Origin: Acidobacteriota bacterium
GTDB taxonomy: Bacteria; Acidobacteriota; Terriglobia; UBA7540
NCBI GenBank assembly: GCA_004298155.1
Contig: SCRD01000006.1
Coordinates: 1 to 64,000 of the forward strand
Reading direction: 5' to 3'
Length of the DNA: 64,000 nt
Below are positions 1-64,000 of the stretch, piece after piece. The notes beneath the pieces were generated by a model that was not told the DNA's origin, ran no database searches, and worked only from the letters and a program-made list of their open reading frames with translations. A program made the position numbers and the translations under genes. Each line of letters opens with the position of its first letter. Position 1 is the first letter of the stretch.

Positions 1-136
1 ACTGTGGCTCCGCTCGCATCCCCCATTTTCGGGTAAGGGGGCATGCTCGCTCCGCCACTCAAAACAAAGCACCAGGATTTTTCCCTTGACCCCGCCGCCC
101 CCTTCATAGATGCGCCACCCACGTACACCGTACGGG

Positions 137-853
137 TCAGGTGGTGTGGAACGTGACGACACTTAGGATGAGGTTATACGAAGCATGCTCTGCAATAGAG
201 GGGGCCAACGAGCGTGCTTTGTTGTTCAGGTAGATGTCGAGCACGGAGACAACAAAGACCTTAGCCATGAATAAGACATTTCCCAGATGACACGCGGCAT
301 AAATCGCGCTTGAAACCAACGCAGCCCACCGCCGGCCCCAATTCTGACGGAGCACCAAGTAAAGGTAGCCCCGGAACAACAGCTCTTCAAGAATAGGTCC
401 TATCACGCCGATGATCAGAGGCTCAAAGGGGTGCTGGATGATACGACCCAGGGGTTGTACCCCGACCATTAAGGTATGGCGTGACGGCCCCAGGGCCGAC
501 ACGAGGTAAGCGGTGCCGTACAAGAAGATGAGTTCGGCTCCCGCAAGGGCGAGTCCGGGCCCTATCCAGGCGAGCGTTCTCCTGGACCAAAGGACCCCTC
601 GAGACAGGCCGAACTGCCGCAGCCGAGGCCGATACTCATGCTGCAGGACGAAGCAGAGCGCGGTGTACCCGACATATAGAAACAGAACCCCGTCCGCCCA
701 AGATTTGGAGATGACACTGCAAAGTCCCCCAAAGAGCAACACCACCACACCGAAGAGGAACGCCTTCATGCTGAGCTTGGGGCCTTTCTGCGGCTCGCCG
801 CCCAGCCCTACAACAAGCCTTGGCTCCTCCTCATTGATCTGCAGATCGCTCAT
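137..853 (-). CDS. CPBP (CAAX-like) intramembrane metalloprotease
   Basis: Predicted multi-pass inner-membrane protein of 238 residues in the CPBP/Abi family of intramembrane proteases. The three family motifs are visible: EELLFRG at about residues 156-162, a histidine at 189, and a late HxxxN at 223-227, which together would form the metal site. Hydrophobic segments lie around 30-50, 53-70, 95-120, 145-155 and 180-205. The first 28 residues are polar and probably cytoplasmic. No strong Shine-Dalgarno precedes the ATG. It stands alone upstream of a gene-poor stretch. Bacterial members act in prenyl-protein processing or bacteriocin self-immunity, and the substrate here cannot be told. Two further CPBP proteins occur in the window. 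Confidence 0.85.
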   Translation of the reverse strand: MSDLQINEEEPRLVVGLGGEPQKGPKLSMKAFLFGVVVLLFGGLCSVISKSWADGVLFLYVGYTALCFVLQHEYRPRLRQFGLSRGVLWSRRTLAWIGPGLALAGAELIFLYGTAYLVSALGPSRHTLMVGVQPLGRIIQHPFEPLIIGVIGPILEELLFRGYLYLVLRQNWGRRWAALVSSAIYAACHLGNVLFMAKVFVVSVLDIYLNNKARSLAPSIAEHASYNLILSVVTFHTT

Positions 854-1489
854 TCGTTCTAATGGACCGGAACGATACCCCCCGGCTCCGGCAGCGGGTA
901 GCGCAGAGTTGTTCTGTAACTCTGCGGCTTTTTGTCAGATTCGTGGCTGGCGCAGAAGCTTGCCTTGCAGGTCTGCGGTCTCGCGCAGCGAGAGGCATTT
1001 TTGGAAATTCATCCCGGCTGGCCCAGGACAACGATCGAAGTGTCCTTCAAAAAATAATCTGCAGCTTGGCGATGGCGGCCCGTCGTGACACCACGCCCAT
1101 CCTAACCCTACTCAGCTTAGCTGATCGCAGACCCCCAAGATCAGGGTCTGCGCCAGCCCCGCCATAGTAGAAAGTAATCTACCACATTGGGTGGTAGAGT
1201 GTGTACTAGATAGGTTGGCGCACACCGATTAACCTTGATTTCACAGCACAGCGTAATACCCCGGCTTAATCATGGATTATCGGTCTGAAAGACTGGCCGG
1301 CGTCAAACCGAACCGCCTGCAAGGAAGTTGCAGCGTGTTGGGCAAGTACACGTCCCATTGTGTCTGCAAGCTCGCGGAGAGAGGTTCTTATTGATGTTCA
1401 CGCCCGGCGGCTCACTCCGCGGCCATTAAGCCGGCTCGTCGCATCGGCCTCAGAGCCAGCCGCCGCATAGCCAATTTCAGCCGCAGCGT
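854..1489. other. 636-bp stretch without a convincing gene; two inverted repeats
   Basis: No ORF here has a recognisable protein, ribosome site or conserved composition. It holds two clear inverted repeats. One is at 1126-1134/1144-1152 (CGCAGACCC / GGGTCTGCG, 9-nt loop). The other is at 1179-1185/1191-1197 (CTACCAC / GTGGTAG, 5-nt loop). Both lie downstream of rsmI in its direction of transcription, so they could help end that transcript, although only a weak T-rich tail follows on the minus strand. Confidence 0.5.
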
Positions 1490-2389
1490 TTACGAGGGTT
1501 CTTTTTCTGTGCTCTTTTCGAGTTGAAGCTGGCGGTAGGCTTCGCTGCGGGAGATGCCGCGCCCCCGCGCGATGGATTTCAAGGCGGCGCGCTCATCGAG
1601 GCCTTCACTCGCTTTGAGCCTCTCGATTTCCTCCCGTAGTGAAGCGCCGTCTCCTCCGCCCGCTTCCGGAGCGGCGCCCGGCCCCACTATGACCGTCAGT
1701 TCGCCCCTGGCGGGTGTCTTTTTGAGGAAGGCGAGAAGCTCGGTGATGGAACCTCGCAGAAATTGCTCGTGAAGCTTCGTGACTTCCCTCGCAATAACCA
1801 ATTCGCGCTCGCCAAGAATTTCATGGACGTCACGCAAGCACTCAACGATGCGGTGCGGGGCCTCATAGAAAACGATGGTCTTCTCAAAGCCGGCCAGCGC
1901 ACCCAGCGCTTTGCGGCGCGCCGACCTTTTGGCGGGAAAGAATCCTGTAAAGATGAATTCATTCATCGGAAGGGCGGCGACCGCGAGCGCGGCCACCATC
2001 GCTGAAGGGCCTGGCACGGGGACTACCTGGATCTTGTGCCGGATGGCAAGATGGACCAGCCGAAAACCGGGATCGGACAACACCGGAGTGCCGGCATCCG
2101 ACACAAGGGCAATGCTGCTTCCCTGCTCCATTTCCAGAACAAGTTCGGGCGCGCGCGTCATCTCATTGTGTTCGTGATAACTGACGGTACGCGTGCGGAT
2201 GTTGTAATGATTCAGGAGCTTCTGTGTCCGGCGCGTGTCCTCGCAGGCAATGAGGTCGGCGGTCTTCAGCGTGTTCAGCGCCCGCAGGGTGATGTCTTCC
2301 AGATTGCCGATGGGCGTTCCCACAACAAAGAGCCGGCCGCCCGGATGATGCGCGGATGGTAATCGGGCCGGAAAAGTCGCGTTTTTCAT
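1490..2389 (-). CDS. rsmI: 16S rRNA (cytidine1402-2'-O)-methyltransferase
   Basis: Transfers a methyl group from S-adenosylmethionine to the ribose of C1402 in 16S rRNA, in the decoding centre. The 299-residue protein shows the tetrapyrrole-methylase fold markers: VGTPIGNLEDIT near residues 23-34, ACEDTR near 48, the SDAGTPVLSDPG loop near 98-109, and VPGPSA near 124. The C-terminal extension ends in a small helical domain (ISRSEAYRQL), as in other RsmI proteins. Length is normal (about 285 in E. coli). The gene is monocistronic here and diverges from the fmdB-like gene, which has its own promoter in the intergenic gap. No oddities were seen. Confidence 0.93.
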   Translation of the reverse strand: MKNATFPARLPSAHHPGGRLFVVGTPIGNLEDITLRALNTLKTADLIACEDTRRTQKLLNHYNIRTRTVSYHEHNEMTRAPELVLEMEQGSSIALVSDAGTPVLSDPGFRLVHLAIRHKIQVVPVPGPSAMVAALAVAALPMNEFIFTGFFPAKRSARRKALGALAGFEKTIVFYEAPHRIVECLRDVHEILGERELVIAREVTKLHEQFLRGSITELLAFLKKTPARGELTVIVGPGAAPEAGGGDGASLREEIERLKASEGLDERAALKSIARGRGISRSEAYRQLQLEKSTEKEPS

Positions 2390-2549
2390 CAGGATCGCCT
2401 CGCTTCAGAATGTTTTGGGGCCGCGCACCGGCCTCCAGTGTACCAATTGATCTGCGCAGGCACAATGAATTACCCGCGAACACCACCGGCATAAATCTGA
2501 TGGAGCGGGGGGAGCAGCGATTACGTAGGCTACCTCCTTTGCAACGGTT

Positions 2550-2579
2550 TTGACCGGAACTCGCGCGCGTTGCTATAAT
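2550..2579 (+). promoter_or_regulatory. sigma70-type promoter of the fmdB-like gene
   Basis: A -35 box TTGACC (2550-2555) and a perfect -10 box TATAAT (2574-2579) are separated by 18 nt. Transcription would start near 2586, giving a leader of about 20 nt that contains the AGGAGG ribosome site at 2596-2601. The promoter rules out a translation start further upstream. Confidence 0.75.
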
Positions 2580-2606
2580 ATTTTAGTGGTTGGTCAGGAG
2601 GTGACC

Positions 2607-2906
2607 TTGCCCCTCTACGAATATCGATGTGAAAAGTGCGGCGCCCTAATTGAGAAAATCCAGAAGTTCAGCGATCCGCCGTTAGCGACGTGCGAAAAAT
2701 GTGGTGGAGAGCTTACCCGTCTGCTCTCCGCGCCTGCAATTCAATTTAAAGGCAGCGGATGGTACGTGACGGATTACGCTCGAAAATCGAATCCCGCTGA
2801 AACTGGAAAATCCGACGGCGGGTCTGCCGCGAAGCCCGCTGCGGCCTCCGAGACGTCATCCACCAAAAGCAAGCCTTCCGATTCGAAGCCTTCTGTGAGC
2901 AAGTAA
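2607..2906 (+). CDS. FmdB-type zinc-ribbon protein
   Basis: A 99-residue protein of the FmdB regulatory-protein family. The N-terminus MPLYEYRCEKCG is diagnostic, and a zinc ribbon is formed by Cys8, Cys11, Cys29 and Cys32. Residues 33-60 complete the family domain (LLSAPAIQFKGSGWYVTDY). The tail from about 60 is a low-complexity Ser/Lys/Pro/Ala segment, which is common in these proteins. The start is taken as TTG at 2607: a perfect AGGAGG lies five bases upstream and the family N-terminus begins exactly there. An in-frame GTG at 2601 overlaps that ribosome site. The function of the family is not well defined; a role in transcription was proposed for methylotroph members. Confidence 0.85.
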   Translation: MPLYEYRCEKCGALIEKIQKFSDPPLATCEKCGGELTRLLSAPAIQFKGSGWYVTDYARKSNPAETGKSDGGSAAKPAAASETSSTKSKPSDSKPSVSK

Positions 2907-3022
2907 GTTTAACCAGACATGGAAACTTGTGCGCTTGGGAAAACCCATCAGCGCGACCGGCAGGAGTGTTTGCAGGCGCGGCATCGATCGGGAAATCACC
3001 TGCCGGTGCCGGAATGGCGGGG

Positions 3023-3508
3023 TCATCCTTCGGGCCACGCGCCCAGCAGCCGCCTCACCACGACCAACTCGCCCAGGTGATAAGAGTTGTGGTCGGCAAC
3101 AAGCAGCGCCTCACGCAGGATTGTCTGCCCGTCGCCGTGCGGAATGGCGGCGAGAAGGTCGGTCTTTGGGTTGGAAACCAGACTTTGCATTTCCTTAAGA
3201 TCGCGCCGAAAGGATTTGACAGATTTTGTCCAGGCCGCAGCGCTGGGAGGGGCATCGTCCTTGGGCCAGTAACCACTGGGGAAATCCGGCGAAATGTGGC
3301 CCGGGTTCCTGCTGAACTCGAGGATGTCCCACTGCGCGATGCGCATATGCTCAAGTATCCGCCAGGGCGTATGCGGGATGCCCTGTGGCCGGGCGCCTCG
3401 AAGCTTCTCCGGAAGGCCGCCAATGGCGCCATCGAAATCGACGTGGGCCCCGCCGCCCCGAAGCAGGTAAAGCAGGTGCTTGCGTAAAGCGTCTTGCTCG
3501 TCTTCCAT
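3023..3508 (-). CDS. DinB-family protein
   Basis: A 161-residue four-helix-bundle protein of the DinB/YfiT-like superfamily, whose members bind a divalent metal with three histidines and often act as thiol-dependent transferases. The likely ligands are His54 (in [13 protein letters not shown]), His140 and His144 ([10 protein letters not shown]). The ATG at 3508 is chosen because AGGAGG lies eight bases upstream; a longer in-frame start ten codons earlier lacks a ribosome site. The gene lies between the fmdB-like gene (convergent) and galU (same strand, 75 bp upstream). Substrate and cofactor thiol are unknown. A decayed DinB-like fragment lies near 17.1-17.3 kb. Confidence 0.8.
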
Positions 3509-3583
3509 GACAATTACCTCCTGGCCCTCACTGAACAAGCAGCGGGAGACGAAGGTGCAAACGGACCCGATGGCTCGGAACTG

Positions 3584-4462
3584 TCACAATTGCAATGACT
3601 TGAGGTATTTCCGAAACTGCTGGCCCATGGTCGGCTCCTTCAGCGCATACTCCACGGTGGCCTTTAAAAACCCGAGTTTATCGCCTGCGTCATAACGCTT
3701 CCCTTCAAAAATAAAGCCATAGATCGGCTCGTCCTTCAGTAGACTCTTGAGGGCATCGGTCAATTGGATTTCCCCTCCCTTGCCCCGCTTCGTTGTAGTC
3801 AGCTTCTTGAAGATCCTGGGAGTCAGAATGTAACGGCCGATAATCGCCATGTTGGACGGTGCATCCGCCGGCGATGGCTTTTCAACCAGATCTTTCACCC
3901 GGAACAAACGGCCATTCCATTGGGAGTTGCGGACCGGCTCGGCGGCTATAATTCCATAGCTTCCTACGGTCGGTTTCGGGACACGCTCAATGGCCAGAAT
4001 GCTGGCGTTGAATTTATCAAAAACTTCGGCCATCTGTTTCAGGCAGGGGACCCCGCTGTCAATGACATCGTCCGAGAGCACCACGGCGAAGGGCTCCTCG
4101 TCCACGAGTTCGCGCGACATCAGCACAGCGTGTCCAAGCCCTTTCGGATATTTCTGCCGCAGGTAGACGACATCGCACAAAGACGAAATCTCCCTTACTC
4201 GTTTCCTTAGCTGCTCCTTACCACGCCCTGCCAGCTCATGCTCGAGCTCGGCGGAAACATCAAAGTGGTTTTCAATGGCACTCTTACCGCGTCCGGTCAC
4301 AAAAATGGTGAGGGGTATTCCAGCGGCCGCCACTTCTTCCACGGCATATTGCACTAGAGGTTTGTCCACAACGGGAAGCATCTCTTTAGGTTGTGCCTTG
4401 GTCGCGGGCAGGAACCGGGTGCCCAACCCGGCCACAGGCAGCACAGCTTTTCGAACTTTCAT
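3584..4462 (-). CDS. galU: UTP-glucose-1-phosphate uridylyltransferase
   Basis: Makes UDP-glucose from UTP and glucose 1-phosphate, feeding cell-envelope polysaccharide and glycosylation pathways. The nucleotide-binding signature at the N-terminus (AVLPVAGLGTRFLPATKAQ then PKEMLPVVDKP) and the VLSDDVID segment identify it. At 292 residues it has the normal length for bacterial GalU. It is transcribed away from tsaD, and a plausible promoter lies about 45-75 bp upstream. It may run on into the DinB-like gene, which follows after 75 bp on the same strand. Confidence 0.93.
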   Translation of the reverse strand: MKVRKAVLPVAGLGTRFLPATKAQPKEMLPVVDKPLVQYAVEEVAAAGIPLTIFVTGRGKSAIENHFDVSAELEHELAGRGKEQLRKRVREISSLCDVVYLRQKYPKGLGHAVLMSRELVDEEPFAVVLSDDVIDSGVPCLKQMAEVFDKFNASILAIERVPKPTVGSYGIIAAEPVRNSQWNGRLFRVKDLVEKPSPADAPSNMAIIGRYILTPRIFKKLTTTKRGKGGEIQLTDALKSLLKDEPIYGFIFEGKRYDAGDKLGFLKATVEYALKEPTMGQQFRKYLKSLQL

Positions 4463-4507
4463 GGTCGCCTCCCCAAGGTCCGGATGAGCCCGGGATCAAA
4501 AAAAGTC

Positions 4508-4537
4508 AGTCTATCTTCTTTGCAGGAACACAGTCAA
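4508..4537 (-). promoter_or_regulatory. candidate promoter of galU
   Basis: On the minus strand, a -35 box TTGACT (4537-4532) and a -10 box TAGACT (4513-4508) are spaced by 18 nt, 46 bp before the galU ATG. Both boxes match the sigma70 consensus at four or more of six positions. Confidence 0.4.
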
Positions 4538-4627
4538 AGGTTAAGTAACTGCCTGACACCAGCCAACAGCCTGCGCCGATATTGCGCCAGCGCATGCCTT
4601 TTTGACAGCATGGTAAGATAACTGATT

Positions 4628-5773
4628 ATGCTCGTTCTCGGAATCGAGTCCAGTTGCGATGAAACGGCGGCGGCTGTCGTAGCGGATGGCACTCGCATCC
4701 TCTCGAACGTGGTCGCCTCGCAAATCAAGATCCACGAAAGGTTCGGCGGCGTTGTTCCGGAGTTGGCATCCCGCGAGCACCTGAGGAAGATCGCACCCAT
4801 CGTGGATGAGGCCTGCCGCCAGGCCGGAACGACGCTTGACGGCATTGAGGCAATTGCCGTCACGGAAGGCCCCGGCCTCATTGGCTCGTTGCTGGTGGGG
4901 CTGGTTTACGGCAAGGCATTGGCGCTTTCATTATGCAAACCCCTAGTTGGGGTAAACCATCTTGAGGGACACATCCACGCGGTCCTGCTCCACAACTCGA
5001 TGGAACGCCAGGCAGGCAAGCACGTTCCCGCCGCTGAATTTCCCAGCATTACCCTTGTTGTTTCAGGGGGGCACACCACCCTTTATCGCGTGGAATCCCA
5101 TGTGCCGCCGGAAGCAAACCGACCGTCGTTCTCCTACAAAATGCTCGGGCAGACCCGCGACGATGCGGCCGGCGAAGCTTTCGACAAAGTTGCAAAGCTA
5201 CTCGCCCTCGGATACCCCGGCGGCCCCGTCATTGACAGGCTTGCCCGACATGGCAAACCCAGTGCATCCGAATTCGGGCGGATCCGGATGAAAGGTAACC
5301 AGCTCGACTTCAGCTTTTCGGGACTCAAGACGGCAGTGCTCTATCGGGTGCGCGGCACTCCGCTCGCTATCGAGGCTGAAGAACGCCAGACCTGGCGGAA
5401 CGCCTCACACGATGCGGTTTCCCAGGAGGAGTTTCTCGCACATTGTTCACAGGCCACACTCGACCTTGTTGCAAGCTTTCAGGAGGCGGTCGTCGACGAT
5501 CTGGTTCAACGCACGGTTGCCGCTGCAAACTCAGCCGCGATCCACACTGTCTTTGTATCCGGAGGCGTTGCCTGCAATTCTCTGCTCCGTGAGCGGTTTG
5601 CAAAAGCAGCAGCGGAGGGTGAATTCAAAGTCTTTTTCCCTTCTCCCGGTCTTTCTACCGACAATGCCGCCATGATCGCTGCCGCCGGTTACTATAAGTT
5701 AGTCGCCGGTTACCGCGATGGCGCTTCCCTGAACGCCCACGCATCCCTTCCACTGGGCAAGAGCGACTCATAG
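4628..5773 (+). CDS. tsaD: tRNA N6-adenosine threonylcarbamoyltransferase
   Basis: Catalytic subunit for the universal t6A37 modification of ANN-decoding tRNAs; it transfers the threonylcarbamoyl group from the TsaC product. The N-terminal GIESSCDETAAAVV, the metal-binding NHLEGHIHA (HxxxH), the SGGHTTLY loop and the late VSGGVACNSLLRE and STDNAAMIA motifs are all present. At 381 residues it is longer than E. coli TsaD (337), mainly because of an inserted segment after the FSGLKTAVLY motif (around residues 240-270). It is normally cytoplasmic with TsaB and TsaE, neither of which is in the window. Confidence 0.95.
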   Translation: MLVLGIESSCDETAAAVVADGTRILSNVVASQIKIHERFGGVVPELASREHLRKIAPIVDEACRQAGTTLDGIEAIAVTEGPGLIGSLLVGLVYGKALALSLCKPLVGVNHLEGHIHAVLLHNSMERQAGKHVPAAEFPSITLVVSGGHTTLYRVESHVPPEANRPSFSYKMLGQTRDDAAGEAFDKVAKLLALGYPGGPVIDRLARHGKPSASEFGRIRMKGNQLDFSFSGLKTAVLYRVRGTPLAIEAEERQTWRNASHDAVSQEEFLAHCSQATLDLVASFQEAVVDDLVQRTVAAANSAAIHTVFVSGGVACNSLLRERFAKAAAEGEFKVFFPSPGLSTDNAAMIAAAGYYKLVAGYRDGASLNAHASLPLGKSDS

Positions 5774-5976
5774 AACGTCAGTGCCCTGCGCCTAAGGATT
5801 CAAGCGGCCTTCCAACGCTTTCTTTCATGGGCACACTCCGTGCACTGGGAATTTCTGCTTGCCGGAACATTGCTTTTTTCTGTTAAGCTTTCGATTTGAA
5901 TTGCCGCAACTACTGCAGGCGACGTTGCCAGGCCGAACAGCTCGCCTGACCTGTCCCTCGGCGAATAAGGTAGCTC

Positions 5977-8082
5977 ATGCGCGTTGGCGTTGATACTGGC
6001 GGAACGTTTACGGACTGTGTTGTTGCTGATGGCCGGGGCGTAAGAGTCATAAAGGTTTTTTCCGGCCCTCCGGCAGCACCAGACAAAGTTAGCCAGGCCA
6101 TCGTGGACGGCGTCAGCCGCCTGATAGGTGGATTGCCTTTTCTGTCTATTGACATCGCTCATGGCACGACCATTGCAACGAATAGCCTGCTCGAACGGCG
6201 CGGTGCACGCGTGGCGCTGGTTACCACCCACGGCTTCGAGGACCTGATCGAAATCGGACGGCAGTCCCGTTCCCTGCTCTATGACCTCGACCTGCGCCGC
6301 GATCCGCCGCTAGTCCCGCGCCAATTGCGTTTTGGACTGCACGAACGCACCGCATCTGACGGCTCTGTTCTCGTGCGGCCATCTGCTTCTGAATTGCGCA
6401 GGCTCCGCAGCAGAATCTTAGAAGCCGGCGTAGAATCAATAGCAGTATGCCTGTTGTTTTCCTATTCAAACCCCGCAAATGAGCGGCTGCTTATTCGTGC
6501 GCTCCGGAAGCTTAATATTCCACTTTCGATCTCTCATCAGATCCTGCCTGAATTCCGCGAGTACGAGAGGCTTTCAACCACCACCATTAACGCTTACCTT
6601 ATGCCACGCATCGCCTCTTACCTTTCAAGACTTAAAAGCGAGGCCAGCAGAAATTTCGCCATAACATCCAGAGCTGGCCAGCCCGGCACAAAGCGCACGG
6701 ACGTTCGCGTTTTTGTTATGGAATCCAGCGGCGGCATTACCACGGCAAGGCACGCTGCACGAGAGCCGGTCCGAACGATCCTCTCCGGTCCGGCTGGTGG
6801 CGTAGCGGCTGCAGTCCGGCTGGCGGAACGGCTTCGAATTCGCCAGGCAATCAGCTTTGACATGGGTGGGACTTCAACCGATGTCTGCTTGTTTGAGGGG
6901 CGGGCTCGAATTACCAACGAAACCAGGCTGGGAGGCCTTCCTGTTGCAGTCCCGGCAATCGATATCCATTCGGTTGGGGCGGGTGGGGGTTCTCTCGCTC
7001 GCATTGACGCGGGCGGCGCACTCCGGGTTGGACCGGAAAGCGCTGGAGCAACCCCCGGGCCGGTCTGCTACGGCCGCGGCGGGCATCAACCGACCGTCAC
7101 GGATGCAAATCTCATTCTCGGCAGGATCGACCCAGATCATTTCCTTGGCGGGTCTTTTCGCCTCGACGTGCAGGCTACAGAAGCAGCTTTCAAAACATTC
7201 ATCCGTGGGAACGGCAAAAAGCCTGCTGCAACCAGAAGAAGCTTCCATAGCCCCCTGGAGCTTGCCCGCGGAATTATTGCCGTTGCCAATGCCAACATGG
7301 AACGGGCACTGCGGGTCATCTCCGTCGAGCACGGCCACGACCCTCGTGACTTTACATTAATTTCTTTCGGGGGCGCCGGAGGATTGCAGGCTGCAGACCT
7401 TGCTCGTTCACTCGGCCTGGCCGGAACCATCATTCCTCTAAACCCGGGCACGTTTTCGGCCCTCGGCATCCTGATGTCAGACGCAGTCAAAGACGTTTCT
7501 CAATCCGTTTTGATAACCCCGCCGGCGGATGGGCGCTCGGCTGTGTTTCGCCAGTTCCTTTACAAAATTGCCCGCCGGTTCCGGCAGATCGAGCGTGCGG
7601 CCCGCAAGGAACTCCGGCGCGACCATTTTCCACGGGGCAGAATACAAGTGGAGAAACATCTTGACTTACGCTACGCGGGCCAATCCTATGAGCTGACGGT
7701 ACCCTTCTCTCCCGGATTTCCAGCCGATTTCGAATTTCTGCACGAGAAGGCTTACGGCTACACCCACGGCCGCAAGCCGCTGGAGATAGTCAACCTGCGG
7801 CTGCGTTTGACGGTCCTAAACGCACATCAAACACCGTTCTCGCTCGTCGCCAGAAACACTCGCCGACGCGTCGGCAGTGCATTGCTGAAGGAAAAGAATG
7901 TTTGGTTTGGCAATCAGTTTCACCGGACACTACTCTATAAACGGGAACGGCTTGAACCGGGCATGCGATTTGACGGTCCGGCCGTAGTGACGGAATACAG
8001 TTCCACCACGGTTGTGCCGCCCGGTTTTACCTGCCGGGTGGACAAAGACCTGAACTTGGTGCTCACTTACAATGCGAATTGA
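5977..8082 (+). CDS. hyuA: Hydantoinase/oxoprolinase subunit A
   Basis: A 701-residue protein of the HyuA/5-oxoprolinase family, which hydrolyses cyclic amides such as hydantoins or 5-oxoproline with ATP. The N-terminal RVGVDTGGTFTDCVV phosphate-binding loop is diagnostic, and the later FDMGGTSTDV and SFGGAGGLQA motifs complete the actin-like ATPase fold. An AAGG ribosome site lies just before the ATG. The next gene, hyuB, starts 11 bp before this one stops, so the two are translationally coupled and probably form one enzyme. The exact substrate (hydantoin, oxoproline, carboxylated ketone or N-methylhydantoin) cannot be read from sequence. Confidence 0.9.
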   Translation: MRVGVDTGGTFTDCVVADGRGVRVIKVFSGPPAAPDKVSQAIVDGVSRLIGGLPFLSIDIAHGTTIATNSLLERRGARVALVTTHGFEDLIEIGRQSRSLLYDLDLRRDPPLVPRQLRFGLHERTASDGSVLVRPSASELRRLRSRILEAGVESIAVCLLFSYSNPANERLLIRALRKLNIPLSISHQILPEFREYERLSTTTINAYLMPRIASYLSRLKSEASRNFAITSRAGQPGTKRTDVRVFVMESSGGITTARHAAREPVRTILSGPAGGVAAAVRLAERLRIRQAISFDMGGTSTDVCLFEGRARITNETRLGGLPVAVPAIDIHSVGAGGGSLARIDAGGALRVGPESAGATPGPVCYGRGGHQPTVTDANLILGRIDPDHFLGGSFRLDVQATEAAFKTFIRGNGKKPAATRRSFHSPLELARGIIAVANANMERALRVISVEHGHDPRDFTLISFGGAGGLQAADLARSLGLAGTIIPLNPGTFSALGILMSDAVKDVSQSVLITPPADGRSAVFRQFLYKIARRFRQIERAARKELRRDHFPRGRIQVEKHLDLRYAGQSYELTVPFSPGFPADFEFLHEKAYGYTHGRKPLEIVNLRLRLTVLNAHQTPFSLVARNTRRRVGSALLKEKNVWFGNQFHRTLLYKRERLEPGMRFDGPAVVTEYSSTTVVPPGFTCRVDKDLNLVLTYNAN

Positions 8083-9691
8083 TCCGGCAGAACTCGAAAT
8101 CTTCAAAAACCTCTTCCACTCAGTGGCGGAAGAGATGGGCGCTGCGTTGCGCCGTTCCGCCTTCTCGCCCAATATCAAAGAACGCAGGGATTATTCGTGC
8201 GCCGTATTTGACGGCCGCGGAAACGTTGTGGCCATGGGAGACCACATGCCCGTCCATCTGGGCTCAATGCCAAGTTCCGTGGCGACGGCTATCGAAAGCT
8301 TGCCGCTCAGCCCGGGAGACGTTGCCGTGCTCAACGATCCTTTTGCCGGCGGCACTCACCTTCCCGACCTCACGTGCGTCATGCCGATTTTCGGCGGCCC
8401 TGCCAGCCAGCGGGCAAGGATGTCTCCACTTTTCTACATCGCTAACCGGGCTCACCATTCCGACGTGGGAGGCGCGCAGCCGGCTTCAATGGGATTGTGC
8501 GAAGAGATTTACCAGGAAGGATTGCGAATCCCTCCCGTGCTTCTTGTGCACAAAGGAGTTCCGCAGAGAGATATTCTGGCGATGTTGCTTGCCAATGTGC
8601 GCACTCCAGCGGAACGCGAAGGCGATTTAACTGCACAGATTGCAGCCTGCAGACTGGGAGAGCAGCGGCTTCAGGAAATGACGCATAAATACGGTTTCCA
8701 CAAAATTGCTTTTTATCTGGCGGCCCTTCAGCGCTACTCGGCCCGCCTGATGAGGAACGCCCTGAGCCAGATTCCCGATGGCGCCTATCGCGCGGAAGAT
8801 TTTCTGGATGACGACGGCTATTCCACCCGGCCCGTCCGCCTGAAGGTTAGCATCAAAATTCATGGAGGACGCGCAACTGTTGACTTCAGAGGTTCCTCCC
8901 CACAGTGCCGTGGAGGCGTCAACGCTGTGCTGGCCATCACCAGGTCAGCAGTTTTCTATGTTTTTCGCTGCCTGCTGAGTGAACAGGTCCCAGCCTGTGC
9001 CGGCTTGCTGGACCCTATTGAAGTGATCGCGCCCGAAGGTAGCGTGGTCAACGCTCTTCCCCCTGCCGCAGTGGCAGCCGGCAATGTGGAGACCTCCCAG
9101 CGCATTGTGGACGTCCTGCTGCGAGCCATGGCCCGTGCGCTGCCCCATCGCATTCCGGCGGCAAGCTCGGGTACCATGAACAATCTGTCATTTGGAGGAA
9201 TCGATCCCCGCACGGGCGCGCCTTTTGCTTATTACGAAACCATCGCAGGCGGGATGGGCGCCCGCCCTTCGGCAGATGGCTTGAGCGGTATCCACACACA
9301 CATGACCAACTCGCTCAACACGCCGATAGAAGCTCTTGAATCGCATTTCCCGGTTCGAGTCCGGCGAACCTCACTTCGTCGTGGCTCCGGAGGCCACGGA
9401 AAATTCCAGGGAGGCGACGGCATTATTCGCGAAATCGAGTTTCTCGCGGAAGCCCGATGCAGCATCCTTTCTGACCGCCGCCGTTTTCCGCCGTACGGTC
9501 TGGCCGGTGGACAACCGGGAAAGCCAGGGAAAAACACTCTAACGACGAAGGGCAGGTCCCGCCGGCTCCCTTCAAAAACCGTGGTGAGCATTCCGCCAGG
9601 AAGTACCCTGACCATTGAAACGCCCGGTGGCGGCGGATGGGGGAAACGCTCAGCAGCCAAAGTTCAAACCAACTCATTCCGGAATTCTTAA
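8072..9691 (+). CDS. hyuB: Hydantoinase/oxoprolinase subunit B
   Basis: A 539-residue partner of the upstream HyuA-type subunit; the 11-bp overlap implies stoichiometric coupled translation. Family markers are the N-terminal LFHSVAEEMGAALRRSAFSPNIKERRDYSCAVFD region (seen as conserved blocks at residues 13-46), the GDHMPVHLGSM motif, the VLNDPFAGGTHLPD motif and the ANRAHHSDVGG motif. The C-terminus ends in a glycine-rich TPGGGGWG block typical of HyuB. It would act in the cytoplasm with HyuA in ATP-dependent opening of a cyclic amide. The glycosylasparaginase follows after 9 bp, which suggests an operon for scavenging amide nitrogen. Confidence 0.9.
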   Translation: MRIDPAELEIFKNLFHSVAEEMGAALRRSAFSPNIKERRDYSCAVFDGRGNVVAMGDHMPVHLGSMPSSVATAIESLPLSPGDVAVLNDPFAGGTHLPDLTCVMPIFGGPASQRARMSPLFYIANRAHHSDVGGAQPASMGLCEEIYQEGLRIPPVLLVHKGVPQRDILAMLLANVRTPAEREGDLTAQIAACRLGEQRLQEMTHKYGFHKIAFYLAALQRYSARLMRNALSQIPDGAYRAEDFLDDDGYSTRPVRLKVSIKIHGGRATVDFRGSSPQCRGGVNAVLAITRSAVFYVFRCLLSEQVPACAGLLDPIEVIAPEGSVVNALPPAAVAAGNVETSQRIVDVLLRAMARALPHRIPAASSGTMNNLSFGGIDPRTGAPFAYYETIAGGMGARPSADGLSGIHTHMTNSLNTPIEALESHFPVRVRRTSLRRGSGGHGKFQGGDGIIREIEFLAEARCSILSDRRRFPPYGLAGGQPGKPGKNTLTTKGRSRRLPSKTVVSIPPGSTLTIETPGGGGWGKRSAAKVQTNSFRNS

Positions 9692-9700
9692 GGAGAGGTC

Positions 9701-10672
9701 ATGGATAACGTTAACCGCAGGGACTTTATCAGATCAATCGCCGCCGCAGGCGCTCTGGCAGGTGTTCCAGCACAGGCGGCCGAGTCGGACCGTGAAGGGC
9801 CTGTTTTTCTGGCTACATGGAAACACGGACTGCCGGCGGTGAACCGCGCGGCCGAAGTGTTTCACCAGGGAGGGAGCCTGCTCGATGCCATCGAAAAGGG
9901 GATCAACATTCCCGAAGAGGATCCCGAGGTGACAAGTGTTGGTTACGGGGGCCTGCCAAACGCCGAAGGAATTGTTGAGCTGGACGCCGGCATCATGGAC
10001 GGCACCCGCCATCGGGCAGGCGCTGTATGTGGTCTGCGAGGGGTAAAGACGCCGATTTCTGTGGCCCGTCTGGTCCTCGAAAAGACCAGCCATACAACCA
10101 TTGGCGGAATTGGCCTCCAGGAGTTTGCCCGGAATATGGGTTACCACCCTGAACAATTGCTGACGCCCAACAGCCTGAAGAAATGGATGGAGTGGAAAAC
10201 CGACCCTCACCACCAGACTTTCTGGTTAACTCCTGAAAATCACGATACGATCGGCGTGGTGGCAGCCGACGGCAAAGGCCATATTGTGGCCGGATGCTCA
10301 ACTTCCGGGTTGGCATGGAAGATTCCGGGGCGCGTTGCCGACTCTCCACTCGTCGGGTGCGGATATTACGCCGACGACCGGGCAGGCGGCGCCTCGGCTA
10401 CGGGTGACGGCGACTTGATGAGCAATTACTGCACCAGCATCTCGATTGTACAGATGATGGCGCGCGGCGCATCGCCTCAGGAGGCCTGCGAGGAACTGCT
10501 CCGGGACATGGTGAAGGCAGAGGCCAGGAACAAAGAGGCAGCCTGTGCGGTTATTGCCATGAACACGCGCGGAGAGGTTGGGGCAGCCTCAATGAACCCG
10601 CAGTTCCATCTGCAATACGCGCTATGGAAGTCTGGCAAGGGCCAGATGCTGGAATCCAAAGACGTCTACTGA
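9701..10672 (+). CDS. Exported N4-(beta-N-acetylglucosaminyl)-L-asparaginase
   Basis: An N-terminal-nucleophile hydrolase that cleaves the GlcNAc-Asn bond of glycoasparagines; related members act as asparaginases. The autoproteolysis site HDTIGVVAADG is at residues 181-191, so Thr183 would become the nucleophile of the beta chain. The GRVADSPLVGCGYYAD and TGDGD segments near 210-238 are substrate-pocket motifs. The first 27 residues carry a twin-arginine signal (RRDFIRSIAAAGALA followed by an Ala-x-Ala cleavage site), so the enzyme probably works in the periplasm. AAGGAGAG precedes the ATG. At 323 residues it is slightly shorter than many family members. It sits directly behind hyuAB. Confidence 0.88.
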   Translation: MDNVNRRDFIRSIAAAGALAGVPAQAAESDREGPVFLATWKHGLPAVNRAAEVFHQGGSLLDAIEKGINIPEEDPEVTSVGYGGLPNAEGIVELDAGIMDGTRHRAGAVCGLRGVKTPISVARLVLEKTSHTTIGGIGLQEFARNMGYHPEQLLTPNSLKKWMEWKTDPHHQTFWLTPENHDTIGVVAADGKGHIVAGCSTSGLAWKIPGRVADSPLVGCGYYADDRAGGASATGDGDLMSNYCTSISIVQMMARGASPQEACEELLRDMVKAEARNKEAACAVIAMNTRGEVGAASMNPQFHLQYALWKSGKGQMLESKDVY

Positions 10673-10685
10673 TGCGTTCAACGCA

Positions 10686-10728
10686 GGCTGCTGGCCGGGC
10701 AAATCAGCCCGCTTGCAGATCAGCAGCC
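10686..10728. terminator. Candidate bidirectional terminator hairpin
   Basis: Between convergent genes lies a long inverted repeat: outer arms GGCTGCTG (10686-10693) and CAGCAGCC (10721-10728), with an inner hairpin CGGGC / GCCCG at 10696-10700/10707-10711. The right arm overlaps the last codons of the leftward gene. There is no T-tract, so intrinsic termination is uncertain. Confidence 0.3.
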
Positions 10729-13700
10729 GGTATTGCCTTCTGACCGCGCAGGCCGGCTTCCGACGGCGAAGATCCATAGCAGGACGAGCAGACTCAGCGC
10801 CACAAGCACGATTCCATTCCATCGGAAAAACGCCGAAGGCTGAGACAACAATTCCACCAGCGGCGCGGCAATTTGCAGGCAGAAGATTGCTGCGACGTAA
10901 GCCAGGATGTTCGCCCGGAAGAAACAGCCCACGATCACGATGGCTGCAAAAAGAGGGATGGAAGCCATCACCCATCCGGCCGCATACTCCCGCACAGAAT
11001 GCGCGCCCGTCGGCCCCAGGCTGACAAGGACCAGCAACGCTAGCGGCCAAATCCACCAGTCACGGCGCGACCATCCTAGACGCGCCAGGTAAATCAGGAT
11101 TCCTGCCAGGGCCGCAACCAGGACCGCGTAAATGAACGCGTGCAAGATCACGGAGATGGCTGGCAACGAGACATCCATCCGCCCGGAAAAGATGCCGAAG
11201 GATACTGGTGCAAAGGTATGAAAGCGGTCGGAGATCAGCGTGTTCAGTTGTGAAATTCCCACCGCGGCAGCAATACTGAGCGCAAGGGCGATCAACGCGT
11301 CGCGCCGCCACACTCGCCGCGCCGCACGCCGGAATATCGCCCAGGAATCCGGATACAAGCTGCTTGCCAGCGCGACGGCAAGCCAGCATAAGACTCCCAT
11401 CAACAAGGGCGTCACCGCCAGCCCGACAGCAATAGTGATCCAGAAATTACTCAGCGAAATAGACGTTATGTAACGCTGATACATCAGCGGAATCGTGTTC
11501 AACTCTCCCACAACCATCGAGCCTGCTATCGCTACTCCAACCCACAATGAGCGCCGCCAGGGAATTTTTCCTGCCCGTACCTGTTTGACAAAGAGCATAA
11601 TCATCAGCGCAAACACTGCAATTCCCAGGATGCTCTGAAAACCAAGCAAGATGGAATTACCAAGCCTTGAAGCCTCGCGCTGGCGCGTCCATTCTTCCGG
11701 GAGCTTGAAGTATCGCGAAGTACCAACCACCTGGTCCCCGGCTATATCGACTGCTATCCGGAAGTGCGCCTCCCCAACATTGAGCGGATCGTCGGGCTTT
11801 ACCTGCCATGTAAGAGTGTAATCTTCCCGCGCCTTGCGCTTTCTCGATTCAGAATTCTGCAGATCAAAGTTTGAAAGTGTGTACCCCCTCTGCTGCAGGA
11901 AGTCTTCGGCCAGTGAACGGGCTGCGTCTGGAGTAAGGGTTGCTCCTGGCGCGTTCTCGTCCAGGATGCGCCGGTCGCCGTACACCCGATTGTCGATTGG
12001 ATCCACAAAGACGCGATATTCCTTCTTCTGCATCGGTTTGAAGAAGCGGGTCTCCCAGAGCGCCAGGCGAGTTGAGCGCCGATAAAGCCGCTCGGATTCC
12101 TTGATGGAGAGGCGCTCCAGAAAATATCTCAAGGTGAGCGGATCGACGTTCTCGACGAGCCAGGTTGCGTGGTGATATTCATCCACTTTCACGCCTTGTC
12201 TCGCAAGATAAGCTGCGGCTGACCGCGCGGCAGCAGAGCGCGCAGTATGCATCTCGATATCGCGGCCAAAGCGATACGTGGGGATAAAGGCCGCCGCCAC
12301 AAGAATTACAAACAGCAGTCCTGCGGCGAGAATGCGTGGTCTTGTGAGGGGTTGATAACTTACGGACGTTCCAGCCTCCGTGACAGCTTCTTCCTTTGGC
12401 GCACGCCTGATCCCCACACTCTCGTTGGTAAGTTGAGATTCGTCAGAGAATGTTCCGCTGCGCAGGTAGGCAACCAGAGCGACAACCAGCGGAATCAACA
12501 TGATGCCCGCCGTAACCCCGCCTGAAATTCGCAGGTAATCATTTGAAGAACGCAGCAGAAGAAAGGCCGTGTAGAGAGCATCCACTGAGTAATGCCAGAT
12601 CAGCGTCGCAATAATGCCGAAGCGCAACATAAGGACGCCGACGATAATCCCCGCAACGCCCACCTCGAGTCCCCGGATGAAAAAAGGCTGGTTCGGGTAG
12701 GCGGAGTGCAAAAATCCCCAGATAAACGCAGCCAGAACCACTCCCGCCGCGCGTGAGCGAAAGATTTTCCCCAGGAATGGCACTCCAAACGCTCTGAATT
12801 GCAATTCTTCTGACACGGCCGGGAGAAACCCCATCAGCAACACGCCAACCCAGGGGATGCGCGTATTCAACAGGTTTGAGAAAGGAATATCGGCAGGCGC
12901 CCACGCTCCAAGCTTGTCTGCAGCCAGATAGAAGATCGTCTGGTATGCAAAAAAGAAAAATGTCATGGCAATGCCGACGACGTTGGCGATGAAGAACGAA
13001 CGTGATCGCAGGCCGCGCCAGCTCAGTGTGCGGCGCATCGATGCCAAACCGCCGAGCCTTTCACGGTAAACTGGCTCCGCGCAGGCAACAACGAGAAAGA
13101 TGAGCGCTCCGACGCCAAGGGCGCTTAAAACAGCATCGCGGAAATATCCCGCCATAAAGCTTGAGTAGGAATCGGTTGTGGAATAACCAAACTGGCTGAG
13201 AGAGAAAGAATTCAATTGCTCCAGAAAATACAGGACTGTTCCAACCACCCCGAAACCCGCCGCCAGCTTAAGCGGCACGTCCCGGTCGCGCAAACGCCGG
13301 ACGAGGACCACGAGCATGGCCAGGCTGAGCAAAAACCAGAAAACCTCGTCCACTAATTGTGCAGAAGTATTGCGGGAGCGAAGGCTCTGATAATCCCGCA
13401 GATACTGGTCGGGAATCTTGACATACTCGCTGTATCCCGCAACCTGATCGCCATCGACGTCCACTTCAATGCGATAGCTGCCGTCTCCCAGGTCTATGCC
13501 CTTTTGCTTCCACGTGAAGCTGTAATCCACCCGCGCCGGCCGCTTTTCCGATTGGGTGTCCAGAAATTCAAGGCCTGAGACGTCGCGGTGCATGGTTTGC
13601 TGAAGGAATTGTTGCGCTATGTCCCGCGCCTGCTGGGAAGTCAACGAAGCTCCATGCGCAGCATCGGGAATCTCATGGTCGAATCCCACCACCTGGCCTT

Positions 13701-14073
13701 GCGTGCCAACATCCACGCGGAACTCTTCCTTCTGTTGCGGCTTAAACCAGCGATGCGACCAGCGCCACAAATGGATCGGTCCGCGGGTCAACTGGTTCAT
13801 CGTAGCCAGCCCCTGCGTACGCTCGAGGTATGTCTTGGAATCGTCATCGTAGGTAAATATGGCGACGTGCCGGTACCCGCTGGTGCTGAGTCCGCGAGAG
13901 GAAAGAAATGTTTCTGCAATCGGGAGCGAGTCCCCGCGGTTTACCCGGAGGGTTAGCGAAGCTTCAGGGAAAGCCCGGGAAAAGTACCTGATGCCGATCT
14001 CAAGTGACACTGCCGAAACTACGATGGCAACCAGGATGATGGTTCGTTCGCGAGGCCCAAGTTTGACGGGCAT
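10720..14073 (-). CDS. Giant CPBP-family membrane protease with duplicated extracytoplasmic module
   Basis: A 1117-residue multi-pass membrane protein. The layout is one transmembrane helix (about 11-30), an extracytoplasmic module (about 40-225), a membrane block, a CPBP protease core (EELQFRAFG near 422, HSAY near 456, HYSVDAL near 494), a linker, a helix near 580-600, a second copy of the module (about 605-800) and a second membrane block. The two modules align over their full length: FFKPMQKKEYRV matches WFKPQQKEEFRV, and GATLTPDAARSLAEDFLQQ matches GASLTSQQARDIAQQFLQQ. The second membrane half does not show the protease motifs, so it looks like a duplicated but non-catalytic half. The module resembles PepSY-like domains by pattern only. 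Substrate unknown. Confidence 0.8.
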   Translation of the reverse strand: MPVKLGPRERTIILVAIVVSAVSLEIGIRYFSRAFPEASLTLRVNRGDSLPIAETFLSSRGLSTSGYRHVAIFTYDDDSKTYLERTQGLATMNQLTRGPIHLWRWSHRWFKPQQKEEFRVDVGTQGQVVGFDHEIPDAAHGASLTSQQARDIAQQFLQQTMHRDVSGLEFLDTQSEKRPARVDYSFTWKQKGIDLGDGSYRIEVDVDGDQVAGYSEYVKIPDQYLRDYQSLRSRNTSAQLVDEVFWFLLSLAMLVVLVRRLRDRDVPLKLAAGFGVVGTVLYFLEQLNSFSLSQFGYSTTDSYSSFMAGYFRDAVLSALGVGALIFLVVACAEPVYRERLGGLASMRRTLSWRGLRSRSFFIANVVGIAMTFFFFAYQTIFYLAADKLGAWAPADIPFSNLLNTRIPWVGVLLMGFLPAVSEELQFRAFGVPFLGKIFRSRAAGVVLAAFIWGFLHSAYPNQPFFIRGLEVGVAGIIVGVLMLRFGIIATLIWHYSVDALYTAFLLLRSSNDYLRISGGVTAGIMLIPLVVALVAYLRSGTFSDESQLTNESVGIRRAPKEEAVTEAGTSVSYQPLTRPRILAAGLLFVILVAAAFIPTYRFGRDIEMHTARSAAARSAAAYLARQGVKVDEYHHATWLVENVDPLTLRYFLERLSIKESERLYRRSTRLALWETRFFKPMQKKEYRVFVDPIDNRVYGDRRILDENAPGATLTPDAARSLAEDFLQQRGYTLSNFDLQNSESRKRKAREDYTLTWQVKPDDPLNVGEAHFRIAVDIAGDQVVGTSRYFKLPEEWTRQREASRLGNSILLGFQSILGIAVFALMIMLFVKQVRAGKIPWRRSLWVGVAIAGSMVVGELNTIPLMYQRYITSISLSNFWITIAVGLAVTPLLMGVLCWLAVALASSLYPDSWAIFRRAARRVWRRDALIALALSIAAAVGISQLNTLISDRFHTFAPVSFGIFSGRMDVSLPAISVILHAFIYAVLVAALAGILIYLARLGWSRRDWWIWPLALLVLVSLGPTGAHSVREYAAGWVMASIPLFAAIVIVGCFFRANILAYVAAIFCLQIAAPLVELLSQPSAFFRWNGIVLVALSLLVLLWIFAVGSRPARSEGNTGC

Positions 14074-14209
14074 AGAAACCTCTGAGAGGTGACGGTAACT
14101 TCACATTGCAACGAGGATTATACCAATCGACCGCCAAGTCAACCCTCGGAATCCGTACGGAGGCGAAATACATCCGCCAGCGCGCGATGTGCAGATAGCC
14201 TCTGGCAGC

Positions 14210-14656
14210 CTACTCATCGAGGTGCTTGACCATCACCCACGCTGTCTGACCATTGCTGTAATATCGCTCAATTTTGTTCAGCGTTCGGTAGCCCAGCCCC
14301 AAATAAAAGCACTGCGCCGTCAAGTTATCTTCCGCCGTCTCAAGGTAGATGACTTGTAACCTGGCCTTGCGGGCCCATCCTTCGGCCACCTTCATCAAAC
14401 GTCTTCCTGTACCCTGGCGCCTCGCACCCTCCACAACATCGATTGTGATGATATGCCCAACGCCGGCTGGTTCGCGGTTTACCACAAGGAAACCGACAAT
14501 CGAACCTTGCTCTTCTGCAACCCATGTTCTCGCCGACCGGAAGGCGATGTACCCGGCCAGTTCCTCGCGTGAGTAGGAAATGCCAGGAGGGAAACACGCT
14601 TGATCAATTTTGGAAAGGATTGGCAAATCCGAAGGCTGAAAGTCGCGAATCCGCAT
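14210..14656 (-). CDS. GNAT-family N-acetyltransferase (RimI-like)
   Basis: A 148-residue GNAT acetyltransferase. The acetyl-CoA pyrophosphate loop is visible as RRQGTGRRLM in the middle, followed by the typical C-terminal YLETAEDNLTAQCFYLGLGYRTLNKIERYY. This pattern is closest to RimI-type enzymes that acetylate ribosomal protein N-termini or other amines, but the substrate is not determined. An in-frame TTG two codons earlier could also start the protein; ATG at 14656 is preferred. It is transcribed in the same direction as, but not closely linked to, its neighbours. Confidence 0.85.
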   Translation of the reverse strand: MRIRDFQPSDLPILSKIDQACFPPGISYSREELAGYIAFRSARTWVAEEQGSIVGFLVVNREPAGVGHIITIDVVEGARRQGTGRRLMKVAEGWARKARLQVIYLETAEDNLTAQCFYLGLGYRTLNKIERYYSNGQTAWVMVKHLDE

Positions 14657-14793
14657 AAACAATCAAATAGTATTCATGATAGGAAACCGCAAGCAGCCAT
14701 CGATACTCACATTAACAACGCGCCCTGCACGGCCGTAGCGTTTGATGCAGTCGCAGGATTCCGCAACAAGGTCGCACTCACATGGCGGCCCTG

Positions 14794-15924
14794 TTACCCG
14801 GCTATTTGCAGGAGGCGGTCAATGTCCTCTTTATCGTTGTAAAGATAAGGCGAAACCCGGATCCGGTGGTGGCGCAGGCTTACTTCAACATGATCCGCTT
14901 TCAGCTCACTGTATAATTTGTTGGTCGCTTCGTCCGTGCCACATCGGAAGCACAGAAGGGGCGATGGAAGGTGTAAGCGGTTATCATTGGTCAGAAAGTG
15001 CCCGCGAGCCTGCAAGCCTTCCGCTGCCCGGTCAAGCAGTTGCGTACAATGCGCCGTCACAGACCCTACACCCACACCGCGGATAAATTCAAGAGAAGCT
15101 TCCATGGCCGAGAGGTTCAGGAAATTGGCCGTCTCCGGAACATCAAAAATTCTGGCAGCCTCGGCCAGCTTATAGTTGTCCACTGGTAAAGCGTCAAAAT
15201 CCTCCGCACCGTCCACAGACATCCAGTTGACGACATTCAATTCCAGACGGTCCAGCACATCCTCCCGGATATACACGAATCCAGTGCCATACGGCCCTAG
15301 AAGCCACTTGTAGGCCGCCACGGCAAGGACGTCAACTGGAAGCGAATGGACATTCAAATCCAGCGCCCCAACTGCTTGCGTGCCATCGACGACAAACAAG
15401 GCTCCACGCTTACGGGCCAGTTCTCCCATCACGGCAAGATCAATTCGTCTTCCTGTTGAATAATTCACCCAATCGAGCGCCAGGATCCTGGTCTTGTCCG
15501 TAAAGGCGGCCGCCACATCGTCCGCGCGGAGGGGTCCATCATCGTTCCTTAGAACGCGGACGTGAACACCACGCCGGCGCATATGAAGCCAGGTGAATAG
15601 ATTGGCTGGAAAGTTGTCGCCGGCGACAACCACTTCATCCCCAGGCGCAAGTTGCAGGCCCCCGGCTAGCACACCGATGCCCTGCGTTGCTCCGCTCGTC
15701 AGCGCGATTTCCCTTTCGTCGCCGCCAACAATCGCCGCAAGGTGATTCCGTACGCGTCGCGGAAGATCGAAGTATTCGGCCGGATCCATCCGTTCCGGAT
15801 GGCATTTCTGGTCGATTGCTTCATGCACGCGCGCTGCCGCCGCGAGTGGAAGCACTCCCTGATAAGCACAGTTGAGATAAGTTGTCTCGCCAAAGTCGGC
15901 GAAGTGCGATCGATAATCGGGCAT
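14794..15924 (-). CDS. Class V aminotransferase (cysteine-desulfurase / isopenicillin-N-epimerase-like)
   Basis: A 376-residue fold-type I PLP enzyme of the aminotransferase class V family. Visible markers are the LTSGATQGIGVLAGGL phosphate-cup region, LDWVNYSTGRRIDL, VDGTQAVGALDL (the Asp that pairs with the PLP nitrogen) and VAAYKWLLGPYGTGF, which contains the Schiff-base lysine. The N-terminal YLNCAYQGVLPLAA is typical of the isopenicillin-N-epimerase-like branch rather than IscS/NifS: there is no catalytic-cysteine loop of the IscS type. The substrate is unknown. It lies upstream of the GNAT gene on the same strand, 138 bp apart. Confidence 0.82.
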   Translation of the reverse strand: MPDYRSHFADFGETTYLNCAYQGVLPLAAAARVHEAIDQKCHPERMDPAEYFDLPRRVRNHLAAIVGGDEREIALTSGATQGIGVLAGGLQLAPGDEVVVAGDNFPANLFTWLHMRRRGVHVRVLRNDDGPLRADDVAAAFTDKTRILALDWVNYSTGRRIDLAVMGELARKRGALFVVDGTQAVGALDLNVHSLPVDVLAVAAYKWLLGPYGTGFVYIREDVLDRLELNVVNWMSVDGAEDFDALPVDNYKLAEAARIFDVPETANFLNLSAMEASLEFIRGVGVGSVTAHCTQLLDRAAEGLQARGHFLTNDNRLHLPSPLLCFRCGTDEATNKLYSELKADHVEVSLRHHRIRVSPYLYNDKEDIDRLLQIAG

Positions 15925-15994
15925 GTGCTAAGAGACCACTTTAAAGGAGATTGCACTCGATACGAATGCGTCAGGACCGGCGTTCGGACCAATT

Positions 15995-16468
15995 TCACCG
16001 TCTGGAGGCGGCGCGAACGCTTGCGTCCAGATGGTTAAGGATCTCAGTGGCCGCCTGGTCCACGGCCTTCGAGAGATCTGGAGGAGTGTATGGAACCCGA
16101 ATAACATCCTGCCAGATCGACTTCCCGCTGACCCGGTCGCTAATATAAATCTCAGCATGAAGCCTTTTCAGGTGTCGTAAGTCAAAGCAGGTTCCCCTGA
16201 TAATTGCGTCTGCATCATCCTCGTTGTTCACAACTTTCAACCACGATACGTGGGCCATATCAGCCTCGAGTTTTTCGTTGAGGCTGTAATCGATTCGCTC
16301 AATGTAGACCTTGCGTATTTTCAGCAGCATGCGCGGATTGGCTGTCCGCGGGCTGCCTCCCCCTCCCAAAGACGGGTGGGAGGGTTCGAGTGTCGGCGCT
16401 TGTTGACCATAAAGCACCGGCGTTGACAACAGGCACGTGGCCAGAGCCCAGATTAAGCGCCTCATCAT
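15995..16468 (-). CDS. Small exported protein of unknown function
   Basis: A 157-residue protein I do not recognise. It begins with a clear Sec signal peptide (MMRRLIWALATCLLSTPVLYG, cleavage near residue 21-22) after a GGAG ribosome site. The mature part has a Pro/Gly-rich N-terminus, then alternating beta-type segments (RKVYIERIDYSLNEKLE, ADAIIRGTC, HAEIYISDRVSGKSIWQD) and a C-terminal amphipathic helix. That strand pattern resembles periplasmic domains that pack against envelope lipoproteins, but this is only an impression. Two cysteines are present, one of them probably within the signal peptide. Confidence 0.6.
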   Translation of the reverse strand: MMRRLIWALATCLLSTPVLYGQQAPTLEPSHPSLGGGGSPRTANPRMLLKIRKVYIERIDYSLNEKLEADMAHVSWLKVVNNEDDADAIIRGTCFDLRHLKRLHAEIYISDRVSGKSIWQDVIRVPYTPPDLSKAVDQAATEILNHLDASVRAASRR

Positions 16469-16654
16469 GAGCCTCCAGTGCAGAGTTATTCTTTAGTTTA
16501 ACAGAAAGGATTGCGTATGGAACTGGCTCGATGGAGAAAGATGATTTACCAATATCAGAATGGAAGGTCCGTTGACAGGGCCTGCGCTCGCAGGATCCCC
16601 CATTTTACCGTCAGTAAACGGCATCACAGGCACCGCTTCGACATCTGCCTTCAA

Positions 16655-16972
16655 CTATTCCGACTCAAGTTCTTTTAAATCCAGGTTCAACAGCTTCTCG
16701 CGGTCCTTCAGCGTCTGCTGCTCGTCTTTTTGCCTCTGGCGGAGCTTTTGTTGCTCGTGCTTCAATTCATGCTTGATCTGAGCGCGGACAGGCCTGGGCA
16801 GGCGGGAATCCTGGAGTGATTCCCTCGCGTATCTTTGCTTCAACTTCAAGGCTTGCATTTCCTGCGTCTGGCGTGACTTCAACATCGTTGAATCAGACGG
16901 CCACTGCTGCCCTGCCAGCGAAGAACACGCAGATAAACCGACGGCCAGAACCAGCAGATAGAATTTCCGCAT
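16655..16972 (-). CDS. Small predicted lipoprotein with charged helical domain
   Basis: A 105-residue protein with a lipobox (VGLSAC) at the end of its signal sequence, so it is probably lipidated at Cys16 and anchored in the envelope. The mature part is almost entirely helical, rich in Gln, Lys, Arg and Glu, with heptad-like spacing (KLKQRYARESLQ, HELKHEQQKLRQRQ), which suggests a coiled coil. ATG at 16972 is chosen because GGGAGG lies seven bases upstream; the ORF extends five codons further. No family was recognised. Periplasmic spacer or Spy-like roles are possible guesses only. Confidence 0.6.
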   Translation of the reverse strand: MRKFYLLVLAVGLSACSSLAGQQWPSDSTMLKSRQTQEMQALKLKQRYARESLQDSRLPRPVRAQIKHELKHEQQKLRQRQKDEQQTLKDREKLLNLDLKELESE

Positions 16973-17095
16973 CGTTGGACCTCCCAAACATGGCTGCCAT
17001 CACCGCCCCGGAAATGTTAGTCTCAGGCGCGATAACCCCATCGTCCTTACTCTTGTTTATCGGCCCGCTGGCGCGGAAGATGAGCCCTCGAATGT

Positions 17096-17340
17096 CTACG
17101 ATATGATCTTTTTCCGGCCTGGCGCATCCTGGGACGCCCGCGCCTCTGCCGGCTGATACTTACACGGAGATCCCAGCCGCCGCTGCCACAGGCGCTGTGC
17201 TCCCACGATGTGGCCAGCAACTTTCAGCACCGTTTCACTCGTCGTGTTGAGGCTGGCATGGCTGCGGAGGGTTTCCTGACTGGCCCAATCCCCATACCTG
17301 AAAGGTTTTCCGGATGAATCCAGGGAATTGACAGGATTCG
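17096..17340 (-). pseudogene. Remnant of a DinB-like gene
   Basis: On the minus strand an open frame of about 80 codons, without a start codon and closed on both sides by stops, reads like the N-terminal half of a DinB-family protein: YGDWASQETLRSHA is followed by VLKVAGHIVGAQRLWQRRLG, matching the helix with the first metal histidine. The downstream half with the HxxxH pair is missing. It fills the 433-bp gap between polA and the small lipoprotein gene. The call rests on a short visible match. Confidence 0.35.
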
Positions 17341-17405
17341 CCTACCCCAGATGATGGATCAACGCACGTCGCTGCCAGGTGGTGAACATACTCGGTCGCC
17401 TGCAC

Positions 17406-20099
17406 CTACTTGACTTCCTTCCAGTTCTTTCCCGTTCCCATATCGACCTTCAACGGCACCTTGAGCGGATAAACCTCTTCCATTTCCTTTCGGATAATTT
17501 CCCGCGCGGTGTCCACTTCCGTTTCGGGCGACTCGAACACCAGCTCGTCGTGGACCGTCAGAATCATGCGGGTTTTTAGCTTTTCACGCTTCAGCCGATG
17601 GTAGGCTTTGACCATGGCCAGTTTCAGCAGGTCGGCTGCGGTGCCTTGCAACGGGGTATTCATGGCTTCGCGCTCAGCCCGGCTGCGCGCCATCGTGTCT
17701 TTGCTGTTGATTTCCGGGATGGGACGCACGCGGCCGAACAGCGTGCGAACACGTTCGGTTGTGCGGGCTTCCTCGATGCGGGCTTCCAGATAGGCACGTA
17801 CGCCGTCATAGCGTTTGAAATATGCGTCAATATACTGCTGTGCCTCGGTCTTGCTTGAGCCCGTCCTGGCCGCAAGGCCAAACGAACTGAGCCCATAGAT
17901 GACGCCGTAATTGATTGCCTTGGCCATTCGCCGGTGTTCGTGGTTTTGCAGCGCGGGCGGGATATCAAAGATTTCCTGAGCAGTACGCGCATGAATATCC
18001 TCGCTTTGACTAAACGCTTCGATTAATGCGGGATCGCCGGACATATGCGCCAGGACTCTCAATTCAATCTGCGAGTAGTCCCCTGCAATTAGCAACCAGC
18101 CCTGCTCTGCGACGAACGCCGAACGGATCCGCAAGCCAAACTCTTCGCCGACAGGTATGTTCTGCAGGTTGGGGTTCGAAGACGACAACCGCCCCGTGCG
18201 GGCTACCGTCTGGTTGAAGCTTGTGTGCAGCCGGCCAGACTGCGCGTTAATGTATTTCGGCAGTGCATCCACGTAGGTTGACTTCAACTTCGCCCGGGTG
18301 CGGTAGTCGATGATTTTCCGCGGCAGTTCGTATTCCTCTGCCAGTGATTCAAGCACCGCAGCCTCAGTGGAATATTGCCCGCTTTTCTTGAGTTTCCTGC
18401 CGCCGGGCAATTTCAGCTTTTCGAAAAGGATTTGCCCCAACTGCTTCGGTGAATCGATATCGAAGGACTCGCCCGCCAGGCTGTAAATCTGATGCGTAAG
18501 CTCCGCCAGCTCGCCCGCAAATTCATCTGACATGCGCGCCAGGATGGCCGGATCGATCTTCACGCCGGTCATTTCGACCTCGGCCAGCACCTCGGCCAGC
18601 GGCAGCTCGATCTCCGAATAAAGCTCGCGTACGTTTTCATGGGAAATCTGCGGGCTCATCATCTCTGCAAGCTGGTGAGTATAGCGGGCCGCCATCCCCA
18701 ATGAACTGTTGATCTTCCTTCCCAGGCGCAGGAGGGCCAACGATTCAAGCGTGTGGCCCGTTGCCAGGGGATTCAGCAGATAGGAATAGAGCATCGTGTC
18801 GTGCGTCACAACGCCCAGTTCAATTCCTTGCTTGCGCAGCATCATCCGGAAAAGCTTCGAGTTATGCACTGCAAGCGCCAAGCCGTTTCCTGGGGTGGCT
18901 CCTCTGAGCGCGTCCAGAGAGTTCGTCAGAGAATCAGCCGTCATCACAGCGGAACGCTTACCGTCTGATAGCCCCACTCCTGCCAGCCGGCCGCCAAACC
19001 CTTCGCCACCTTCGACATGAAACGCGATGGCCAGGCCTGCCGATTTCGGCACTGCCGTGAGCCATTTTTCAACCTCTGCAGGCCCCTGAAGTTCAATTGA
19101 CTCACTGTCAGGCTCCGCTTCTTCCGTCCCGGACTCCTGGAGGAGCTCGTTCAAAAGTGAAACAAAACCCAGTTCCTGGCACAAAGCGCGGATCTCATCC
19201 ACATCATATTGGGAAGGCTTCAGGCTTTCCGGATCGATATCGAGCGGCACATCCGTGCGAATCGTGGCCAGCTCGCGGCTCAGCAGTGCTTCCTCTCGAA
19301 AATCGCGCAGAGCTTCCCGATAGCTCTGCCGCGAAACCCCCGCATAATTGTCCAAAGCGGCTTCCAGTGTCCCAAACTGGTTGATCAGCTCTGTGGCGCC
19401 TTTCGGACCGATATAACTCCTCTTTTTCCCGTTTTCTGTCTGGAGGGGTTCGCGGCCGGGCAGCGGACGTGCGCCGGGAATGTTGTCACTGGGGTCTCCG
19501 GTCAGCGCCAGCCAGTCCACCACCTGGCGGGGCTCCACTCCCATGATCTCCTTCACCTTGGCCGCGTCGCAAACCGTTTCACCGTCCGTCGATGAGCGGG
19601 CCGGCTTCAGCACTTTGATGTTGTCATCAACGAGCTGGAACAAGTCCTCATCACCAGAAGAGATGAAGACTTCCTCCCCTTGCCCGGAAGCCCTGCGGGC
19701 CAAGGTTCCAATCAGGTCATCCGCCTCAAATCCTTCCATTTCAACTAGGGGAAGCCCTAATGCCTTACAGAAGCGATGCACATAGGGAAGCTGAACTCCC
19801 AGTTCCTCAGGAAAAGGCGGCCTGTTGGATTTATACTTTTCGAAAAGCCGGTCGCGAAAGGTAGGGGCTGCTACGTCAAACGCTACCGCAACCTTGCCAG
19901 GTTTATAGTCTTTCAGCAGCTTCCGCACCGTCCTCAGAAAAATATAGACCGCTTTGGTCGGCATGCCACTGGGCGAAGTCAAGGCAGTCTGCATGGGAGC
20001 GTAGAACGCGCGGAAAAGCAACGACATGCCATCAATCAGAACCACTCGTCCCGGTTTCGAAGTTGTCGCCACGCGTTTTTTCTCCTGATTAGCAGCCAT
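17406..20099 (-). CDS. polA: DNA polymerase I
   Basis: An 897-residue family A polymerase for gap filling and Okazaki-fragment maturation. The N-terminal 5'-nuclease domain (about 1-310) has FDVAAPTFRD, EADDLIGTLA and GDPSDNIPGA; its helix-hairpin-helix carries an inserted segment (about residues 215-235) not usual in E. coli-type enzymes. The proofreading domain is degenerate: where the first exonuclease motif has DTE, this protein has His361-Val-Glu363, and the second and third motifs lack their aspartates. The polymerase domain is intact, with DYSQIELRVLAHMSGD, RRMAKAINYGVIYG and VHDELVFE. Tyr731 occupies the position that is Phe762 in E. coli and Phe667 in Taq. The gene is divergent from lpxC. 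Confidence 0.95.
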   Translation of the reverse strand: MAANQEKKRVATTSKPGRVVLIDGMSLLFRAFYAPMQTALTSPSGMPTKAVYIFLRTVRKLLKDYKPGKVAVAFDVAAPTFRDRLFEKYKSNRPPFPEELGVQLPYVHRFCKALGLPLVEMEGFEADDLIGTLARRASGQGEEVFISSGDEDLFQLVDDNIKVLKPARSSTDGETVCDAAKVKEIMGVEPRQVVDWLALTGDPSDNIPGARPLPGREPLQTENGKKRSYIGPKGATELINQFGTLEAALDNYAGVSRQSYREALRDFREEALLSRELATIRTDVPLDIDPESLKPSQYDVDEIRALCQELGFVSLLNELLQESGTEEAEPDSESIELQGPAEVEKWLTAVPKSAGLAIAFHVEGGEGFGGRLAGVGLSDGKRSAVMTADSLTNSLDALRGATPGNGLALAVHNSKLFRMMLRKQGIELGVVTHDTMLYSYLLNPLATGHTLESLALLRLGRKINSSLGMAARYTHQLAEMMSPQISHENVRELYSEIELPLAEVLAEVEMTGVKIDPAILARMSDEFAGELAELTHQIYSLAGESFDIDSPKQLGQILFEKLKLPGGRKLKKSGQYSTEAAVLESLAEEYELPRKIIDYRTRAKLKSTYVDALPKYINAQSGRLHTSFNQTVARTGRLSSSNPNLQNIPVGEEFGLRIRSAFVAEQGWLLIAGDYSQIELRVLAHMSGDPALIEAFSQSEDIHARTAQEIFDIPPALQNHEHRRMAKAINYGVIYGLSSFGLAARTGSSKTEAQQYIDAYFKRYDGVRAYLEARIEEARTTERVRTLFGRVRPIPEINSKDTMARSRAEREAMNTPLQGTAADLLKLAMVKAYHRLKREKLKTRMILTVHDELVFESPETEVDTAREIIRKEMEEVYPLKVPLKVDMGTGKNWKEVK

Positions 20100-20205
20100 A
20101 GTATCTTACAGCATATAGAGCCAGCGCATCAGATTTGGGCTGTCTAGCTGCCAATCTGAGGCAGATTGTTGCATTTTTGACACACATGGATGGCTATGCC
20201 TCTTG

Positions 20206-20234
20206 GCGACAACCACCCAAGCATTTGATATAAC
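20206..20234 (+). promoter_or_regulatory. candidate promoter of lpxC
   Basis: A -10 box TATAAC (20229-20234) lies 17 nt after GCGACA (20206-20211), a partial -35 match. It would give a leader of about 60 nt before the TTG start of lpxC. Confidence 0.35.
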
Positions 20235-20302
20235 ATGGCTTGCTGACTTAATCTGGCGTGGAACAATTCTTGCTTACGAGAAGCTGGATGGCAGGAGGCC
20301 TT

Positions 20303-21217
20303 TTGAGTCGACAGAACACGATCGCACGGCCCGTAACAATTGAAGGGATCGGTTTGCACACTGGGGTGCCTGTTCATGTCCGACTATTGCCTGCCCCGAG
20401 CGCCACGGGCATTGTTTTCAGGCGGGTTGACCTGGACGGGTTCACCATCAAGGCAACGGCCAAGAATGTGGCGCGGGTGAGCTACGCCACCAGCCTGATG
20501 CGAAAAGGCGTGCTCATCTCCACCACCGAACACCTGCTTTCCGCGCTCGCAGCATTCCCGGTTGACAACGCCATCATCGAAATTGACAATCTTGAAGTTC
20601 CCATTGTGGATGGCAGCGCACTTCCCTTCCTCAAGCTCATCCGGGAAGCGGGCCTCAAACAGCAGCGTGCCACGAAAAGCTGGGCCAAGATCGTTAAGTC
20701 CATAGAGATCGTGGACGGGCAGAAGCGCATCGCAATTCATCCTGCTGAACAGCTCGAAATCACTTACCGGATCTCTTTTCAGCACCCTTTGATTGGCGAA
20801 CAGGAGCGCACTTTCACCATGGGCCAGACTGCCTATGAGCAAGGCATTGCCCCCGCCAGAACTTTTGGGTTTTTCGATGAGGTCGAGATGCTTCGCAGGA
20901 GCGGCCTGGTGCGTGGAGGCTCGCTCGAAAATGCCATCGTCCTCACCAAAACCGGCGTGATGAATCCGGAGGGTTTGCGCTTCCCTGACGAGTTCTGCCG
21001 ACACAAGATTCTGGATGTTATTGGTGACCTGGCTATGTTCGGCCGTCCGCTGCTTGGACATATCGTTGCCGACCGTGCTGGCCACGCCATGCACATTGCC
21101 CTGGTCAATCGCCTGCTGCGCGACAAGAGCGCCTGGAAGCTGGTGCGGGCGCCACATGCCGTCCACGCAAAGATCTCTTCAGAATCCCCTGCCATTGCCG
21201 CCAGCCCCGCATCCTGA
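20303..21217 (+). CDS. lpxC: UDP-3-O-acyl-N-acetylglucosamine deacetylase
   Basis: The zinc deacetylase that commits the cell to lipid A synthesis, so the organism has a lipopolysaccharide-type outer membrane. Catalytic and zinc residues are visible as Glu76-His77 (TTEHLLSAL), His234 and Asp238 (HKILDVIGD) and the late GHAMH block. The start is taken as TTG at 20303: AGGAGG (20293-20298) lies four bases upstream, the GIGLHTG motif then falls at residues 15-21 exactly as in E. coli, and the length becomes 304 (E. coli 305). In-frame GTG (20258) and ATG (20288) starts have no such support. Other lipid A genes are not in the window. Confidence 0.93.
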
Positions 21218-21311
21218 ACTCCACTTACGCGGTTCTGTGACGATATGGCCGCCCCCATGCCCTTCTGATATACTTCACACGAGTGTAAAGCGGCAGATTG
21301 CGAGACGCCCC

Positions 21312-22577
21312 ATGGCCACTACAGATACTGATAAAGAATTCAGCGTTTTCGATTCAATGGCTGCGAGGTTCGACGTAGCAGCCCATAAGCTCGGCCTGGA
21401 TGAAGGAATTTTAAAGTATCTTCGCACTCCTAACCGCGAGATCATTGTTCATATCCCCATTACGATGGATGATGGCAGGCTGGAAGTGTTTGATGGCTTC
21501 CGGGTCCAGCACAGCATCGCCCGAGGTCCGTGCAAAGGCGGCTTACGCTATGGGCCGGCCGTTACGCTTGACGAAATCCGGGGCCTTGCAGCCGAGATGA
21601 CCTGGAAATGTGCAGTGGTCAACATTCCCTTTGGCGGCGCCAAGGGCGGCATCATCTGCGATCCGGAACGCCTCAGCATGGGCGAGCTTGAAAGAATTAC
21701 CCGCCGCTACACGGCTGAAATCCTAGACTATATCGGACCCGAACGCGACGTCCCTGCTCCGGACATGAACACCAATGAGCAGACCATGGCCTGGATCATG
21801 GATACGTATTCCATGCACGTGCGCCATACCGTCACGGCCTCGGTAACCGGCAAGCCTTTCGGGCTGGGAGGGTCACGCGGCCGCCCTGCCGCAACCGGTC
21901 GAGGCTGCATGATTGTGACCGACCAGGCGCTCAAACGCTTCGGGAAGCTGCGCGAAAAGACACGCGTAATCGTCCAGGGGTTTGGAAATGTGGGATCACA
22001 GGCGTCACGGTTGATGCATGAAGCCGGCTACAAGATCATCGGTGTAGCAGACATTCACGGCGGCGTCCTCAACGCCAACGGACTTGACATTCCGCAACTG
22101 TACGAATACTCGAAGGAAAACAGGACGCTTGAAGGCTTCCCCGAATCCGAGCGCATCGACAGCCAGGAACTTCTCGAGCAGGATTGCGACGTTCTTCTTC
22201 CCGCAGCCACCGAAAACGTCATCACCAACCACAACGCCAGCCGCATCCGTGCACGCATATTAGTGGAGGGCGCCAACAGTCCCACCACGCCTCCAGCCGA
22301 CGATATTCTCTTCGACCGCGGCGTGTTCGTGGTGCCCGACATTCTCGCCAACGCCGGTGGCGTAACCGTTTCCTACTTTGAATGGGTGCAGGACCGGCAG
22401 GGATACTTCTGGCCCGAAGGCATGGTAAACGAGAGGCTGAAGCACATCCAGGTTGCAGCGTTTAACGACGTGGTCCTTTACGGCGAAAAGCACAACGTCA
22501 ACAACCGGATTGCAGCCTATATGCTGGCCATCGACCGCGTTGCCACTACGCTCAAGTTGCGCGGCATTTACGCCTGA
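21312..22577 (+). CDS. Glutamate dehydrogenase (Glu/Leu/Phe/Val dehydrogenase family)
   Basis: A 421-residue oxidative deaminase linking glutamate and 2-oxoglutarate. The substrate lysine motif [11 protein letters not shown], the second lysine block [36 protein letters not shown], and the Rossmann motif [12 protein letters not shown] identify it. Sequence features (TATGRGC-type loop written here as [10 protein letters not shown]) fit the bacterial and archaeal hexameric glutamate dehydrogenases rather than leucine dehydrogenase, but cofactor choice (NAD or NADP) is not certain. The reading frame is open far upstream into lpxC; ATG at 21312 is preferred because family homology begins there. 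Confidence 0.9.
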
Positions 22578-22603
22578 GCCCACGCAAGCTGGCAGGCGCT
22601 GTT

Positions 22604-22625
22604 ACTCCTGGCTTACAGCAGGAGT
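22604..22625 (+). terminator. Candidate terminator hairpin after glutamate dehydrogenase
   Basis: Inverted repeat ACTCCTG (22604-22610) / CAGGAGT (22619-22625) with an 8-nt loop, 26 bp past the stop codon and before a convergent gene. No run of T follows, so it may be only part of the termination signal. Confidence 0.35.
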
Positions 22626-22681
22626 TGGAATCCGCCTCTGATACAAGCCCCCGCGGCCGCCCCTTGCACCGTCTTGCAGCT

Positions 22682-23200
22682 TCAGATCATGCCCGCCAGC
22701 CGACGGTATTCCCTTTCAGATTCGGCAGGCAGGAGTACCCAAAGCGTATAAATTCCAAGAGCCGTTCCGAACGGAATATGGATCAGCGCGATGACTCCCA
22801 GAATCAGGGCCAGCGTCCGGGCCCACGAACGGTAATTCAATAGCCCCCATCCTGCCAGGAAACCTGCCAGAGCGGTTGCGAACAGAAGGGCCCCGATCAA
22901 GCCCGCCATGGGCAAGACAAATGCGCGGAATGGGAACGGAATAAAATGCATCGCGATGCCGCTGCCAAACCACAGGGCAAAGGCTGGAATCAGCCGGATG
23001 ATGGAAACTGCCACCCAGAGGATGCCCAGAATCCTCGTGTGCTTTTCTATCCGGCCTTGATAAGCTGCTGAAGGTACGCTCTGCGTTTGAACCGGAGGCA
23101 CGGGCGGAGAAGGACTGGCCTCCATAACGACTTGTTTGCCGCATTTGCTGCAAAAATTCTGCCCCGGAACCAGGCTTGCGCCGCAGCTATTGCAAAACAT
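22682..23200 (-). CDS. Zinc-ribbon membrane protein of unknown function
   Basis: A 172-residue protein that starts with a zinc ribbon (Cys3, Cys6, Cys17, Cys20; MFCNSCG...FCSKCGK), followed by a Pro/Ser/Val linker and three or four transmembrane helices (about 55-75, 85-112, 118-140 and 140-160). It ends with a short cytoplasmic tail. ATG at 23200 is chosen because the family CNSCGA pattern begins there and a purine-rich AGGTGGCGG precedes it; the open frame continues upstream without sense. Such zinc-ribbon membrane proteins are common in Acidobacteriota but uncharacterised. It is divergent from the MutS-like gene. Confidence 0.75.
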   Translation of the reverse strand: MFCNSCGASLVPGQNFCSKCGKQVVMEASPSPPVPPVQTQSVPSAAYQGRIEKHTRILGILWVAVSIIRLIPAFALWFGSGIAMHFIPFPFRAFVLPMAGLIGALLFATALAGFLAGWGLLNYRSWARTLALILGVIALIHIPFGTALGIYTLWVLLPAESEREYRRLAGMI

Positions 23201-23330
23201 TTTCCCGCCACCTGTCCTTTCCTTTGCTAAATCTCGATACGCAAAATCGGGCAAAAAAGTTCCCCGTGCAATGGATAGCGCCGGGAAGATGGCCAGGCAT
23301 GCGGTACAATCAAACACTTGGTTCCCACAA

Positions 23331-25160
23331 ATGCTGCAAGATCCCAAGTCTGAATACGGTGCACGCCTGAACGATCTCGGCGCATTGAAAACTGGTATCG
23401 ACCGGCGGCACAAACTTCTTGGCCGGGCGAATCTGGCGATTGCACTGGCTGGCCTCGCCGTCATCGTGCTGGCGTTAGGCACAAGGTCAGTGTCCATTCT
23501 GTGGGCCCTGGCCCCGGCGGCGGCGCTTGCGATTACTATGGCCATTCACGCCCGTACGCTTCGAGCATCGCAGCGATACATGCGTGCCATCGCCTTTTAC
23601 GAGCGGGCCCTGGCCCGCCTCGACAATCGCTGGCAGGGCGCGGGAGAAACCGGCGAGCGTTTTCTTGATCCTGCGCACCCGTATTCGCGGGACCTCGACC
23701 TGTTTGGCAGGGGATCGATGTTCGAGCTTCTTTCGACGGCCCGCACTGCCGCAGGTGAAGAAGCCCTGGCCCGCTGGCTGCTGGCTCCTGCGCCCGTTGA
23801 TGAAATCCATGCGCGCCATGCCGCCGTTGTCGATCTGCGAGAAAGGCTGAGGCTTCGTGAAGACCTTGCAGTTCTCGGAGAAGACGTCCGCTCTAAAGTG
23901 CATCCTGATGTTCTGGCCGCCTGGGCTGAAGCCGATCGTGTTCTGAAGCCTGGATTGGCTCGCCTGGCGGCCCTGGTGCTTGCGGCTGCATGGTTGGCCA
24001 GCCTCGTAGCCTGGTTTGGCTGGGGCTGGTGGCAGCTTGCGCTGGCGTCAAGCGCTCTCAATCTTTTCTTCAATTCCCGGTTCAGTGAACGTGTCCAGAA
24101 AATCGTTCCTGACCTGGGAATCCTTCTCGACCCCGGGGTGCAAAGGCCGCCATCCACGGAAGATGTAACAAAAGACCTGGCTGTGCTCGCTCGCGTTCTG
24201 GAGCGCCTTGAACGCGAACAATTCTCAGCTCCAAAACTCGTCAAGCTGCAATCGGCCTTGCAAGTTGAAGGCTTGTGCCCGTCACGAGTCATCGCCCGGC
24301 TGGGCCACCTAGTCGAGTACATGGAATCGCGGAGAAACCCTGTGGTGGGGGTCATTAATCCCTTCGTTTTCTGGAGCCTGCAGATTGCTTATTCCATCGA
24401 AGCCTGGCGGGCAAAATTCGGGCCGTCCATCCGGAGCTGGCTCGAGGTGGTTGGTGAAATGGAAGCTCTTTGCGCGCTCGCCGGCTACACCTATGAACAC
24501 CCGGCCGATACTTTCCCGGAGTTTGCAGAACCCGAGCATGGGCTGTTCGAGGCCGAAGGCTTCGCCCATCCCCTGCTGCTCGAAACAACGGCCGTACGGA
24601 ATGACCTCGCCCTCGGCGGCAACCTGCGCCTGATGATCATCAGCGGCCCCAACATGGCCGGAAAGAGCACCTTGATCCGCGCCGTGGGCATCAATGCCGT
24701 GCTGGCCCAGTGCGGCGCTCCCGTGCGGGCTAAACGCCTGCGCATGCCTCCCCTGGCAGTGGCTGCTTCCATCTGCGTTCTCGATTCGTTACAGGGCGGC
24801 ATTTCACGTTTCTACGCGGAAATCACGCGCCTGAAGCTGATCACTGAGCTGACGAAAGGCCCCCTACCAGTTCTCTTCCTGCTCGACGAGCTGCTGAGCG
24901 GCACCAATTCTCACGACCGCCGGATCGGCGCTGAGGGTCTGGTGCGGAGCCTGATGGATGGCGGCGGCATAGGCCTGGTGACCACGCACGATCTGGCGTT
25001 GGCAAAGATGGTTGATCAATTGGGGCCGCAGGCCGCCAACTTCCACTTTGAAGATCACCTGGAAAATGGGAGCCTCCGTTTTGATTACAAGCTGACACCG
25101 GGAATCGTCCAGACCAGCAATGCGCTCAAGCTGATGCGCTCTATTGGCCTTAAAGTTTAG
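23331..25160 (+). CDS. Membrane-anchored MutS-like ATPase
   Basis: A 609-residue protein whose C-terminal third is the MutS ABC-ATPase: GPNMAGKST (residues 439-447, Walker A), LDELLSGTNSHDR (Walker B with Asp519-Glu520) and the VTTHD switch histidine. The MutS mismatch-recognition and connector domains are absent. In their place are an N-terminal pair of hydrophobic helices (about residues 30-75) and a second pair near 200-230, so the protein is probably membrane bound. This is the short MutS-related type, not MutS or MutS2 (no Smr domain). The start is uncertain; ATG at 23271 or 23289 is also possible. The role in repair is unproven. Confidence 0.75.
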   Translation: MLQDPKSEYGARLNDLGALKTGIDRRHKLLGRANLAIALAGLAVIVLALGTRSVSILWALAPAAALAITMAIHARTLRASQRYMRAIAFYERALARLDNRWQGAGETGERFLDPAHPYSRDLDLFGRGSMFELLSTARTAAGEEALARWLLAPAPVDEIHARHAAVVDLRERLRLREDLAVLGEDVRSKVHPDVLAAWAEADRVLKPGLARLAALVLAAAWLASLVAWFGWGWWQLALASSALNLFFNSRFSERVQKIVPDLGILLDPGVQRPPSTEDVTKDLAVLARVLERLEREQFSAPKLVKLQSALQVEGLCPSRVIARLGHLVEYMESRRNPVVGVINPFVFWSLQIAYSIEAWRAKFGPSIRSWLEVVGEMEALCALAGYTYEHPADTFPEFAEPEHGLFEAEGFAHPLLLETTAVRNDLALGGNLRLMIISGPNMAGKSTLIRAVGINAVLAQCGAPVRAKRLRMPPLAVAASICVLDSLQGGISRFYAEITRLKLITELTKGPLPVLFLLDELLSGTNSHDRRIGAEGLVRSLMDGGGIGLVTTHDLALAKMVDQLGPQAANFHFEDHLENGSLRFDYKLTPGIVQTSNALKLMRSIGLKV

Positions 25161-25188
25161 CTGCCCGAATAGTGTTCCGATCCAGGCG

Positions 25189-25614
25189 TCATCGCAGGGT
25201 CTTCAGGAAGCTGACAATCTGCCAGCGCTGCTCGGGCGGCAGACCCGACCACGATGGCATGCCCGCCCGTAGATTGCCATTTTTCAGGAACCAGAACAGC
25301 ACTCCATCGGGCGTCTCAAGAATGAGCTCGGACCTCAGGGGTGGCGCGTTCCCGCGACCTTCGGCGTTTTCGCCGTGGCATTGGGCACAGTGCCGGAGGA
25401 AGAGCTTCCTGCCAGCCAGCGCCGCCTCCGGCCGGCCAGCATAAGGATTTTGCAGCCTGAACGCGGATGCGGGCGCACGGCGAAATACAGAAAGCGTTAC
25501 CGGGGCGTCCGGCGCTTTTTGCCTGCTCCCCAGACTGGTCCCCGCAAGCAGGCCGAATATGCAGGAAAACAGCATCACAATCCCCAACCCGCCTGGCGCT
25601 GATCTCCTCGTCAT
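25189..25614 (-). CDS. Membrane-anchored c-type cytochrome
   Basis: A 141-residue monohaem cytochrome c. An N-terminal hydrophobic segment (about residues 9-28) serves as signal or anchor. The haem site CAQCH is at residues 76-80, and Met119 (AGMPSWSG) is the likely sixth ligand. The fold resembles cytochrome cL/c551-type domains (GRKLFLRHCAQCHGENAEGRG). The ATG overlaps the stop codon of the upstream gene as ATGA, so translation is coupled to the exported beta-rich protein before it. It would carry electrons in the periplasm; the partner is unknown. Confidence 0.85.
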   Translation of the reverse strand: MTRRSAPGGLGIVMLFSCIFGLLAGTSLGSRQKAPDAPVTLSVFRRAPASAFRLQNPYAGRPEAALAGRKLFLRHCAQCHGENAEGRGNAPPLRSELILETPDGVLFWFLKNGNLRAGMPSWSGLPPEQRWQIVSFLKTLR

Positions 25615-26540
25615 TTTCCGCTCCCCGTAAAGAGCCCTCGCATGGCGCGGCCAAACCCGGGAAATTCGTACGACACTCCAAAACGCAGAATGAAGCCGTA
25701 CGCCGGGTCCGTAACGCCAAAGGAAGGCGACACGCTGAACGTGGGTCCAACCGGCGGCGACCACGTCAGCACCGGGGCGATATATTGCGACGTGTCATGG
25801 AACGTGAACCGGTCCGCGGTCCCAAGCCCCCCGTAAATTTCCACCCCTGCACGGAAATTCTCGGGACAAAAGTTGCAGTTCATTGGCGAGGCGGCAAGGC
25901 CCAGCGGGCGGCTCAACCCAACTGCATATCCAAATTCCCACGGCGCGTGCGCCAGGTTCTTTTCACCTAAAAAATTCTCGGAAATGTTCCAGCCCCTGTA
26001 ATCGCTGCTTAGAATCAGGCGCGTCTCAACCTCGTGCTTAACCTCTTGGCGGGCAATGCTGTTCGGATCCAGGCCGTCGCCCTGACCATCAAATCCCACG
26101 ACTTCCTTCAGCGCCTTGTCTGCGGAAATTCGTTCATATTCCGCATACAACACGGGATTGATCCAATGCTCGCTGCCAAGAAGTCGGAATCGGTTTTCAA
26201 TGCGATAACCGCTGAAAACTGTGCTGTCGTGCATCGTGCTCTGCCCTTCCAGGTAAATTTCCGTTGTCCACCAGGCCGTTGTGCCATATTCGAATTCGGT
26301 CAGGCCGCTGAGGAAGCGATTGCCGTCGCTCGGCCGCGCTGTCGTGGGCTCAAACTCGATCTCCAGGCTGCCCGGCTCTTCCATGTGGTGGTCGTATGTC
26401 ACAAAATAGTGTGACTCCTGCGCGCGAGCCATCGTCATGCTTCCTGTAAGCACCAACAAGACTATCAACAGATTCGGAAACCTCCGCCCGGACCACACAC
26501 TGCCAAAGCTTTTGCCAAAATCACAGATACCACCAACCAT
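25611..26540 (-). CDS. Exported beta-rich (outer-membrane-like) protein
   Basis: A 309-residue protein with a signal sequence (hydrophobic stretch ending in ARAQ at about residue 40), then a series of amphipathic beta strands with aromatic girdles (SLEIEFEPTT, WWTTEIYLEGQ, RLILSSDYRG, APVLTWSPPVGPTFSV, GFILRFGVSYEF). This is the look of a porin or outer-membrane beta-barrel of about 12-14 strands, although it lacks a C-terminal Phe. ATG at 26540 follows GGAGGAG. Two cysteines sit close together in the middle (NCNFCPENF). It is translationally coupled to the cytochrome, which suggests a shared role in envelope electron or metal chemistry. Confidence 0.6.
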   Translation of the reverse strand: MVGGICDFGKSFGSVWSGRRFPNLLIVLLVLTGSMTMARAQESHYFVTYDHHMEEPGSLEIEFEPTTARPSDGNRFLSGLTEFEYGTTAWWTTEIYLEGQSTMHDSTVFSGYRIENRFRLLGSEHWINPVLYAEYERISADKALKEVVGFDGQGDGLDPNSIARQEVKHEVETRLILSSDYRGWNISENFLGEKNLAHAPWEFGYAVGLSRPLGLAASPMNCNFCPENFRAGVEIYGGLGTADRFTFHDTSQYIAPVLTWSPPVGPTFSVSPSFGVTDPAYGFILRFGVSYEFPGFGRAMRGLFTGSGK

Positions 26541-26860
26541 CTCTTTCCGCTCCTCCTTGAAAACCCTGTCTAGCGGCCATAGAATGAGCACGGCCGCCAA
26601 CCTTCGGGTTGCCGATCATTGGCTTCCACGCGGTCCTTTGACAAAAGCGGCGCCGCAGCAAGTCCATTTCCGGTTTCTGTAAACCCCAAATCTCTTCGAG
26701 CCAGGCGAGCCACCGCTGAAAGACAGCACAGTCGCTTTCCATAATGCGAACCGTTCGCATCTATAAAAGCAAAAGATTCTGTACCAAACAGTCAAGATTA
26801 TATTTCGCCGCATCTGCTGTCAAGGCCGGTTTCGCCTGCAGGGGCAAACGCAATGAGGGC

Positions 26861-26889
26861 TTGACAAAAATGGGCTAGCATGGTAGTCT
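26861..26889 (+). promoter_or_regulatory. candidate promoter reading toward ruvC
   Basis: A perfect -35 TTGACA (26861-26866) is followed after 17 nt by TAGTCT (26884-26889), a weak -10. If used, the transcript would carry a leader of about 430 nt containing all of the repeats before ruvC. Confidence 0.3.
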
Positions 26890-26917
26890 TCCTGATATTT
26901 TCGGGCGGCGGTCTTTT

Positions 26918-26953
26918 GAGACAAATGGGACAAATGAGACGAATGGGACAAAA
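26918..26953 (+). repeat. Four 9-bp tandem repeats
   Basis: Four head-to-tail units with consensus GRGACRAAT: GAGACAAAT, GGGACAAAT, GAGACGAAT and GGGACAAAA. They lie directly before an A-run and a CGTTTTT/AAAAACG inverted repeat (26959-26974). Confidence 0.85.
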
Positions 26954-26966
26954 AAAATCGTTTTTT

Positions 26967-27112
26967 GAAAAACGAACCGGAGAGGTTGTTGAAAACAAAG
27001 GATCGGCATCAAAAAACGAACCGGAACGAACCGGAAAACGAAGCGGAGAAGTTGTTGAAAACACGAGGGCGTTGAAAAAACGAACCGGAACGAACCTGGA
27101 AACGAAGCGGGC
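26967..27112 (+). repeat. Imperfect repeats built on CGAACCGGAA
   Basis: Three related blocks begin near 26967, 27010 and 27074. Each starts with an A-run and ACGAACCGGA. The second and third continue as ACGAACC(G/T)GGAAA-type and CGAAGCGG segments, and the first two end in GGTTGTTGAAAACA or AGTTGTTGAAAACA. The decamer CGAACCGGAA occurs several times. The composition (A-rich and CG-rich alternating) is unlike the flanking coding sequence. Confidence 0.75.
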
Positions 27113-27321
27113 CATGATCCTAAAAATAATAGCGCATCGAGAATCGGATGTAGCCGTCGCCGATTCAGGGCTAGCCCTCATCAGCTTTTTCCCCTTCCGT
27201 TGGCTCCCTTCCGGCCTCACTTCCCGGCCTTTAGCGCTTGAAAATTTCGCCACCTCCCTCTTGCCGCGGCGGCGCTGACATTCAGCTTTCTGAAGTTTGT
27301 CAACGTGCTACAATTCAGCGC

Positions 27322-27867
27322 ATGGCCGGAAACGGAACAAGCTCAATCCGGGTGATGGGCATCGACCCGGGCCTTAACATCACCGGCTACGGCATCATTC
27401 AGCGATGCCGCCAGGGGACAACACTTGTGGAAGCGGGTTTAATCCAACTGCCGCGCGCCGATGGCAACAACCTGCCCTTGCGCCTGGAAACCCTCTTCAA
27501 GGGCATCCAGGAAGTCGTTGAGGAGTTCTGCCCGGAAGTTGTTTGCCTGGAAGAAGTCTACAGCCACGCCGATTATCCGCAGACCGCCGTGCTGATGGGG
27601 CACGCGCGCGGAGTCATATGCCTGGCGGCGCGGCTGGCCCGCGTTCCTGTATTTCCCATGCCGGCCAAGCGGATCAAACAATCCGTCACCGGCAATGGAA
27701 ACGCCTCAAAGCTCCAGGTGCAGCGGGCTGTCCAGCAGCATTTCTCACTGGGCGCGCCGCCGAGGCCCCCAGATGTGGCTGATGCGCTTGCCGTGGCGTT
27801 ATGCTATATGAATACGCTTCGCGCTCCGACTAACGGGCTCCGGCTTAAGGACGGAAGGCTGCGCTAA
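27322..27867 (+). CDS. ruvC: Holliday-junction resolvase RuvC
   Basis: Endonuclease that cuts Holliday junctions symmetrically once RuvAB has migrated them. The 181-residue protein shows all four acidic catalytic positions: Asp15 (VMGIDPGLNITGYG), the Glu in VCLEEVYSHADYPQTA, and the pair in PPDVADALAVALCY. The start at 27322 leaves an 11-residue lead before the first motif; ATG at 27355 is also possible. It heads a ruvC-ruvA-ruvB cluster, interrupted only by a 131-bp spacer that contains a palindromic repeat. Confidence 0.94.
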   Translation: MAGNGTSSIRVMGIDPGLNITGYGIIQRCRQGTTLVEAGLIQLPRADGNNLPLRLETLFKGIQEVVEEFCPEVVCLEEVYSHADYPQTAVLMGHARGVICLAARLARVPVFPMPAKRIKQSVTGNGNASKLQVQRAVQQHFSLGAPPRPPDVADALAVALCYMNTLRAPTNGLRLKDGRLR

Positions 27868-27895
27868 GATGAGTACGCACTCCCAAGTTTGGGTG

Positions 27896-27941
27896 TAGCG
27901 GCGGCTTTACGCCGCCAAGTGGCGAAGTGAACTCGCCGCTA
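27896..27941 (+). repeat. REP-like nested palindrome between ruvC and ruvA
   Basis: Outer arms TAGCGGCG (27896-27903) and CGCCGCTA (27934-27941) are perfect inverted repeats. Inside them lie two smaller hairpins: GGCGGC / GCCGCC (27900-27905/27911-27916) and GGCGA / TCGCC (27921-27925/27933-27937). The outer and inner foldings compete. This layout is that of a short dispersed palindromic repeat, not of a simple terminator. Confidence 0.75.
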
Positions 27942-27985
27942 TGATTCGAAAACAGGAAACTACCGGGAGCGGTAACCCTTCACCA

Positions 27986-27991
27986 AAGGAG
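27986..27991 (+). promoter_or_regulatory. Ribosome binding site deciding the ruvA start
   Basis: AAGGAG lies seven bases before CTG at 27999. No ATG, GTG or TTG in frame lies at a suitable distance; the first is GTG at 28059, which would remove the first beta strands of RuvA. Confidence 0.7.
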
Positions 27992-27998
27992 TCATTCT

Positions 27999-28655
27999 CT
28001 GATCTCAGAAGTCACCGGCGACGTTCTTTATGACCGCATCGCGCGCAATTCCCTCCTGGTGCGCGTGAACTCTCTCTGTTATGAAGTTTTTGTACCGTCG
28101 GGAATTGCGGCCCGGTTGCGCCAGGCCCCCGAGCATGAGCGGAAGAATCCCCAGACGCTTTACACCATCTATTACATTGATGGAGGGATGGCCGGCGGCC
28201 ATCTGACCCCAAAGCTCGTAGGCTTTCTCGATCCGCTGGACCGCGAGTTTTTTGAGACCTTCACCAAGGTACCGGGCGTCGGATTTATGCGGGCGCTGAA
28301 ATGCCTGATTCGGCCTCTGAATGAAATCGCGCTGGCCATCGAGCGCGGTGACACCGGGCTGCTGAAGGAGCTGCCCTACATCGGTACTAAGACCGCCGAG
28401 CGCATTGTGACCGACCTGCGGGGAAAAATGGCGAAGTTCGCGCTGGCGCCCAGCAACCAGCCGCTATCCGTAGAGACCGAGACTGTCTCCGAACTGAAGA
28501 TGGAAGCCATCCAGGTGCTCGAACAGCTCGAGTATTCGCGGCCCGAGGCCCAGCGAATGGCCGCTGAGATTCTTACGCGGCACAAGAACCTGAAATCGAT
28601 TGATGAATTCCTGCGCAAGGTATTTGAACAGAGGCAGGAAATAACAAAAAGTTGA
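27999..28655 (+). CDS. ruvA: Holliday-junction branch-migration protein RuvA (apparent CTG start)
   Basis: Tetrameric Holliday-junction binding subunit that loads RuvB. Starting at CTG the protein reads MISEVTGDVLYDR, which lines up with the canonical MIGRLRG start of RuvA, then YEVFVPSG (OB fold), VPGVGFMRALKCL and LPYIGTKTAERIVTDL (two helix-hairpin-helix motifs), and a C-terminal RuvB-binding domain from about 165. The length is 218 residues (203 in E. coli). AAGGAG sits seven bases upstream of the CTG. An insert near residues 45-65 (APEHERKNPQTLYTIYYIDG) is longer than in E. coli. The acidic pin of the first domain is not obvious. Confidence 0.88.
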   Translation: MISEVTGDVLYDRIARNSLLVRVNSLCYEVFVPSGIAARLRQAPEHERKNPQTLYTIYYIDGGMAGGHLTPKLVGFLDPLDREFFETFTKVPGVGFMRALKCLIRPLNEIALAIERGDTGLLKELPYIGTKTAERIVTDLRGKMAKFALAPSNQPLSVETETVSELKMEAIQVLEQLEYSRPEAQRMAAEILTRHKNLKSIDEFLRKVFEQRQEITKS

Positions 28656-28688
28656 AACCACGCGCAGAATCATTAAAACTCAAAGGAT

Positions 28689-29717
28689 ATGTCCAGAGTT
28701 CGATTAGTATCACCTGACCTGATCTCACAGGACGAAGAAACTTTCAATCAGACCCTGCGCCCACCCTCGCTTGAACAGTACGTGGGGCAGCGCAAGATCG
28801 TTGAAAAGCTCTCCATCGCCCTGCAGGCCGCCCGGCAGCGGTCGGAGCCTGCAGAGCACACGCTCCTGTTCGGTCCGCCGGGCCTGGGCAAAACCACCCT
28901 GGCGCACATCATGGCCAACTCGATGGGCGCCAAGATTGTCACGACTTCAGGTCCCGCGCTTGAGCGCACCGGCGACCTGATGGGCATCCTCACCAACCTG
29001 GGCGAAGGCGACATCCTGTTTATCGATGAAATCCACCGCCTGCCGGCAAACATTGAAGAGTTCCTATACCCCGCGATGGAGGACTTCAAAGTTGACTTCG
29101 TTGTCGATAAGGGAATGTTCGCGAAGACGATCAACGTTCCGCTCAAGCGGTTCACCCTGGTAGGAGCAACCACGAGGGCAGGAAGCCTCTCCGCGCCTTT
29201 GCGGAACCGTTTCGGCCTCTTTTTCCACCTCGAGTTCTACCCCGTCGACGACCTCAAGAAAATTATTCTGCGCTCGGCACAGATCCTGGAAGTTCCGATT
29301 GATGATGCAGGGGCCACAGAGGTTGCGCAGCGGTCGCGGGGCACGCCGCGCATCGCCAACCGTCTGCTGCGGCGCGTTCGGGACTACTCTGACGTGAAAT
29401 CAGACGGAAAGATTTCGGCGGAGGTGTCCCGCCAGGCTCTGTTACTGGAAGGCGTGGATGAACAGGGCCTGGATGAACTCGACAGAAACTTTCTTTCCAC
29501 CATCATCCGGCTTTACAAAGGAGGGCCGGTGGGCGTGGAGGCGATGGCTGCGACATTGAATGAAGAGGTGGACACTCTGGTTGATATGGTTGAGCCCTAC
29601 CTGCTCCAACTGGGTTTTGTCAGCCGGACCCGGAGTGGGCGCATGGCCAACGAGCTCGCTTATCGGCACCTGAAGATGCCGATGCCGGGAAGATCGCCAG
29701 GGCTATTCGGAGCTTAA
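28689..29717 (+). CDS. ruvB: Holliday-junction branch-migration helicase RuvB
   Basis: Hexameric AAA+ motor that drives branch migration with RuvA. The 342-residue protein has Walker A FGPPGLGKTTLA, Walker B LFIDEIHRL, sensor 1 GATTRAG, the arginine-finger segment APLRNRFG, and the C-terminal winged helix with GRMANELAYRHL. AAAGGAT precedes the ATG. It follows ruvA by 33 bp and is followed by folK after 28 bp, so transcription probably continues through the folate and nucleotide genes. Confidence 0.96.
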   Translation: MSRVRLVSPDLISQDEETFNQTLRPPSLEQYVGQRKIVEKLSIALQAARQRSEPAEHTLLFGPPGLGKTTLAHIMANSMGAKIVTTSGPALERTGDLMGILTNLGEGDILFIDEIHRLPANIEEFLYPAMEDFKVDFVVDKGMFAKTINVPLKRFTLVGATTRAGSLSAPLRNRFGLFFHLEFYPVDDLKKIILRSAQILEVPIDDAGATEVAQRSRGTPRIANRLLRRVRDYSDVKSDGKISAEVSRQALLLEGVDEQGLDELDRNFLSTIIRLYKGGPVGVEAMAATLNEEVDTLVDMVEPYLLQLGFVSRTRSGRMANELAYRHLKMPMPGRSPGLFGA

Positions 29718-29745
29718 TCCAGGTCCGCAACCTGAATGCCAATCC

Positions 29746-30270
29746 ATGAAACGAGTGTTTCTCTCTCTGGGGTCCAATCTCGGCGACCGCTCTGGAAACA
29801 TCGAAAGGGCCCTCGATGCGCTTGGCGCATCTGGCTTTGAGGTCCGGCGTGTTTCCTCGTTCTACCGCACGGAGCCGGTGGAGTTCCGGCAGCAACCCTG
29901 GTTTGTAAATTGCGTGGCGGAAGTCGGAACAGAGCTCCTTCCGCTGCAACTGCTGAAGGCCATCCAGAAGGTGGAGCGCGGCCTTGGGCGTCGCCCGACC
30001 TTCAGCAAGGGGCCGCGCAAGATTGACATCGACATTCTGCTCTATGAAAATGTTGTGGTTCGTTCCGCGGCCCTGAACATCCCGCATGAGGGAATGTCCG
30101 GGCGAAGGTTTGTTCTGGTGCCGTTGAGGGAGCTCGAACCTGGTCTCCGGCATCCCGTGAGCGATCGAACGGTGGGGGAAATGCTGAATGAAACGGCGGA
30201 CGCCAGCCAGGTGATCCGTATCGATCCGCAACGGCCCGCCAGCATTGAGCGAGGAATTGCACGTGGTTAA
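29746..30270 (+). CDS. folK: 2-amino-4-hydroxy-6-hydroxymethyldihydropteridine pyrophosphokinase
   Basis: Transfers pyrophosphate from ATP to the pterin in folate synthesis. The 174-residue protein shows VFLSLGSNLGDRSGNI at the N-terminus, SSFYRTEPVEFRQQPWFVNCV, and the signature GPRKIDIDILLYENVVV, followed by IPHEGMSGRRFVLVPL. It sits 28 bp behind ruvB and overlaps the next gene by a few bases, in keeping with an operon. Other folate genes are not in the window. Confidence 0.94.
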   Translation: MKRVFLSLGSNLGDRSGNIERALDALGASGFEVRRVSSFYRTEPVEFRQQPWFVNCVAEVGTELLPLQLLKAIQKVERGLGRRPTFSKGPRKIDIDILLYENVVVRSAALNIPHEGMSGRRFVLVPLRELEPGLRHPVSDRTVGEMLNETADASQVIRIDPQRPASIERGIARG

Positions 30271-30928
30271 ATCGCCAGTCTACGAAAGGCCGCGCTTTAT
30301 CGCCGTTGAAGGCCCGGTCCGTGTCGGGAAAACCACCCTGGCGGACATCCTTGCCGACAGGCTGAAGGCCGACCGCCTGCGCGACGTGGACGACAACCCC
30401 TTTCTTGAGGCCTTTTATAGAGAGAAGCCAGGAGCGGCCTTCACCAGCCAGATGTATTTTCTAATTGAAAGGTTCAGGCAGCTCCGCGCGCTTGACATTT
30501 CAGCTTCCGCTAATCGCGTTATTGTAAGCGATTACATTTTTGAGAAGGACAAAATTTTTGCCTATCTCAACCTGAGCGACGCCGAACTGCGGCTTTACGA
30601 ACAGTATTATCAGAACTTTGCCGAACAGGTGCCCATTCCCGATCTGGTGATATACTTACAAGCGAAACCGGAGATGCTCAAGAAGCGGATTGGGAAGAAA
30701 AAGGTCCCCTTTGAGAGCCGCATCTCAGAAGAGTATCTCGAGGCAGTTGTAAACGCCTATGAGCACTACTTTTTCCGCTATCGATCGAGCAACCTCCTGG
30801 TGATTGAAACGTCCGAGATCGACTTTGTCGACCGGAACGAAGATTTGAATCAACTGCTCCATCGGCTGACCCAGCCGGTTCGGGGCACGCAGTATTTTTT
30901 GCCGCTTGGATCCGCTTCCGCGGACTGA
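30263..30928 (+). CDS. Deoxynucleoside kinase
   Basis: A 221-residue kinase of the dGK/dCK family that phosphorylates salvaged deoxynucleosides. The P-loop GPVRVGKTT is at residues 17-25; the DRS/ERS-type motif appears as VSDYIFEKDKIFA, and the LID as KKRIGKKKVPFESRIS. GTG at 30263 is preferred because GAGGA lies seven bases upstream; it overlaps folK by 8 bp. A TTG at 30245 would add six residues. The P-loop has Pro-Val-Arg where many family members have Asn-Ile-Gly. Pairing of a deoxynucleoside kinase with folK fits a dNTP/thymidylate supply theme beside the ruv repair genes. Confidence 0.85.
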   Translation: MVKSPVYERPRFIAVEGPVRVGKTTLADILADRLKADRLRDVDDNPFLEAFYREKPGAAFTSQMYFLIERFRQLRALDISASANRVIVSDYIFEKDKIFAYLNLSDAELRLYEQYYQNFAEQVPIPDLVIYLQAKPEMLKKRIGKKKVPFESRISEEYLEAVVNAYEHYFFRYRSSNLLVIETSEIDFVDRNEDLNQLLHRLTQPVRGTQYFLPLGSASAD

Positions 30929-31164
30929 GACGGTCGCAGGCTGTGCCGCAGGCCGCAACTGCCACACGCAGAGCGGCGCTGCGAACTGAAAATCAGAAAC
31001 CTTCGACCCTCTCTGTCCAGCGAAGCCCTGGTGCAGGTTTTCTGACGACACTCCTGGGTGGCGCAGAAAAGATCGGGCTGAGACCGAGAGGGTTCTTGTT
31101 TCTGTTCCAGTTGCGCGCGCATCTTTTGCGCCACGCAATCATTTTCTGATAAGGAGCTACTGCC

Positions 31165-32043
31165 ATGGACCTTAAACCACAGGCCGTGAGCAAAATTACA
31201 GTCCCCGTCATTCTCGAAAGAAAACTGCGCGGAGAGAAAATTACCTGCCTCACCGCATATGACTATCCCACTGCTCGACTGGTGGACGAGGCAGGGATTG
31301 ACGTTCTTCTGGTTGGCGACACGCTGGCCCAGGTGGTCCTGGGCTACGACTCGACCGTGCCTGTAACAAGTGGCGAGATGCTCCATCACCTGCGCGCCGT
31401 GCGCAGGGGCGTCCACCGGGCGCTTCTTGTTGCGGACCTGCCTTACGGCTCCTATCACCTGGGAGAAAGGGACGCCTTGCGGACGAGTCTGCGCTTCATC
31501 AAGCACGGTGGCGCCGAAGCCATCAAAATTGAAGGCGGAAGGAAACGCGCCAGCCTGATCCGCCGCATGGTGAATGCGGAAATTCCTGTCGTGGGCCACA
31601 TCGGCCTGACGCCCCAGTCGATCCACCGCCTGGGCGGGTATGGCGTTCAGGGCCGCACTCTGGAATCGGCCAATGAGGTTTTCTCGGATGCACAGGCGCT
31701 GGAAGATGCCGGCGTTTTTGCTCTGGTGCTGGAGGCGGTTCCACGTGAACTGGCGGCAATGGTGACACGCAGGCTTCGCATCCCGACCATCGGCATTGGC
31801 GCAGGTCCCGATTGCGACGGCCAGGTGCTGGTGTTCCACGACCTTGCCGGACTCACTTTCGGACCACCGGCAAAGTTTGTACGGCCTTACGCGGACCTTC
31901 GCCAGACGCTGCACGATGCCATCTCGAGGTTTAAGGAAGATGTGGTGGAAGGCCGATACCCCGGCGATAGTGAGTCTTATCACTGTCCAGCGGCTATCCT
32001 GCAGCAGTTTGTCAAAGAGTTTTTTGCGCCACCGCGCGCCTGA
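31165..32043 (+). CDS. panB: 3-methyl-2-oxobutanoate hydroxymethyltransferase
   Basis: First committed enzyme of pantothenate synthesis, adding a hydroxymethyl group from methylene-tetrahydrofolate to 2-oxoisovalerate. The 292-residue TIM-barrel protein shows ITCLTAYDYPTARLVDEAG, VLLVGDTLAQVVLGYDSTVPVT (magnesium Asp), AIKIEGG, PVVGHIGLTPQS and IGIGAGPDCDGQVLVFHDL. AAGGAG precedes the ATG at a good distance. It is followed by panC after 101 bp. Its use of a folate cofactor fits the nearby folK. Confidence 0.95.
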   Translation: MDLKPQAVSKITVPVILERKLRGEKITCLTAYDYPTARLVDEAGIDVLLVGDTLAQVVLGYDSTVPVTSGEMLHHLRAVRRGVHRALLVADLPYGSYHLGERDALRTSLRFIKHGGAEAIKIEGGRKRASLIRRMVNAEIPVVGHIGLTPQSIHRLGGYGVQGRTLESANEVFSDAQALEDAGVFALVLEAVPRELAAMVTRRLRIPTIGIGAGPDCDGQVLVFHDLAGLTFGPPAKFVRPYADLRQTLHDAISRFKEDVVEGRYPGDSESYHCPAAILQQFVKEFFAPPRA

Positions 32044-32144
32044 ACAGTGTGCTCAATTCAGCATCAGTAACGGTCGCGTACTGTCATACCTTCTGCCGTC
32101 TAAGTACCTGGTGAACAATTGAGCCACCCTCTGAAGGCGGCATC

Positions 32145-33695
32145 ATGAGACTGCTTATGCGCCTGATCACCTCCGTCAACGAAATGAAGGCCCTCACGAG
32201 AGAGAATCGTTCCCGTGGCAGGTCCGTAGGGCTTGTTCCCACCATGGGCGCCCTGCACAAAGGCCACGTGAGCCTGGTTCGCCAGGCGAAGCAGCAGTGC
32301 GATGTGGTGGTGGTTTCCGTCTTTGTGAACCCGATGCAGTTTGGACCAGAGGAGGACTACGAACGGTATCCGCGCAATCTGGAAGAAGATTTTCAGCTAC
32401 TTAGTTCTTATAACATTGATACGGCATTTGCTCCTTCTTTGGAAGAAATGTATCCGGAGGGATTTCAGACGTTTGTGGAACCCGGGCCTTTGGCAAAAGT
32501 CTTCGAAGGGGCTTCGCGCCCGGGGCATTTTCGAGGTGTCTCAACAGTGGTAGTGAAGCTATTCAATATCGTGCAGCCGGATATGGCATATTTCGGCCAG
32601 AAAGATTTCCAGCAGGCAATCGTAATCCGCCGCCTCGTGGAGGACCTGAATCTGAACGTGCGGCTCGTCCTTTGCCCCATAGTGAGAGATGAGGATGGGC
32701 TGGCCATAAGCTCTCGCAATGTTTATTTGAAACCAGCTCAGCGAAAATCAGCCCTTGCGCTTTCCAGAAGTCTCTGGAGGGCTGAAGAGTTGATTCATTC
32801 AGGCGAGCCAGACGCAAGCAAAATTTTGGAGGAAATGCGCCACGTATTGCAAAGGGATGTCCGGCTGAAGATCGATTACCTCGCGATTGTTAATCCTGTA
32901 TCTTTTGAGCCCGCTTCCCGCGTTTCCGCAGGCGCAATTGCCCTGGTTGCAGCCTATGTAGACCGGGTCAGACTGATCGATAATACAATCCTTGGCCCTG
33001 TCGGCGCGTCTCAGGAAGACCGCTTGCAGATGGCCCTCTCCGCCCCGGCTGTTACCACGCCGGAGGCTAGAGCTCCTGGAATTGATGCAGAAGCCGTTAT
33101 TCACAAAATTGAGGGTTGCCGGGACTGTGCGGCTATTTCAACCATCCTTCTTCCGCCGCGCGAATTCATGGCCAGCTACATCAAGCGTGACTATCCCGAT
33201 CTCAGCACGGTCCGGACTGCTGTGATTGGGCGCCACAGCACCGCCAGGGCTGACAATTCTTTCTACCGGAACGGCGGACGGCCCAACCGCTTTGTAACTG
33301 CTCTCTACGACCTGCTCGGAATATCCGATTTTGCGGAATTCAAGAAGCGGTTTATTCTAACCGACATTATCCACTGCCACGCCTCAGGCCCGCGGATTCC
33401 CGACAAGGCAATGCGGAACTGCTCGCGCCACCTGCGCAATGAGCTTTCCCTTTTTCCGAACCTGCAATCTCTGGTGGTATTGGGCGAAGATGCCTATTGG
33501 GGAGTGCAACGGTTTCTTCTGGAGCGCGACCCAGGGGAAATTCAGTCTTTCTCCAATTTTATCGAACCAAACGGATGGGTGGAAGAGGAGGCCAGGATTT
33601 CAGCCCTGGACAACCGCACCGTCAAAATATTCTATTGCCACCATCCATCGCTAGGCTACCAGAGGAGCCCCTCTCTGGCTTCCGCGCTGGTCTGA
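32145..33695 (+). CDS. panC: Pantoate-beta-alanine ligase fused to a uracil-DNA-glycosylase-like domain
   Basis: A 516-residue two-domain protein. Residues 1-283 are a full PanC: VPTMGALHKGH, VVSVFVNPMQFGPEEDYERYPR, FYL-type FGQKDFQQ, and ISSRNVYLKPAQR. The rest (about 315-516) has the layout of an iron-sulfur family 4 uracil-DNA glycosylase. Cys325 and Cys328 (GCRDC) come first, then a degenerate first motif around 359-377, then TDIIHC with Cys411, Cys426 fifteen residues later (as in the CxPPGN...C block), a VVLGEDAYWG strand, and a CHHPS motif at 498-502 matching the HPS motif. No stop or frameshift separates the two parts. Whether the second domain excises uracil is unknown; its first catalytic motif is not canonical. 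Confidence 0.85.
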   Translation: MRLLMRLITSVNEMKALTRENRSRGRSVGLVPTMGALHKGHVSLVRQAKQQCDVVVVSVFVNPMQFGPEEDYERYPRNLEEDFQLLSSYNIDTAFAPSLEEMYPEGFQTFVEPGPLAKVFEGASRPGHFRGVSTVVVKLFNIVQPDMAYFGQKDFQQAIVIRRLVEDLNLNVRLVLCPIVRDEDGLAISSRNVYLKPAQRKSALALSRSLWRAEELIHSGEPDASKILEEMRHVLQRDVRLKIDYLAIVNPVSFEPASRVSAGAIALVAAYVDRVRLIDNTILGPVGASQEDRLQMALSAPAVTTPEARAPGIDAEAVIHKIEGCRDCAAISTILLPPREFMASYIKRDYPDLSTVRTAVIGRHSTARADNSFYRNGGRPNRFVTALYDLLGISDFAEFKKRFILTDIIHCHASGPRIPDKAMRNCSRHLRNELSLFPNLQSLVVLGEDAYWGVQRFLLERDPGEIQSFSNFIEPNGWVEEEARISALDNRTVKIFYCHHPSLGYQRSPSLASALV

Positions 33696-33714
33696 ATTAC
33701 TCGCACGCAGAGGC

Positions 33715-34173
33715 TTATAGCCTCAACGCCGCCAGCACCTGCTCGATGTGCCCGTCAACCTGTACACGAGGGAACACTGTTTTCACCCTTCCCTGCTGAT
33801 CGATGATGTACGTCGATCGCACAATGCCCATGCTTTTCTTGCCGTAGAGAGTCTTCTCCTGCCACACGCCATAAGCCTCAAGGGTCTTATGGTCAACATC
33901 GCTGACAAGAGGGAAGTTCAATTGATATTTGTCCCTGAATTTTGAAAGCTTTTCCGGCGGATCGGCGCTCATCCCAACAACCTTCGCACCAAGCTTCTCC
34001 AGGTCTTTTTTGGCGTCACGAAACTCGTGAGCTTCCCGTGTTCAACCAGGCGTATCGGCCTTCGGGAAGAAATAGAGGACCAGAGTGCTGCCTTTGTAAT
34101 CACTCAACTTGACCAGTTTGCCGGAATCAGATGGATGAGAGAAACCCGGCGCCTTGTCACCGACTTTCAGCAT
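33715..34173 (-). CDS. Selenocysteine-containing peroxiredoxin (Bcp type), UGA at the active site
   Basis: A 152-residue thiol-peroxidase-like protein reading through one in-frame TGA (34042-34044), codon 44. The context is ADTPG-U-TREAHEFRD, exactly where Bcp proteins have the peroxidatic cysteine (TPGCT...FRD). The frame is intact before and after, and all other family landmarks are present (KVGDKAPGFS, LVLYFFPKA, GMSADPPEKLSKF, STYIIDQQGRV). The protein contains no cysteine at all, so without selenocysteine it would have no redox residue; it also lacks the resolving Cys five residues later. AGGAG lies six bases before the ATG. A SECIS-like hairpin follows the UGA, and tRNA-Sec lies about 6 kb away. 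It follows the TPR gene by 33 bp. Confidence 0.85.
34013..34032 (-). promoter_or_regulatory. SECIS-like hairpin downstream of the UGA
   Basis: In the minus-strand transcript, GC-UCACG pairs with CGUGA-(C)-GC: five continuous pairs, one bulged C at 34015, then two more pairs, closing a 5-nt loop AGUUU (34025-34021). The loop begins 16 nt after the UGA and has a G in its second position, both within what is known for bacterial SECIS elements. It lies inside the coding region. Confidence 0.6.
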
Positions 34174-34206
34174 GTTCAACTCCTCTCGTGGGCAAAACTC
34201 TAGAAC

Positions 34207-35451
34207 TCAATCAGGGCCGTCCGTGCTCGACTTCAAAGATGTCTTATCGCTGGACCCTGGCGTGCTCGCCTCCGGAGTATCTGCCGCATTCCGCAGTGAT
34301 TCATAAGCCGACTGATATTGTTGATTACCGGGGTCAAGCTTTTGGGCACGCTGGAACTGTGCTAGTGCAGCCTTTCGATCTCCAGTGGCTTTCAGCGCCA
34401 GTCCCAGGTTGAAGTGCCCGGCGGCATCGTTGGGCTTGAGGCGTAACACCTGCCCATATTCAGAGATGGCCCCATTCCAGTTTTTCTTCTGGTAATAGGC
34501 GGCGGCAAGGTTGTTGTGGGCAGTCGAATAATCCGGGTTCAAACCAATGGCACGCTGATACTGCTTGACCGCGTCGTTCAGGTTCCCCTCTTGCTGCAGA
34601 GCAAGCCCAAGGTTGTTGCAGGCGACAGCATACTTGGGATTCCGCTCCAGCGCCTTTTGATATTGTTCAATCGCGGCCTCGATGTTTCCCGCCTGCCGCA
34701 AAACGTTGCCCAGATTGTTGTAAGGCTGGGCCCAATCCGGCTCCAGGGCGATTGCGTTGCGATATGAGGTCATCGCTTCATCAAGATCACCCCCCATCGC
34801 CAGTGCGTTGCCCAGGTTATCCTGAGCGATGGCCCAGCCCGGTTTGAGGCCCACGGTCGACCGGAACTCCTGGATTGCCGGCCCCAGTTTCCCTTGCTGT
34901 GCGTATGTCAGTCCCAGATCATTGTGCGCTCCAGCATTGTCAGGGTCAATCTGGACAGCCCTTTCAAATTGCTGCGCCGCTCCGTTGAGGTTGCCCTGCG
35001 CACGAAGCAGCGTACCCAGATTGTAATGGGCTTCGGCATAGGCAGGATCAAGGCGGATGGCCCGGAGATATTCCAGCATGGCAATGCCTGACTTGCGTTG
35101 CTGACTGTATGCGCTACCCAGGGCATTGTGCGCTTCCGGCCAGTTCGGTTCGAGTTTCGTTGCCGTCTCATAGTGAAGAATTGCGTTGTTCAGTGACCCG
35201 CTAGCCTGCAGTTTCTGCCCCTCTGCAAGCTCTCCCTGAGCTGCCGTACTCCATTTCACTTCCGTGTGTCGCGTGGCTGCTTTTCGGCTTCTCGGAGCAG
35301 TCCTGCTGGCCTTCCGGCTTTCCCGTCGATGCCGGTGCGTCACGCTGCTTCTCTTCTCAGTTTGCGACGCAGCAACGCGGCCCAAACCGGGAACTGAGAA
35401 AACCAGGGCTTCCAGCGTAAATGCCCAAATTACGAATGAACTTGAGAGCAT
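34207..35451 (-). CDS. TPR-repeat protein with N-terminal hydrophobic segment
   Basis: A 414-residue protein with a short hydrophobic N-terminus (about 5-28, signal or anchor), a basic Arg/Ser/Lys-rich spacer (about 33-65) and then about nine tetratricopeptide repeats from 70 to 385, of the form AHNNLAAAYYQKKNWNGAISEYGQVLRLKPN. The C-terminal tail is Ser/Thr-rich. TPRs mediate protein-protein contacts; the partner is unknown. It lies between gatB (73 bp upstream) and the selenoperoxiredoxin (33 bp downstream) on the same strand, so co-transcription is likely. Confidence 0.85.
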   Translation of the reverse strand: MLSSSFVIWAFTLEALVFSVPGLGRVAASQTEKRSSVTHRHRRESRKASRTAPRSRKAATRHTEVKWSTAAQGELAEGQKLQASGSLNNAILHYETATKLEPNWPEAHNALGSAYSQQRKSGIAMLEYLRAIRLDPAYAEAHYNLGTLLRAQGNLNGAAQQFERAVQIDPDNAGAHNDLGLTYAQQGKLGPAIQEFRSTVGLKPGWAIAQDNLGNALAMGGDLDEAMTSYRNAIALEPDWAQPYNNLGNVLRQAGNIEAAIEQYQKALERNPKYAVACNNLGLALQQEGNLNDAVKQYQRAIGLNPDYSTAHNNLAAAYYQKKNWNGAISEYGQVLRLKPNDAAGHFNLGLALKATGDRKAALAQFQRAQKLDPGNQQYQSAYESLRNAADTPEASTPGSSDKTSLKSSTDGPD

Positions 35452-35524
35452 AAGACAGCAGCCTCACAGAATTGGCAGCGTCAAGGAAATGCACCTTCTC
35501 ACTCCAATGTGCGGCACCTTGCGG

Positions 35525-36997
35525 TCAGGAAAGCTCTTTCTTCAGGACTTCCTGGACGAGTTGCGGTTGGGCCTGCCCCCGCGTTGCCTTCATTACCTGG
35601 CCCACAAACCAGCCAATGGTTGCCGTTTTGCCCTGCCGGTACTGCTCAGCCTGCCTGGGGTTAGCAGCAATAACCTCACGGGCTACCTTAGCAACCTTGT
35701 CTGGATCAGTAATTTGCTCAAATCCTTTATCGCCAACAACCCGCTCCGCGGTTTCCCCGGTCTTGAACATTTCCGCGAGGACATCCTTGGCCATCTTTCC
35801 GGAAATCGTATCCTTGGCCACCAGTTTGATCAATCCTGCCAGATTTTCCGCCGTTACCGGGCTATCCAGGATTGATTTGCCGTTCTCCTGCAGTAAATAA
35901 CTGAGACCATTCAATATCCAGTTGGCAGCCAGTTTGGGCTCCCCGCAGGCCTTCACGGTCCGTTCAAAGTAATCCGCCGTGGCCCGCGACGACGTCAGAA
36001 GGGCCGCGTCCTGCCGAGGAAGGGCGTATTCCGTCTGGAACCGATTTTCGCGAGCTTGCGGAAGTTCAGGCAGTGACAGCCGGACCACTTCCCTCCGTTC
36101 TCCCGTAACCACGAGTGGCAACAGGTCAGGCTCAGGAAAATATCGATAGTCGTGCGCAAACTCTTTTGACCGCATGCCGTAGGTTCGCTGTTCCCGGCTG
36201 TCAAAGAGGCGGGTTTCCTGCAAAACCTCTCCTCCGTTTTCGAGAACTTCAACCTGTCGCTCCACTTCATATGCCAGCGCCTTCTGCAGAAAGCGGAAAG
36301 AGTTAAGGTTCTTCACCTCGGTCTTTGTTCCAAAGGAGGTTGCGCCCTTCTTTCGCACGCTGACGTTGGCATCCACACGGAGGCTTCCCTCTTCCATGTT
36401 GCAGTCAGAAACCTCGAGATAGAGCATCAGGGTCTTCAGGCGGGTGAGATAATCGTAAGCCGCTTCCGGCGAACGAAGATCGGGCTCACTGACAATTTCA
36501 ATCAGGGGCACGCCGGAACGGTTGAGATCAATATAAGTCTTCTCACTCGAGTCTGGAAAGCCCTCGTGAAGAGACTTGCCTGCGTCTTCCTCCATGTGCA
36601 CTCGCGTGATTCCAACCCTTTTCTTTCCATCTGCAACTTCAATTTCAATCCAACCATCCTCAGAGAGGGGCTCATCATATTGCGAAATCTGGTATCCCTT
36701 AGGCAGGTCCGGGTAAAAATAATTCTTGCGCGCAAAACGAGAGCGCGAATTGATACGGCAATTGAGCGCGAGCGCGGCCTTCATAGCCATCGTCACTGCT
36801 TCACTGTTCAGTACCGGCAGGGCGCCTGGCAAACCCAGGCAAACCGGGCAGGTGTTCTGGTTCGGCGGATCACCAAAATGAGTTGAACACGTACAGAAAA
36901 TCTTCGACCGCGTAAGGAGCTGAACATGAACTTCCAGCCCGATCACCGGTTCGTACTTTGCCGAGGCGCCGGAGGATAATGTTGTCAGAGTGGACAT
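35525..36997 (-). CDS. gatB: Aspartyl/glutamyl-tRNA amidotransferase subunit B
   Basis: Activates misacylated Glu-tRNAGln or Asp-tRNAAsn for transamidation in the GatCAB complex. The 490-residue protein begins with YEPVIGLEVHVQL and has the structural zinc site Cys35, Cys37, Cys50, Cys53, then CLGLPGALPVLN and the RKNYFYPDLPKGYQISQYD motif. The C-terminal YqeY-like tail (GWFVGQVMKATRGQAQPQLV) contacts tRNA. ATG at 36997 follows GGAG by five bases; a TTG sits just before it. gatA and gatC are not in the window. Confidence 0.95.
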   Translation of the reverse strand: MSTLTTLSSGASAKYEPVIGLEVHVQLLTRSKIFCTCSTHFGDPPNQNTCPVCLGLPGALPVLNSEAVTMAMKAALALNCRINSRSRFARKNYFYPDLPKGYQISQYDEPLSEDGWIEIEVADGKKRVGITRVHMEEDAGKSLHEGFPDSSEKTYIDLNRSGVPLIEIVSEPDLRSPEAAYDYLTRLKTLMLYLEVSDCNMEEGSLRVDANVSVRKKGATSFGTKTEVKNLNSFRFLQKALAYEVERQVEVLENGGEVLQETRLFDSREQRTYGMRSKEFAHDYRYFPEPDLLPLVVTGERREVVRLSLPELPQARENRFQTEYALPRQDAALLTSSRATADYFERTVKACGEPKLAANWILNGLSYLLQENGKSILDSPVTAENLAGLIKLVAKDTISGKMAKDVLAEMFKTGETAERVVGDKGFEQITDPDKVAKVAREVIAANPRQAEQYRQGKTATIGWFVGQVMKATRGQAQPQLVQEVLKKELS

Positions 36998-37237
36998 CAA
37001 TACTCCGTTTATTCACAGTGTGCGATCCGCCCGGCGGATCCCGGACTGCGCACCTTGGATCTGCTGCAATTTCACATTATACATTACGCTTCAAACAAAT
37101 CCGTCAGGCTGGCCGAAGCAAGTTTCAGTGCGTCTGGCAAACGGAATACGCCGCGAAACATCCACGGAATGTGCAGCTTCGCAGTTCAATAATGTAGCTT
37201 TTTATGCCCAGATCACTACGCCTTGACGAATAGTTCA

Positions 37238-37267
37238 TTGAGTTCGTCTGGACGGCGTGCTTATAAT
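37238..37267 (+). promoter_or_regulatory. sigma70-type promoter of the AAA+/vWA operon
   Basis: A -35 TTGAGT (37238-37243) and a perfect -10 TATAAT (37262-37267) are separated by 18 nt. Transcription would begin about 15 nt before the ATG at 37289, leaving a very short leader. Confidence 0.65.
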
Positions 37268-37288
37268 CTGTGTTAGAGAGTGAGGGCC

Positions 37289-38755
37289 ATGGGAAAAGCA
37301 AAAACCTTAGGGGAGTTGAAGAAATCCGGCTATCGCAGCCAGGGCGTGAAGGATGAGATGCGTGTCAACCTGATCCGCAAGCTGCGTTCGGGAGAAGCTG
37401 TTTTCCCGGGGATTGTGGGCTTTGAAGATACCGTTATTCCACAAATTTCAAATGCCATTCTTTCGCGTCACAATTTTATCCTCCTGGGATTGCGCGGCCA
37501 GGCCAAAAGCAGAATCTTGCGGTCACTCGCTTCGCTGCTGGACGATAGAGTTCCATTCATCGCAGGGTGTGAGATCAACGACGATCCACTGAATCCAATT
37601 TGCCGCGCCTGCCATGAGTTAGTAGCAAGCGAAGGAGATGCAACTCCAATCGATTACTTGCCACGCGACCAGCGTTATGTGGAGAAACTGGCTACTCCCG
37701 ACGTCACGATTGCAGACATCATCGGTGACCTCGATCCTATCAAGGCGGCGCGGGGCGGCCATGCTCTATCGAGTGAACTTACCATTCACTACGGCCTGCT
37801 TCCAAGGGCCAACCGCGGTATTTTTGCCATCAATGAACTGCCGGACCTGGCTGGCAAAATCCAAGTAGGACTCTTTAACATCATGCAGGAGGGCGATGTT
37901 CAGATTAAGGGCTATCCTGTCCGGCTTCCCCTGGACGTGGTCCTGGTCTTCACAGCCAACCCGGAAGACTACACGGCGCGCGGCAAAATCATTACCCCGT
38001 TGAAGGACCGAATCGGGTCGGAAATTCGTACTCACTATCCCACAACTCTCGAGCACGGAATCGCCATCACTTCGCAGGAAGCATGGAGCGAACGCGATGG
38101 AGCGCTTAAGCTGAGCATCCCGGATTTTATCCGCGAGCTCATTGAGACTATCGCCTTTGAGGCCCGGGAGGAGAAGAAGATTGACAAGCGCAGCGGGGTC
38201 AGCCAGCGCATGCCCATCACCTGTCTGGAAAACGTCATTTCGAACGCCGAGCGCCGTGCTCTCACGCAAGGTGAGAAGATTGCAGTCCCCCGCCCATCTG
38301 ATATCTATGCGGGCCTGACTTCTTTGACCGGCAAGTTCGAGCTCGAATATGAAGGCGAGCTGAGGGGAGCGGAGAACATTGCTCGAGACGTTATTCGGCA
38401 GGCCAATGCTCGTGTTTTCAAGAAGTACTTTGACGAAACACCGCTGCAATCCCTGGTCCAGTGGTTTGAGCTGGGCGGAACACTGAAATACGAGGAAGAC
38501 GCTTCAACGGCGGACCTGTACGGGCAATTCAAGAGAATTCAGGGGCTCCTGGAAACAACGCAAACGCTTGGGGTGAAGCCTAACGACGATCACGCGTTGC
38601 TTGTTTCGGCGGCTGAGTTCATCCTTGAAGGCCTCTATGCGCTGAAGAAAATCAGCCGGAATGAGGAACTCGGCTATCACGTGGAGCGTCGAACCACAGA
38701 GCCCGTGGTCGAACAAGATGAGAGATTCGGCCGCCGCCACCGTTCGCTGAACTAA
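37289..38755 (+). CDS. ChlI/MoxR-like AAA+ ATPase with atypical Walker A
   Basis: A 488-residue AAA+ protein like the magnesium-chelatase I subunit. The Walker A region reads GLRGQAKS (residues 67-74), with Ala where the loop normally has Gly before the lysine. Walker B is near IFAINELPDL, and sensor 1 near VVLVFTANPEDYTARG. A Cys cluster (Cys94, Cys105, Cys108, His109) lies between the Walker motifs and may bind a metal. It is followed after 53 bp by a vWA protein, the usual I/D-type pairing in which the ATPase remodels a target held by the vWA subunit. The target is unknown. No chlorophyll or cobalamin gene is nearby, so a chelatase role is unlikely. Confidence 0.8.
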   Translation: MGKAKTLGELKKSGYRSQGVKDEMRVNLIRKLRSGEAVFPGIVGFEDTVIPQISNAILSRHNFILLGLRGQAKSRILRSLASLLDDRVPFIAGCEINDDPLNPICRACHELVASEGDATPIDYLPRDQRYVEKLATPDVTIADIIGDLDPIKAARGGHALSSELTIHYGLLPRANRGIFAINELPDLAGKIQVGLFNIMQEGDVQIKGYPVRLPLDVVLVFTANPEDYTARGKIITPLKDRIGSEIRTHYPTTLEHGIAITSQEAWSERDGALKLSIPDFIRELIETIAFEAREEKKIDKRSGVSQRMPITCLENVISNAERRALTQGEKIAVPRPSDIYAGLTSLTGKFELEYEGELRGAENIARDVIRQANARVFKKYFDETPLQSLVQWFELGGTLKYEEDASTADLYGQFKRIQGLLETTQTLGVKPNDDHALLVSAAEFILEGLYALKKISRNEELGYHVERRTTEPVVEQDERFGRRHRSLN

Positions 38756-38808
38756 CCGTAAGGGAGTGATCGCGCGCTTTGCCTGCCCAGCCAAGTACGC
38801 GAAATCAG

Positions 38809-40050
38809 ATGAAATACATCAAGTACGGAAAACATATCCCGGACCCCTTCGAAGGACTGAATGCCGAGGACCTGATGCAGATGCTTCAAGACTTCCTCCT
38901 CGACAGCGGCTTTTACAACCAGTTCTATGGCGTCTATGAAATGGACTCCGAGAAAACAATGGAGCAGTTGCGCCAGGCGCTGCTTGAGGCGCTGGAACAG
39001 AAGGGCATGATTTCGGATGAACTTATCGAGGAAATGCTCGAAAACCCGGAGAACTCCGCCCTCACCCAGGCCCTCGATCGATTGCTACAACAATTGGCGG
39101 ATGAAGGGTATGTATCGATTGAGAAACCTCAGCAAGGAGCCGTGAAGGAGCCCCGCCCAGGCCAATTCGGACAGGGTGAAGGACAGACAAGATTCGAAAT
39201 CACGGACAAGGCGCTGGACTTTCTGGGCTTTAAGACACTCAAAGATCTGCTCGGATCGCTTGGCAAATCGAGTTTTGGCCGTCACGATACACGCGAGATG
39301 TCCACCGGAGTTGAGGCCGACGGATCAAGCCGCCGCTACGAATTCGGCGACACGCTCAATCTGGACGTGAACGCCACGCTGCTTTCCGCCATCGGGCGCA
39401 ATGGACTCACAATGCCGCTTGAATTGGATTATCAGGACCTTCAGGTTCGCCAGTGCGAATACCAGAGTTCCTGCGCAACAGTCCTGATGCTTGATTGCAG
39501 CCACAGCATGATCCTTTATGGAGAGGACCGCTTCACTCCGGCCAAGAAAGTTGCCATGGCTCTAACCCACTTGATCCGGACGCAATTTCCCGGCGACACG
39601 CTGCATATGGTCCTGTTTCACGATTCAGCGGAGGAAATCCCTCTGCAGCAACTGGCGCGTGTGAAGGTTGGCCCCTACTACACAAACACCCGGGAGGGCC
39701 TGAGACTGGCACAACGCATCCTCTCACGACAACGCAAGGACATGCGCCAGATCGTGATGATCACCGATGGCAAGCCTTCCGCCCTGACGCTGGAAGACGG
39801 GCGAATTTACAAGAATGCTTTCGGGCTCGATCCTTTGGTTGTTTCTGAAACACTGCACGAAGTGGTCCGCTGCCGCCGGAATGGGATACTGATCAATACC
39901 TTTATGCTTGCTTCCGATTACGGCCTGGTAAACTTTGTACAGAAAGTCACGGAGATATGCCGAGGCAAGGCCTATTTTACTACCCCATATACACTTGGCC
40001 AGTATTTATTAATGGACTACATGAAGAAGAAGGTCAAACACATTCATTAG
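38809..40050 (+). CDS. vWA-domain protein, partner of the AAA+ ATPase
   Basis: A 413-residue protein with a helical N-terminal half (residues 1-200) and a C-terminal von Willebrand A domain. The metal-ion-dependent adhesion site is complete: DCSHS at 229-233, a Thr/Asp pair downstream, and MITDG with Asp320. The N-terminal part [17 protein letters not shown] marks a family that travels with the upstream ATPase. ATG at 38809 is chosen by family similarity; a TTG at 38779 would add ten residues and lies 12 bases after AAGGGAG. Together the two genes resemble the ChlI-ChlD or MoxR-vWA chaperone pairs. Confidence 0.82.
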
Positions 40051-40135
40051 CTTTACGCTCGGATTTCACTTCTGCAATAGCTTTCTGAACAGAATAAGAG
40101 CTTCTGCTATGGTTCTTTAACGTAGGACCAGTTAT

Positions 40136-40309
40136 TCATGTGGCTTCTTGCGCTTCTTCGATAGTACGTTTCTTATGTTTAGGAGGTTTGTTGCGCGGAC
40201 TTTCTTCCCGGCGGGTAGGTGGAGGTGCCCCGACTCGCTCACGCGCATGGCGTTTCACCTCTTTCCACCCATAAAATGATTCTTTCTTTGGTGGCTTTCT
40301 GGGGCTCAT
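40136..40309 (-). CDS. Small basic protein (57 residues), uncertain
   Basis: A 57-codon open frame starting MSPRKPPKKESFYGWKEVKR and ending with a Lys/Arg-rich tail. It is strongly basic and proline rich, with no signal peptide and no recognised family. No clear ribosome site precedes the ATG. It lies 67 bp downstream of tRNA-Sec on the same strand. Its composition and use of whole sense codons make it more than a random ORF, but similarity to a known family could not be judged. Confidence 0.35.
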   Translation of the reverse strand: MSPRKPPKKESFYGWKEVKRHARERVGAPPPTRREESPRNKPPKHKKRTIEEAQEAT

Positions 40310-40376
40310 GAAATTTCATCACAGACGATTGGCAATCCTGCCCTCAGTCAAGTGCGGATATGAGTGCTTAAAAGTT

Positions 40377-40471
40377 TGGCGGAAGTGTGTCGGAATCGAA
40401 CCGACCGATCCACCAGAGGCAGATCCACAGGATTTGAAGTCCCGGGCGGACACCAGCCCACATGCACTTCC
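40377..40471 (-). tRNA. selC: tRNA-Sec (anticodon UCA)
   Basis: A 95-nt tRNA with the bacterial selenocysteine-tRNA architecture. The acceptor stem begins GGAAGUG and pairs with CACUUCC; an eighth position is C opposite A. There is a six-pair D stem with a four-base loop, an anticodon stem CGGGA/UCCUG with loop CUUCAAA giving anticodon UCA, a long variable arm (about eight pairs, GAUCUGCC/GGUGGAUC, loop UCU), and a T arm GUCGG-UUCGAUU-CCGAC. The discriminator G is followed by an encoded CCA. It starts with GGAAG and ends CUUCCGCCA, as in E. coli selC. It reads UGA with SelB. selA, selB and selD are not in the window. Confidence 0.95.
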
Positions 40472-40583
40472 GTAATGATTCTAAGGGGATGGTTACCTGC
40501 CGTCAACTTACCCGTCTTGCAACGGATTGCGTCCGATCCGGGGCCGGACCGAACAACTTCCAGCAACCAGGCCTTCACTCGCT

Positions 40584-42005
40584 TCAAGGACTGCCGCGGT
40601 TTGCTTGCCTGGAAAAAACGAAGTGGCGGACCTCCTGCTGTTCATTGTCCCATTCAGCTAAATGCTGCTGATATAGCTGCTTGTGGATCTGAAACTCTTT
40701 CTTCGCAAGCTCTGCGTCGCCCAGATGAACGTAAGCCTGGCCCAATCGATAGTATGCAATTGCCAGTTTTGAATCCAGCTTTATCGCCTGCTGGTATTCC
40801 GGGACCGACGCTGAATACTCTTGCTGCTGGGAATATAGGTTGGCAAGTTCAAGATGAGCCTGGGCGAATGTCGGTTCAAGGTGGATGGCCTTTTTCAGCA
40901 GAGCCACTGCCTGGTTGGGAAAGGATCCTGAAGCCAACCCTTGCTTGGCTTTCCACAAGCTCATGGCATAGTAGTAAGCTGCACGGCCGTCCCTCGGCCG
41001 GGACTGCGCAAAGCGTTGAAACCGATTGATCACTTCGTCGGCCTCGCTGTGCGAATGTTGATAGGCCCTGCTGAGAAAATAGTAAGGACGCGGGTCCGAA
41101 GGAGATAAATCGGTTGCCTTGACGAGTGCTTTGACGGATTCGTCATACTGACCACTCCAATAAAGCGCAAGGCCGAGGCCAACCGCGAGCCGTGGAGAAT
41201 CAGGATATCGCTTGACGCCTTCCGAAAACACTTCAATAGCCGGATTCAGAGTCTGGTGCAGGAGAAGTTCACCGCCCCAGTCAAAAATGTTTGATTCGCT
41301 GGGATCCATCTGCGCCGCTTGCTGGTACTCGTTTGCAGCCGCCACGTAATTTCCGTTCTTTTCTTCAACCTCGCCCAGGAGACCGTGCAGTTCTGCCGTA
41401 TCGCGAACCTTCAGGACGTCTTGTATCTGCTGACGCGCCTCTGCCCACATACCCACTTGCACGTAAGCCAGCGCCAGGTCGTAACCGTTTCCGTAGGAGG
41501 AAGGCTGGGCCTTCTGTGCCGTGCGCAAATATGGAATCGCCTCCTTGGCCTTTCCACCACGCGCGTAAAATTCACCGAAGTCATGGTTGGCGCTGAAATT
41601 TGCAGGCTCAGAATACAGAGCTTTCTTGAACTCTGCTTCGGCAAGGTCATTCTTTCCCAGGCGGGCGAGATTAACCGCGAAATTTGCCCTTGCGGGTGCG
41701 GAGCTCGGCTTCAGTCTAACTGCCTTTTCAAAGTGCCGGTATGCTTCCTGGTCCCTGGATTCGGCGGAATAAACAAGACCTAGCAGCTCTTCAACTTCAA
41801 AACTCGCCGAAGTCTGCGTGACCAGCTCTTCGAGCACCCGGGCTGCCTCCCGATATCGGCCGGAGTCGTAATATGAAACTGCAACCTGGAACCGGGATTC
41901 AAGGGCACCCGTGCGGAATGACTGTGCTCTGCTTCCCGGCGGCAGCAGTGTCAATATCGCAGCAAGGACAAACGCTGCAGCGATACTACGATCCCGCGAA
42001 ATCAT
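40584..42005 (-). CDS. Exported TPR-repeat protein
   Basis: A 473-residue protein with a signal peptide (hydrophobic stretch about 8-25, cleavage near SRAQ) and about ten TPR units through the rest, for example AIAYYRLGQAYVHLGDAELAKKEFQIHKQL near the C-terminus. It is probably periplasmic or outer-membrane associated. It precedes, in its own direction, the tRNA-Sec gene by 112 bp. Upstream lies the Oar-like receptor, also leftward, after a 187-bp gap with a hairpin. The partner protein is unknown. Confidence 0.82.
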   Translation of the reverse strand: MISRDRSIAAAFVLAAILTLLPPGSRAQSFRTGALESRFQVAVSYYDSGRYREAARVLEELVTQTSASFEVEELLGLVYSAESRDQEAYRHFEKAVRLKPSSAPARANFAVNLARLGKNDLAEAEFKKALYSEPANFSANHDFGEFYARGGKAKEAIPYLRTAQKAQPSSYGNGYDLALAYVQVGMWAEARQQIQDVLKVRDTAELHGLLGEVEEKNGNYVAAANEYQQAAQMDPSESNIFDWGGELLLHQTLNPAIEVFSEGVKRYPDSPRLAVGLGLALYWSGQYDESVKALVKATDLSPSDPRPYYFLSRAYQHSHSEADEVINRFQRFAQSRPRDGRAAYYYAMSLWKAKQGLASGSFPNQAVALLKKAIHLEPTFAQAHLELANLYSQQQEYSASVPEYQQAIKLDSKLAIAYYRLGQAYVHLGDAELAKKEFQIHKQLYQQHLAEWDNEQQEVRHFVFSRQANRGSP

Positions 42006-42160
42006 CTCATGATTTTAGCACCAGTCGCTGGCGTGGGCAGGAGGGGCTGGAAGGTAGTGCGGTATCGAGCTAGGAACGTGAGGCCCAGGGGCAACGTCTC
42101 GCATCAAAACGCCACCCCTGGCAACACAGATTTGAAACCAAATCCAGCGGAGCTGCAGGA

Positions 42161-42187
42161 AGGTGGCGCGCCTTCGGCACGCCACCT
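42161..42187 (-). terminator. Candidate terminator after the Oar-like receptor
   Basis: Perfect inverted repeat AGGTGGCG / CGCCACCT (42161-42168/42180-42187) with a smaller GCC-TTC-GGC hairpin inside, starting five bases past the receptor stop codon. There is no U-tract after it on the minus strand. Confidence 0.45.
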
Positions 42188-42192
42188 AAATC

Positions 42193-45100
42193 TTAAAAAT
42201 AGAGCTTCATGGCGAACTGAATCTGCCGCGGGTCTTTGAACGGGAAGCGTGTTGACCCAATCTTGCCGAAGTTGGCATTCAGGAAGTCGGTGGACCCGGG
42301 AATTGAGCGGACTCCATTTCCGCCGAATCCTGGAGCATTGAAGGTGGGGTGGTTCAGGATGTTGAAGAACTCGCTCCGGAACTGCAGATGGAAACGCTCC
42401 GTCAACGGGATAGTTTTAAACACAGAGAAGTCCCAAGTGGTGATTTTAGGTCCTGACACCTGTGAGGCCGTTCCGCCCAGCAGGCCGAGGCCGCTCACGC
42501 CTGAGACACATCTGGAGGGTTGTGTAAAGCCAGGAGGCGGGCAAGGCTGGGTAAACGCTGCGGCATTCAGGAAATTGTCAGGGGCGCCTGAGCCGTGTCT
42601 GTCCACTCCTGGAATGATATAGTCGTAGCAGCCGACGCCCGCCGCCGTGGCGGTGTCACACCCGAGCGTGATCGGCTGGCCGCCCTGAACGGCGGCTAGC
42701 CACTGTGTGCTCCAGCCACCGAGAAATAAATCCACTCCACGGTTGGCATTGGTCATAAAATGTCTGCCTTTGCCAAAAGGAAGGTCGTATCCACCACTGA
42801 AGTGGAAAACGTTCCGGATGTCAAAGTCGCAGTCGCCGTAATCAGCCTGCAACCCAGCTCCCGGTACATCCACGGCTCGATAGCTCCCAATGGACGTCCC
42901 GTTGAGAAGATCGCCTGCGTCGCTTCGGCAACGTGAATAAGTGTAGGTGGTGAGAAAGTTTAACCCGCCTGAAAAGCGCTTTTCGAGAGTTGTCTGGAGA
43001 CCATGGTAATAACTGCTTCCATCAGTTGTCTGGTAAGTCTGGTTACATCCAAAATCTGGGAAGGGGACGGGGGCGCCAGGGCCGCAAGCCGTAGCATCTG
43101 GTAAAAGGATTTGAGACACATGGTCCGTGCCCCTGAAGATCTCCAGGTGGTGGGTTGAATTTCCTACGTAGCCCGCAGTCAAAGTTAGAGTGGGCGTAAA
43201 GGCGTATTCGAATGTCATGTTCCAACCTTCAGTGTAAGGCGTCTGAAAGTTATGTTGAAGACCCGTCAGGCCGACATTAGACCCGTTAACCAGGCTCGGG
43301 TCGAGCGGCGTGCAAGTAAATCCGAGCTCGAACGTATACGCAGTGCTACAACCGGGTGCATTTACCCCGCTGACAGTGATCGGAGTGTGAGAATCGGGAA
43401 TGAAAAACTGGAAGTTGAACTGGTAAGGGAAACTGTTCCCCTGGTTGTTCCCGTTTTGGACTTCGAATCCGCCGAAAAAGACGCCGAATCCGCCCCGCAT
43501 GACCAGCTTCGGAGTAACCTGGTACGCAAAGCCGAAACGTGGCGCAAAATTCAAGTCCTGGGGATTGCTGAGAGCCCAGTTTTTATCAAATTTGAGATCG
43601 ATGCCATCCTGGGCAAGCACGCTATTAAAGCTCGGGGTTGTGCCGAAAAGGGTACGGTTAATTTGTGAGTCGGGAACCAGATACTCTGCCCCCTGGAAAG
43701 GTGTGCCTGGGACAAAATTCGCCTGCCGGCCGTGATTTTCCGACGGCAAACCGAAATGCTCCCACCGCAGACCGAAATTCAGGGTCAATTTCTTGGCCAG
43801 TTTCCAATCGTCATTAAAATAGGCAGCGTAATAATTGTGGAGGTCGTCTACGAGGGCGATGTTCGATGTATACACTGAGCTGGCGCCGCCGAGGTAGTCA
43901 ACTCCGTTAGGAACTGTTGTAGTTGTTGGTGTCAGGAGGAACTGAGCGATCCCGCTGCTCGTAAAATCCCCGTTGTAGTCGAATTCACCATGCGACCAGG
44001 ACGGTTGAAGCGTCGCAAACTTAATATGCTGGAACTCAAAACCCATTTTGTAGGTATGCTTCCCGTAGACCTTGGTGAAGTTATCGGCCACCTGGGTCGT
44101 CTGGCTCACTTCATCTGAAGGAAGGAACGCATTGCTCCCCAGAGAACTTAGACCGGATATGACAATTGCCGGCATTCCGCCGTTTTCAGGAACCTGCGGC
44201 ACGCCTTGAATCCCGTACTGCGCTGGAATTCCCATCTGATCGGCGACGGGGCCAAAGCGCGTCGTATGGAGGTAGGTCTCTCCCACACGGGCCTCGTTCA
44301 CAGACGTTGGGGTCAGCGTGTGGGTCCAGCCCAAAGCAACCTGGATAGACATTGCGGTTTGTGGGCCCTGCTGAAATGCGCCACCGTCTGCAGCACCCTG
44401 GAAGGGCCCAGGAATAAACTGCGGGTCATTCACGAAACTGGCGCGCGTAAAAATCTGATCTTTGTTGCTCAGGTTCCAGTCAATCCGTCCGTCAAAAGCG
44501 TCGCGGGTTTCGGTAAGGGGTGGGTTGGTTGTCTGGTTTGAAACTATGCCCGGCAGCTGCGCGGCGGGGAAAAGACCAAGAACCTTGACCGCGTTGGGAT
44601 CGATACGGCCGGCAGGAATTTGATTGAGACGGCAGTTTTGCACGTTCGGGCAGAAGCCGGTAAAATCAGTGACCCCCACGATGCTTCCTCCGTTATAGAA
44701 CGGGTCGCTGGCATAGCCAATCTGGGTACCGGGGGCCGTCTGGTAACACGGATCGCCAGGATTTGCGCCCGGTGGCGTTAAACCCGTCACCGTGTCAGCG
44801 GAACCACAAGTCACGGGGCGTGTTGTGGCGGGATCGAAAACAGTCCCGAAGGCAAAACTCCGTCCCAGCGGGTCTGTGGAAGCGCTGTTGCCAGACTGAT
44901 CAGTGATCAGCTCGGCGAGATTCGAGAATCCACTACTCCGCTGAAGGTCGGTAGGAACTGAGTTGGTGAATACGGCTCCTTGCACCCGGCGCAACGCCTC
45001 GTAATCACCGAAGAAGAAAAGCTTGTCTCTGCCGTTCACGACATGCGGGATTACAATGGGTCCGCCAAGGGTGAATCCAAACTGATTTTGCCGGTATTCG

Positions 45101-45960
45101 CCCTTTTTGATGCCTCCCGCATTTTCAAAGAAGTCTGCTGCGTCAAGCTTATCGTTCCGGAAAAATTCCCAGACATCGCCATGGATCTGGTTTGTCCCGG
45201 ACTTGATGGTGGCGTTGAGGACGGCGCCTCCTGCCCGGCCTATTTCGGCGCTATAGTTGCTGGTTTGCACCTTGAATTCCTGGACCGCATCAATCGGAGG
45301 AAGGACCACAAAATTTGTTCCATTCAGGAAATCAATGGTGTTGGAGTTGTTATCGATTCCGTCGAGAAGATAATCATTCTGCGCAGGTCGTTCGCCATTT
45401 GCCGAAAAAGCCCCTGATGCGGCATTGCCCCGCGTGTCAGCCTGAGGAGTGTTGACTCCCGCGACAATCTGGGCGAGGAAGGTGAAATTCCGCCCGTTCA
45501 ATGGCAGGTTATTTACGCTCCGGCTGTCGACCACCTGGCCGACTGATGCATTCTGGGTTTGCAGCGCCGGCGGGGCACCCGTCACCTCAATCGTTTGCGT
45601 CACGGCGCCTGGCCTGAGTGTCAGATTAACGACCAGTTGCTGTTGTACGTTCACAGTCAGGTGCGCCCTGACAACCTTCGCAAACCCAGGCGCTTCCGCC
45701 GTAACGGTGTAGCTCCCGATTCTTATTGGCGTGAAGATGTATGCGCCCGAGCTGTTCGACTTGGTTTCGACAGTAAGGTTGGTGGCTTCGTTCATCAGGC
45801 TGACTTTTGCGTTGGGAACCACCGCGCCCGATTGGTCTAGAACAGTCCCTTGAAGGGAACCCATATCCACCTGGGCAAAAAGAGGCGAACTGATGAGCAC
45901 GCCAAGCAAAATGGTCACCGTAAAAAGAAGCTCAAAAAAAGAACCGCGTCGTTCTTTCAT
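42193..45960 (-). CDS. Oar-like TonB-dependent receptor with carboxypeptidase-regulatory-like domain
   Basis: A 1255-residue outer-membrane protein. A signal peptide (cleavage near SPLFAQ, residue 30) is followed by a CarboxypepD_reg-like beta sandwich (GTVLDQSGAVVPNAKVSL ... GSYTVTAEAPGFAK, about 35-115), a plug domain with NLPLNGRNFTFLAQIVAGVN, and a long beta barrel ending in KLYF, with the C-terminal Phe expected by the BAM machinery. AGGAGGGAGGAA directly precedes the ATG. This type is abundant in Acidobacteriota and is thought to import oligosaccharides or peptides. The ligand cannot be read. A typical N-terminal TonB box was not seen. Confidence 0.9.
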   Translation of the reverse strand: MKERRGSFFELLFTVTILLGVLISSPLFAQVDMGSLQGTVLDQSGAVVPNAKVSLMNEATNLTVETKSNSSGAYIFTPIRIGSYTVTAEAPGFAKVVRAHLTVNVQQQLVVNLTLRPGAVTQTIEVTGAPPALQTQNASVGQVVDSRSVNNLPLNGRNFTFLAQIVAGVNTPQADTRGNAASGAFSANGERPAQNDYLLDGIDNNSNTIDFLNGTNFVVLPPIDAVQEFKVQTSNYSAEIGRAGGAVLNATIKSGTNQIHGDVWEFFRNDKLDAADFFENAGGIKKGEYRQNQFGFTLGGPIVIPHVVNGRDKLFFFGDYEALRRVQGAVFTNSVPTDLQRSSGFSNLAELITDQSGNSASTDPLGRSFAFGTVFDPATTRPVTCGSADTVTGLTPPGANPGDPCYQTAPGTQIGYASDPFYNGGSIVGVTDFTGFCPNVQNCRLNQIPAGRIDPNAVKVLGLFPAAQLPGIVSNQTTNPPLTETRDAFDGRIDWNLSNKDQIFTRASFVNDPQFIPGPFQGAADGGAFQQGPQTAMSIQVALGWTHTLTPTSVNEARVGETYLHTTRFGPVADQMGIPAQYGIQGVPQVPENGGMPAIVISGLSSLGSNAFLPSDEVSQTTQVADNFTKVYGKHTYKMGFEFQHIKFATLQPSWSHGEFDYNGDFTSSGIAQFLLTPTTTTVPNGVDYLGGASSVYTSNIALVDDLHNYYAAYFNDDWKLAKKLTLNFGLRWEHFGLPSENHGRQANFVPGTPFQGAEYLVPDSQINRTLFGTTPSFNSVLAQDGIDLKFDKNWALSNPQDLNFAPRFGFAYQVTPKLVMRGGFGVFFGGFEVQNGNNQGNSFPYQFNFQFFIPDSHTPITVSGVNAPGCSTAYTFELGFTCTPLDPSLVNGSNVGLTGLQHNFQTPYTEGWNMTFEYAFTPTLTLTAGYVGNSTHHLEIFRGTDHVSQILLPDATACGPGAPVPFPDFGCNQTYQTTDGSSYYHGLQTTLEKRFSGGLNFLTTYTYSRCRSDAGDLLNGTSIGSYRAVDVPGAGLQADYGDCDFDIRNVFHFSGGYDLPFGKGRHFMTNANRGVDLFLGGWSTQWLAAVQGGQPITLGCDTATAAGVGCYDYIIPGVDRHGSGAPDNFLNAAAFTQPCPPPGFTQPSRCVSGVSGLGLLGGTASQVSGPKITTWDFSVFKTIPLTERFHLQFRSEFFNILNHPTFNAPGFGGNGVRSIPGSTDFLNANFGKIGSTRFPFKDPRQIQFAMKLYF

Positions 45961-46659
45961 TTCCTCCCTCCTAAACTCTTCTGGGCCCGCGAATGCAGGG
46001 ACGTCTAAACCCAACAGCTACTGCTTCTATAGAAAACACCCCAGGATGGGTTCCGCGTTGAAGTGGCAAATGCCAATTCATCTTTGAGTCGCCACAAGAC
46101 AGTTACTTCTACTTCTGGCGCGTTCTACGCGTTGAGAACTCGATCTACTGTTAAAGATTAGACTCGAAGAGACCGAAACGCCCCAGTACGTATCGCCCGG
46201 GAAAATGCCCCAACGCAGAAAAACACACTCAGTCCTGCCCACATATTGCAGGAGAATGGATTGATAATGAGCGCCCCGATAAAATCAACCGCCCCAGTTA
46301 AAACGCCCAATGCTAATTCCCGTGCATACCCTCAAGTTCAGAGCAACAAGGGGCCTTGTTAATGCACTTGAATTAAGCGGCACAACGGCCCCTATCAAAC
46401 GCCTGCTTACCGCGTAGCGCACAATAGGCACCACTCTGCTACCAGACTTACGGAGGCATGAATATCACGTCACTCACACCTTGTCAAGAATTTTGTTTTT
46501 CTTCTCTTTCTTTCCTTTGGGATGCTCTGGCGATAAAAAAATTTGATTCCTACTGTAAAAGCATTACGGCAACCAAAGTCTTTCAGAGTTCACGGGCCCG
46601 CGTCGAAGGGCTCGCCATAGCGTGTTCTGGGGCTCCCCTTTTGCGTTACACTGAGGTTC
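45961..46659. other. 699-bp divergent intergenic region
   Basis: AT-richer than the flanking genes; no gene was found (the 77-codon frame at 46458-46691 has no ribosome site or family). It contains one long imperfect hairpin, AGGGGCC-TTGT / ACAA-C-GGCCCCT (46349-46359/46382-46393), with a 22-nt loop. It should hold the promoters of the receptor (leftward) and the TPR protein (rightward). Confidence 0.5.
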
Positions 46660-49182
46660 ATGCCGTCTCTTTCCTTGCAAAGGCCATTTAGGGTTTTGAT
46701 GCTCAGTTTCGCTTTTGTGGCTTCAGCCACGATCTCCGTGTTCACATCCGCGCAGACCCCAAAACCTCCAAGCTCAACAGCCCGGGCAACAACTTTGTTC
46801 AAACAGGCTGAGGAATTACTGCAGGAGGGGTCTATCGAGCAGGCGCGTGAGAAGGCTGTTGAAGGCCTGGCAATCCAGCCGCAAAGCACCGAAGGGCTCA
46901 ACCTACTCGGTTTAATCTATGGTAACGAAAAAAAGTACGAACTCTCTGCCGGCTCATTTAAGAAAGCCTTGCGAATTGCTCCGCATTCTACTGAAATCTA
47001 TAATAACCTCGGCAACGTTTACCTTCTGGAGCACAAATTTGTCGATGCAGAAAAGCAGTTCCGAACTGTATTAACCCTGAGTCCATCAAACAGTGATGCC
47101 CGATATAATCTGGGGATCGCGCTACTCGCCCAGCACCGTGCCAGCGAGGCTATCCTGTATTTTCAGGGTATTAAACCGACCAATCTCGGCACACAACTCA
47201 ACCTCGTACAGGCTTACCTGCAGGCAGGCGAAACAGAGGAAGGTCTCCGCACAGCGAACCTGCTGTCTGAAACGAGCAAGTCCGACCTCCAGCTTCACTT
47301 TACACTCGGGGTGTTGCTTGCTGCGAACAAGCAGTACACCTCGGGCGCGAGGGAACTGGAGATTGCGGATGCAATGAAACCGGGAACGTTTGAAATCCTT
47401 TATAACCTGGGCCAGACGTATTTGCGAAGTGGAAACACCGAGCGGGCGGAAGGAGCCCTTAACCAGGCGCTTAAGCTGCGCCCTAATTCGCCGGAGGCAC
47501 TCTACCTTCTGGCACAGGCGTATTCAAATCAACGGCAGGATGGAAAGGCTCTCGACCTGCTCACGCGCGCGCATCAGGCGGCACCGCGCAACACCGATGT
47601 CATTTTCCTGATGGCACAGCTGAGCATGCGGCAATCTTTCTTTGAAGATGCCATCCCTCTGCTGGAAGATGGCACAAAGATTGACCCACGCCGCCCGGAT
47701 TTCCACGCAGCACTCGGCGAATGCTATTTCACTACTGGCAAGATTCCCCAGGCGGTTCGGGAATTCCAGACGCTCATCAAGCTCGATCCGTCGGCCCGCT
47801 CCTATGCCTTCATGGCCCTCTACTACAGGCACCTTGGGCGTTATGAAGAAGCGAAGAAATACCTGCTGCTGGGCCTGAAAGCCGATCCGAACAACTCTTC
47901 TTGCCTTTACAACATGGGTTACATCATGAGCCGTCAGGGAAATTACGCGGGAGCCGAGGAGTGGCTCCTGAAGGCAATCGCAGCGGACCCGAATAATGGA
48001 GATGCGCTTTTTGAACTTGCCGGAGTAAAAATTAGTGAAAAACAATTCGCAGAGTCCATCCCCCTCCTGCGGAAGTGCATCCAATTGAGTCCCCGTCCGG
48101 CGCCTGCTTATTATAAACTTGCCACAGCTGAGCGGAATCTTCACCAGATGGAGGCGGCCCAAAGGGATCTGAAGATCTTTCAGACCATGTCGAAGAACCA
48201 GACTTCCGGACCCTATCCTTTTCAACATCTCTTCGATTATCTCGACAAGCGCGCGGGGATGCCATCACAGGAAAAATCACAGCTTGATCTCGCGCAACTG
48301 CTGCAGGAAGTCAAGCTCCATCCGGACCAGCCGCGCAACCTGTACCTTCTGGCTGAGGGTTATTTGAAACTCGGCCAGGTCGAAAACGCCAGGCAGACGG
48401 TCGCCAGGCTTGACCAATTGAGTGGGGGCGATTTTCGCACCGCCGTGGGGGTCGGAGTAATGCTGGCACGTTATCATCTTTACACCGAAGCAATCAGCCA
48501 CTTTGAACAGGCAGTCAAATCCAACCCCGATTCAGACGATGCCTGGTACGACCTTGCTGAGGCTTACCTCGGCAAGCACGAGTACCCAAACTCCTTAGCG
48601 GCCCTCCAGCATGTGTCTTCCCAAGGGCGAGATGACTCAAGCTACCGGACGGTTCTAGGAGATGTAAATGCCCACCTCGGGCATATCCAGGAAGCCATCA
48701 CCATCTTTCAACAATTGGCAGCAGAAAATCCAGACAAGGATCAGACTTACCTTTCACTCGCTATGGCCTATCTTCGTTCCGATGACCCTAAGCGGGCCCG
48801 GCAGACGCTCGAACACGGACTTGCCCGCATTCCCGATTCGGGCGAACTCTTCTGGGGCATGGGAGTCCTCGCCGCAGTAGAAGGCCAGCAAGAGCTGGCC
48901 GAAAATTATTTGAAACGTTCAATTGAATTACTCCCCGATTGGCCGGCCGGATATTCTGCACTCGGGATACTTTATTACGAAACGGGCCAAATAGAGAAGG
49001 TGCGCCAGACGCTCGACGAATTCATCCAGAACGGCCCAAAGGGTGCCTTGAACGTTTCACGAATAGAACAAGCGTTGGCTTCAGCCCCCGCACGGAACTC
49101 CGCCGAGAACAAAACCGCGGTACTCCCGCCCCAAGCCCGGCAGCAATTCCTTCATACTGCCCTGGCACTTGCTGACCAATAG
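46660..49182 (+). CDS. Large exported TPR-repeat protein
   Basis: An 840-residue protein with a signal peptide (about residues 10-30, ending FTSAQ) and roughly 18-20 TPR units in several blocks. Examples are AARATTLFKQAEELLQEGSIEQA near the start, SSCLYNMGYIMSRQGNYAGAEEWLLKAIAADPN in the middle and AGYSALGILYYETGQIEKVRQTLDEF near the end. It is probably periplasmic, acting as a scaffold. It is divergent from the Oar-like receptor, and TPR proteins of this kind are often encoded beside such receptors in Acidobacteriota. No enzymatic domain is visible. Confidence 0.85.
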   Translation: MPSLSLQRPFRVLMLSFAFVASATISVFTSAQTPKPPSSTARATTLFKQAEELLQEGSIEQAREKAVEGLAIQPQSTEGLNLLGLIYGNEKKYELSAGSFKKALRIAPHSTEIYNNLGNVYLLEHKFVDAEKQFRTVLTLSPSNSDARYNLGIALLAQHRASEAILYFQGIKPTNLGTQLNLVQAYLQAGETEEGLRTANLLSETSKSDLQLHFTLGVLLAANKQYTSGARELEIADAMKPGTFEILYNLGQTYLRSGNTERAEGALNQALKLRPNSPEALYLLAQAYSNQRQDGKALDLLTRAHQAAPRNTDVIFLMAQLSMRQSFFEDAIPLLEDGTKIDPRRPDFHAALGECYFTTGKIPQAVREFQTLIKLDPSARSYAFMALYYRHLGRYEEAKKYLLLGLKADPNNSSCLYNMGYIMSRQGNYAGAEEWLLKAIAADPNNGDALFELAGVKISEKQFAESIPLLRKCIQLSPRPAPAYYKLATAERNLHQMEAAQRDLKIFQTMSKNQTSGPYPFQHLFDYLDKRAGMPSQEKSQLDLAQLLQEVKLHPDQPRNLYLLAEGYLKLGQVENARQTVARLDQLSGGDFRTAVGVGVMLARYHLYTEAISHFEQAVKSNPDSDDAWYDLAEAYLGKHEYPNSLAALQHVSSQGRDDSSYRTVLGDVNAHLGHIQEAITIFQQLAAENPDKDQTYLSLAMAYLRSDDPKRARQTLEHGLARIPDSGELFWGMGVLAAVEGQQELAENYLKRSIELLPDWPAGYSALGILYYETGQIEKVRQTLDEFIQNGPKGALNVSRIEQALASAPARNSAENKTAVLPPQARQQFLHTALALADQ

Positions 49183-49490
49183 GAGCCGCAACCGCCCGGC
49201 CATGGTTCCCCAGCTGGCTCGAAGCGCTCGGTTATCCGACCCGTTTTTCGCGATCCGGAAGTCGACGGACAGGAGTTTTCGATCCCTGCCATCCCTAATA
49301 GCGGAATTAATTCCAGCCTCAGATATCTTTCAGGGCATCAGGAATGCTAAACCCCATTTCTTGTCTTGACGAACGCGGGTTTTAGATATAAAGAAGAAGC
49401 CTCTGTCCGCCGAAGCAATAAAACGAAAATGCTTAACATTGACATGGATTGCTACTAAACAGATTGCCGATGTTTTTAAGGAGAACCTTC
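49183..49490. other. 308-bp gap with promoter for the amine oxidase
   Basis: No gene seen. A likely promoter lies at 49366-49392, listed separately. AAGGAGA sits just before the amine oxidase ATG. Confidence 0.45.
49366..49392 (+). promoter_or_regulatory. candidate promoter of the amine oxidase gene
   Basis: TTGACG (49366-49371) and TATAAA (49387-49392) are separated by 15 nt; a 17-nt spacing to a shifted box is also possible. It lies about 95 bp before the ATG. Confidence 0.4.
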
Positions 49491-51008
49491 ATGGCCACTG
49501 AAAACCGTGATGCAAATAGGGAACCATCTCGCGACACTCGATTGAATGAATCCCATCCTCGCTCCGCAGAGTTATCGTCGTCACCCAATATTCATCGCCG
49601 TGACCTGCTCAAGATGGGTGCAACCATCCTCGCAGGCGGGTTGGCTGCGCCACTCGGATGCGCGCGTCCCCACACAAACCACGCTAAAAAAGTCATTATT
49701 GCGGGAGGTGGAATCACGGGACTATCGTGTGGGTACGAGTTGATGAAACGCGGTCATGAAGTCGTTGTCCTTGAAGCGGCAGGCCGCGCCGGTGGCCACG
49801 TTCGTACGCTTCATGAGGGGCTTGCCGACGGCCTTTATGCTGATCTTGGCGCGGAACAATTCACGAAGCCCGGTTATGATCTTTATTGGGAATACGTAAA
49901 AGAGTTTAACCTGCCCTACCTTTATTACCCTCGGCGCATGGGACTGGTCCGTTTCATTGACGGAAAGTTTCGCACAGAAGAGGACCTGCACGACCGGGGC
50001 TTTCTGAGCAAAATGGGATTCAACCAGCGAGAAGTTGATTTTCTTGCGCAGAATGCCTGGTGGAATCTCCCAATGCTGTATCTACGCCCCTACGTTGAAA
50101 AATTTAAAGACGAATATAAGCCCTACGAGGCCGGCTTGAACCACCTGGACCAGACGAAGCTGGGAGATATGCTTCGGAAAAATGGAGCCTCGGATCGCGC
50201 GATTCGCACCATCGGGGACACGGATGGTTCGGCGCTGCATGTCATCTGGCATGCCGCAATCCTGAATTTGCGCGGCGCACCTCTTTATCCTCCCGACGTT
50301 TACCGGCTCAAGGGCGGCAACCAGTTAATGACCGATACTCTTGCTTCGAAGCTGGGCGATCGGGTCCGACTGAACGCGCCGCTGACGGGGATTGAACACA
50401 GCGACAAAGGAGTTCGTGTAACTTTCCGACAATCCGGCAAAGAAAATAATATGGAAGGTGATTACCTGGTCTGCTGCATGTCAGCGGTGATGCTTCGCAT
50501 TATTCCCGTCAAGCCAGCCTGGCCTGAGGCAAAACTTTTCGCAATCAACCATGTGCCTTATTATTCTGTGGCGCGTCTGGTATTTCAGACGAAAACTCCG
50601 TTCTGGGAAAATGAAGGCCGCAGCATCAACTGGGAAACTCCGGATACGAGCCTGGAGCTGCTTTGGCGCATAGCAGAAGAAGTTCATACCAGGCGGACCG
50701 CTTTGATGGGTTGGGCTGAAGCAAGCACCTCCCATGAGGGCGCTCTTACCGCCTTCAGCGATTTTTACCCGGGAAAATCGAGCGAAATTGAGAAATTAAT
50801 TGTCCACAACTGGGCGACAGATCCCTGGGCCATGGCATGCGAAACAGTCACCTACTCTCCCGGTCAACTTACGAAGATTTGGCCCACCATTATCGAACCC
50901 GTTGGCCGCGTCCATTTTGCGGGGGCTTATGCGGACAACCTGAACTGGGGTCAGGAGGCCGGGACACGCTCTGCCCGACGTGTCGCAGAAGTAATCGACC
51001 GAGATTAA
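49491..51008 (+). CDS. Tat-exported FAD-dependent amine oxidoreductase
   Basis: A 505-residue flavoprotein of the monoamine-oxidase/phytoene-desaturase type. A twin-arginine motif (HRRDLLKMGATILAGGLAAP, Arg36-Arg37) lies after an unusually long polar lead of 35 residues. The FAD-binding GxGxxG reads IIAGGGITGLSCGYELMKRG followed by VVVLEAAGRAGGHVRT. The C-terminal GRVHFAGAYADNLNWGQEAGTRSARRVAEVI completes the flavin site. ATG at 49491 is supported by AAGGAGA seven bases upstream. The substrate (an amine, amino acid or polyene) is unknown. It should act in the periplasm. Confidence 0.86.
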   Translation: MATENRDANREPSRDTRLNESHPRSAELSSSPNIHRRDLLKMGATILAGGLAAPLGCARPHTNHAKKVIIAGGGITGLSCGYELMKRGHEVVVLEAAGRAGGHVRTLHEGLADGLYADLGAEQFTKPGYDLYWEYVKEFNLPYLYYPRRMGLVRFIDGKFRTEEDLHDRGFLSKMGFNQREVDFLAQNAWWNLPMLYLRPYVEKFKDEYKPYEAGLNHLDQTKLGDMLRKNGASDRAIRTIGDTDGSALHVIWHAAILNLRGAPLYPPDVYRLKGGNQLMTDTLASKLGDRVRLNAPLTGIEHSDKGVRVTFRQSGKENNMEGDYLVCCMSAVMLRIIPVKPAWPEAKLFAINHVPYYSVARLVFQTKTPFWENEGRSINWETPDTSLELLWRIAEEVHTRRTALMGWAEASTSHEGALTAFSDFYPGKSSEIEKLIVHNWATDPWAMACETVTYSPGQLTKIWPTIIEPVGRVHFAGAYADNLNWGQEAGTRSARRVAEVIDRD

Positions 51009-51217
51009 ATCACTCTGCCCCTATCAATAATTTGTCGCCAAAAACTTACAGTGGCCGCAGGCGTACAGGGGAAGCAAATTCTGAGGGATGCATCAGAAAG
51101 AATTGCGGCCAAAAGTGCCTGCCAGAGGGCGCCACATGCCGAGGTCGCACACTGACATACAACAAATCGGAAGCTCACCGCCTTAAAGGGCGATGCGAAA
51201 ATTGTCAAACGCAACTA

Positions 51218-52999
51218 TCAGGTGCCAAACTGCGCCTTCGGCGGTTCCGTTCGTTCAGACGAGAGTGATTCTTTTGTGTCAGATCCGAGTGTACCGGCAA
51301 TCTCCTGCCGGAGGATTTGAGCAGATCGCTCCAGACGGGTCTGTAAATCGGCGAGACTCTTGCGGATAACTTGGCGGTGATCTTCGAGCCGGCTGCCGGT
51401 TATATCGGAGATCTGCCTCTCGTAAGCATCAAGAGAATTCTTGACGGCCGATTCAATCTGCGAGGTTGCCTGTGCTGTCTCATTCCTTAACAGCACCGCT
51501 GATGCATCAACTTTGTCAGAGAACTCCTGCATCACTGAATCCGCATTGGCCTTAACCTCCGCCGCGACTTTAACAGCCGTACTCTGAGCCCCCGCCTGGA
51601 TTCGCACCAACAGGGTGTTATACCAACTTTCGGTAACGTTCCGCAGTTGAGATTCATACTGCGAGCTTTCTTTCTCGCGAGAGCCGCGAGCGGATTTATC
51701 AATTTCTTCGAGTTGTGCACTGGAAATCTGGTTGATCCTCTCTTTCATCATTTCCAGCGTGCCCTGAACTAATGCAGAAAACTGGTCCTTTGAAGCTGCG
51801 ATGTTCCTATCCCGAATGTCGGTGATCTCATGATCCAATTTCTTGAGAATGTCTGTGCGGCGCTCGGCTTCCTGCGACAGATTATCATTCACCAACTGGG
51901 CTAACCGATTGATCTTTACCCGGGCGTCCTCCATCTGCAGCTCCAGGAAGCTTTTGAGCTCTTCTTTGGAATGTTCGAGGGTGTCATTCGCCTGCTGGTG
52001 CAGGTGCTGAACAGAGGATTCAATCGCAGCGGCGGCAGTCTGTTCGGCGCGCCCCGCAATTTGGAACAGCGCCTTCTCTCTAATTTCGGATTCCAGGACC
52101 GCAATCCTGCCATTAAAATCGCTTGCCTTCTGCTCCTCTTCCAGCCGCAAGGTCTGCTGCAAGGACTCCGCCGTCTTTGCCAACCTGGACTGGAACTCGC
52201 GGAGATCATTTTCGAACCGTTCACGGATTTTGTTTTCAAAGTTCTTCGCCGTTTCGTCGGCCACGCCTTTCAATCGGTCTGTCGATGCTCCTGCAATTGA
52301 TTCGGCGCTCTGCTCGCAGATCTTTTTGGCAGTCTGCTCCAACTCGCTTACCCGCCTATCCAGCAAGCCTAATGACCCCTGAACCCGACCCTGCGCTATC
52401 CGTTCCTGCTCTGCAAGCTGGTTGTCAAAGCGCTGTCGGAACGATTCCACAAGTCTGTCTGTTGCTTCTGCAGCGTAGGGTTCCAGCAGCTTTTCGATCT
52501 GGACCGGGATGGAAGTCCCCGTTCCCTTGCACATCAGCCAGACCCAGCGGGCAAACTCGTCAGTGCGCCTCTGGACCAGTTCGGCGACGCGATCCTGCGT
52601 TTGCTGCGTGATGCCAATGTCAAAATGCCCCGGCTCAAATTGTCCCTGCAACTTCTCCCGAAGTTCCTTTGCCACCTCTTCGACTTGGCCGCTCGCCTCC
52701 GAATGGATTTGGGCCAGTGCCAGGCGAGTCTGCCTTTCCGCCAGCCGGGTCATTTCAGAGGCAGTCTCGGTAGCAAACGTCTCGAGGTCATTCCGGATGC
52801 GGTCTTTAAGGACCGAGCAATCCGGCAGGGAATGGAAATTATCAGAAGCATGAATATCAGACGTTCCGGCGGTATCACCCATCCCTGAAATGTGCGAGAC
52901 GACTGATAACACTTCCTGAAGAGTTTGCTGCAAGCGCTCAATATCCGCCTGCCAGGGGCGGTCAACATCTTTTGTTTCGGTCGCCTGTTTGAATATCAT
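51218..52999 (-). CDS. Long coiled-coil protein of unknown function
   Basis: A 593-residue, almost wholly helical protein without a signal peptide or transmembrane segment. From about residue 60 it consists of long heptad-rich stretches with many Gln, Glu, Ala and Lys residues (e.g. RRVSELEQTAKKICEQSAES, RERFENDLREFQSRLAK). Short acidic and Ser-rich linkers lie at both ends. Tandem units of about 40-50 residues with a TxxL / ALAQ pattern suggest an apolipoprotein- or methyl-accepting-like rod, but no named domain is certain. ATG at 52999 follows GGAGGG by eight bases. The partner is unknown. Confidence 0.7.
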   Translation of the reverse strand: MIFKQATETKDVDRPWQADIERLQQTLQEVLSVVSHISGMGDTAGTSDIHASDNFHSLPDCSVLKDRIRNDLETFATETASEMTRLAERQTRLALAQIHSEASGQVEEVAKELREKLQGQFEPGHFDIGITQQTQDRVAELVQRRTDEFARWVWLMCKGTGTSIPVQIEKLLEPYAAEATDRLVESFRQRFDNQLAEQERIAQGRVQGSLGLLDRRVSELEQTAKKICEQSAESIAGASTDRLKGVADETAKNFENKIRERFENDLREFQSRLAKTAESLQQTLRLEEEQKASDFNGRIAVLESEIREKALFQIAGRAEQTAAAAIESSVQHLHQQANDTLEHSKEELKSFLELQMEDARVKINRLAQLVNDNLSQEAERRTDILKKLDHEITDIRDRNIAASKDQFSALVQGTLEMMKERINQISSAQLEEIDKSARGSREKESSQYESQLRNVTESWYNTLLVRIQAGAQSTAVKVAAEVKANADSVMQEFSDKVDASAVLLRNETAQATSQIESAVKNSLDAYERQISDITGSRLEDHRQVIRKSLADLQTRLERSAQILRQEIAGTLGSDTKESLSSERTEPPKAQFGT

Positions 53000-53602
53000 C
53001 CCAGTGTCCCTCCATTCCCAAAGGTTCATAACTCTTCGGCAAGCGGGTCTTCATACTTCTCGCCGCCATCCGTGCCGGGCGGCGATGCACAGTTCGTCGT
53101 CATGTAGAGTAGTGGAGTGGCCCCTCGGAATCCCCCCCTGTTTCGCAGCACTTTGGTTCATCCGCGTCAGCCGGCGGAAAAAGGTTGTTCTCGGTCAACG
53201 CGAAGCCGCACGCTAGTCGTATGCCCTGCATCTTACCGGAGGTTAAAGAATTGCACAATCGGTTATCCTCCCTATTTTCTCCCTAGTCAATTACTTTGAT
53301 GCCAATAAAGAAGTAGCGCTCTCCGACTCTATGACTGAGGCTGGCAGATGCTTCCAGGCAGGTGAATGCAACCGCTGACCCGCACTCTGTGGAACGGGCT
53401 TCATAATCCGGGGAAATTCGGCGGACCGCAAATGCCAGTCACCCTTCCTTTGACGTTCAACCGTCTGCCAGTGAAATACGATAGACCTTCCCACTATGCA
53501 TTGATGTAACCCAATACACCGCCAGTTTATGATGATGTACAATGATGCAGCGAATGCGGACGAACGTTTTCCTGAATTGCGAATGACGAGGGCCTCTCCA
53601 CT
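53000..53602. other. 603-bp divergent intergenic region
   Basis: No gene seen; the 166-codon frame at 53291-53791 on the minus strand overlaps the ROK gene and looks spurious. The right end should hold the ROK promoter (a TACAAT at 53538-53543 without a good -35). No palindrome or repeat stood out. Confidence 0.45.
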
Positions 53603-54589
53603 ATGGACAAGATGATCATCGGGGTCGATGTTGGCGGGACTAAAGTTGCCGGAGGTTTGGTCGACAGAAAGGGGCGCCTCGACAAAGCAATCACTCTCCC
53701 GACCAAGGCCAACGAAGGGTTCGAGATCAGCTTCGGCCAGGTTGTAGCCGTCATCAAGCGACTGATTAATCAGGTGGGCGGACCCGATCACGTTAAGGGA
53801 ATAGGCATGTGTTGCCCCGGCCCTCTAAATCCGCGTACGGGCATGGTGATTAACCCACCCAATCTGCCTGGCTGGGTCAACATCCCCTTCGCCGAGCGCG
53901 TGGAAAAAGAATTCCAGATTCCTGCCCGCCTCGAAAACGACGCTAACGCTGCAGGACTGGCGGAGGTCTTGTTTGGCGCTGCGGTTGGGTATACCGATGT
54001 CTTCTACGTCACCGTTTCAACCGGCGTGGGAACCGGAATCATCATCAACAAGAAGGTCTATCACGGTAAGAATGGCTTCGCCGCAGAAGGCGGTCACGTC
54101 ACCATTGACCACCGCAGTCCGTACATCTGCGGATGCGGGACTCCGGGCGACATTGAAGCTCTTGCAGCCGGTCCGGCCATCGTCCGGCGGACCATCGTGA
54201 AACTGGAGCAGGAGCACACAGTCTCGAGCCTCCTGCGCGAACGCAGCCAGAACCAGCTCAACCGAATTACGCCGGAGATGATTCAGGAGTCCGCTGCGGA
54301 GGGAGACAGTGTGGCCAAATCCATGATTGAAGAGACAGGTTTCTTCCTCGGTATATGGCTGGCATCGATGATCACTCTATTGGACCCCGACGCCATCGTA
54401 ATCGGTGGAGGAGTCTCCCAAATCGGAAAGCCTCTCTTCGATAAGATTCGCGAAACTATTCCTCATTACACCATCAACCGCCAGGCAACAAATACGCCAA
54501 TTTTATCCGCCAAACTACAAAAAGATGTGGGGATCTTTGGCGCCGCCAGCCTATTCCTGCAGGAAGGCGAAAAAGCTGAGAAGGATTAA
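53603..54589 (+). CDS. ROK-family sugar kinase (glucokinase-like)
   Basis: A 328-residue ATP-dependent sugar kinase. Phosphate-loop IGVDVGGTKVAGGLVDRKG, sugar-binding ENDANAAGLAE, and STGVGTGIIINKKVYHGKNGFAAEGGHVTID identify the ROK family. The zinc knuckle region reads CGCGTPGDIEAL (around residues 180-191): two of the usual three Cys are kept, and the third is Asp, a variation seen in some glucokinases. It probably phosphorylates glucose or a close sugar for glycolysis. It is followed closely by the DUF2905 gene on the same strand. Confidence 0.9.
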   Translation: MDKMIIGVDVGGTKVAGGLVDRKGRLDKAITLPTKANEGFEISFGQVVAVIKRLINQVGGPDHVKGIGMCCPGPLNPRTGMVINPPNLPGWVNIPFAERVEKEFQIPARLENDANAAGLAEVLFGAAVGYTDVFYVTVSTGVGTGIIINKKVYHGKNGFAAEGGHVTIDHRSPYICGCGTPGDIEALAAGPAIVRRTIVKLEQEHTVSSLLRERSQNQLNRITPEMIQESAAEGDSVAKSMIEETGFFLGIWLASMITLLDPDAIVIGGGVSQIGKPLFDKIRETIPHYTINRQATNTPILSAKLQKDVGIFGAASLFLQEGEKAEKD

Positions 54590-54611
54590 CATTTTCAGCG
54601 CAGGAACTCTG

Positions 54612-54857
54612 ATGAACACTGGTCTCCCTGGTGACATTGGAAAAGCGCTGGTAATTCTGGGTGGCGTGCTGGTCGTGGCAGGGCTGTTTTTCATGCTGGG
54701 GTCACGGTACTCATGGCTTGGACTTGGGCACCTTCCAGGAGACATACGCTACAAGGGCAAGCAGACAAGCTTCTATTTTCCGTTGACCACCTGCATCATT
54801 CTTAGCGCGGCGGTCACTCTCATCTTGTGGTTATTCTCACATTTTACGCGACGTTAA
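54612..54857 (+). CDS. DUF2905-family membrane protein
   Basis: An 81-residue protein with two transmembrane helices (about 11-30 and 53-75) and the diagnostic middle loop SWLGLGHLPGDIRYKGKQTSFYFPLTTCIILS. This family is widespread in bacteria and without known function. It starts 22 bp after the ROK kinase stop. The frame is open upstream inside the kinase gene, but family similarity begins at this ATG. xseA follows 30 bp later, so the three genes may share a transcript. Confidence 0.9.
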   Translation: MNTGLPGDIGKALVILGGVLVVAGLFFMLGSRYSWLGLGHLPGDIRYKGKQTSFYFPLTTCIILSAAVTLILWLFSHFTRR

Positions 54858-54887
54858 TGCGGACACAATCCTCTTGCGAGTGGAGTA

Positions 54888-56402
54888 ATGACCCAGATTC
54901 CATTAGACCTGGTCCCGGAACGCAAACTCTACACCGTGGCAGAGCTGAGTCTTGCCGTCAAGGAACTGCTGGAGACGGGCTTTCCGGATGTCTGGGTGAC
55001 AGGTGAAGTGTCAAATTTTCGGGCGGCCGCCTCGGGCCACTACTACTTCACTCTGAAGGATGCTTCCGCGCAGTTAAGAGCCGTGTGCTTTCGCAATCAA
55101 GCCCGGTATCTCAAATTTAGACCCGAGGACGGCCTCGCCGTCATCGCTCGTGGGCACCTGAGCGTTTATGAGGCGCGCGGCGAATACCAGCTTTACGTCG
55201 AGTACCTTGAACCGGCGGGGATGGGGGCCCTGCAGCTTGCTTTTGAGCAACTGAAGAAAAAACTCGCCACCGAAGGACTTTTCGATGAATCCCGCAAAAA
55301 GCCTTTACCAGTTCTTTCCCGGGCCATTGGCATTGTGACCTCGCCCAGCGGTGCAGCAGTTCGCGATATCTTGCGGGTGATCAAGCGCCGCTTTCCCAAC
55401 ATGAGCGTGTTTCTCTATCCGGCCACGGTCCAGGGCGCCAGTGCGGCGGGAGAGATCGTCGCTGGCATTGAATACTTCAATCAGCACCCCCTGGCCGACG
55501 TGATCATTGTCGGGCGCGGCGGTGGCTCGCTCGAAGACCTCTGGCCGTTTAATGAAGAGACCGTAGCCCGCGCCATCGTCGCTTCAAAGGTCCCCATCAT
55601 TTCGGCCGTAGGACACGAAACCGACTTCACCATTTCTGACTTCGTCGCTGACCTCCGCGCGCCCACGCCCTCTGCCGCTGCCGAGTTAGTGGTCCGCCGC
55701 AGAGAAGATTTCATAGCTGAGGTTGCGAACCGCGTCCACCACATGTCCCAGGACATCAGGCTCCGGATTTCTGAATCGCGGTCCGAATTGACCGAGCTGC
55801 GCATGCACCGTGCATTGCAGCAATTTCCGACCCGCGTCCAGGAGCGCAGCCAGCGGATCGACGAGTCCGTGGCTGAAATGGAGCGATCCCTGCGTAGCCG
55901 TATTGAGGCAGCACGACGGCAGTTCCTCGAACTCACCGCGCGATTGTTTCGGTTCGAGCCCGGGCGGCTTTTGGAAATCCGATGGATACAAATCCAGCAC
56001 CGGAAATCTCAACTGGGCAGAATTGAATCCGAAATGAGTATGCTGATCGCAGAGCGCCTGCACGCCGGTCGCGAGGCCTGGATGCGCGCTTTCTCCGGCG
56101 TTACGCGGTACGACCTCCACGGAACGCTCCTACTGAAGCTGGCATCCGTTCATGAGCGCGGCGCTGAACTCCAGGGCAGGATAGGCCGCATTATCACCGG
56201 CCATCGCCATCGGGTTGAGCACTACCAATCCCTCCTCGAAGAGCGTAGCCCTCTGACAATCCTGAATCGCGGCTACTCGATCACTCGCGACGCCGAAAAC
56301 AGGATCGTCCGTGATGCTGCGCAGGTGGAGATTGGCGAAGGACTTTCGATTCGTCTCGCACAGGGTAAGCTTGGCGTGACGGTGAGAGAAAAAGAAGAGT
56401 AA
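54888..56402 (+). CDS. xseA: Exodeoxyribonuclease VII large subunit
   Basis: Nuclease subunit that degrades single-stranded DNA in mismatch repair and recombination. The 504-residue protein has the N-terminal OB fold (VSNFRAAASGHYYFTLKDASAQLRAVCF), the RAIGIVTSPSGAAVRDI motif, the catalytic IVGRGGGSLEDLWPFNEE and SAVGHETDFTI motifs, and a long coiled-coil region (about 270-430) where the small subunits bind. GGAG precedes the ATG. The small subunit gene xseB, often directly downstream, is absent here: the following genes face the other way. Confidence 0.94.
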   Translation: MTQIPLDLVPERKLYTVAELSLAVKELLETGFPDVWVTGEVSNFRAAASGHYYFTLKDASAQLRAVCFRNQARYLKFRPEDGLAVIARGHLSVYEARGEYQLYVEYLEPAGMGALQLAFEQLKKKLATEGLFDESRKKPLPVLSRAIGIVTSPSGAAVRDILRVIKRRFPNMSVFLYPATVQGASAAGEIVAGIEYFNQHPLADVIIVGRGGGSLEDLWPFNEETVARAIVASKVPIISAVGHETDFTISDFVADLRAPTPSAAAELVVRRREDFIAEVANRVHHMSQDIRLRISESRSELTELRMHRALQQFPTRVQERSQRIDESVAEMERSLRSRIEAARRQFLELTARLFRFEPGRLLEIRWIQIQHRKSQLGRIESEMSMLIAERLHAGREAWMRAFSGVTRYDLHGTLLLKLASVHERGAELQGRIGRIITGHRHRVEHYQSLLEERSPLTILNRGYSITRDAENRIVRDAAQVEIGEGLSIRLAQGKLGVTVREKEE

Positions 56403-56450
56403 ACATAGAATTCTCAAACTGCCGTTGCAGCCTTCACACCTGAAAAACAA

Positions 56451-56933
56451 CTACATTTTGTACCCGATCTTTCTCAGCAGTTCCTTGCGAGCCTTAATAT
56501 CGGCTTCGGTTTCAATCCCCCTGGTTTTGGCGCCGTCTATCACGCCGAGAATGCCCCGGCCCTGCTCTGTTTCGGCCACGATAACCTCCACGGGATTGGC
56601 GGTTGCACAGAAAATCCGGCAGACTTCGGGGACGTTCTTGACCACGTTGAGGATGTTGATGGGATAAGCCTTTTCCATGAAGATGATGAATGAGTGGCCG
56701 CAGGAAAGCGCGAGAGCGTTCTGCTGAGCCAAACGGATCAGGTTCAGCTCGTTGCCGGCCCAACGCACCAACGCAGGACCAGACGACTCACAGAATCCGA
56801 TGCCGAACTTGATTTCAGGGACAGTCTGGACAAGCGCCTCATAGAGGTCCTCGACGGTCTTAATAAAGTGGGACTGCCCGAGAATAAAGTTCATGTCGGC
56901 AGGCTTATCAATCTTAACAGTTTTCAATTCCAT
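56451..56933 (-). CDS. Adenosine-specific kinase family protein
   Basis: A 160-residue member of the adenosine-specific kinase family (PF04008), known mainly from archaea and some bacteria. The sequence from MELKTVKIDKPADMNFILGQSHFIKTVEDLYEAL through KFGIGFCESSGPALVR to AKTRGIETEADIKARKELLRKIGYKM is typical (blocks at residues 1-34, 42-57 and 134-160). Its ATG follows the CPBP stop with one base between (TGA-C-ATG), so it is translationally linked to that gene and to lepA upstream. The enzymatic activity reported for an archaeal member is adenosine binding/kinase; its physiological role in bacteria is unclear. Confidence 0.88.
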   Translation of the reverse strand: MELKTVKIDKPADMNFILGQSHFIKTVEDLYEALVQTVPEIKFGIGFCESSGPALVRWAGNELNLIRLAQQNALALSCGHSFIIFMEKAYPINILNVVKNVPEVCRIFCATANPVEVIVAETEQGRGILGVIDGAKTRGIETEADIKARKELLRKIGYKM

Positions 56934-56934
56934 G

Positions 56935-57894
56935 TCAGTCCTTCTCTGGAGCGCTTTCGGGCATGCCTGAAATCACGCCCATGCCCGGCGGCGAATAGAG
57001 TCGAGCCGCGGCGATACGTGACGGAAACCTGACCTCAGGATACATTCGGTGTATGACAATAAAGAGAATCACCAGCACCATGAAAACGAACACGCTGCCC
57101 TCAGGCCCCACGGCCCCGCCGGTGAGCCAGGTGGGAGCACCATACTGAAAATGAGAATTCAGCAGGTGTCCCTGAACCAAAGCCCCGCTGTTTGGTACCG
57201 AATAGATAAAGCTCTCGCCATAATCCCAGGCAGCGTGCAAGCCAATCGCGAACCAAAGGCTCCCGGTCCGGCGAAGGCTGAAGCAGAGCAGCAGCCCGAC
57301 CAGCCCTGCTGATAGTGCTCCTAACAGGTTCTCGCCATGGTTTGAGAGATGGATGGCGCCGAATAAAACCGACAGCACGATTGCCGCGGGCCAGAATCCG
57401 ACGCCATCAGACAGTGTCGCAAGCGCATAGCCGCGAAACAGAAATTCTTCCGCAAACCCTACAATAAGAAAAGCAATGGCCCACATGAGGCCGAAGTAAA
57501 ACATTTCGCCTGCGCCAAGAGCCAGCCTGCCGAAATAAAAGCCTTGGCCAAGCCGGATCACGACCAGCAGGGCTGACAACGCGATCAATCCCATGCCCGC
57601 GCCCACCCAAAAGTTGCTCCCAAACGCCCCGCGGGCTGGCAACCCATAATCACGGAAGGCCCTATCCTCCAGGTGGCTCATCACCCAGGCTGCAAAAAGT
57701 GGGCAAAGAAACTCGACGCTTTCACCCAGCAGAATCACAGTGGGCGGCAGCTCATGGCCGATGTTCGGCCTGAAGCCGGCCACAGCCAATAGTACCTGGA
57801 TCGTAATAAAAGGGATTGCCGCCAGGGCGAAGAAAATCAGCAGCCGCCAGCCCGACCGGACGCCGCCGGGCCCTTTGAAGATCCTTTTCAGCAT
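56935..57894 (-). CDS. CPBP intramembrane metalloprotease
   Basis: A 319-residue multi-pass protein with the CPBP motifs AEEFLFRGYAL (near 166-176), GAIHLSNHGEN (second motif His) and IGLHAAWDYGES (third motif). At least eight hydrophobic segments span residues 17-280. It lies 32 bp after lepA on the same strand and one base before the adenosine-kinase-like gene. Family members cleave membrane substrates; the target here is unknown. Confidence 0.88.
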   Translation of the reverse strand: MLKRIFKGPGGVRSGWRLLIFFALAAIPFITIQVLLAVAGFRPNIGHELPPTVILLGESVEFLCPLFAAWVMSHLEDRAFRDYGLPARGAFGSNFWVGAGMGLIALSALLVVIRLGQGFYFGRLALGAGEMFYFGLMWAIAFLIVGFAEEFLFRGYALATLSDGVGFWPAAIVLSVLFGAIHLSNHGENLLGALSAGLVGLLLCFSLRRTGSLWFAIGLHAAWDYGESFIYSVPNSGALVQGHLLNSHFQYGAPTWLTGGAVGPEGSVFVFMVLVILFIVIHRMYPEVRFPSRIAAARLYSPPGMGVISGMPESAPEKD

Positions 57895-57926
57895 TGGGAC
57901 CTCGCACGGGAATGAGCAGGAAGATT

Positions 57927-59729
57927 TTATTCGTTGACGCGCAGGACTGCAAGGAAAGCTTCCTGAGGGATGTCCACTTTGCCAACGCGCTTCATACGGC
58001 GCTTCCCTTCCTTCTGTTTTTCAAGGAGCTTACGCTTCCGCGTGATGTCGCCGCCATAGCATTTGGCCAGCACGTTCTTGCGCATCGCTGGAACATTTTC
58101 GCGAGCGATGATCTTGGAGCCAATGGAAGCCTGTATGGCCACTTCAAAAAGCTGGCGAGGGATCAACTTCCGCATTCTCTCGCAGAGGGTGCGCGCCCTC
58201 GACTGCGCGTGGTCACGATGGCAGACGAATGAGAGGGCGTCAACCGGCTCGCCGGCTACCAGCAAGTCAACCTTCACCAGGTTGGACTCCCAATGCCCCG
58301 AAAAATGGTAATCGAGCGATGCGTAACCGCGTGAGACGGACTTGAGCCGGTCGTAAAAATCCAGGACAACTTCGTTCAAGGGCAACTCATAAGTCAGCAA
58401 CACTCGCTTCTGGGCAACGTATTCAAACCCTTTCTGAACGCCGCGCTTTTCCTCAGCCAGCGCGAGAATGCCTCCCAGATAGTCATCCTGTGTCAGGATC
58501 ATCGCCGTAATTACCGGCTCTTCGATTTTGGCAATTTCGTTGGGCTCGGGGAATCTCGTGGGATTGTCGATTTCATGGACCCTGCCGTCTTTAGTAGTCA
58601 CGCGATAGCGGACACCAGGCGCCGTGGTAATGAGATTCAGCTTGAATTCCCGCTCCAACCGTTCCTGCACAATCTCCATGTGGAGCAGACCCAGGAATCC
58701 GCACCGAAAACCAAAGCCCAGCGCAGCGGAGTTTTCAGGCTCATAAAACAGTGACGAATCATTCAGTCGCAGCTTTTCAAGCGCGTCGCGCAGGGACTCA
58801 TATTCGCTGGCCTCCACCGGATAAAGCCCAGCGAACACCATTGGCTTGATGTCCTCGAAACCGGGAAGCGGCTCCGCGGCGGGACGGTCGTCCTGAGTAA
58901 TAGTGTCGCCGATCTTTGTGTCAGACACCCGCTTGATGTTGGCGATTACAAAACCCACTTCGCCCGCGTGCAGGCTTTCAACAGGGACGGCTGAAGGCGT
59001 CAGGATACCCAACTGTTCCACTACATAGGATTGGCTATTGGACCACAGCCGAACCTTCAGGCCCGGGACCAGCGTCCCCTGGACTACACGCGTCAGAACC
59101 ACAACGCCGCGGTAACTGTCAAACCAGGAATCAAAAATCAATGCCTGCAAAGGAGCTTCAGGAGAGCCGGTTGGTGCGGGAATCCTTGTCACGATTGCTT
59201 CCAGAACTTCCTCGACCCCGGTCCCCTGTTTGGCACTGATTAATAGGGCGTCGCTGGAATCGATGGCAAGCGTCTGCTCGATCTGGCGGCGAGTTTCTTC
59301 AACGTTTGCTCCGGGCAGGTCTATCTTATTGATCACCGGGACGATTGCCAGATTGTTATTCATGGCGAGCTGCGCGTTGGCCAGAGTCTGGGCCTCGACT
59401 CCCTGGGATGCATCAATCACCAGCAACGCTCCTTCGCAAGCTGAAAGACTTCTGGACACCTCATAGGAAAAGTCGACGTGCCCGGGAGTGTCAATCAAGT
59501 TTAATTGGTAGTCGTTTCCATCTCGCGCCTTGTAGTTCAGCCGTACTGAGTGTGCCTTGATGGTGATGCCCCGTTCTCGTTCCAAGTCCATGGAGTCGAG
59601 CAGTTGCGCTTCCATGTCCCGCTTGGCAACGGTTCCCGTCATTTCCAGCAGGCGGTCGGCAAGCGTGGATTTCCCGTGATCAATGTGCGCGACAATCGAA
59701 AAATTGCGAATATAACGTGCTTCAGTCAT
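57927..59729 (-). CDS. lepA: Elongation factor 4 (LepA)
   Basis: Ribosome-associated GTPase involved in 30S biogenesis and back-translocation under stress. The 600-residue protein has [18 protein letters not shown] (G1), [15 protein letters not shown] (G2), [18 protein letters not shown] (G3), INKIDLPGA (G4), a domain 2 beta barrel, and the LepA-specific C-terminal domain with [38 protein letters not shown]. Length and order are normal. It heads a likely lepA-CPBP-adenosine-kinase operon. Confidence 0.97.
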
Positions 59730-59923
59730 CTTGTCTTTGATTTGCCTCTAGTAGACAGGAAGTTGCTCAAGAAACAATTCGCTCGGTGGCATCGACGGAA
59801 GGCTTCTTGCTCAAAATGACCATTCTTGAACCCTTTGAAAATCTAACAAAACGAAGCTGTTCTGTCAATTTAGAGCAGATTCTACTCCAGATTTTCCCCG
59901 TGCCCGCCGACTTTTATTCATGT

Positions 59924-62452
59924 ATGGCCAACACTGAAAAACTCTTTGAAAAGGCCCAGAAGATGCTGTTGAAACAGAAGTTCGATGCCGCGTTCGAAAT
60001 CTTCCGCGAGCTCCTTGTGTATGAACCCGGTAATGAAGCCGTTCTCCTCAATCTTGCTGACCTCTCCTACCGACTTGAGCGGAAGGATGATTATCTTCGC
60101 TTCCACCGCCTGCTGGCAGACCTCTACATGGAGCATAAGGTCCTCCCCAAGGCCATTGCGACCTGCCAAAAAATCCTGAAGACTACGCCCCAGGATATTC
60201 CGACACTGGCGAGGTTGGCGTTGTTGCTTAAGCAGTCCGGCAAGACCTCTGAAGCCATTGATGCCTTCCGCAAGGCTTCAGTAGCTTATCGCCGCAACCA
60301 AAACGTTGCGCAGGCCCTTGAATGTCTCCAACATCGGGCCGACCTTGACCCTGACAGCCTGGATGCCCAGACGGAACTGGCCGAAGTAGCATGCGAAACA
60401 GGTAATCCAGCACTGGGAGCGTCAGCATTGATGCGCGCAGGGAAAATCGCCCGCAAGAACGGGATGGAAGAACGTTGGGCGGAGATGGCGGACCGGGCTC
60501 ACCGGCTCGACCCGTCCAACAAAGCGGCAGGTATTGCTGCCGCCGAAGTTTGCCTTGCACGCGGCCGCGCCCGTGAAGCCGCGCTCCTTCTGGAGCCGCT
60601 CTCTCTGGCTGCGCCGGATGATTTGAAGGTCCTCGAACTCCTCTGCCGAGCTTATTTGAGTTCGCGAGAATTTGGAAAGGCAGAGCCCCTTTGCCTTCGG
60701 CTCTACCAGACCAACCCGGAAACCATAAGCCTGGCAGAGCAGCTTATCCGTGGACTGCTCAGCAATGGCGAAAAGGCGCGGGCTTTTGAGCTTCTGGGGG
60801 CCATCAAGGAACAGATGTGTCTGGGCCAGGGGATGAAGAACGAGTTTCTAGCGCTGGCCGAGCAGGTTTATCACGCTGACGAAAACAACCTGGAGATTCT
60901 AGAACTGCTTCCGCCGCTTTACAACGAGTTCAATCGCGAGAGTGATCTCCGCCTTGCCCTAGCGAGGTTGTTCAACCTTTACCTCGCCAGCGAGCGCTAT
61001 GACAAAGCAGCCGACACACTCGAGAGCATCCTGGATGTGGATCCTTACGGCATCGCGCATTCGGACCGTCTGCTGAATCTGGAAGGCCACATCGATAACG
61101 TCTGGTACAGGAATATCGCCGCCAGAATTTCCGTTCCGGGATTGGGACTCAGTTCAACCTCAGGACTTTCACAGGAACAGAATGGAGAGCCGAAGTCCGG
61201 TCCCCCGGCGGCACTCGACGATTTGATTGTCGAAGCCGAAATTTGCCATCGCTACAATCTGACCTCCAAATTGATGGACGTACTCCAGCGGATTGATCGG
61301 CATTATCCCGGTGCACACATCACCCATGCGTCACTGAGTGAATTGTATGAGATGTCGGGATTTGAGCCGGCCCCGTTTGAGAATCCCGCTGAGGTCGGAG
61401 CGTCCACTTCTGAGACCGTACCCCAGCCGGCTCCATACGAGGAACTGGGGAAAATTTCTTCTATCGCAATGCTTATCCATCGCCAGGGTACGCCGGAACG
61501 CGTCCTGAGCACAGCGGCTGAACAACTGGGAACGCTTGTAGGCGCCAGCCGCTGCTGGATCTCCATCGGACGCAGGGGTTCCGATCCGATCACTGCCGAA
61601 TATATCGCCGCTGGCCTGACGCCATCGGACCCCCAGGCAGCGCTCACGGTCTGCTCATTACTCGCAGAGTTGGTTGGCATCGGACCCGAAGGATGGACTG
61701 TCGATAGAGTCGCTTCCGTAAAGCAATTAGAGCCCATCTCATCACAGTTGCATCAACTGGGCATCTTTTCCTTCGTGGCAGTGCCTTTAATAGACAAAGA
61801 ACAACTGGAGGGTATCCTGTTACTGGAACAATGCCAGGCGCCGCGTCGCTGGACGGAAGGTGAAAAAGTGCTTGCCAGGAGCGTAGCTTCGCAGGTCGCG
61901 ATCGCCATTCACAGCACTCGCCTACGCCGTCTGGTCCGTTCCCTGGCTGGAACAGACCTCTCAACAGGGCTCCTGCCCCGTAGCGTTTATCTCGACTGCC
62001 TATTGGCAGAAGCCAGGCGCGCCGAGGAACAATCGCGTCCCCTTTCCGTGTGCCTGATGGAGCCGTCAGGCGCCGCAAGGCTTTCCAGAACATATGGCAA
62101 CCTGGAAATGCAGTCGTACATCCGCCGAGTCGGCGGCATCGTTTCATCACGCGTGCGGCAGAATGACATTGCAATCCGTTACGGCTCCTGTACATTCGCA
62201 CTATGCCTCCCCGATACACCGCTTGCGGATTCCAGACCACTCATCGAAAACCTTCAGTCGCAGCTTTGCCAGGTGAAGATAGATTCGGTTGTCTCACCGG
62301 ATTTTTGTGCCGTAGCCGGCGAGCTATTCTTCGGCATGGGTTTCGACGCAGTGGATGCTGTAACCGAAGTAATCAACCGGCTTGAAGGGTCCATGGAAAC
62401 AATGCGGAAACAGCCCGGAGGCCGCATCCTGCTTTCCACATTTGCTGGCTAG
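59924..62452 (+). CDS. TPR-GAF protein with degenerate GGDEF domain
   Basis: An 842-residue cytoplasmic protein. Residues 1-480 are TPR-like helical repeats (e.g. FDAAFEIFRELLVYEPGNEAVLLNLADLSYRLERKDDYL). About 530-695 is a GAF-type sensory domain (PERVLSTAAEQLGTLVGASRCWISIGRRG ... FVAVPLIDKEQLEGILLLEQ). From 710 a GGDEF fold follows (TGLLPRSVYLDCLLAEARRAEEQ), but its active-site signature is GSCTF at 754-758 (RYGSCTFALCLPD) in place of GGDEF, so no cyclase activity is expected. ATG at 59924 fits the start of the first repeat; the frame extends 46 codons upstream. It is divergent from lepA. Confidence 0.78.
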   Translation: MANTEKLFEKAQKMLLKQKFDAAFEIFRELLVYEPGNEAVLLNLADLSYRLERKDDYLRFHRLLADLYMEHKVLPKAIATCQKILKTTPQDIPTLARLALLLKQSGKTSEAIDAFRKASVAYRRNQNVAQALECLQHRADLDPDSLDAQTELAEVACETGNPALGASALMRAGKIARKNGMEERWAEMADRAHRLDPSNKAAGIAAAEVCLARGRAREAALLLEPLSLAAPDDLKVLELLCRAYLSSREFGKAEPLCLRLYQTNPETISLAEQLIRGLLSNGEKARAFELLGAIKEQMCLGQGMKNEFLALAEQVYHADENNLEILELLPPLYNEFNRESDLRLALARLFNLYLASERYDKAADTLESILDVDPYGIAHSDRLLNLEGHIDNVWYRNIAARISVPGLGLSSTSGLSQEQNGEPKSGPPAALDDLIVEAEICHRYNLTSKLMDVLQRIDRHYPGAHITHASLSELYEMSGFEPAPFENPAEVGASTSETVPQPAPYEELGKISSIAMLIHRQGTPERVLSTAAEQLGTLVGASRCWISIGRRGSDPITAEYIAAGLTPSDPQAALTVCSLLAELVGIGPEGWTVDRVASVKQLEPISSQLHQLGIFSFVAVPLIDKEQLEGILLLEQCQAPRRWTEGEKVLARSVASQVAIAIHSTRLRRLVRSLAGTDLSTGLLPRSVYLDCLLAEARRAEEQSRPLSVCLMEPSGAARLSRTYGNLEMQSYIRRVGGIVSSRVRQNDIAIRYGSCTFALCLPDTPLADSRPLIENLQSQLCQVKIDSVVSPDFCAVAGELFFGMGFDAVDAVTEVINRLEGSMETMRKQPGGRILLSTFAG

Positions 62453-62636
62453 CACCACTCGCCTCGGCCCATTCCGCCAGTTTAGATGCGCTTCTGTATC
62501 ATCAGAATGAACGTCCCACTTCCTGCTATCATAGGGGTGGCGGGAACCGACACGCATTGCCCAGTTCGTTCCGAGGGATCCGATGGGTTTTACCCGGCGC
62601 CAGAAAAGTTGTTAAGTCCTTCAGGAGAATGGCAGG

Positions 62637-63419
62637 ATGAGTTACGAAACGTTGCTCTTTGAAATTCGTGTCGGTATCGCCTACGTGACGATCAACCGCC
62701 CGCAAAAGCTGAACGCGCTTAATCAACAGGCTATTCTGGAACTCAGTGACTGTTTTGACCGAATCACTGATACTCCCGAGGCGCGCGGCGTGATCCTGAC
62801 AGGGGCAGGCCAAAAAGCCTTCGTTGCTGGCGCAGACATCAATGAATTGGCGGTACGCACTCCAATCGAGGCAAGGGGGACGGCCCTCCAAGGCCAGGCG
62901 CTTATGAACAGGATTGAAAGCCTGGGAAAACCCGTTGTTGCCGCAGTGAATGGATTTGCATTGGGAGGCGGCTGCGAACTCGCTATGGCTTGCACGATTC
63001 GCATTGCCTCCGAAAATGCACGTTTCGGCCAGCCGGAGGTCAGGCTGGGAATTATTCCCGGCTACGCGGGAACCCAACGCCTGCCTCGCCTGGTCGGCAA
63101 GGGCCGCGCGCTCGAGATGATCCTTTCCGGCGAGCCCATCAGCGCACAGGATGCATGGCGATTCGGACTGGTAAACCAGGTGGTAAACCCGGCTGAACTG
63201 ATTCCCGCTGCTGAGAAAGCGGTCCAGAAGATTGTGGCCAACAGCCCGCTTGCTGTCCGCTATGCGATGGAGGCTGTCAGCCGCGGGATGGAAATGCCGG
63301 AGACAGAGGGGGAGCAACTGGAGGCCACCCTTTTTGGCTTGTGCTGTGCAACAGCGGACATGAAGGAAGGAACGCGTGCCTTTCTGGAAAAGCGGCCGGC
63401 ACAATTCAGGGGCGATTAG
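62637..63419 (+). CDS. Enoyl-CoA hydratase / isomerase family protein
   Basis: A 260-residue crotonase-fold enzyme for fatty-acid beta-oxidation. The oxyanion-hole segment KAFVAGADINELA, and the glycine-rich NGFALGGGCELAMACTIRIASENARFGQPEVRLGIIPGYAGTQRLPRLVG (two stretches, residues about 103-125 and 130-152) carry the two catalytic glutamates (in CELAM and QPEV). AGGAG lies upstream of the ATG, followed by a second purine-rich tract. It lies beside nusB without clear metabolic partners in the window. Confidence 0.92.
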   Translation: MSYETLLFEIRVGIAYVTINRPQKLNALNQQAILELSDCFDRITDTPEARGVILTGAGQKAFVAGADINELAVRTPIEARGTALQGQALMNRIESLGKPVVAAVNGFALGGGCELAMACTIRIASENARFGQPEVRLGIIPGYAGTQRLPRLVGKGRALEMILSGEPISAQDAWRFGLVNQVVNPAELIPAAEKAVQKIVANSPLAVRYAMEAVSRGMEMPETEGEQLEATLFGLCCATADMKEGTRAFLEKRPAQFRGD

Positions 63420-63466
63420 CTATCTTTGCGCCAGGCCGCGGGGATGTGTGAGGAGTCAGGTCAACG

Positions 63467-63889
63467 ATGGGTTCTCGAACAAAATCTCGTGAGCTAGCAC
63501 TGCAGATGCTGTTCCAGTGGGAAGTGGGCAAGCACGCTCCCGCTTACGTCCTGCAGACTTTCCTGCAGGGGCGAGCTCTCGCGCCTGACGTTGACGCCTT
63601 TGCACGTAGTCTATTTGAAGGGACCGTCTCCGAAGTTTCAGCCCTCGACCTCACCATTGCCGAACACGCCATCAACTGGCGCACTGAACGCATGCCCGCT
63701 ATTGACCGCAACATTCTGCGGATGGCCCTCTATGAAATTCTTCACCACCCGGAGACTCCCGGCACAGTCGTCATCAATGAAGCTCTCGAACTCGCCCGCC
63801 GTTTTGCCAGCGAAGACTCCGTCGAATTCGTGAATGGCGTTCTGGACGCAATCTGGAAGTCCCTGCCCCAAACCCAGCCCAAGGCCTGA
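63467..63889 (+). CDS. nusB: Transcription antitermination factor NusB
   Basis: Binds boxA RNA with NusE and S10 to allow antitermination in rRNA operons. The 140-residue helical protein reads SRELALQMLFQWEVG at the N-terminus, with LTIAEHAINWRTERMPAIDRNILRMALYEIL and INEALELARRFASEDSVEFVNGVLDAI, both conserved. Length is normal (139 in E. coli). It starts 47 bp after the enoyl-CoA hydratase. A short inverted repeat, GCCCTT / AAGGGC, follows the stop but lacks a T-run. Confidence 0.95.
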   Translation: MGSRTKSRELALQMLFQWEVGKHAPAYVLQTFLQGRALAPDVDAFARSLFEGTVSEVSALDLTIAEHAINWRTERMPAIDRNILRMALYEILHHPETPGTVVINEALELARRFASEDSVEFVNGVLDAIWKSLPQTQPKA

Positions 63890-64000
63890 AGGCCCTTTAC
63901 TCCGCAAGGGCGCTTTCCAAAATCCATCAGCGGGTCGTGGAACCCGTCTTTCTGAACGCGTAGGAATCTAAAGAAATGTCTATGCCTTAGCGCTCCGGGC

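Follow-up and report, generated by a model that had tools for sequence, protein, structure and literature searches.

A pantothenate synthetase fused to a uracil-DNA-glycosylase-like domain with a substituted active site in one family of uncultured Acidobacteriota

Why would an enzyme of coenzyme A (CoA) precursor synthesis carry, in the same chain, a fold that reads DNA bases, a pairing that has no ready explanation? The question is raised by a gene at positions 32145–33695 of the window, our term for the whole 64,000-nucleotide stretch analysed here from an Acidobacteriota assembly (contig SCRD01000006.1); the gene and all of its parts given below lie on the forward strand. The initial annotation had described one uninterrupted frame encoding a complete pantothenate synthetase (PanC, pantoate–beta-alanine ligase) followed by an iron–sulfur uracil-DNA-glycosylase (UDG)-like domain, and our analysis bears this out. 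The single open frame of 516 codons plus stop translates into 516 residues with zero internal stops. Its PanC part (residues 5–284, 32157–32996) is matched by PF02569 over residues 7–281 of the fused protein with an E value of 9.6e-107 and 356.5 bits (cut-off 20.7), and by TIGR00018 over the full length of that model with 343 bits (cut-off 212.75). A linker (residues 285–309, 32997–33071), which reads ‘GASPE-LLQLA...’ in relatives, leads into the C-terminal domain, a UDG-superfamily four-cysteine domain (residues 310–516, 33072–33692). Because the fused gene is the sole PanC found in the 5.2-Mb assembly, its PanC half is predicted to be probably still active as a ligase making pantothenate.

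The same domain order recurs in relatives: a single frame encodes both parts in 27 of the 40 genomes of the order, the window's genome included; all 27 belong to the same family, and in one of them the gene is cut by a contig end. Fragments of the domain lie at contig ends in 3 further genomes of these 40. Identity among fused relatives falls to about 51% over the whole length, and one example, on the metagenome-assembled (MAG) contig JAJYLL010000007.1 (L002; the same contig as G334), is 80% identical. An assembly or frame artefact, for which separate genes in relatives had been proposed as the sign, is ruled out for practical purposes, as 27 genomes share the fusion on different contigs and in different sequences with no stop, and the two parts were seen as separate adjoining genes in none of the relatives. 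In close pairs, dN/dS is 0.07–0.14 for the C-terminal domain and 0.06–0.19 for PanC, and the domain is held by purifying selection about as strong as that on PanC.

In three members of the family (G308, G311 and G312) PanC is unfused and the domain is missing from the entire genome, and in the one genome of the sister family PanC likewise stands alone; the domain was not found in 6 other genomes of the order, all of which are 57–84% complete. A search of 32 genomes of other lineages gave zero matches, no relative of the domain was found in the viral contigs, plasmids and phages searched, and a phylum-wide profile search returned only short matches beyond the family, those checked being standard family 5 enzymes. 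Our search of the literature available to us found no PanC–UDG fusion. As far as searched, the fusion is confined to one family of uncultured Acidobacteriota. An unconstrained PanC tree does not decide between loss of the domain and earlier branching for the three unfused members, and a tree that forces the fused proteins into a single clade passes the AU test (p-AU 0.486). The unfused PanC proteins of G312 (L168) and G311 (L169) end in a stub of the linker, GAPDEELIELAFEAP and GASDEELIQLALSSS, respectively, which suggests that the domain was lost in these two genomes.

The surrounding genes had been taken as a hint of a link to DNA precursors or repair, and this hint proves weak. The order ruvC–ruvA–ruvB–folK–dNK–panB–panC, in which dNK is a deoxynucleoside kinase, is kept whole or mostly in the family members examined, including around the unfused PanC of G308. 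Within the family, the gene order seen at the fusion also surrounds an unfused PanC in L299, and folK–dNK–panB does so in L168; outside the family, dNK–panB–panC lies beside unfused PanC in L170, L177 and L178. The neighbourhood is therefore older than the fusion, or independent of it, and says little about function. Elsewhere, the same genome encodes a family 4 enzyme (G000:C16, motif GEGPG), a family 5 enzyme (G000:C18, GLAPAAHGANRTGRMFTGD) and a MUG/TDG-like enzyme (G000:C1, FNPG), all apparently intact, so ordinary uracil repair need not rest on the fused domain.

Directly downstream of the fused gene, on the reverse strand at 33718–34173, is a Bcp-type peroxiredoxin (AhpC/TSA, E 7.7e-41) whose active-site codons include a TGA in frame (DTPG-U-TREAHEF). 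As L002, L292 and L296 share this TGA, the gene very probably encodes a selenoprotein. Use of selenocysteine in this genome is supported by a selenocysteine tRNA gene at 40377–40471 on the reverse strand (ARAGORN; Rfam RF01852, 68.4 bits), which lies some 6 kb away from the peroxiredoxin.

Profiles and predicted structure agree that the C-terminal domain has the UDG-superfamily fold. PF03167 matches the C-terminal 207 residues of the window's protein weakly, with 23.2 bits (E 8e-5), slightly short of the curated cut-off of 24.3, and matches 24 of 26 relatives (E up to 1, best 6.5e-8), and two orthologues exceed the cut-off in whole-genome scans (G331, 28.2 bits; G327, 26.3 bits). In hhalign comparisons, family 5 aligns across the whole domain with a probability of 97.6 (E 3.9e-12), and a diverse family 4 set reaches 94.3 (E 9.8e-8). 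The first family 4 comparison had given a probability of 3.4, but its set of close relatives was insufficiently diverse (Neff 1.8); families 4 and 5 therefore lie closer together in this respect than that comparison had suggested. The initial annotation had placed the domain in family 4; the profile comparison prefers family 5, and motifs 1 and 3 match neither. Family 5 was itself rejected, being the best profile match and yet missing GLAP(A/G)AHG, GRxFTGD and HPSxQNTxTG, which are conserved in 24 family 5 rows.

Two structure models were built. The first used the window's protein and L002 only, with no UDG in the alignment; its confidence is low (pLDDT 50, pTM 0.52), and Foldseek ranks 1–6 are all UDG-superfamily structures, with E values that would not suffice on their own. 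The second, from a 48-sequence alignment that included 46 phage family 4 sequences (pLDDT 70.5, pTM 0.71), matches a family 4 structure (4zby) with Z 14.1 over 174 residues and family 5 with Z 13.4, a match that is partly circular because family 4 sequences sat in its alignment. Phage family 4 sequences were used because a search for phage family 5 sequences for this alignment found none. The predicted structure of the C-terminal part thus lands on the fold that had been proposed from its motifs.

The motifs GCRDC and TDIIHC, a cysteine 15 residues later and CHHPS are all present as first annotated, in the order and spacing of the iron–sulfur UDGs of families 4, 5 and UdgX (C-x2-C ... C-x14-C). 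The presumed ligands are the pair C325-x2-C328 (33117–33128; invariant in 28/28 and 29/29), C411 (33375–33377; 30/30), which is followed by an invariant H412, and C426 (33420–33422; 30/30), the counts including every relative that covers the position. We infer that these four cysteines bind a putative [4Fe–4S] cluster, which would hold the fold of the domain and could render the fused protein redox-sensitive.

The residues of the catalytic pocket are equally conserved in part, and several differ from those of known families. The alignment to family 4 is gapless from motif 1 through the helix that follows it and equates E41 with R363, N80 with D407, N89 with P416 and H155 with H500; the pocket geometry discussed here is drawn from alignment at 13–22% identity. 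In the family 4 enzyme Tth UDGa, N80 holds N3 and O4 of uracil (N123 in E. coli UNG likewise reads uracil), N89 positions water and H155 stabilises the leaving base (PMC5387724). Motif 1 (residues 362–366, 33228–33242) reads GRHST in the window's protein and GRD(A/S)P in most relatives, in place of the family 4 GE(G/A)PG, which confirms that the first glycosylase motif is atypical. The family 4 set has Glu, Asn and His at the positions of R363, D407 and H500 in 46/46 sequences, whereas residue 363 is Arg in 29/29 members of the present family and residue 407 (33363–33365), at the base-reading Asn position, is Asp in 30/30. P416 (33390–33392), which is not conserved, occupies the place of the water-positioning Asn (N89 in family 4, N120 in family 5; PMC5387724). 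Motif 2, CHHPSLGYQRSP (residues 498–509, 33636–33671), keeps the His-Pro of family 4 as H500–P501 in 29/29. An invariant Y374 (33264–33266) is a candidate base-stacking aromatic according to the family alignment and hhalign; the alignment to family 4 is shifted by two residues there, which makes the stacking role uncertain.

By the motifs tested, the domain fits neither family 4 nor family 5 nor UdgX. Membership of family 4 was rejected on the change of the motif 1 Glu to Arg, the change of N80 to Asp and the loss of N89. The earlier suggestion that uracil might not be cut by the domain, or that its target might be a different base, is supported. R363, D407 and H500 are fixed even in relatives only 43% identical to the window's protein over the domain, an argument for altered function over decay. 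The active site would accordingly not be a ruin of a UDG site; other residues, themselves strictly conserved, appear to have taken its place. They include a substitution that in UNG leads to cytosine excision: with N204D in UNG, or N123D in the E. coli enzyme, cytosine gets excised (PMC11289083).

Variation in motif 1 divides the family. Residue 364 aligns with D64 of UNG, a catalytic, water-activating Asp missing from families 4 and 5 (PMC5387724). Of 29 sequences, 22 have Asp here, and the other seven (four His, two Cys and one Asn) coincide exactly with a single supported clade in the PanC tree, to which the window's own protein belongs; every member outside that clade has D364. In most members, motif 1 carries Arg-Asp, the base-reading site Asp and motif 2 His. 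Both known water-handling residues, D364 and the alternative Asn, are missing from the window's clade.

We put at roughly even odds (a probability of about 0.5) the reading that the domain keeps a UDG pocket with changed chemistry, directed at a cytosine-type base, with possible excision in the GRD members and non-cutting binding in the window's clade. An Asp at 407 in place of the uracil-reading Asn would favour a base with a 4-amino group, as in cytosine, and H500 could remain able to stabilise the departing base through its O2. R363 stands in for the motif 1 Glu, and in most members of the family D364 could act as the catalytic Asp of UNG. Proteins of the GRD type may excise a cytosine-type base, more likely a modified or damaged one than the plain base. 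Excision of ordinary cytosine would be toxic, so the Asp at 407 need not mean cytosine, and another ligand is possible. In the window's clade, the domain would bind a flipped base or a nucleotide without efficient excision; it is probably a non-cutting binder there, as it carries His, Asn or Cys at residue 364 and has lost the alternative Asn.

Gene fusions mostly join parts that work together. We offer, tentatively, the broader proposal that the domain represents a new UDG-superfamily family whose pocket is of the cytosine type, built into the PanC of this one bacterial family so that vitamin B5 synthesis is physically coupled to recognition of a DNA base or nucleotide; the cellular role of the domain and its tie to PanC are what we infer, not what we observe. 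The family forms a natural series, from GRD through GRH/N/C to proteins from which the whole domain is absent, and function could be tested by comparing the purified proteins.

Three other readings were weighed. Somewhat doubtful is a role away from nucleic acid, in which the domain serves PanC as an iron–sulfur redox or oxygen sensor, or as a scaffold, and couples CoA-precursor synthesis to redox state. Replacement of the canonical catalytic residues, the coverage of uracil repair by the genome's family 4, family 5 and MUG enzymes, and fusion to the genome's sole PanC would all suit such a role; a pure scaffold, however, needs no invariant pocket residues such as R363, D407, H500 and Y374, and three family members manage without the domain.

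We regard as unlikely that the domain actively excises ordinary uracil or a deaminated base from DNA by means of another set of residues, its link to PanC being the incidental fusion of neighbours. Catalysis does vary between families of the superfamily (PMC5387724), and the domain retains the motif 2 His together with an RSP segment that resembles the RNP of family 4. In family 4, however, substitutions of N80 cost over 40-fold and N89A lowers activity (PMC5387724), the positions of N80, N89 and E41 are all changed in the domain, and the genome has three other UDGs.

Improbable, finally, is that the domain binds or acts on a free nucleotide or nucleoside, such as a cytidine nucleotide, and ties PanC to nucleotide metabolism. 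In its favour, cyanobacteria have a fusion of PanC with a (d)CMP kinase (NCBIfam PRK13477), an Asp occupies the base-reading position and dNK is a conserved neighbour, but dNK adjoins unfused PanC too. We know of no UDG-fold enzyme that acts on free nucleotides. The reading that we prefer remains a retained pocket with changed chemistry.

Comparison with known systems sets out what is shared and what is new. With family 5 UDGb (Tth UDGb, PDB 2d3y) the domain shares the four iron–sulfur cysteines, the best whole-domain profile match, the UDG fold (Z 13.4) and an LTxxxRC...C..hL..EL segment; it lacks GLAP, GRxFTGD, an equivalent of N120 and HPSxQNTxTG and, unlike UDGb, has GR(D/H), D407 and GYxRSP and is fused to PanC. 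With family 4 UDGa (Tth 1ui0, Sto 4zby) it has in common the fold (Z 14.1 for 4zby), the order and spacing of the cysteines and the His-Pro of motif 2, whereas E41 is replaced by Arg, N80 by Asp and N89 is lost, and in our comparison the profile match is weaker than to family 5. UdgX is similar in fold (Z up to 13.6) and iron–sulfur type, and its motif 1 GEQPG and its KRRIH loop with H109, as described in PMC10359453, are absent from the sequence of the window's protein. The PanC–(d)CMP kinase fusion (NCBIfam NF010004/PRK13477) likewise unites PanC and a C-terminal nucleotide-related enzyme in one chain, but its partner is a kinase without a UDG fold, and its match spans the PanC half only. 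A family-A DNA polymerase of phage phiLo (PDB 9qhs), residues 37–197 of which match the UDG fold of our second model with Z 11.3, offers another UDG-like part within a larger enzyme, the partner there being a polymerase.
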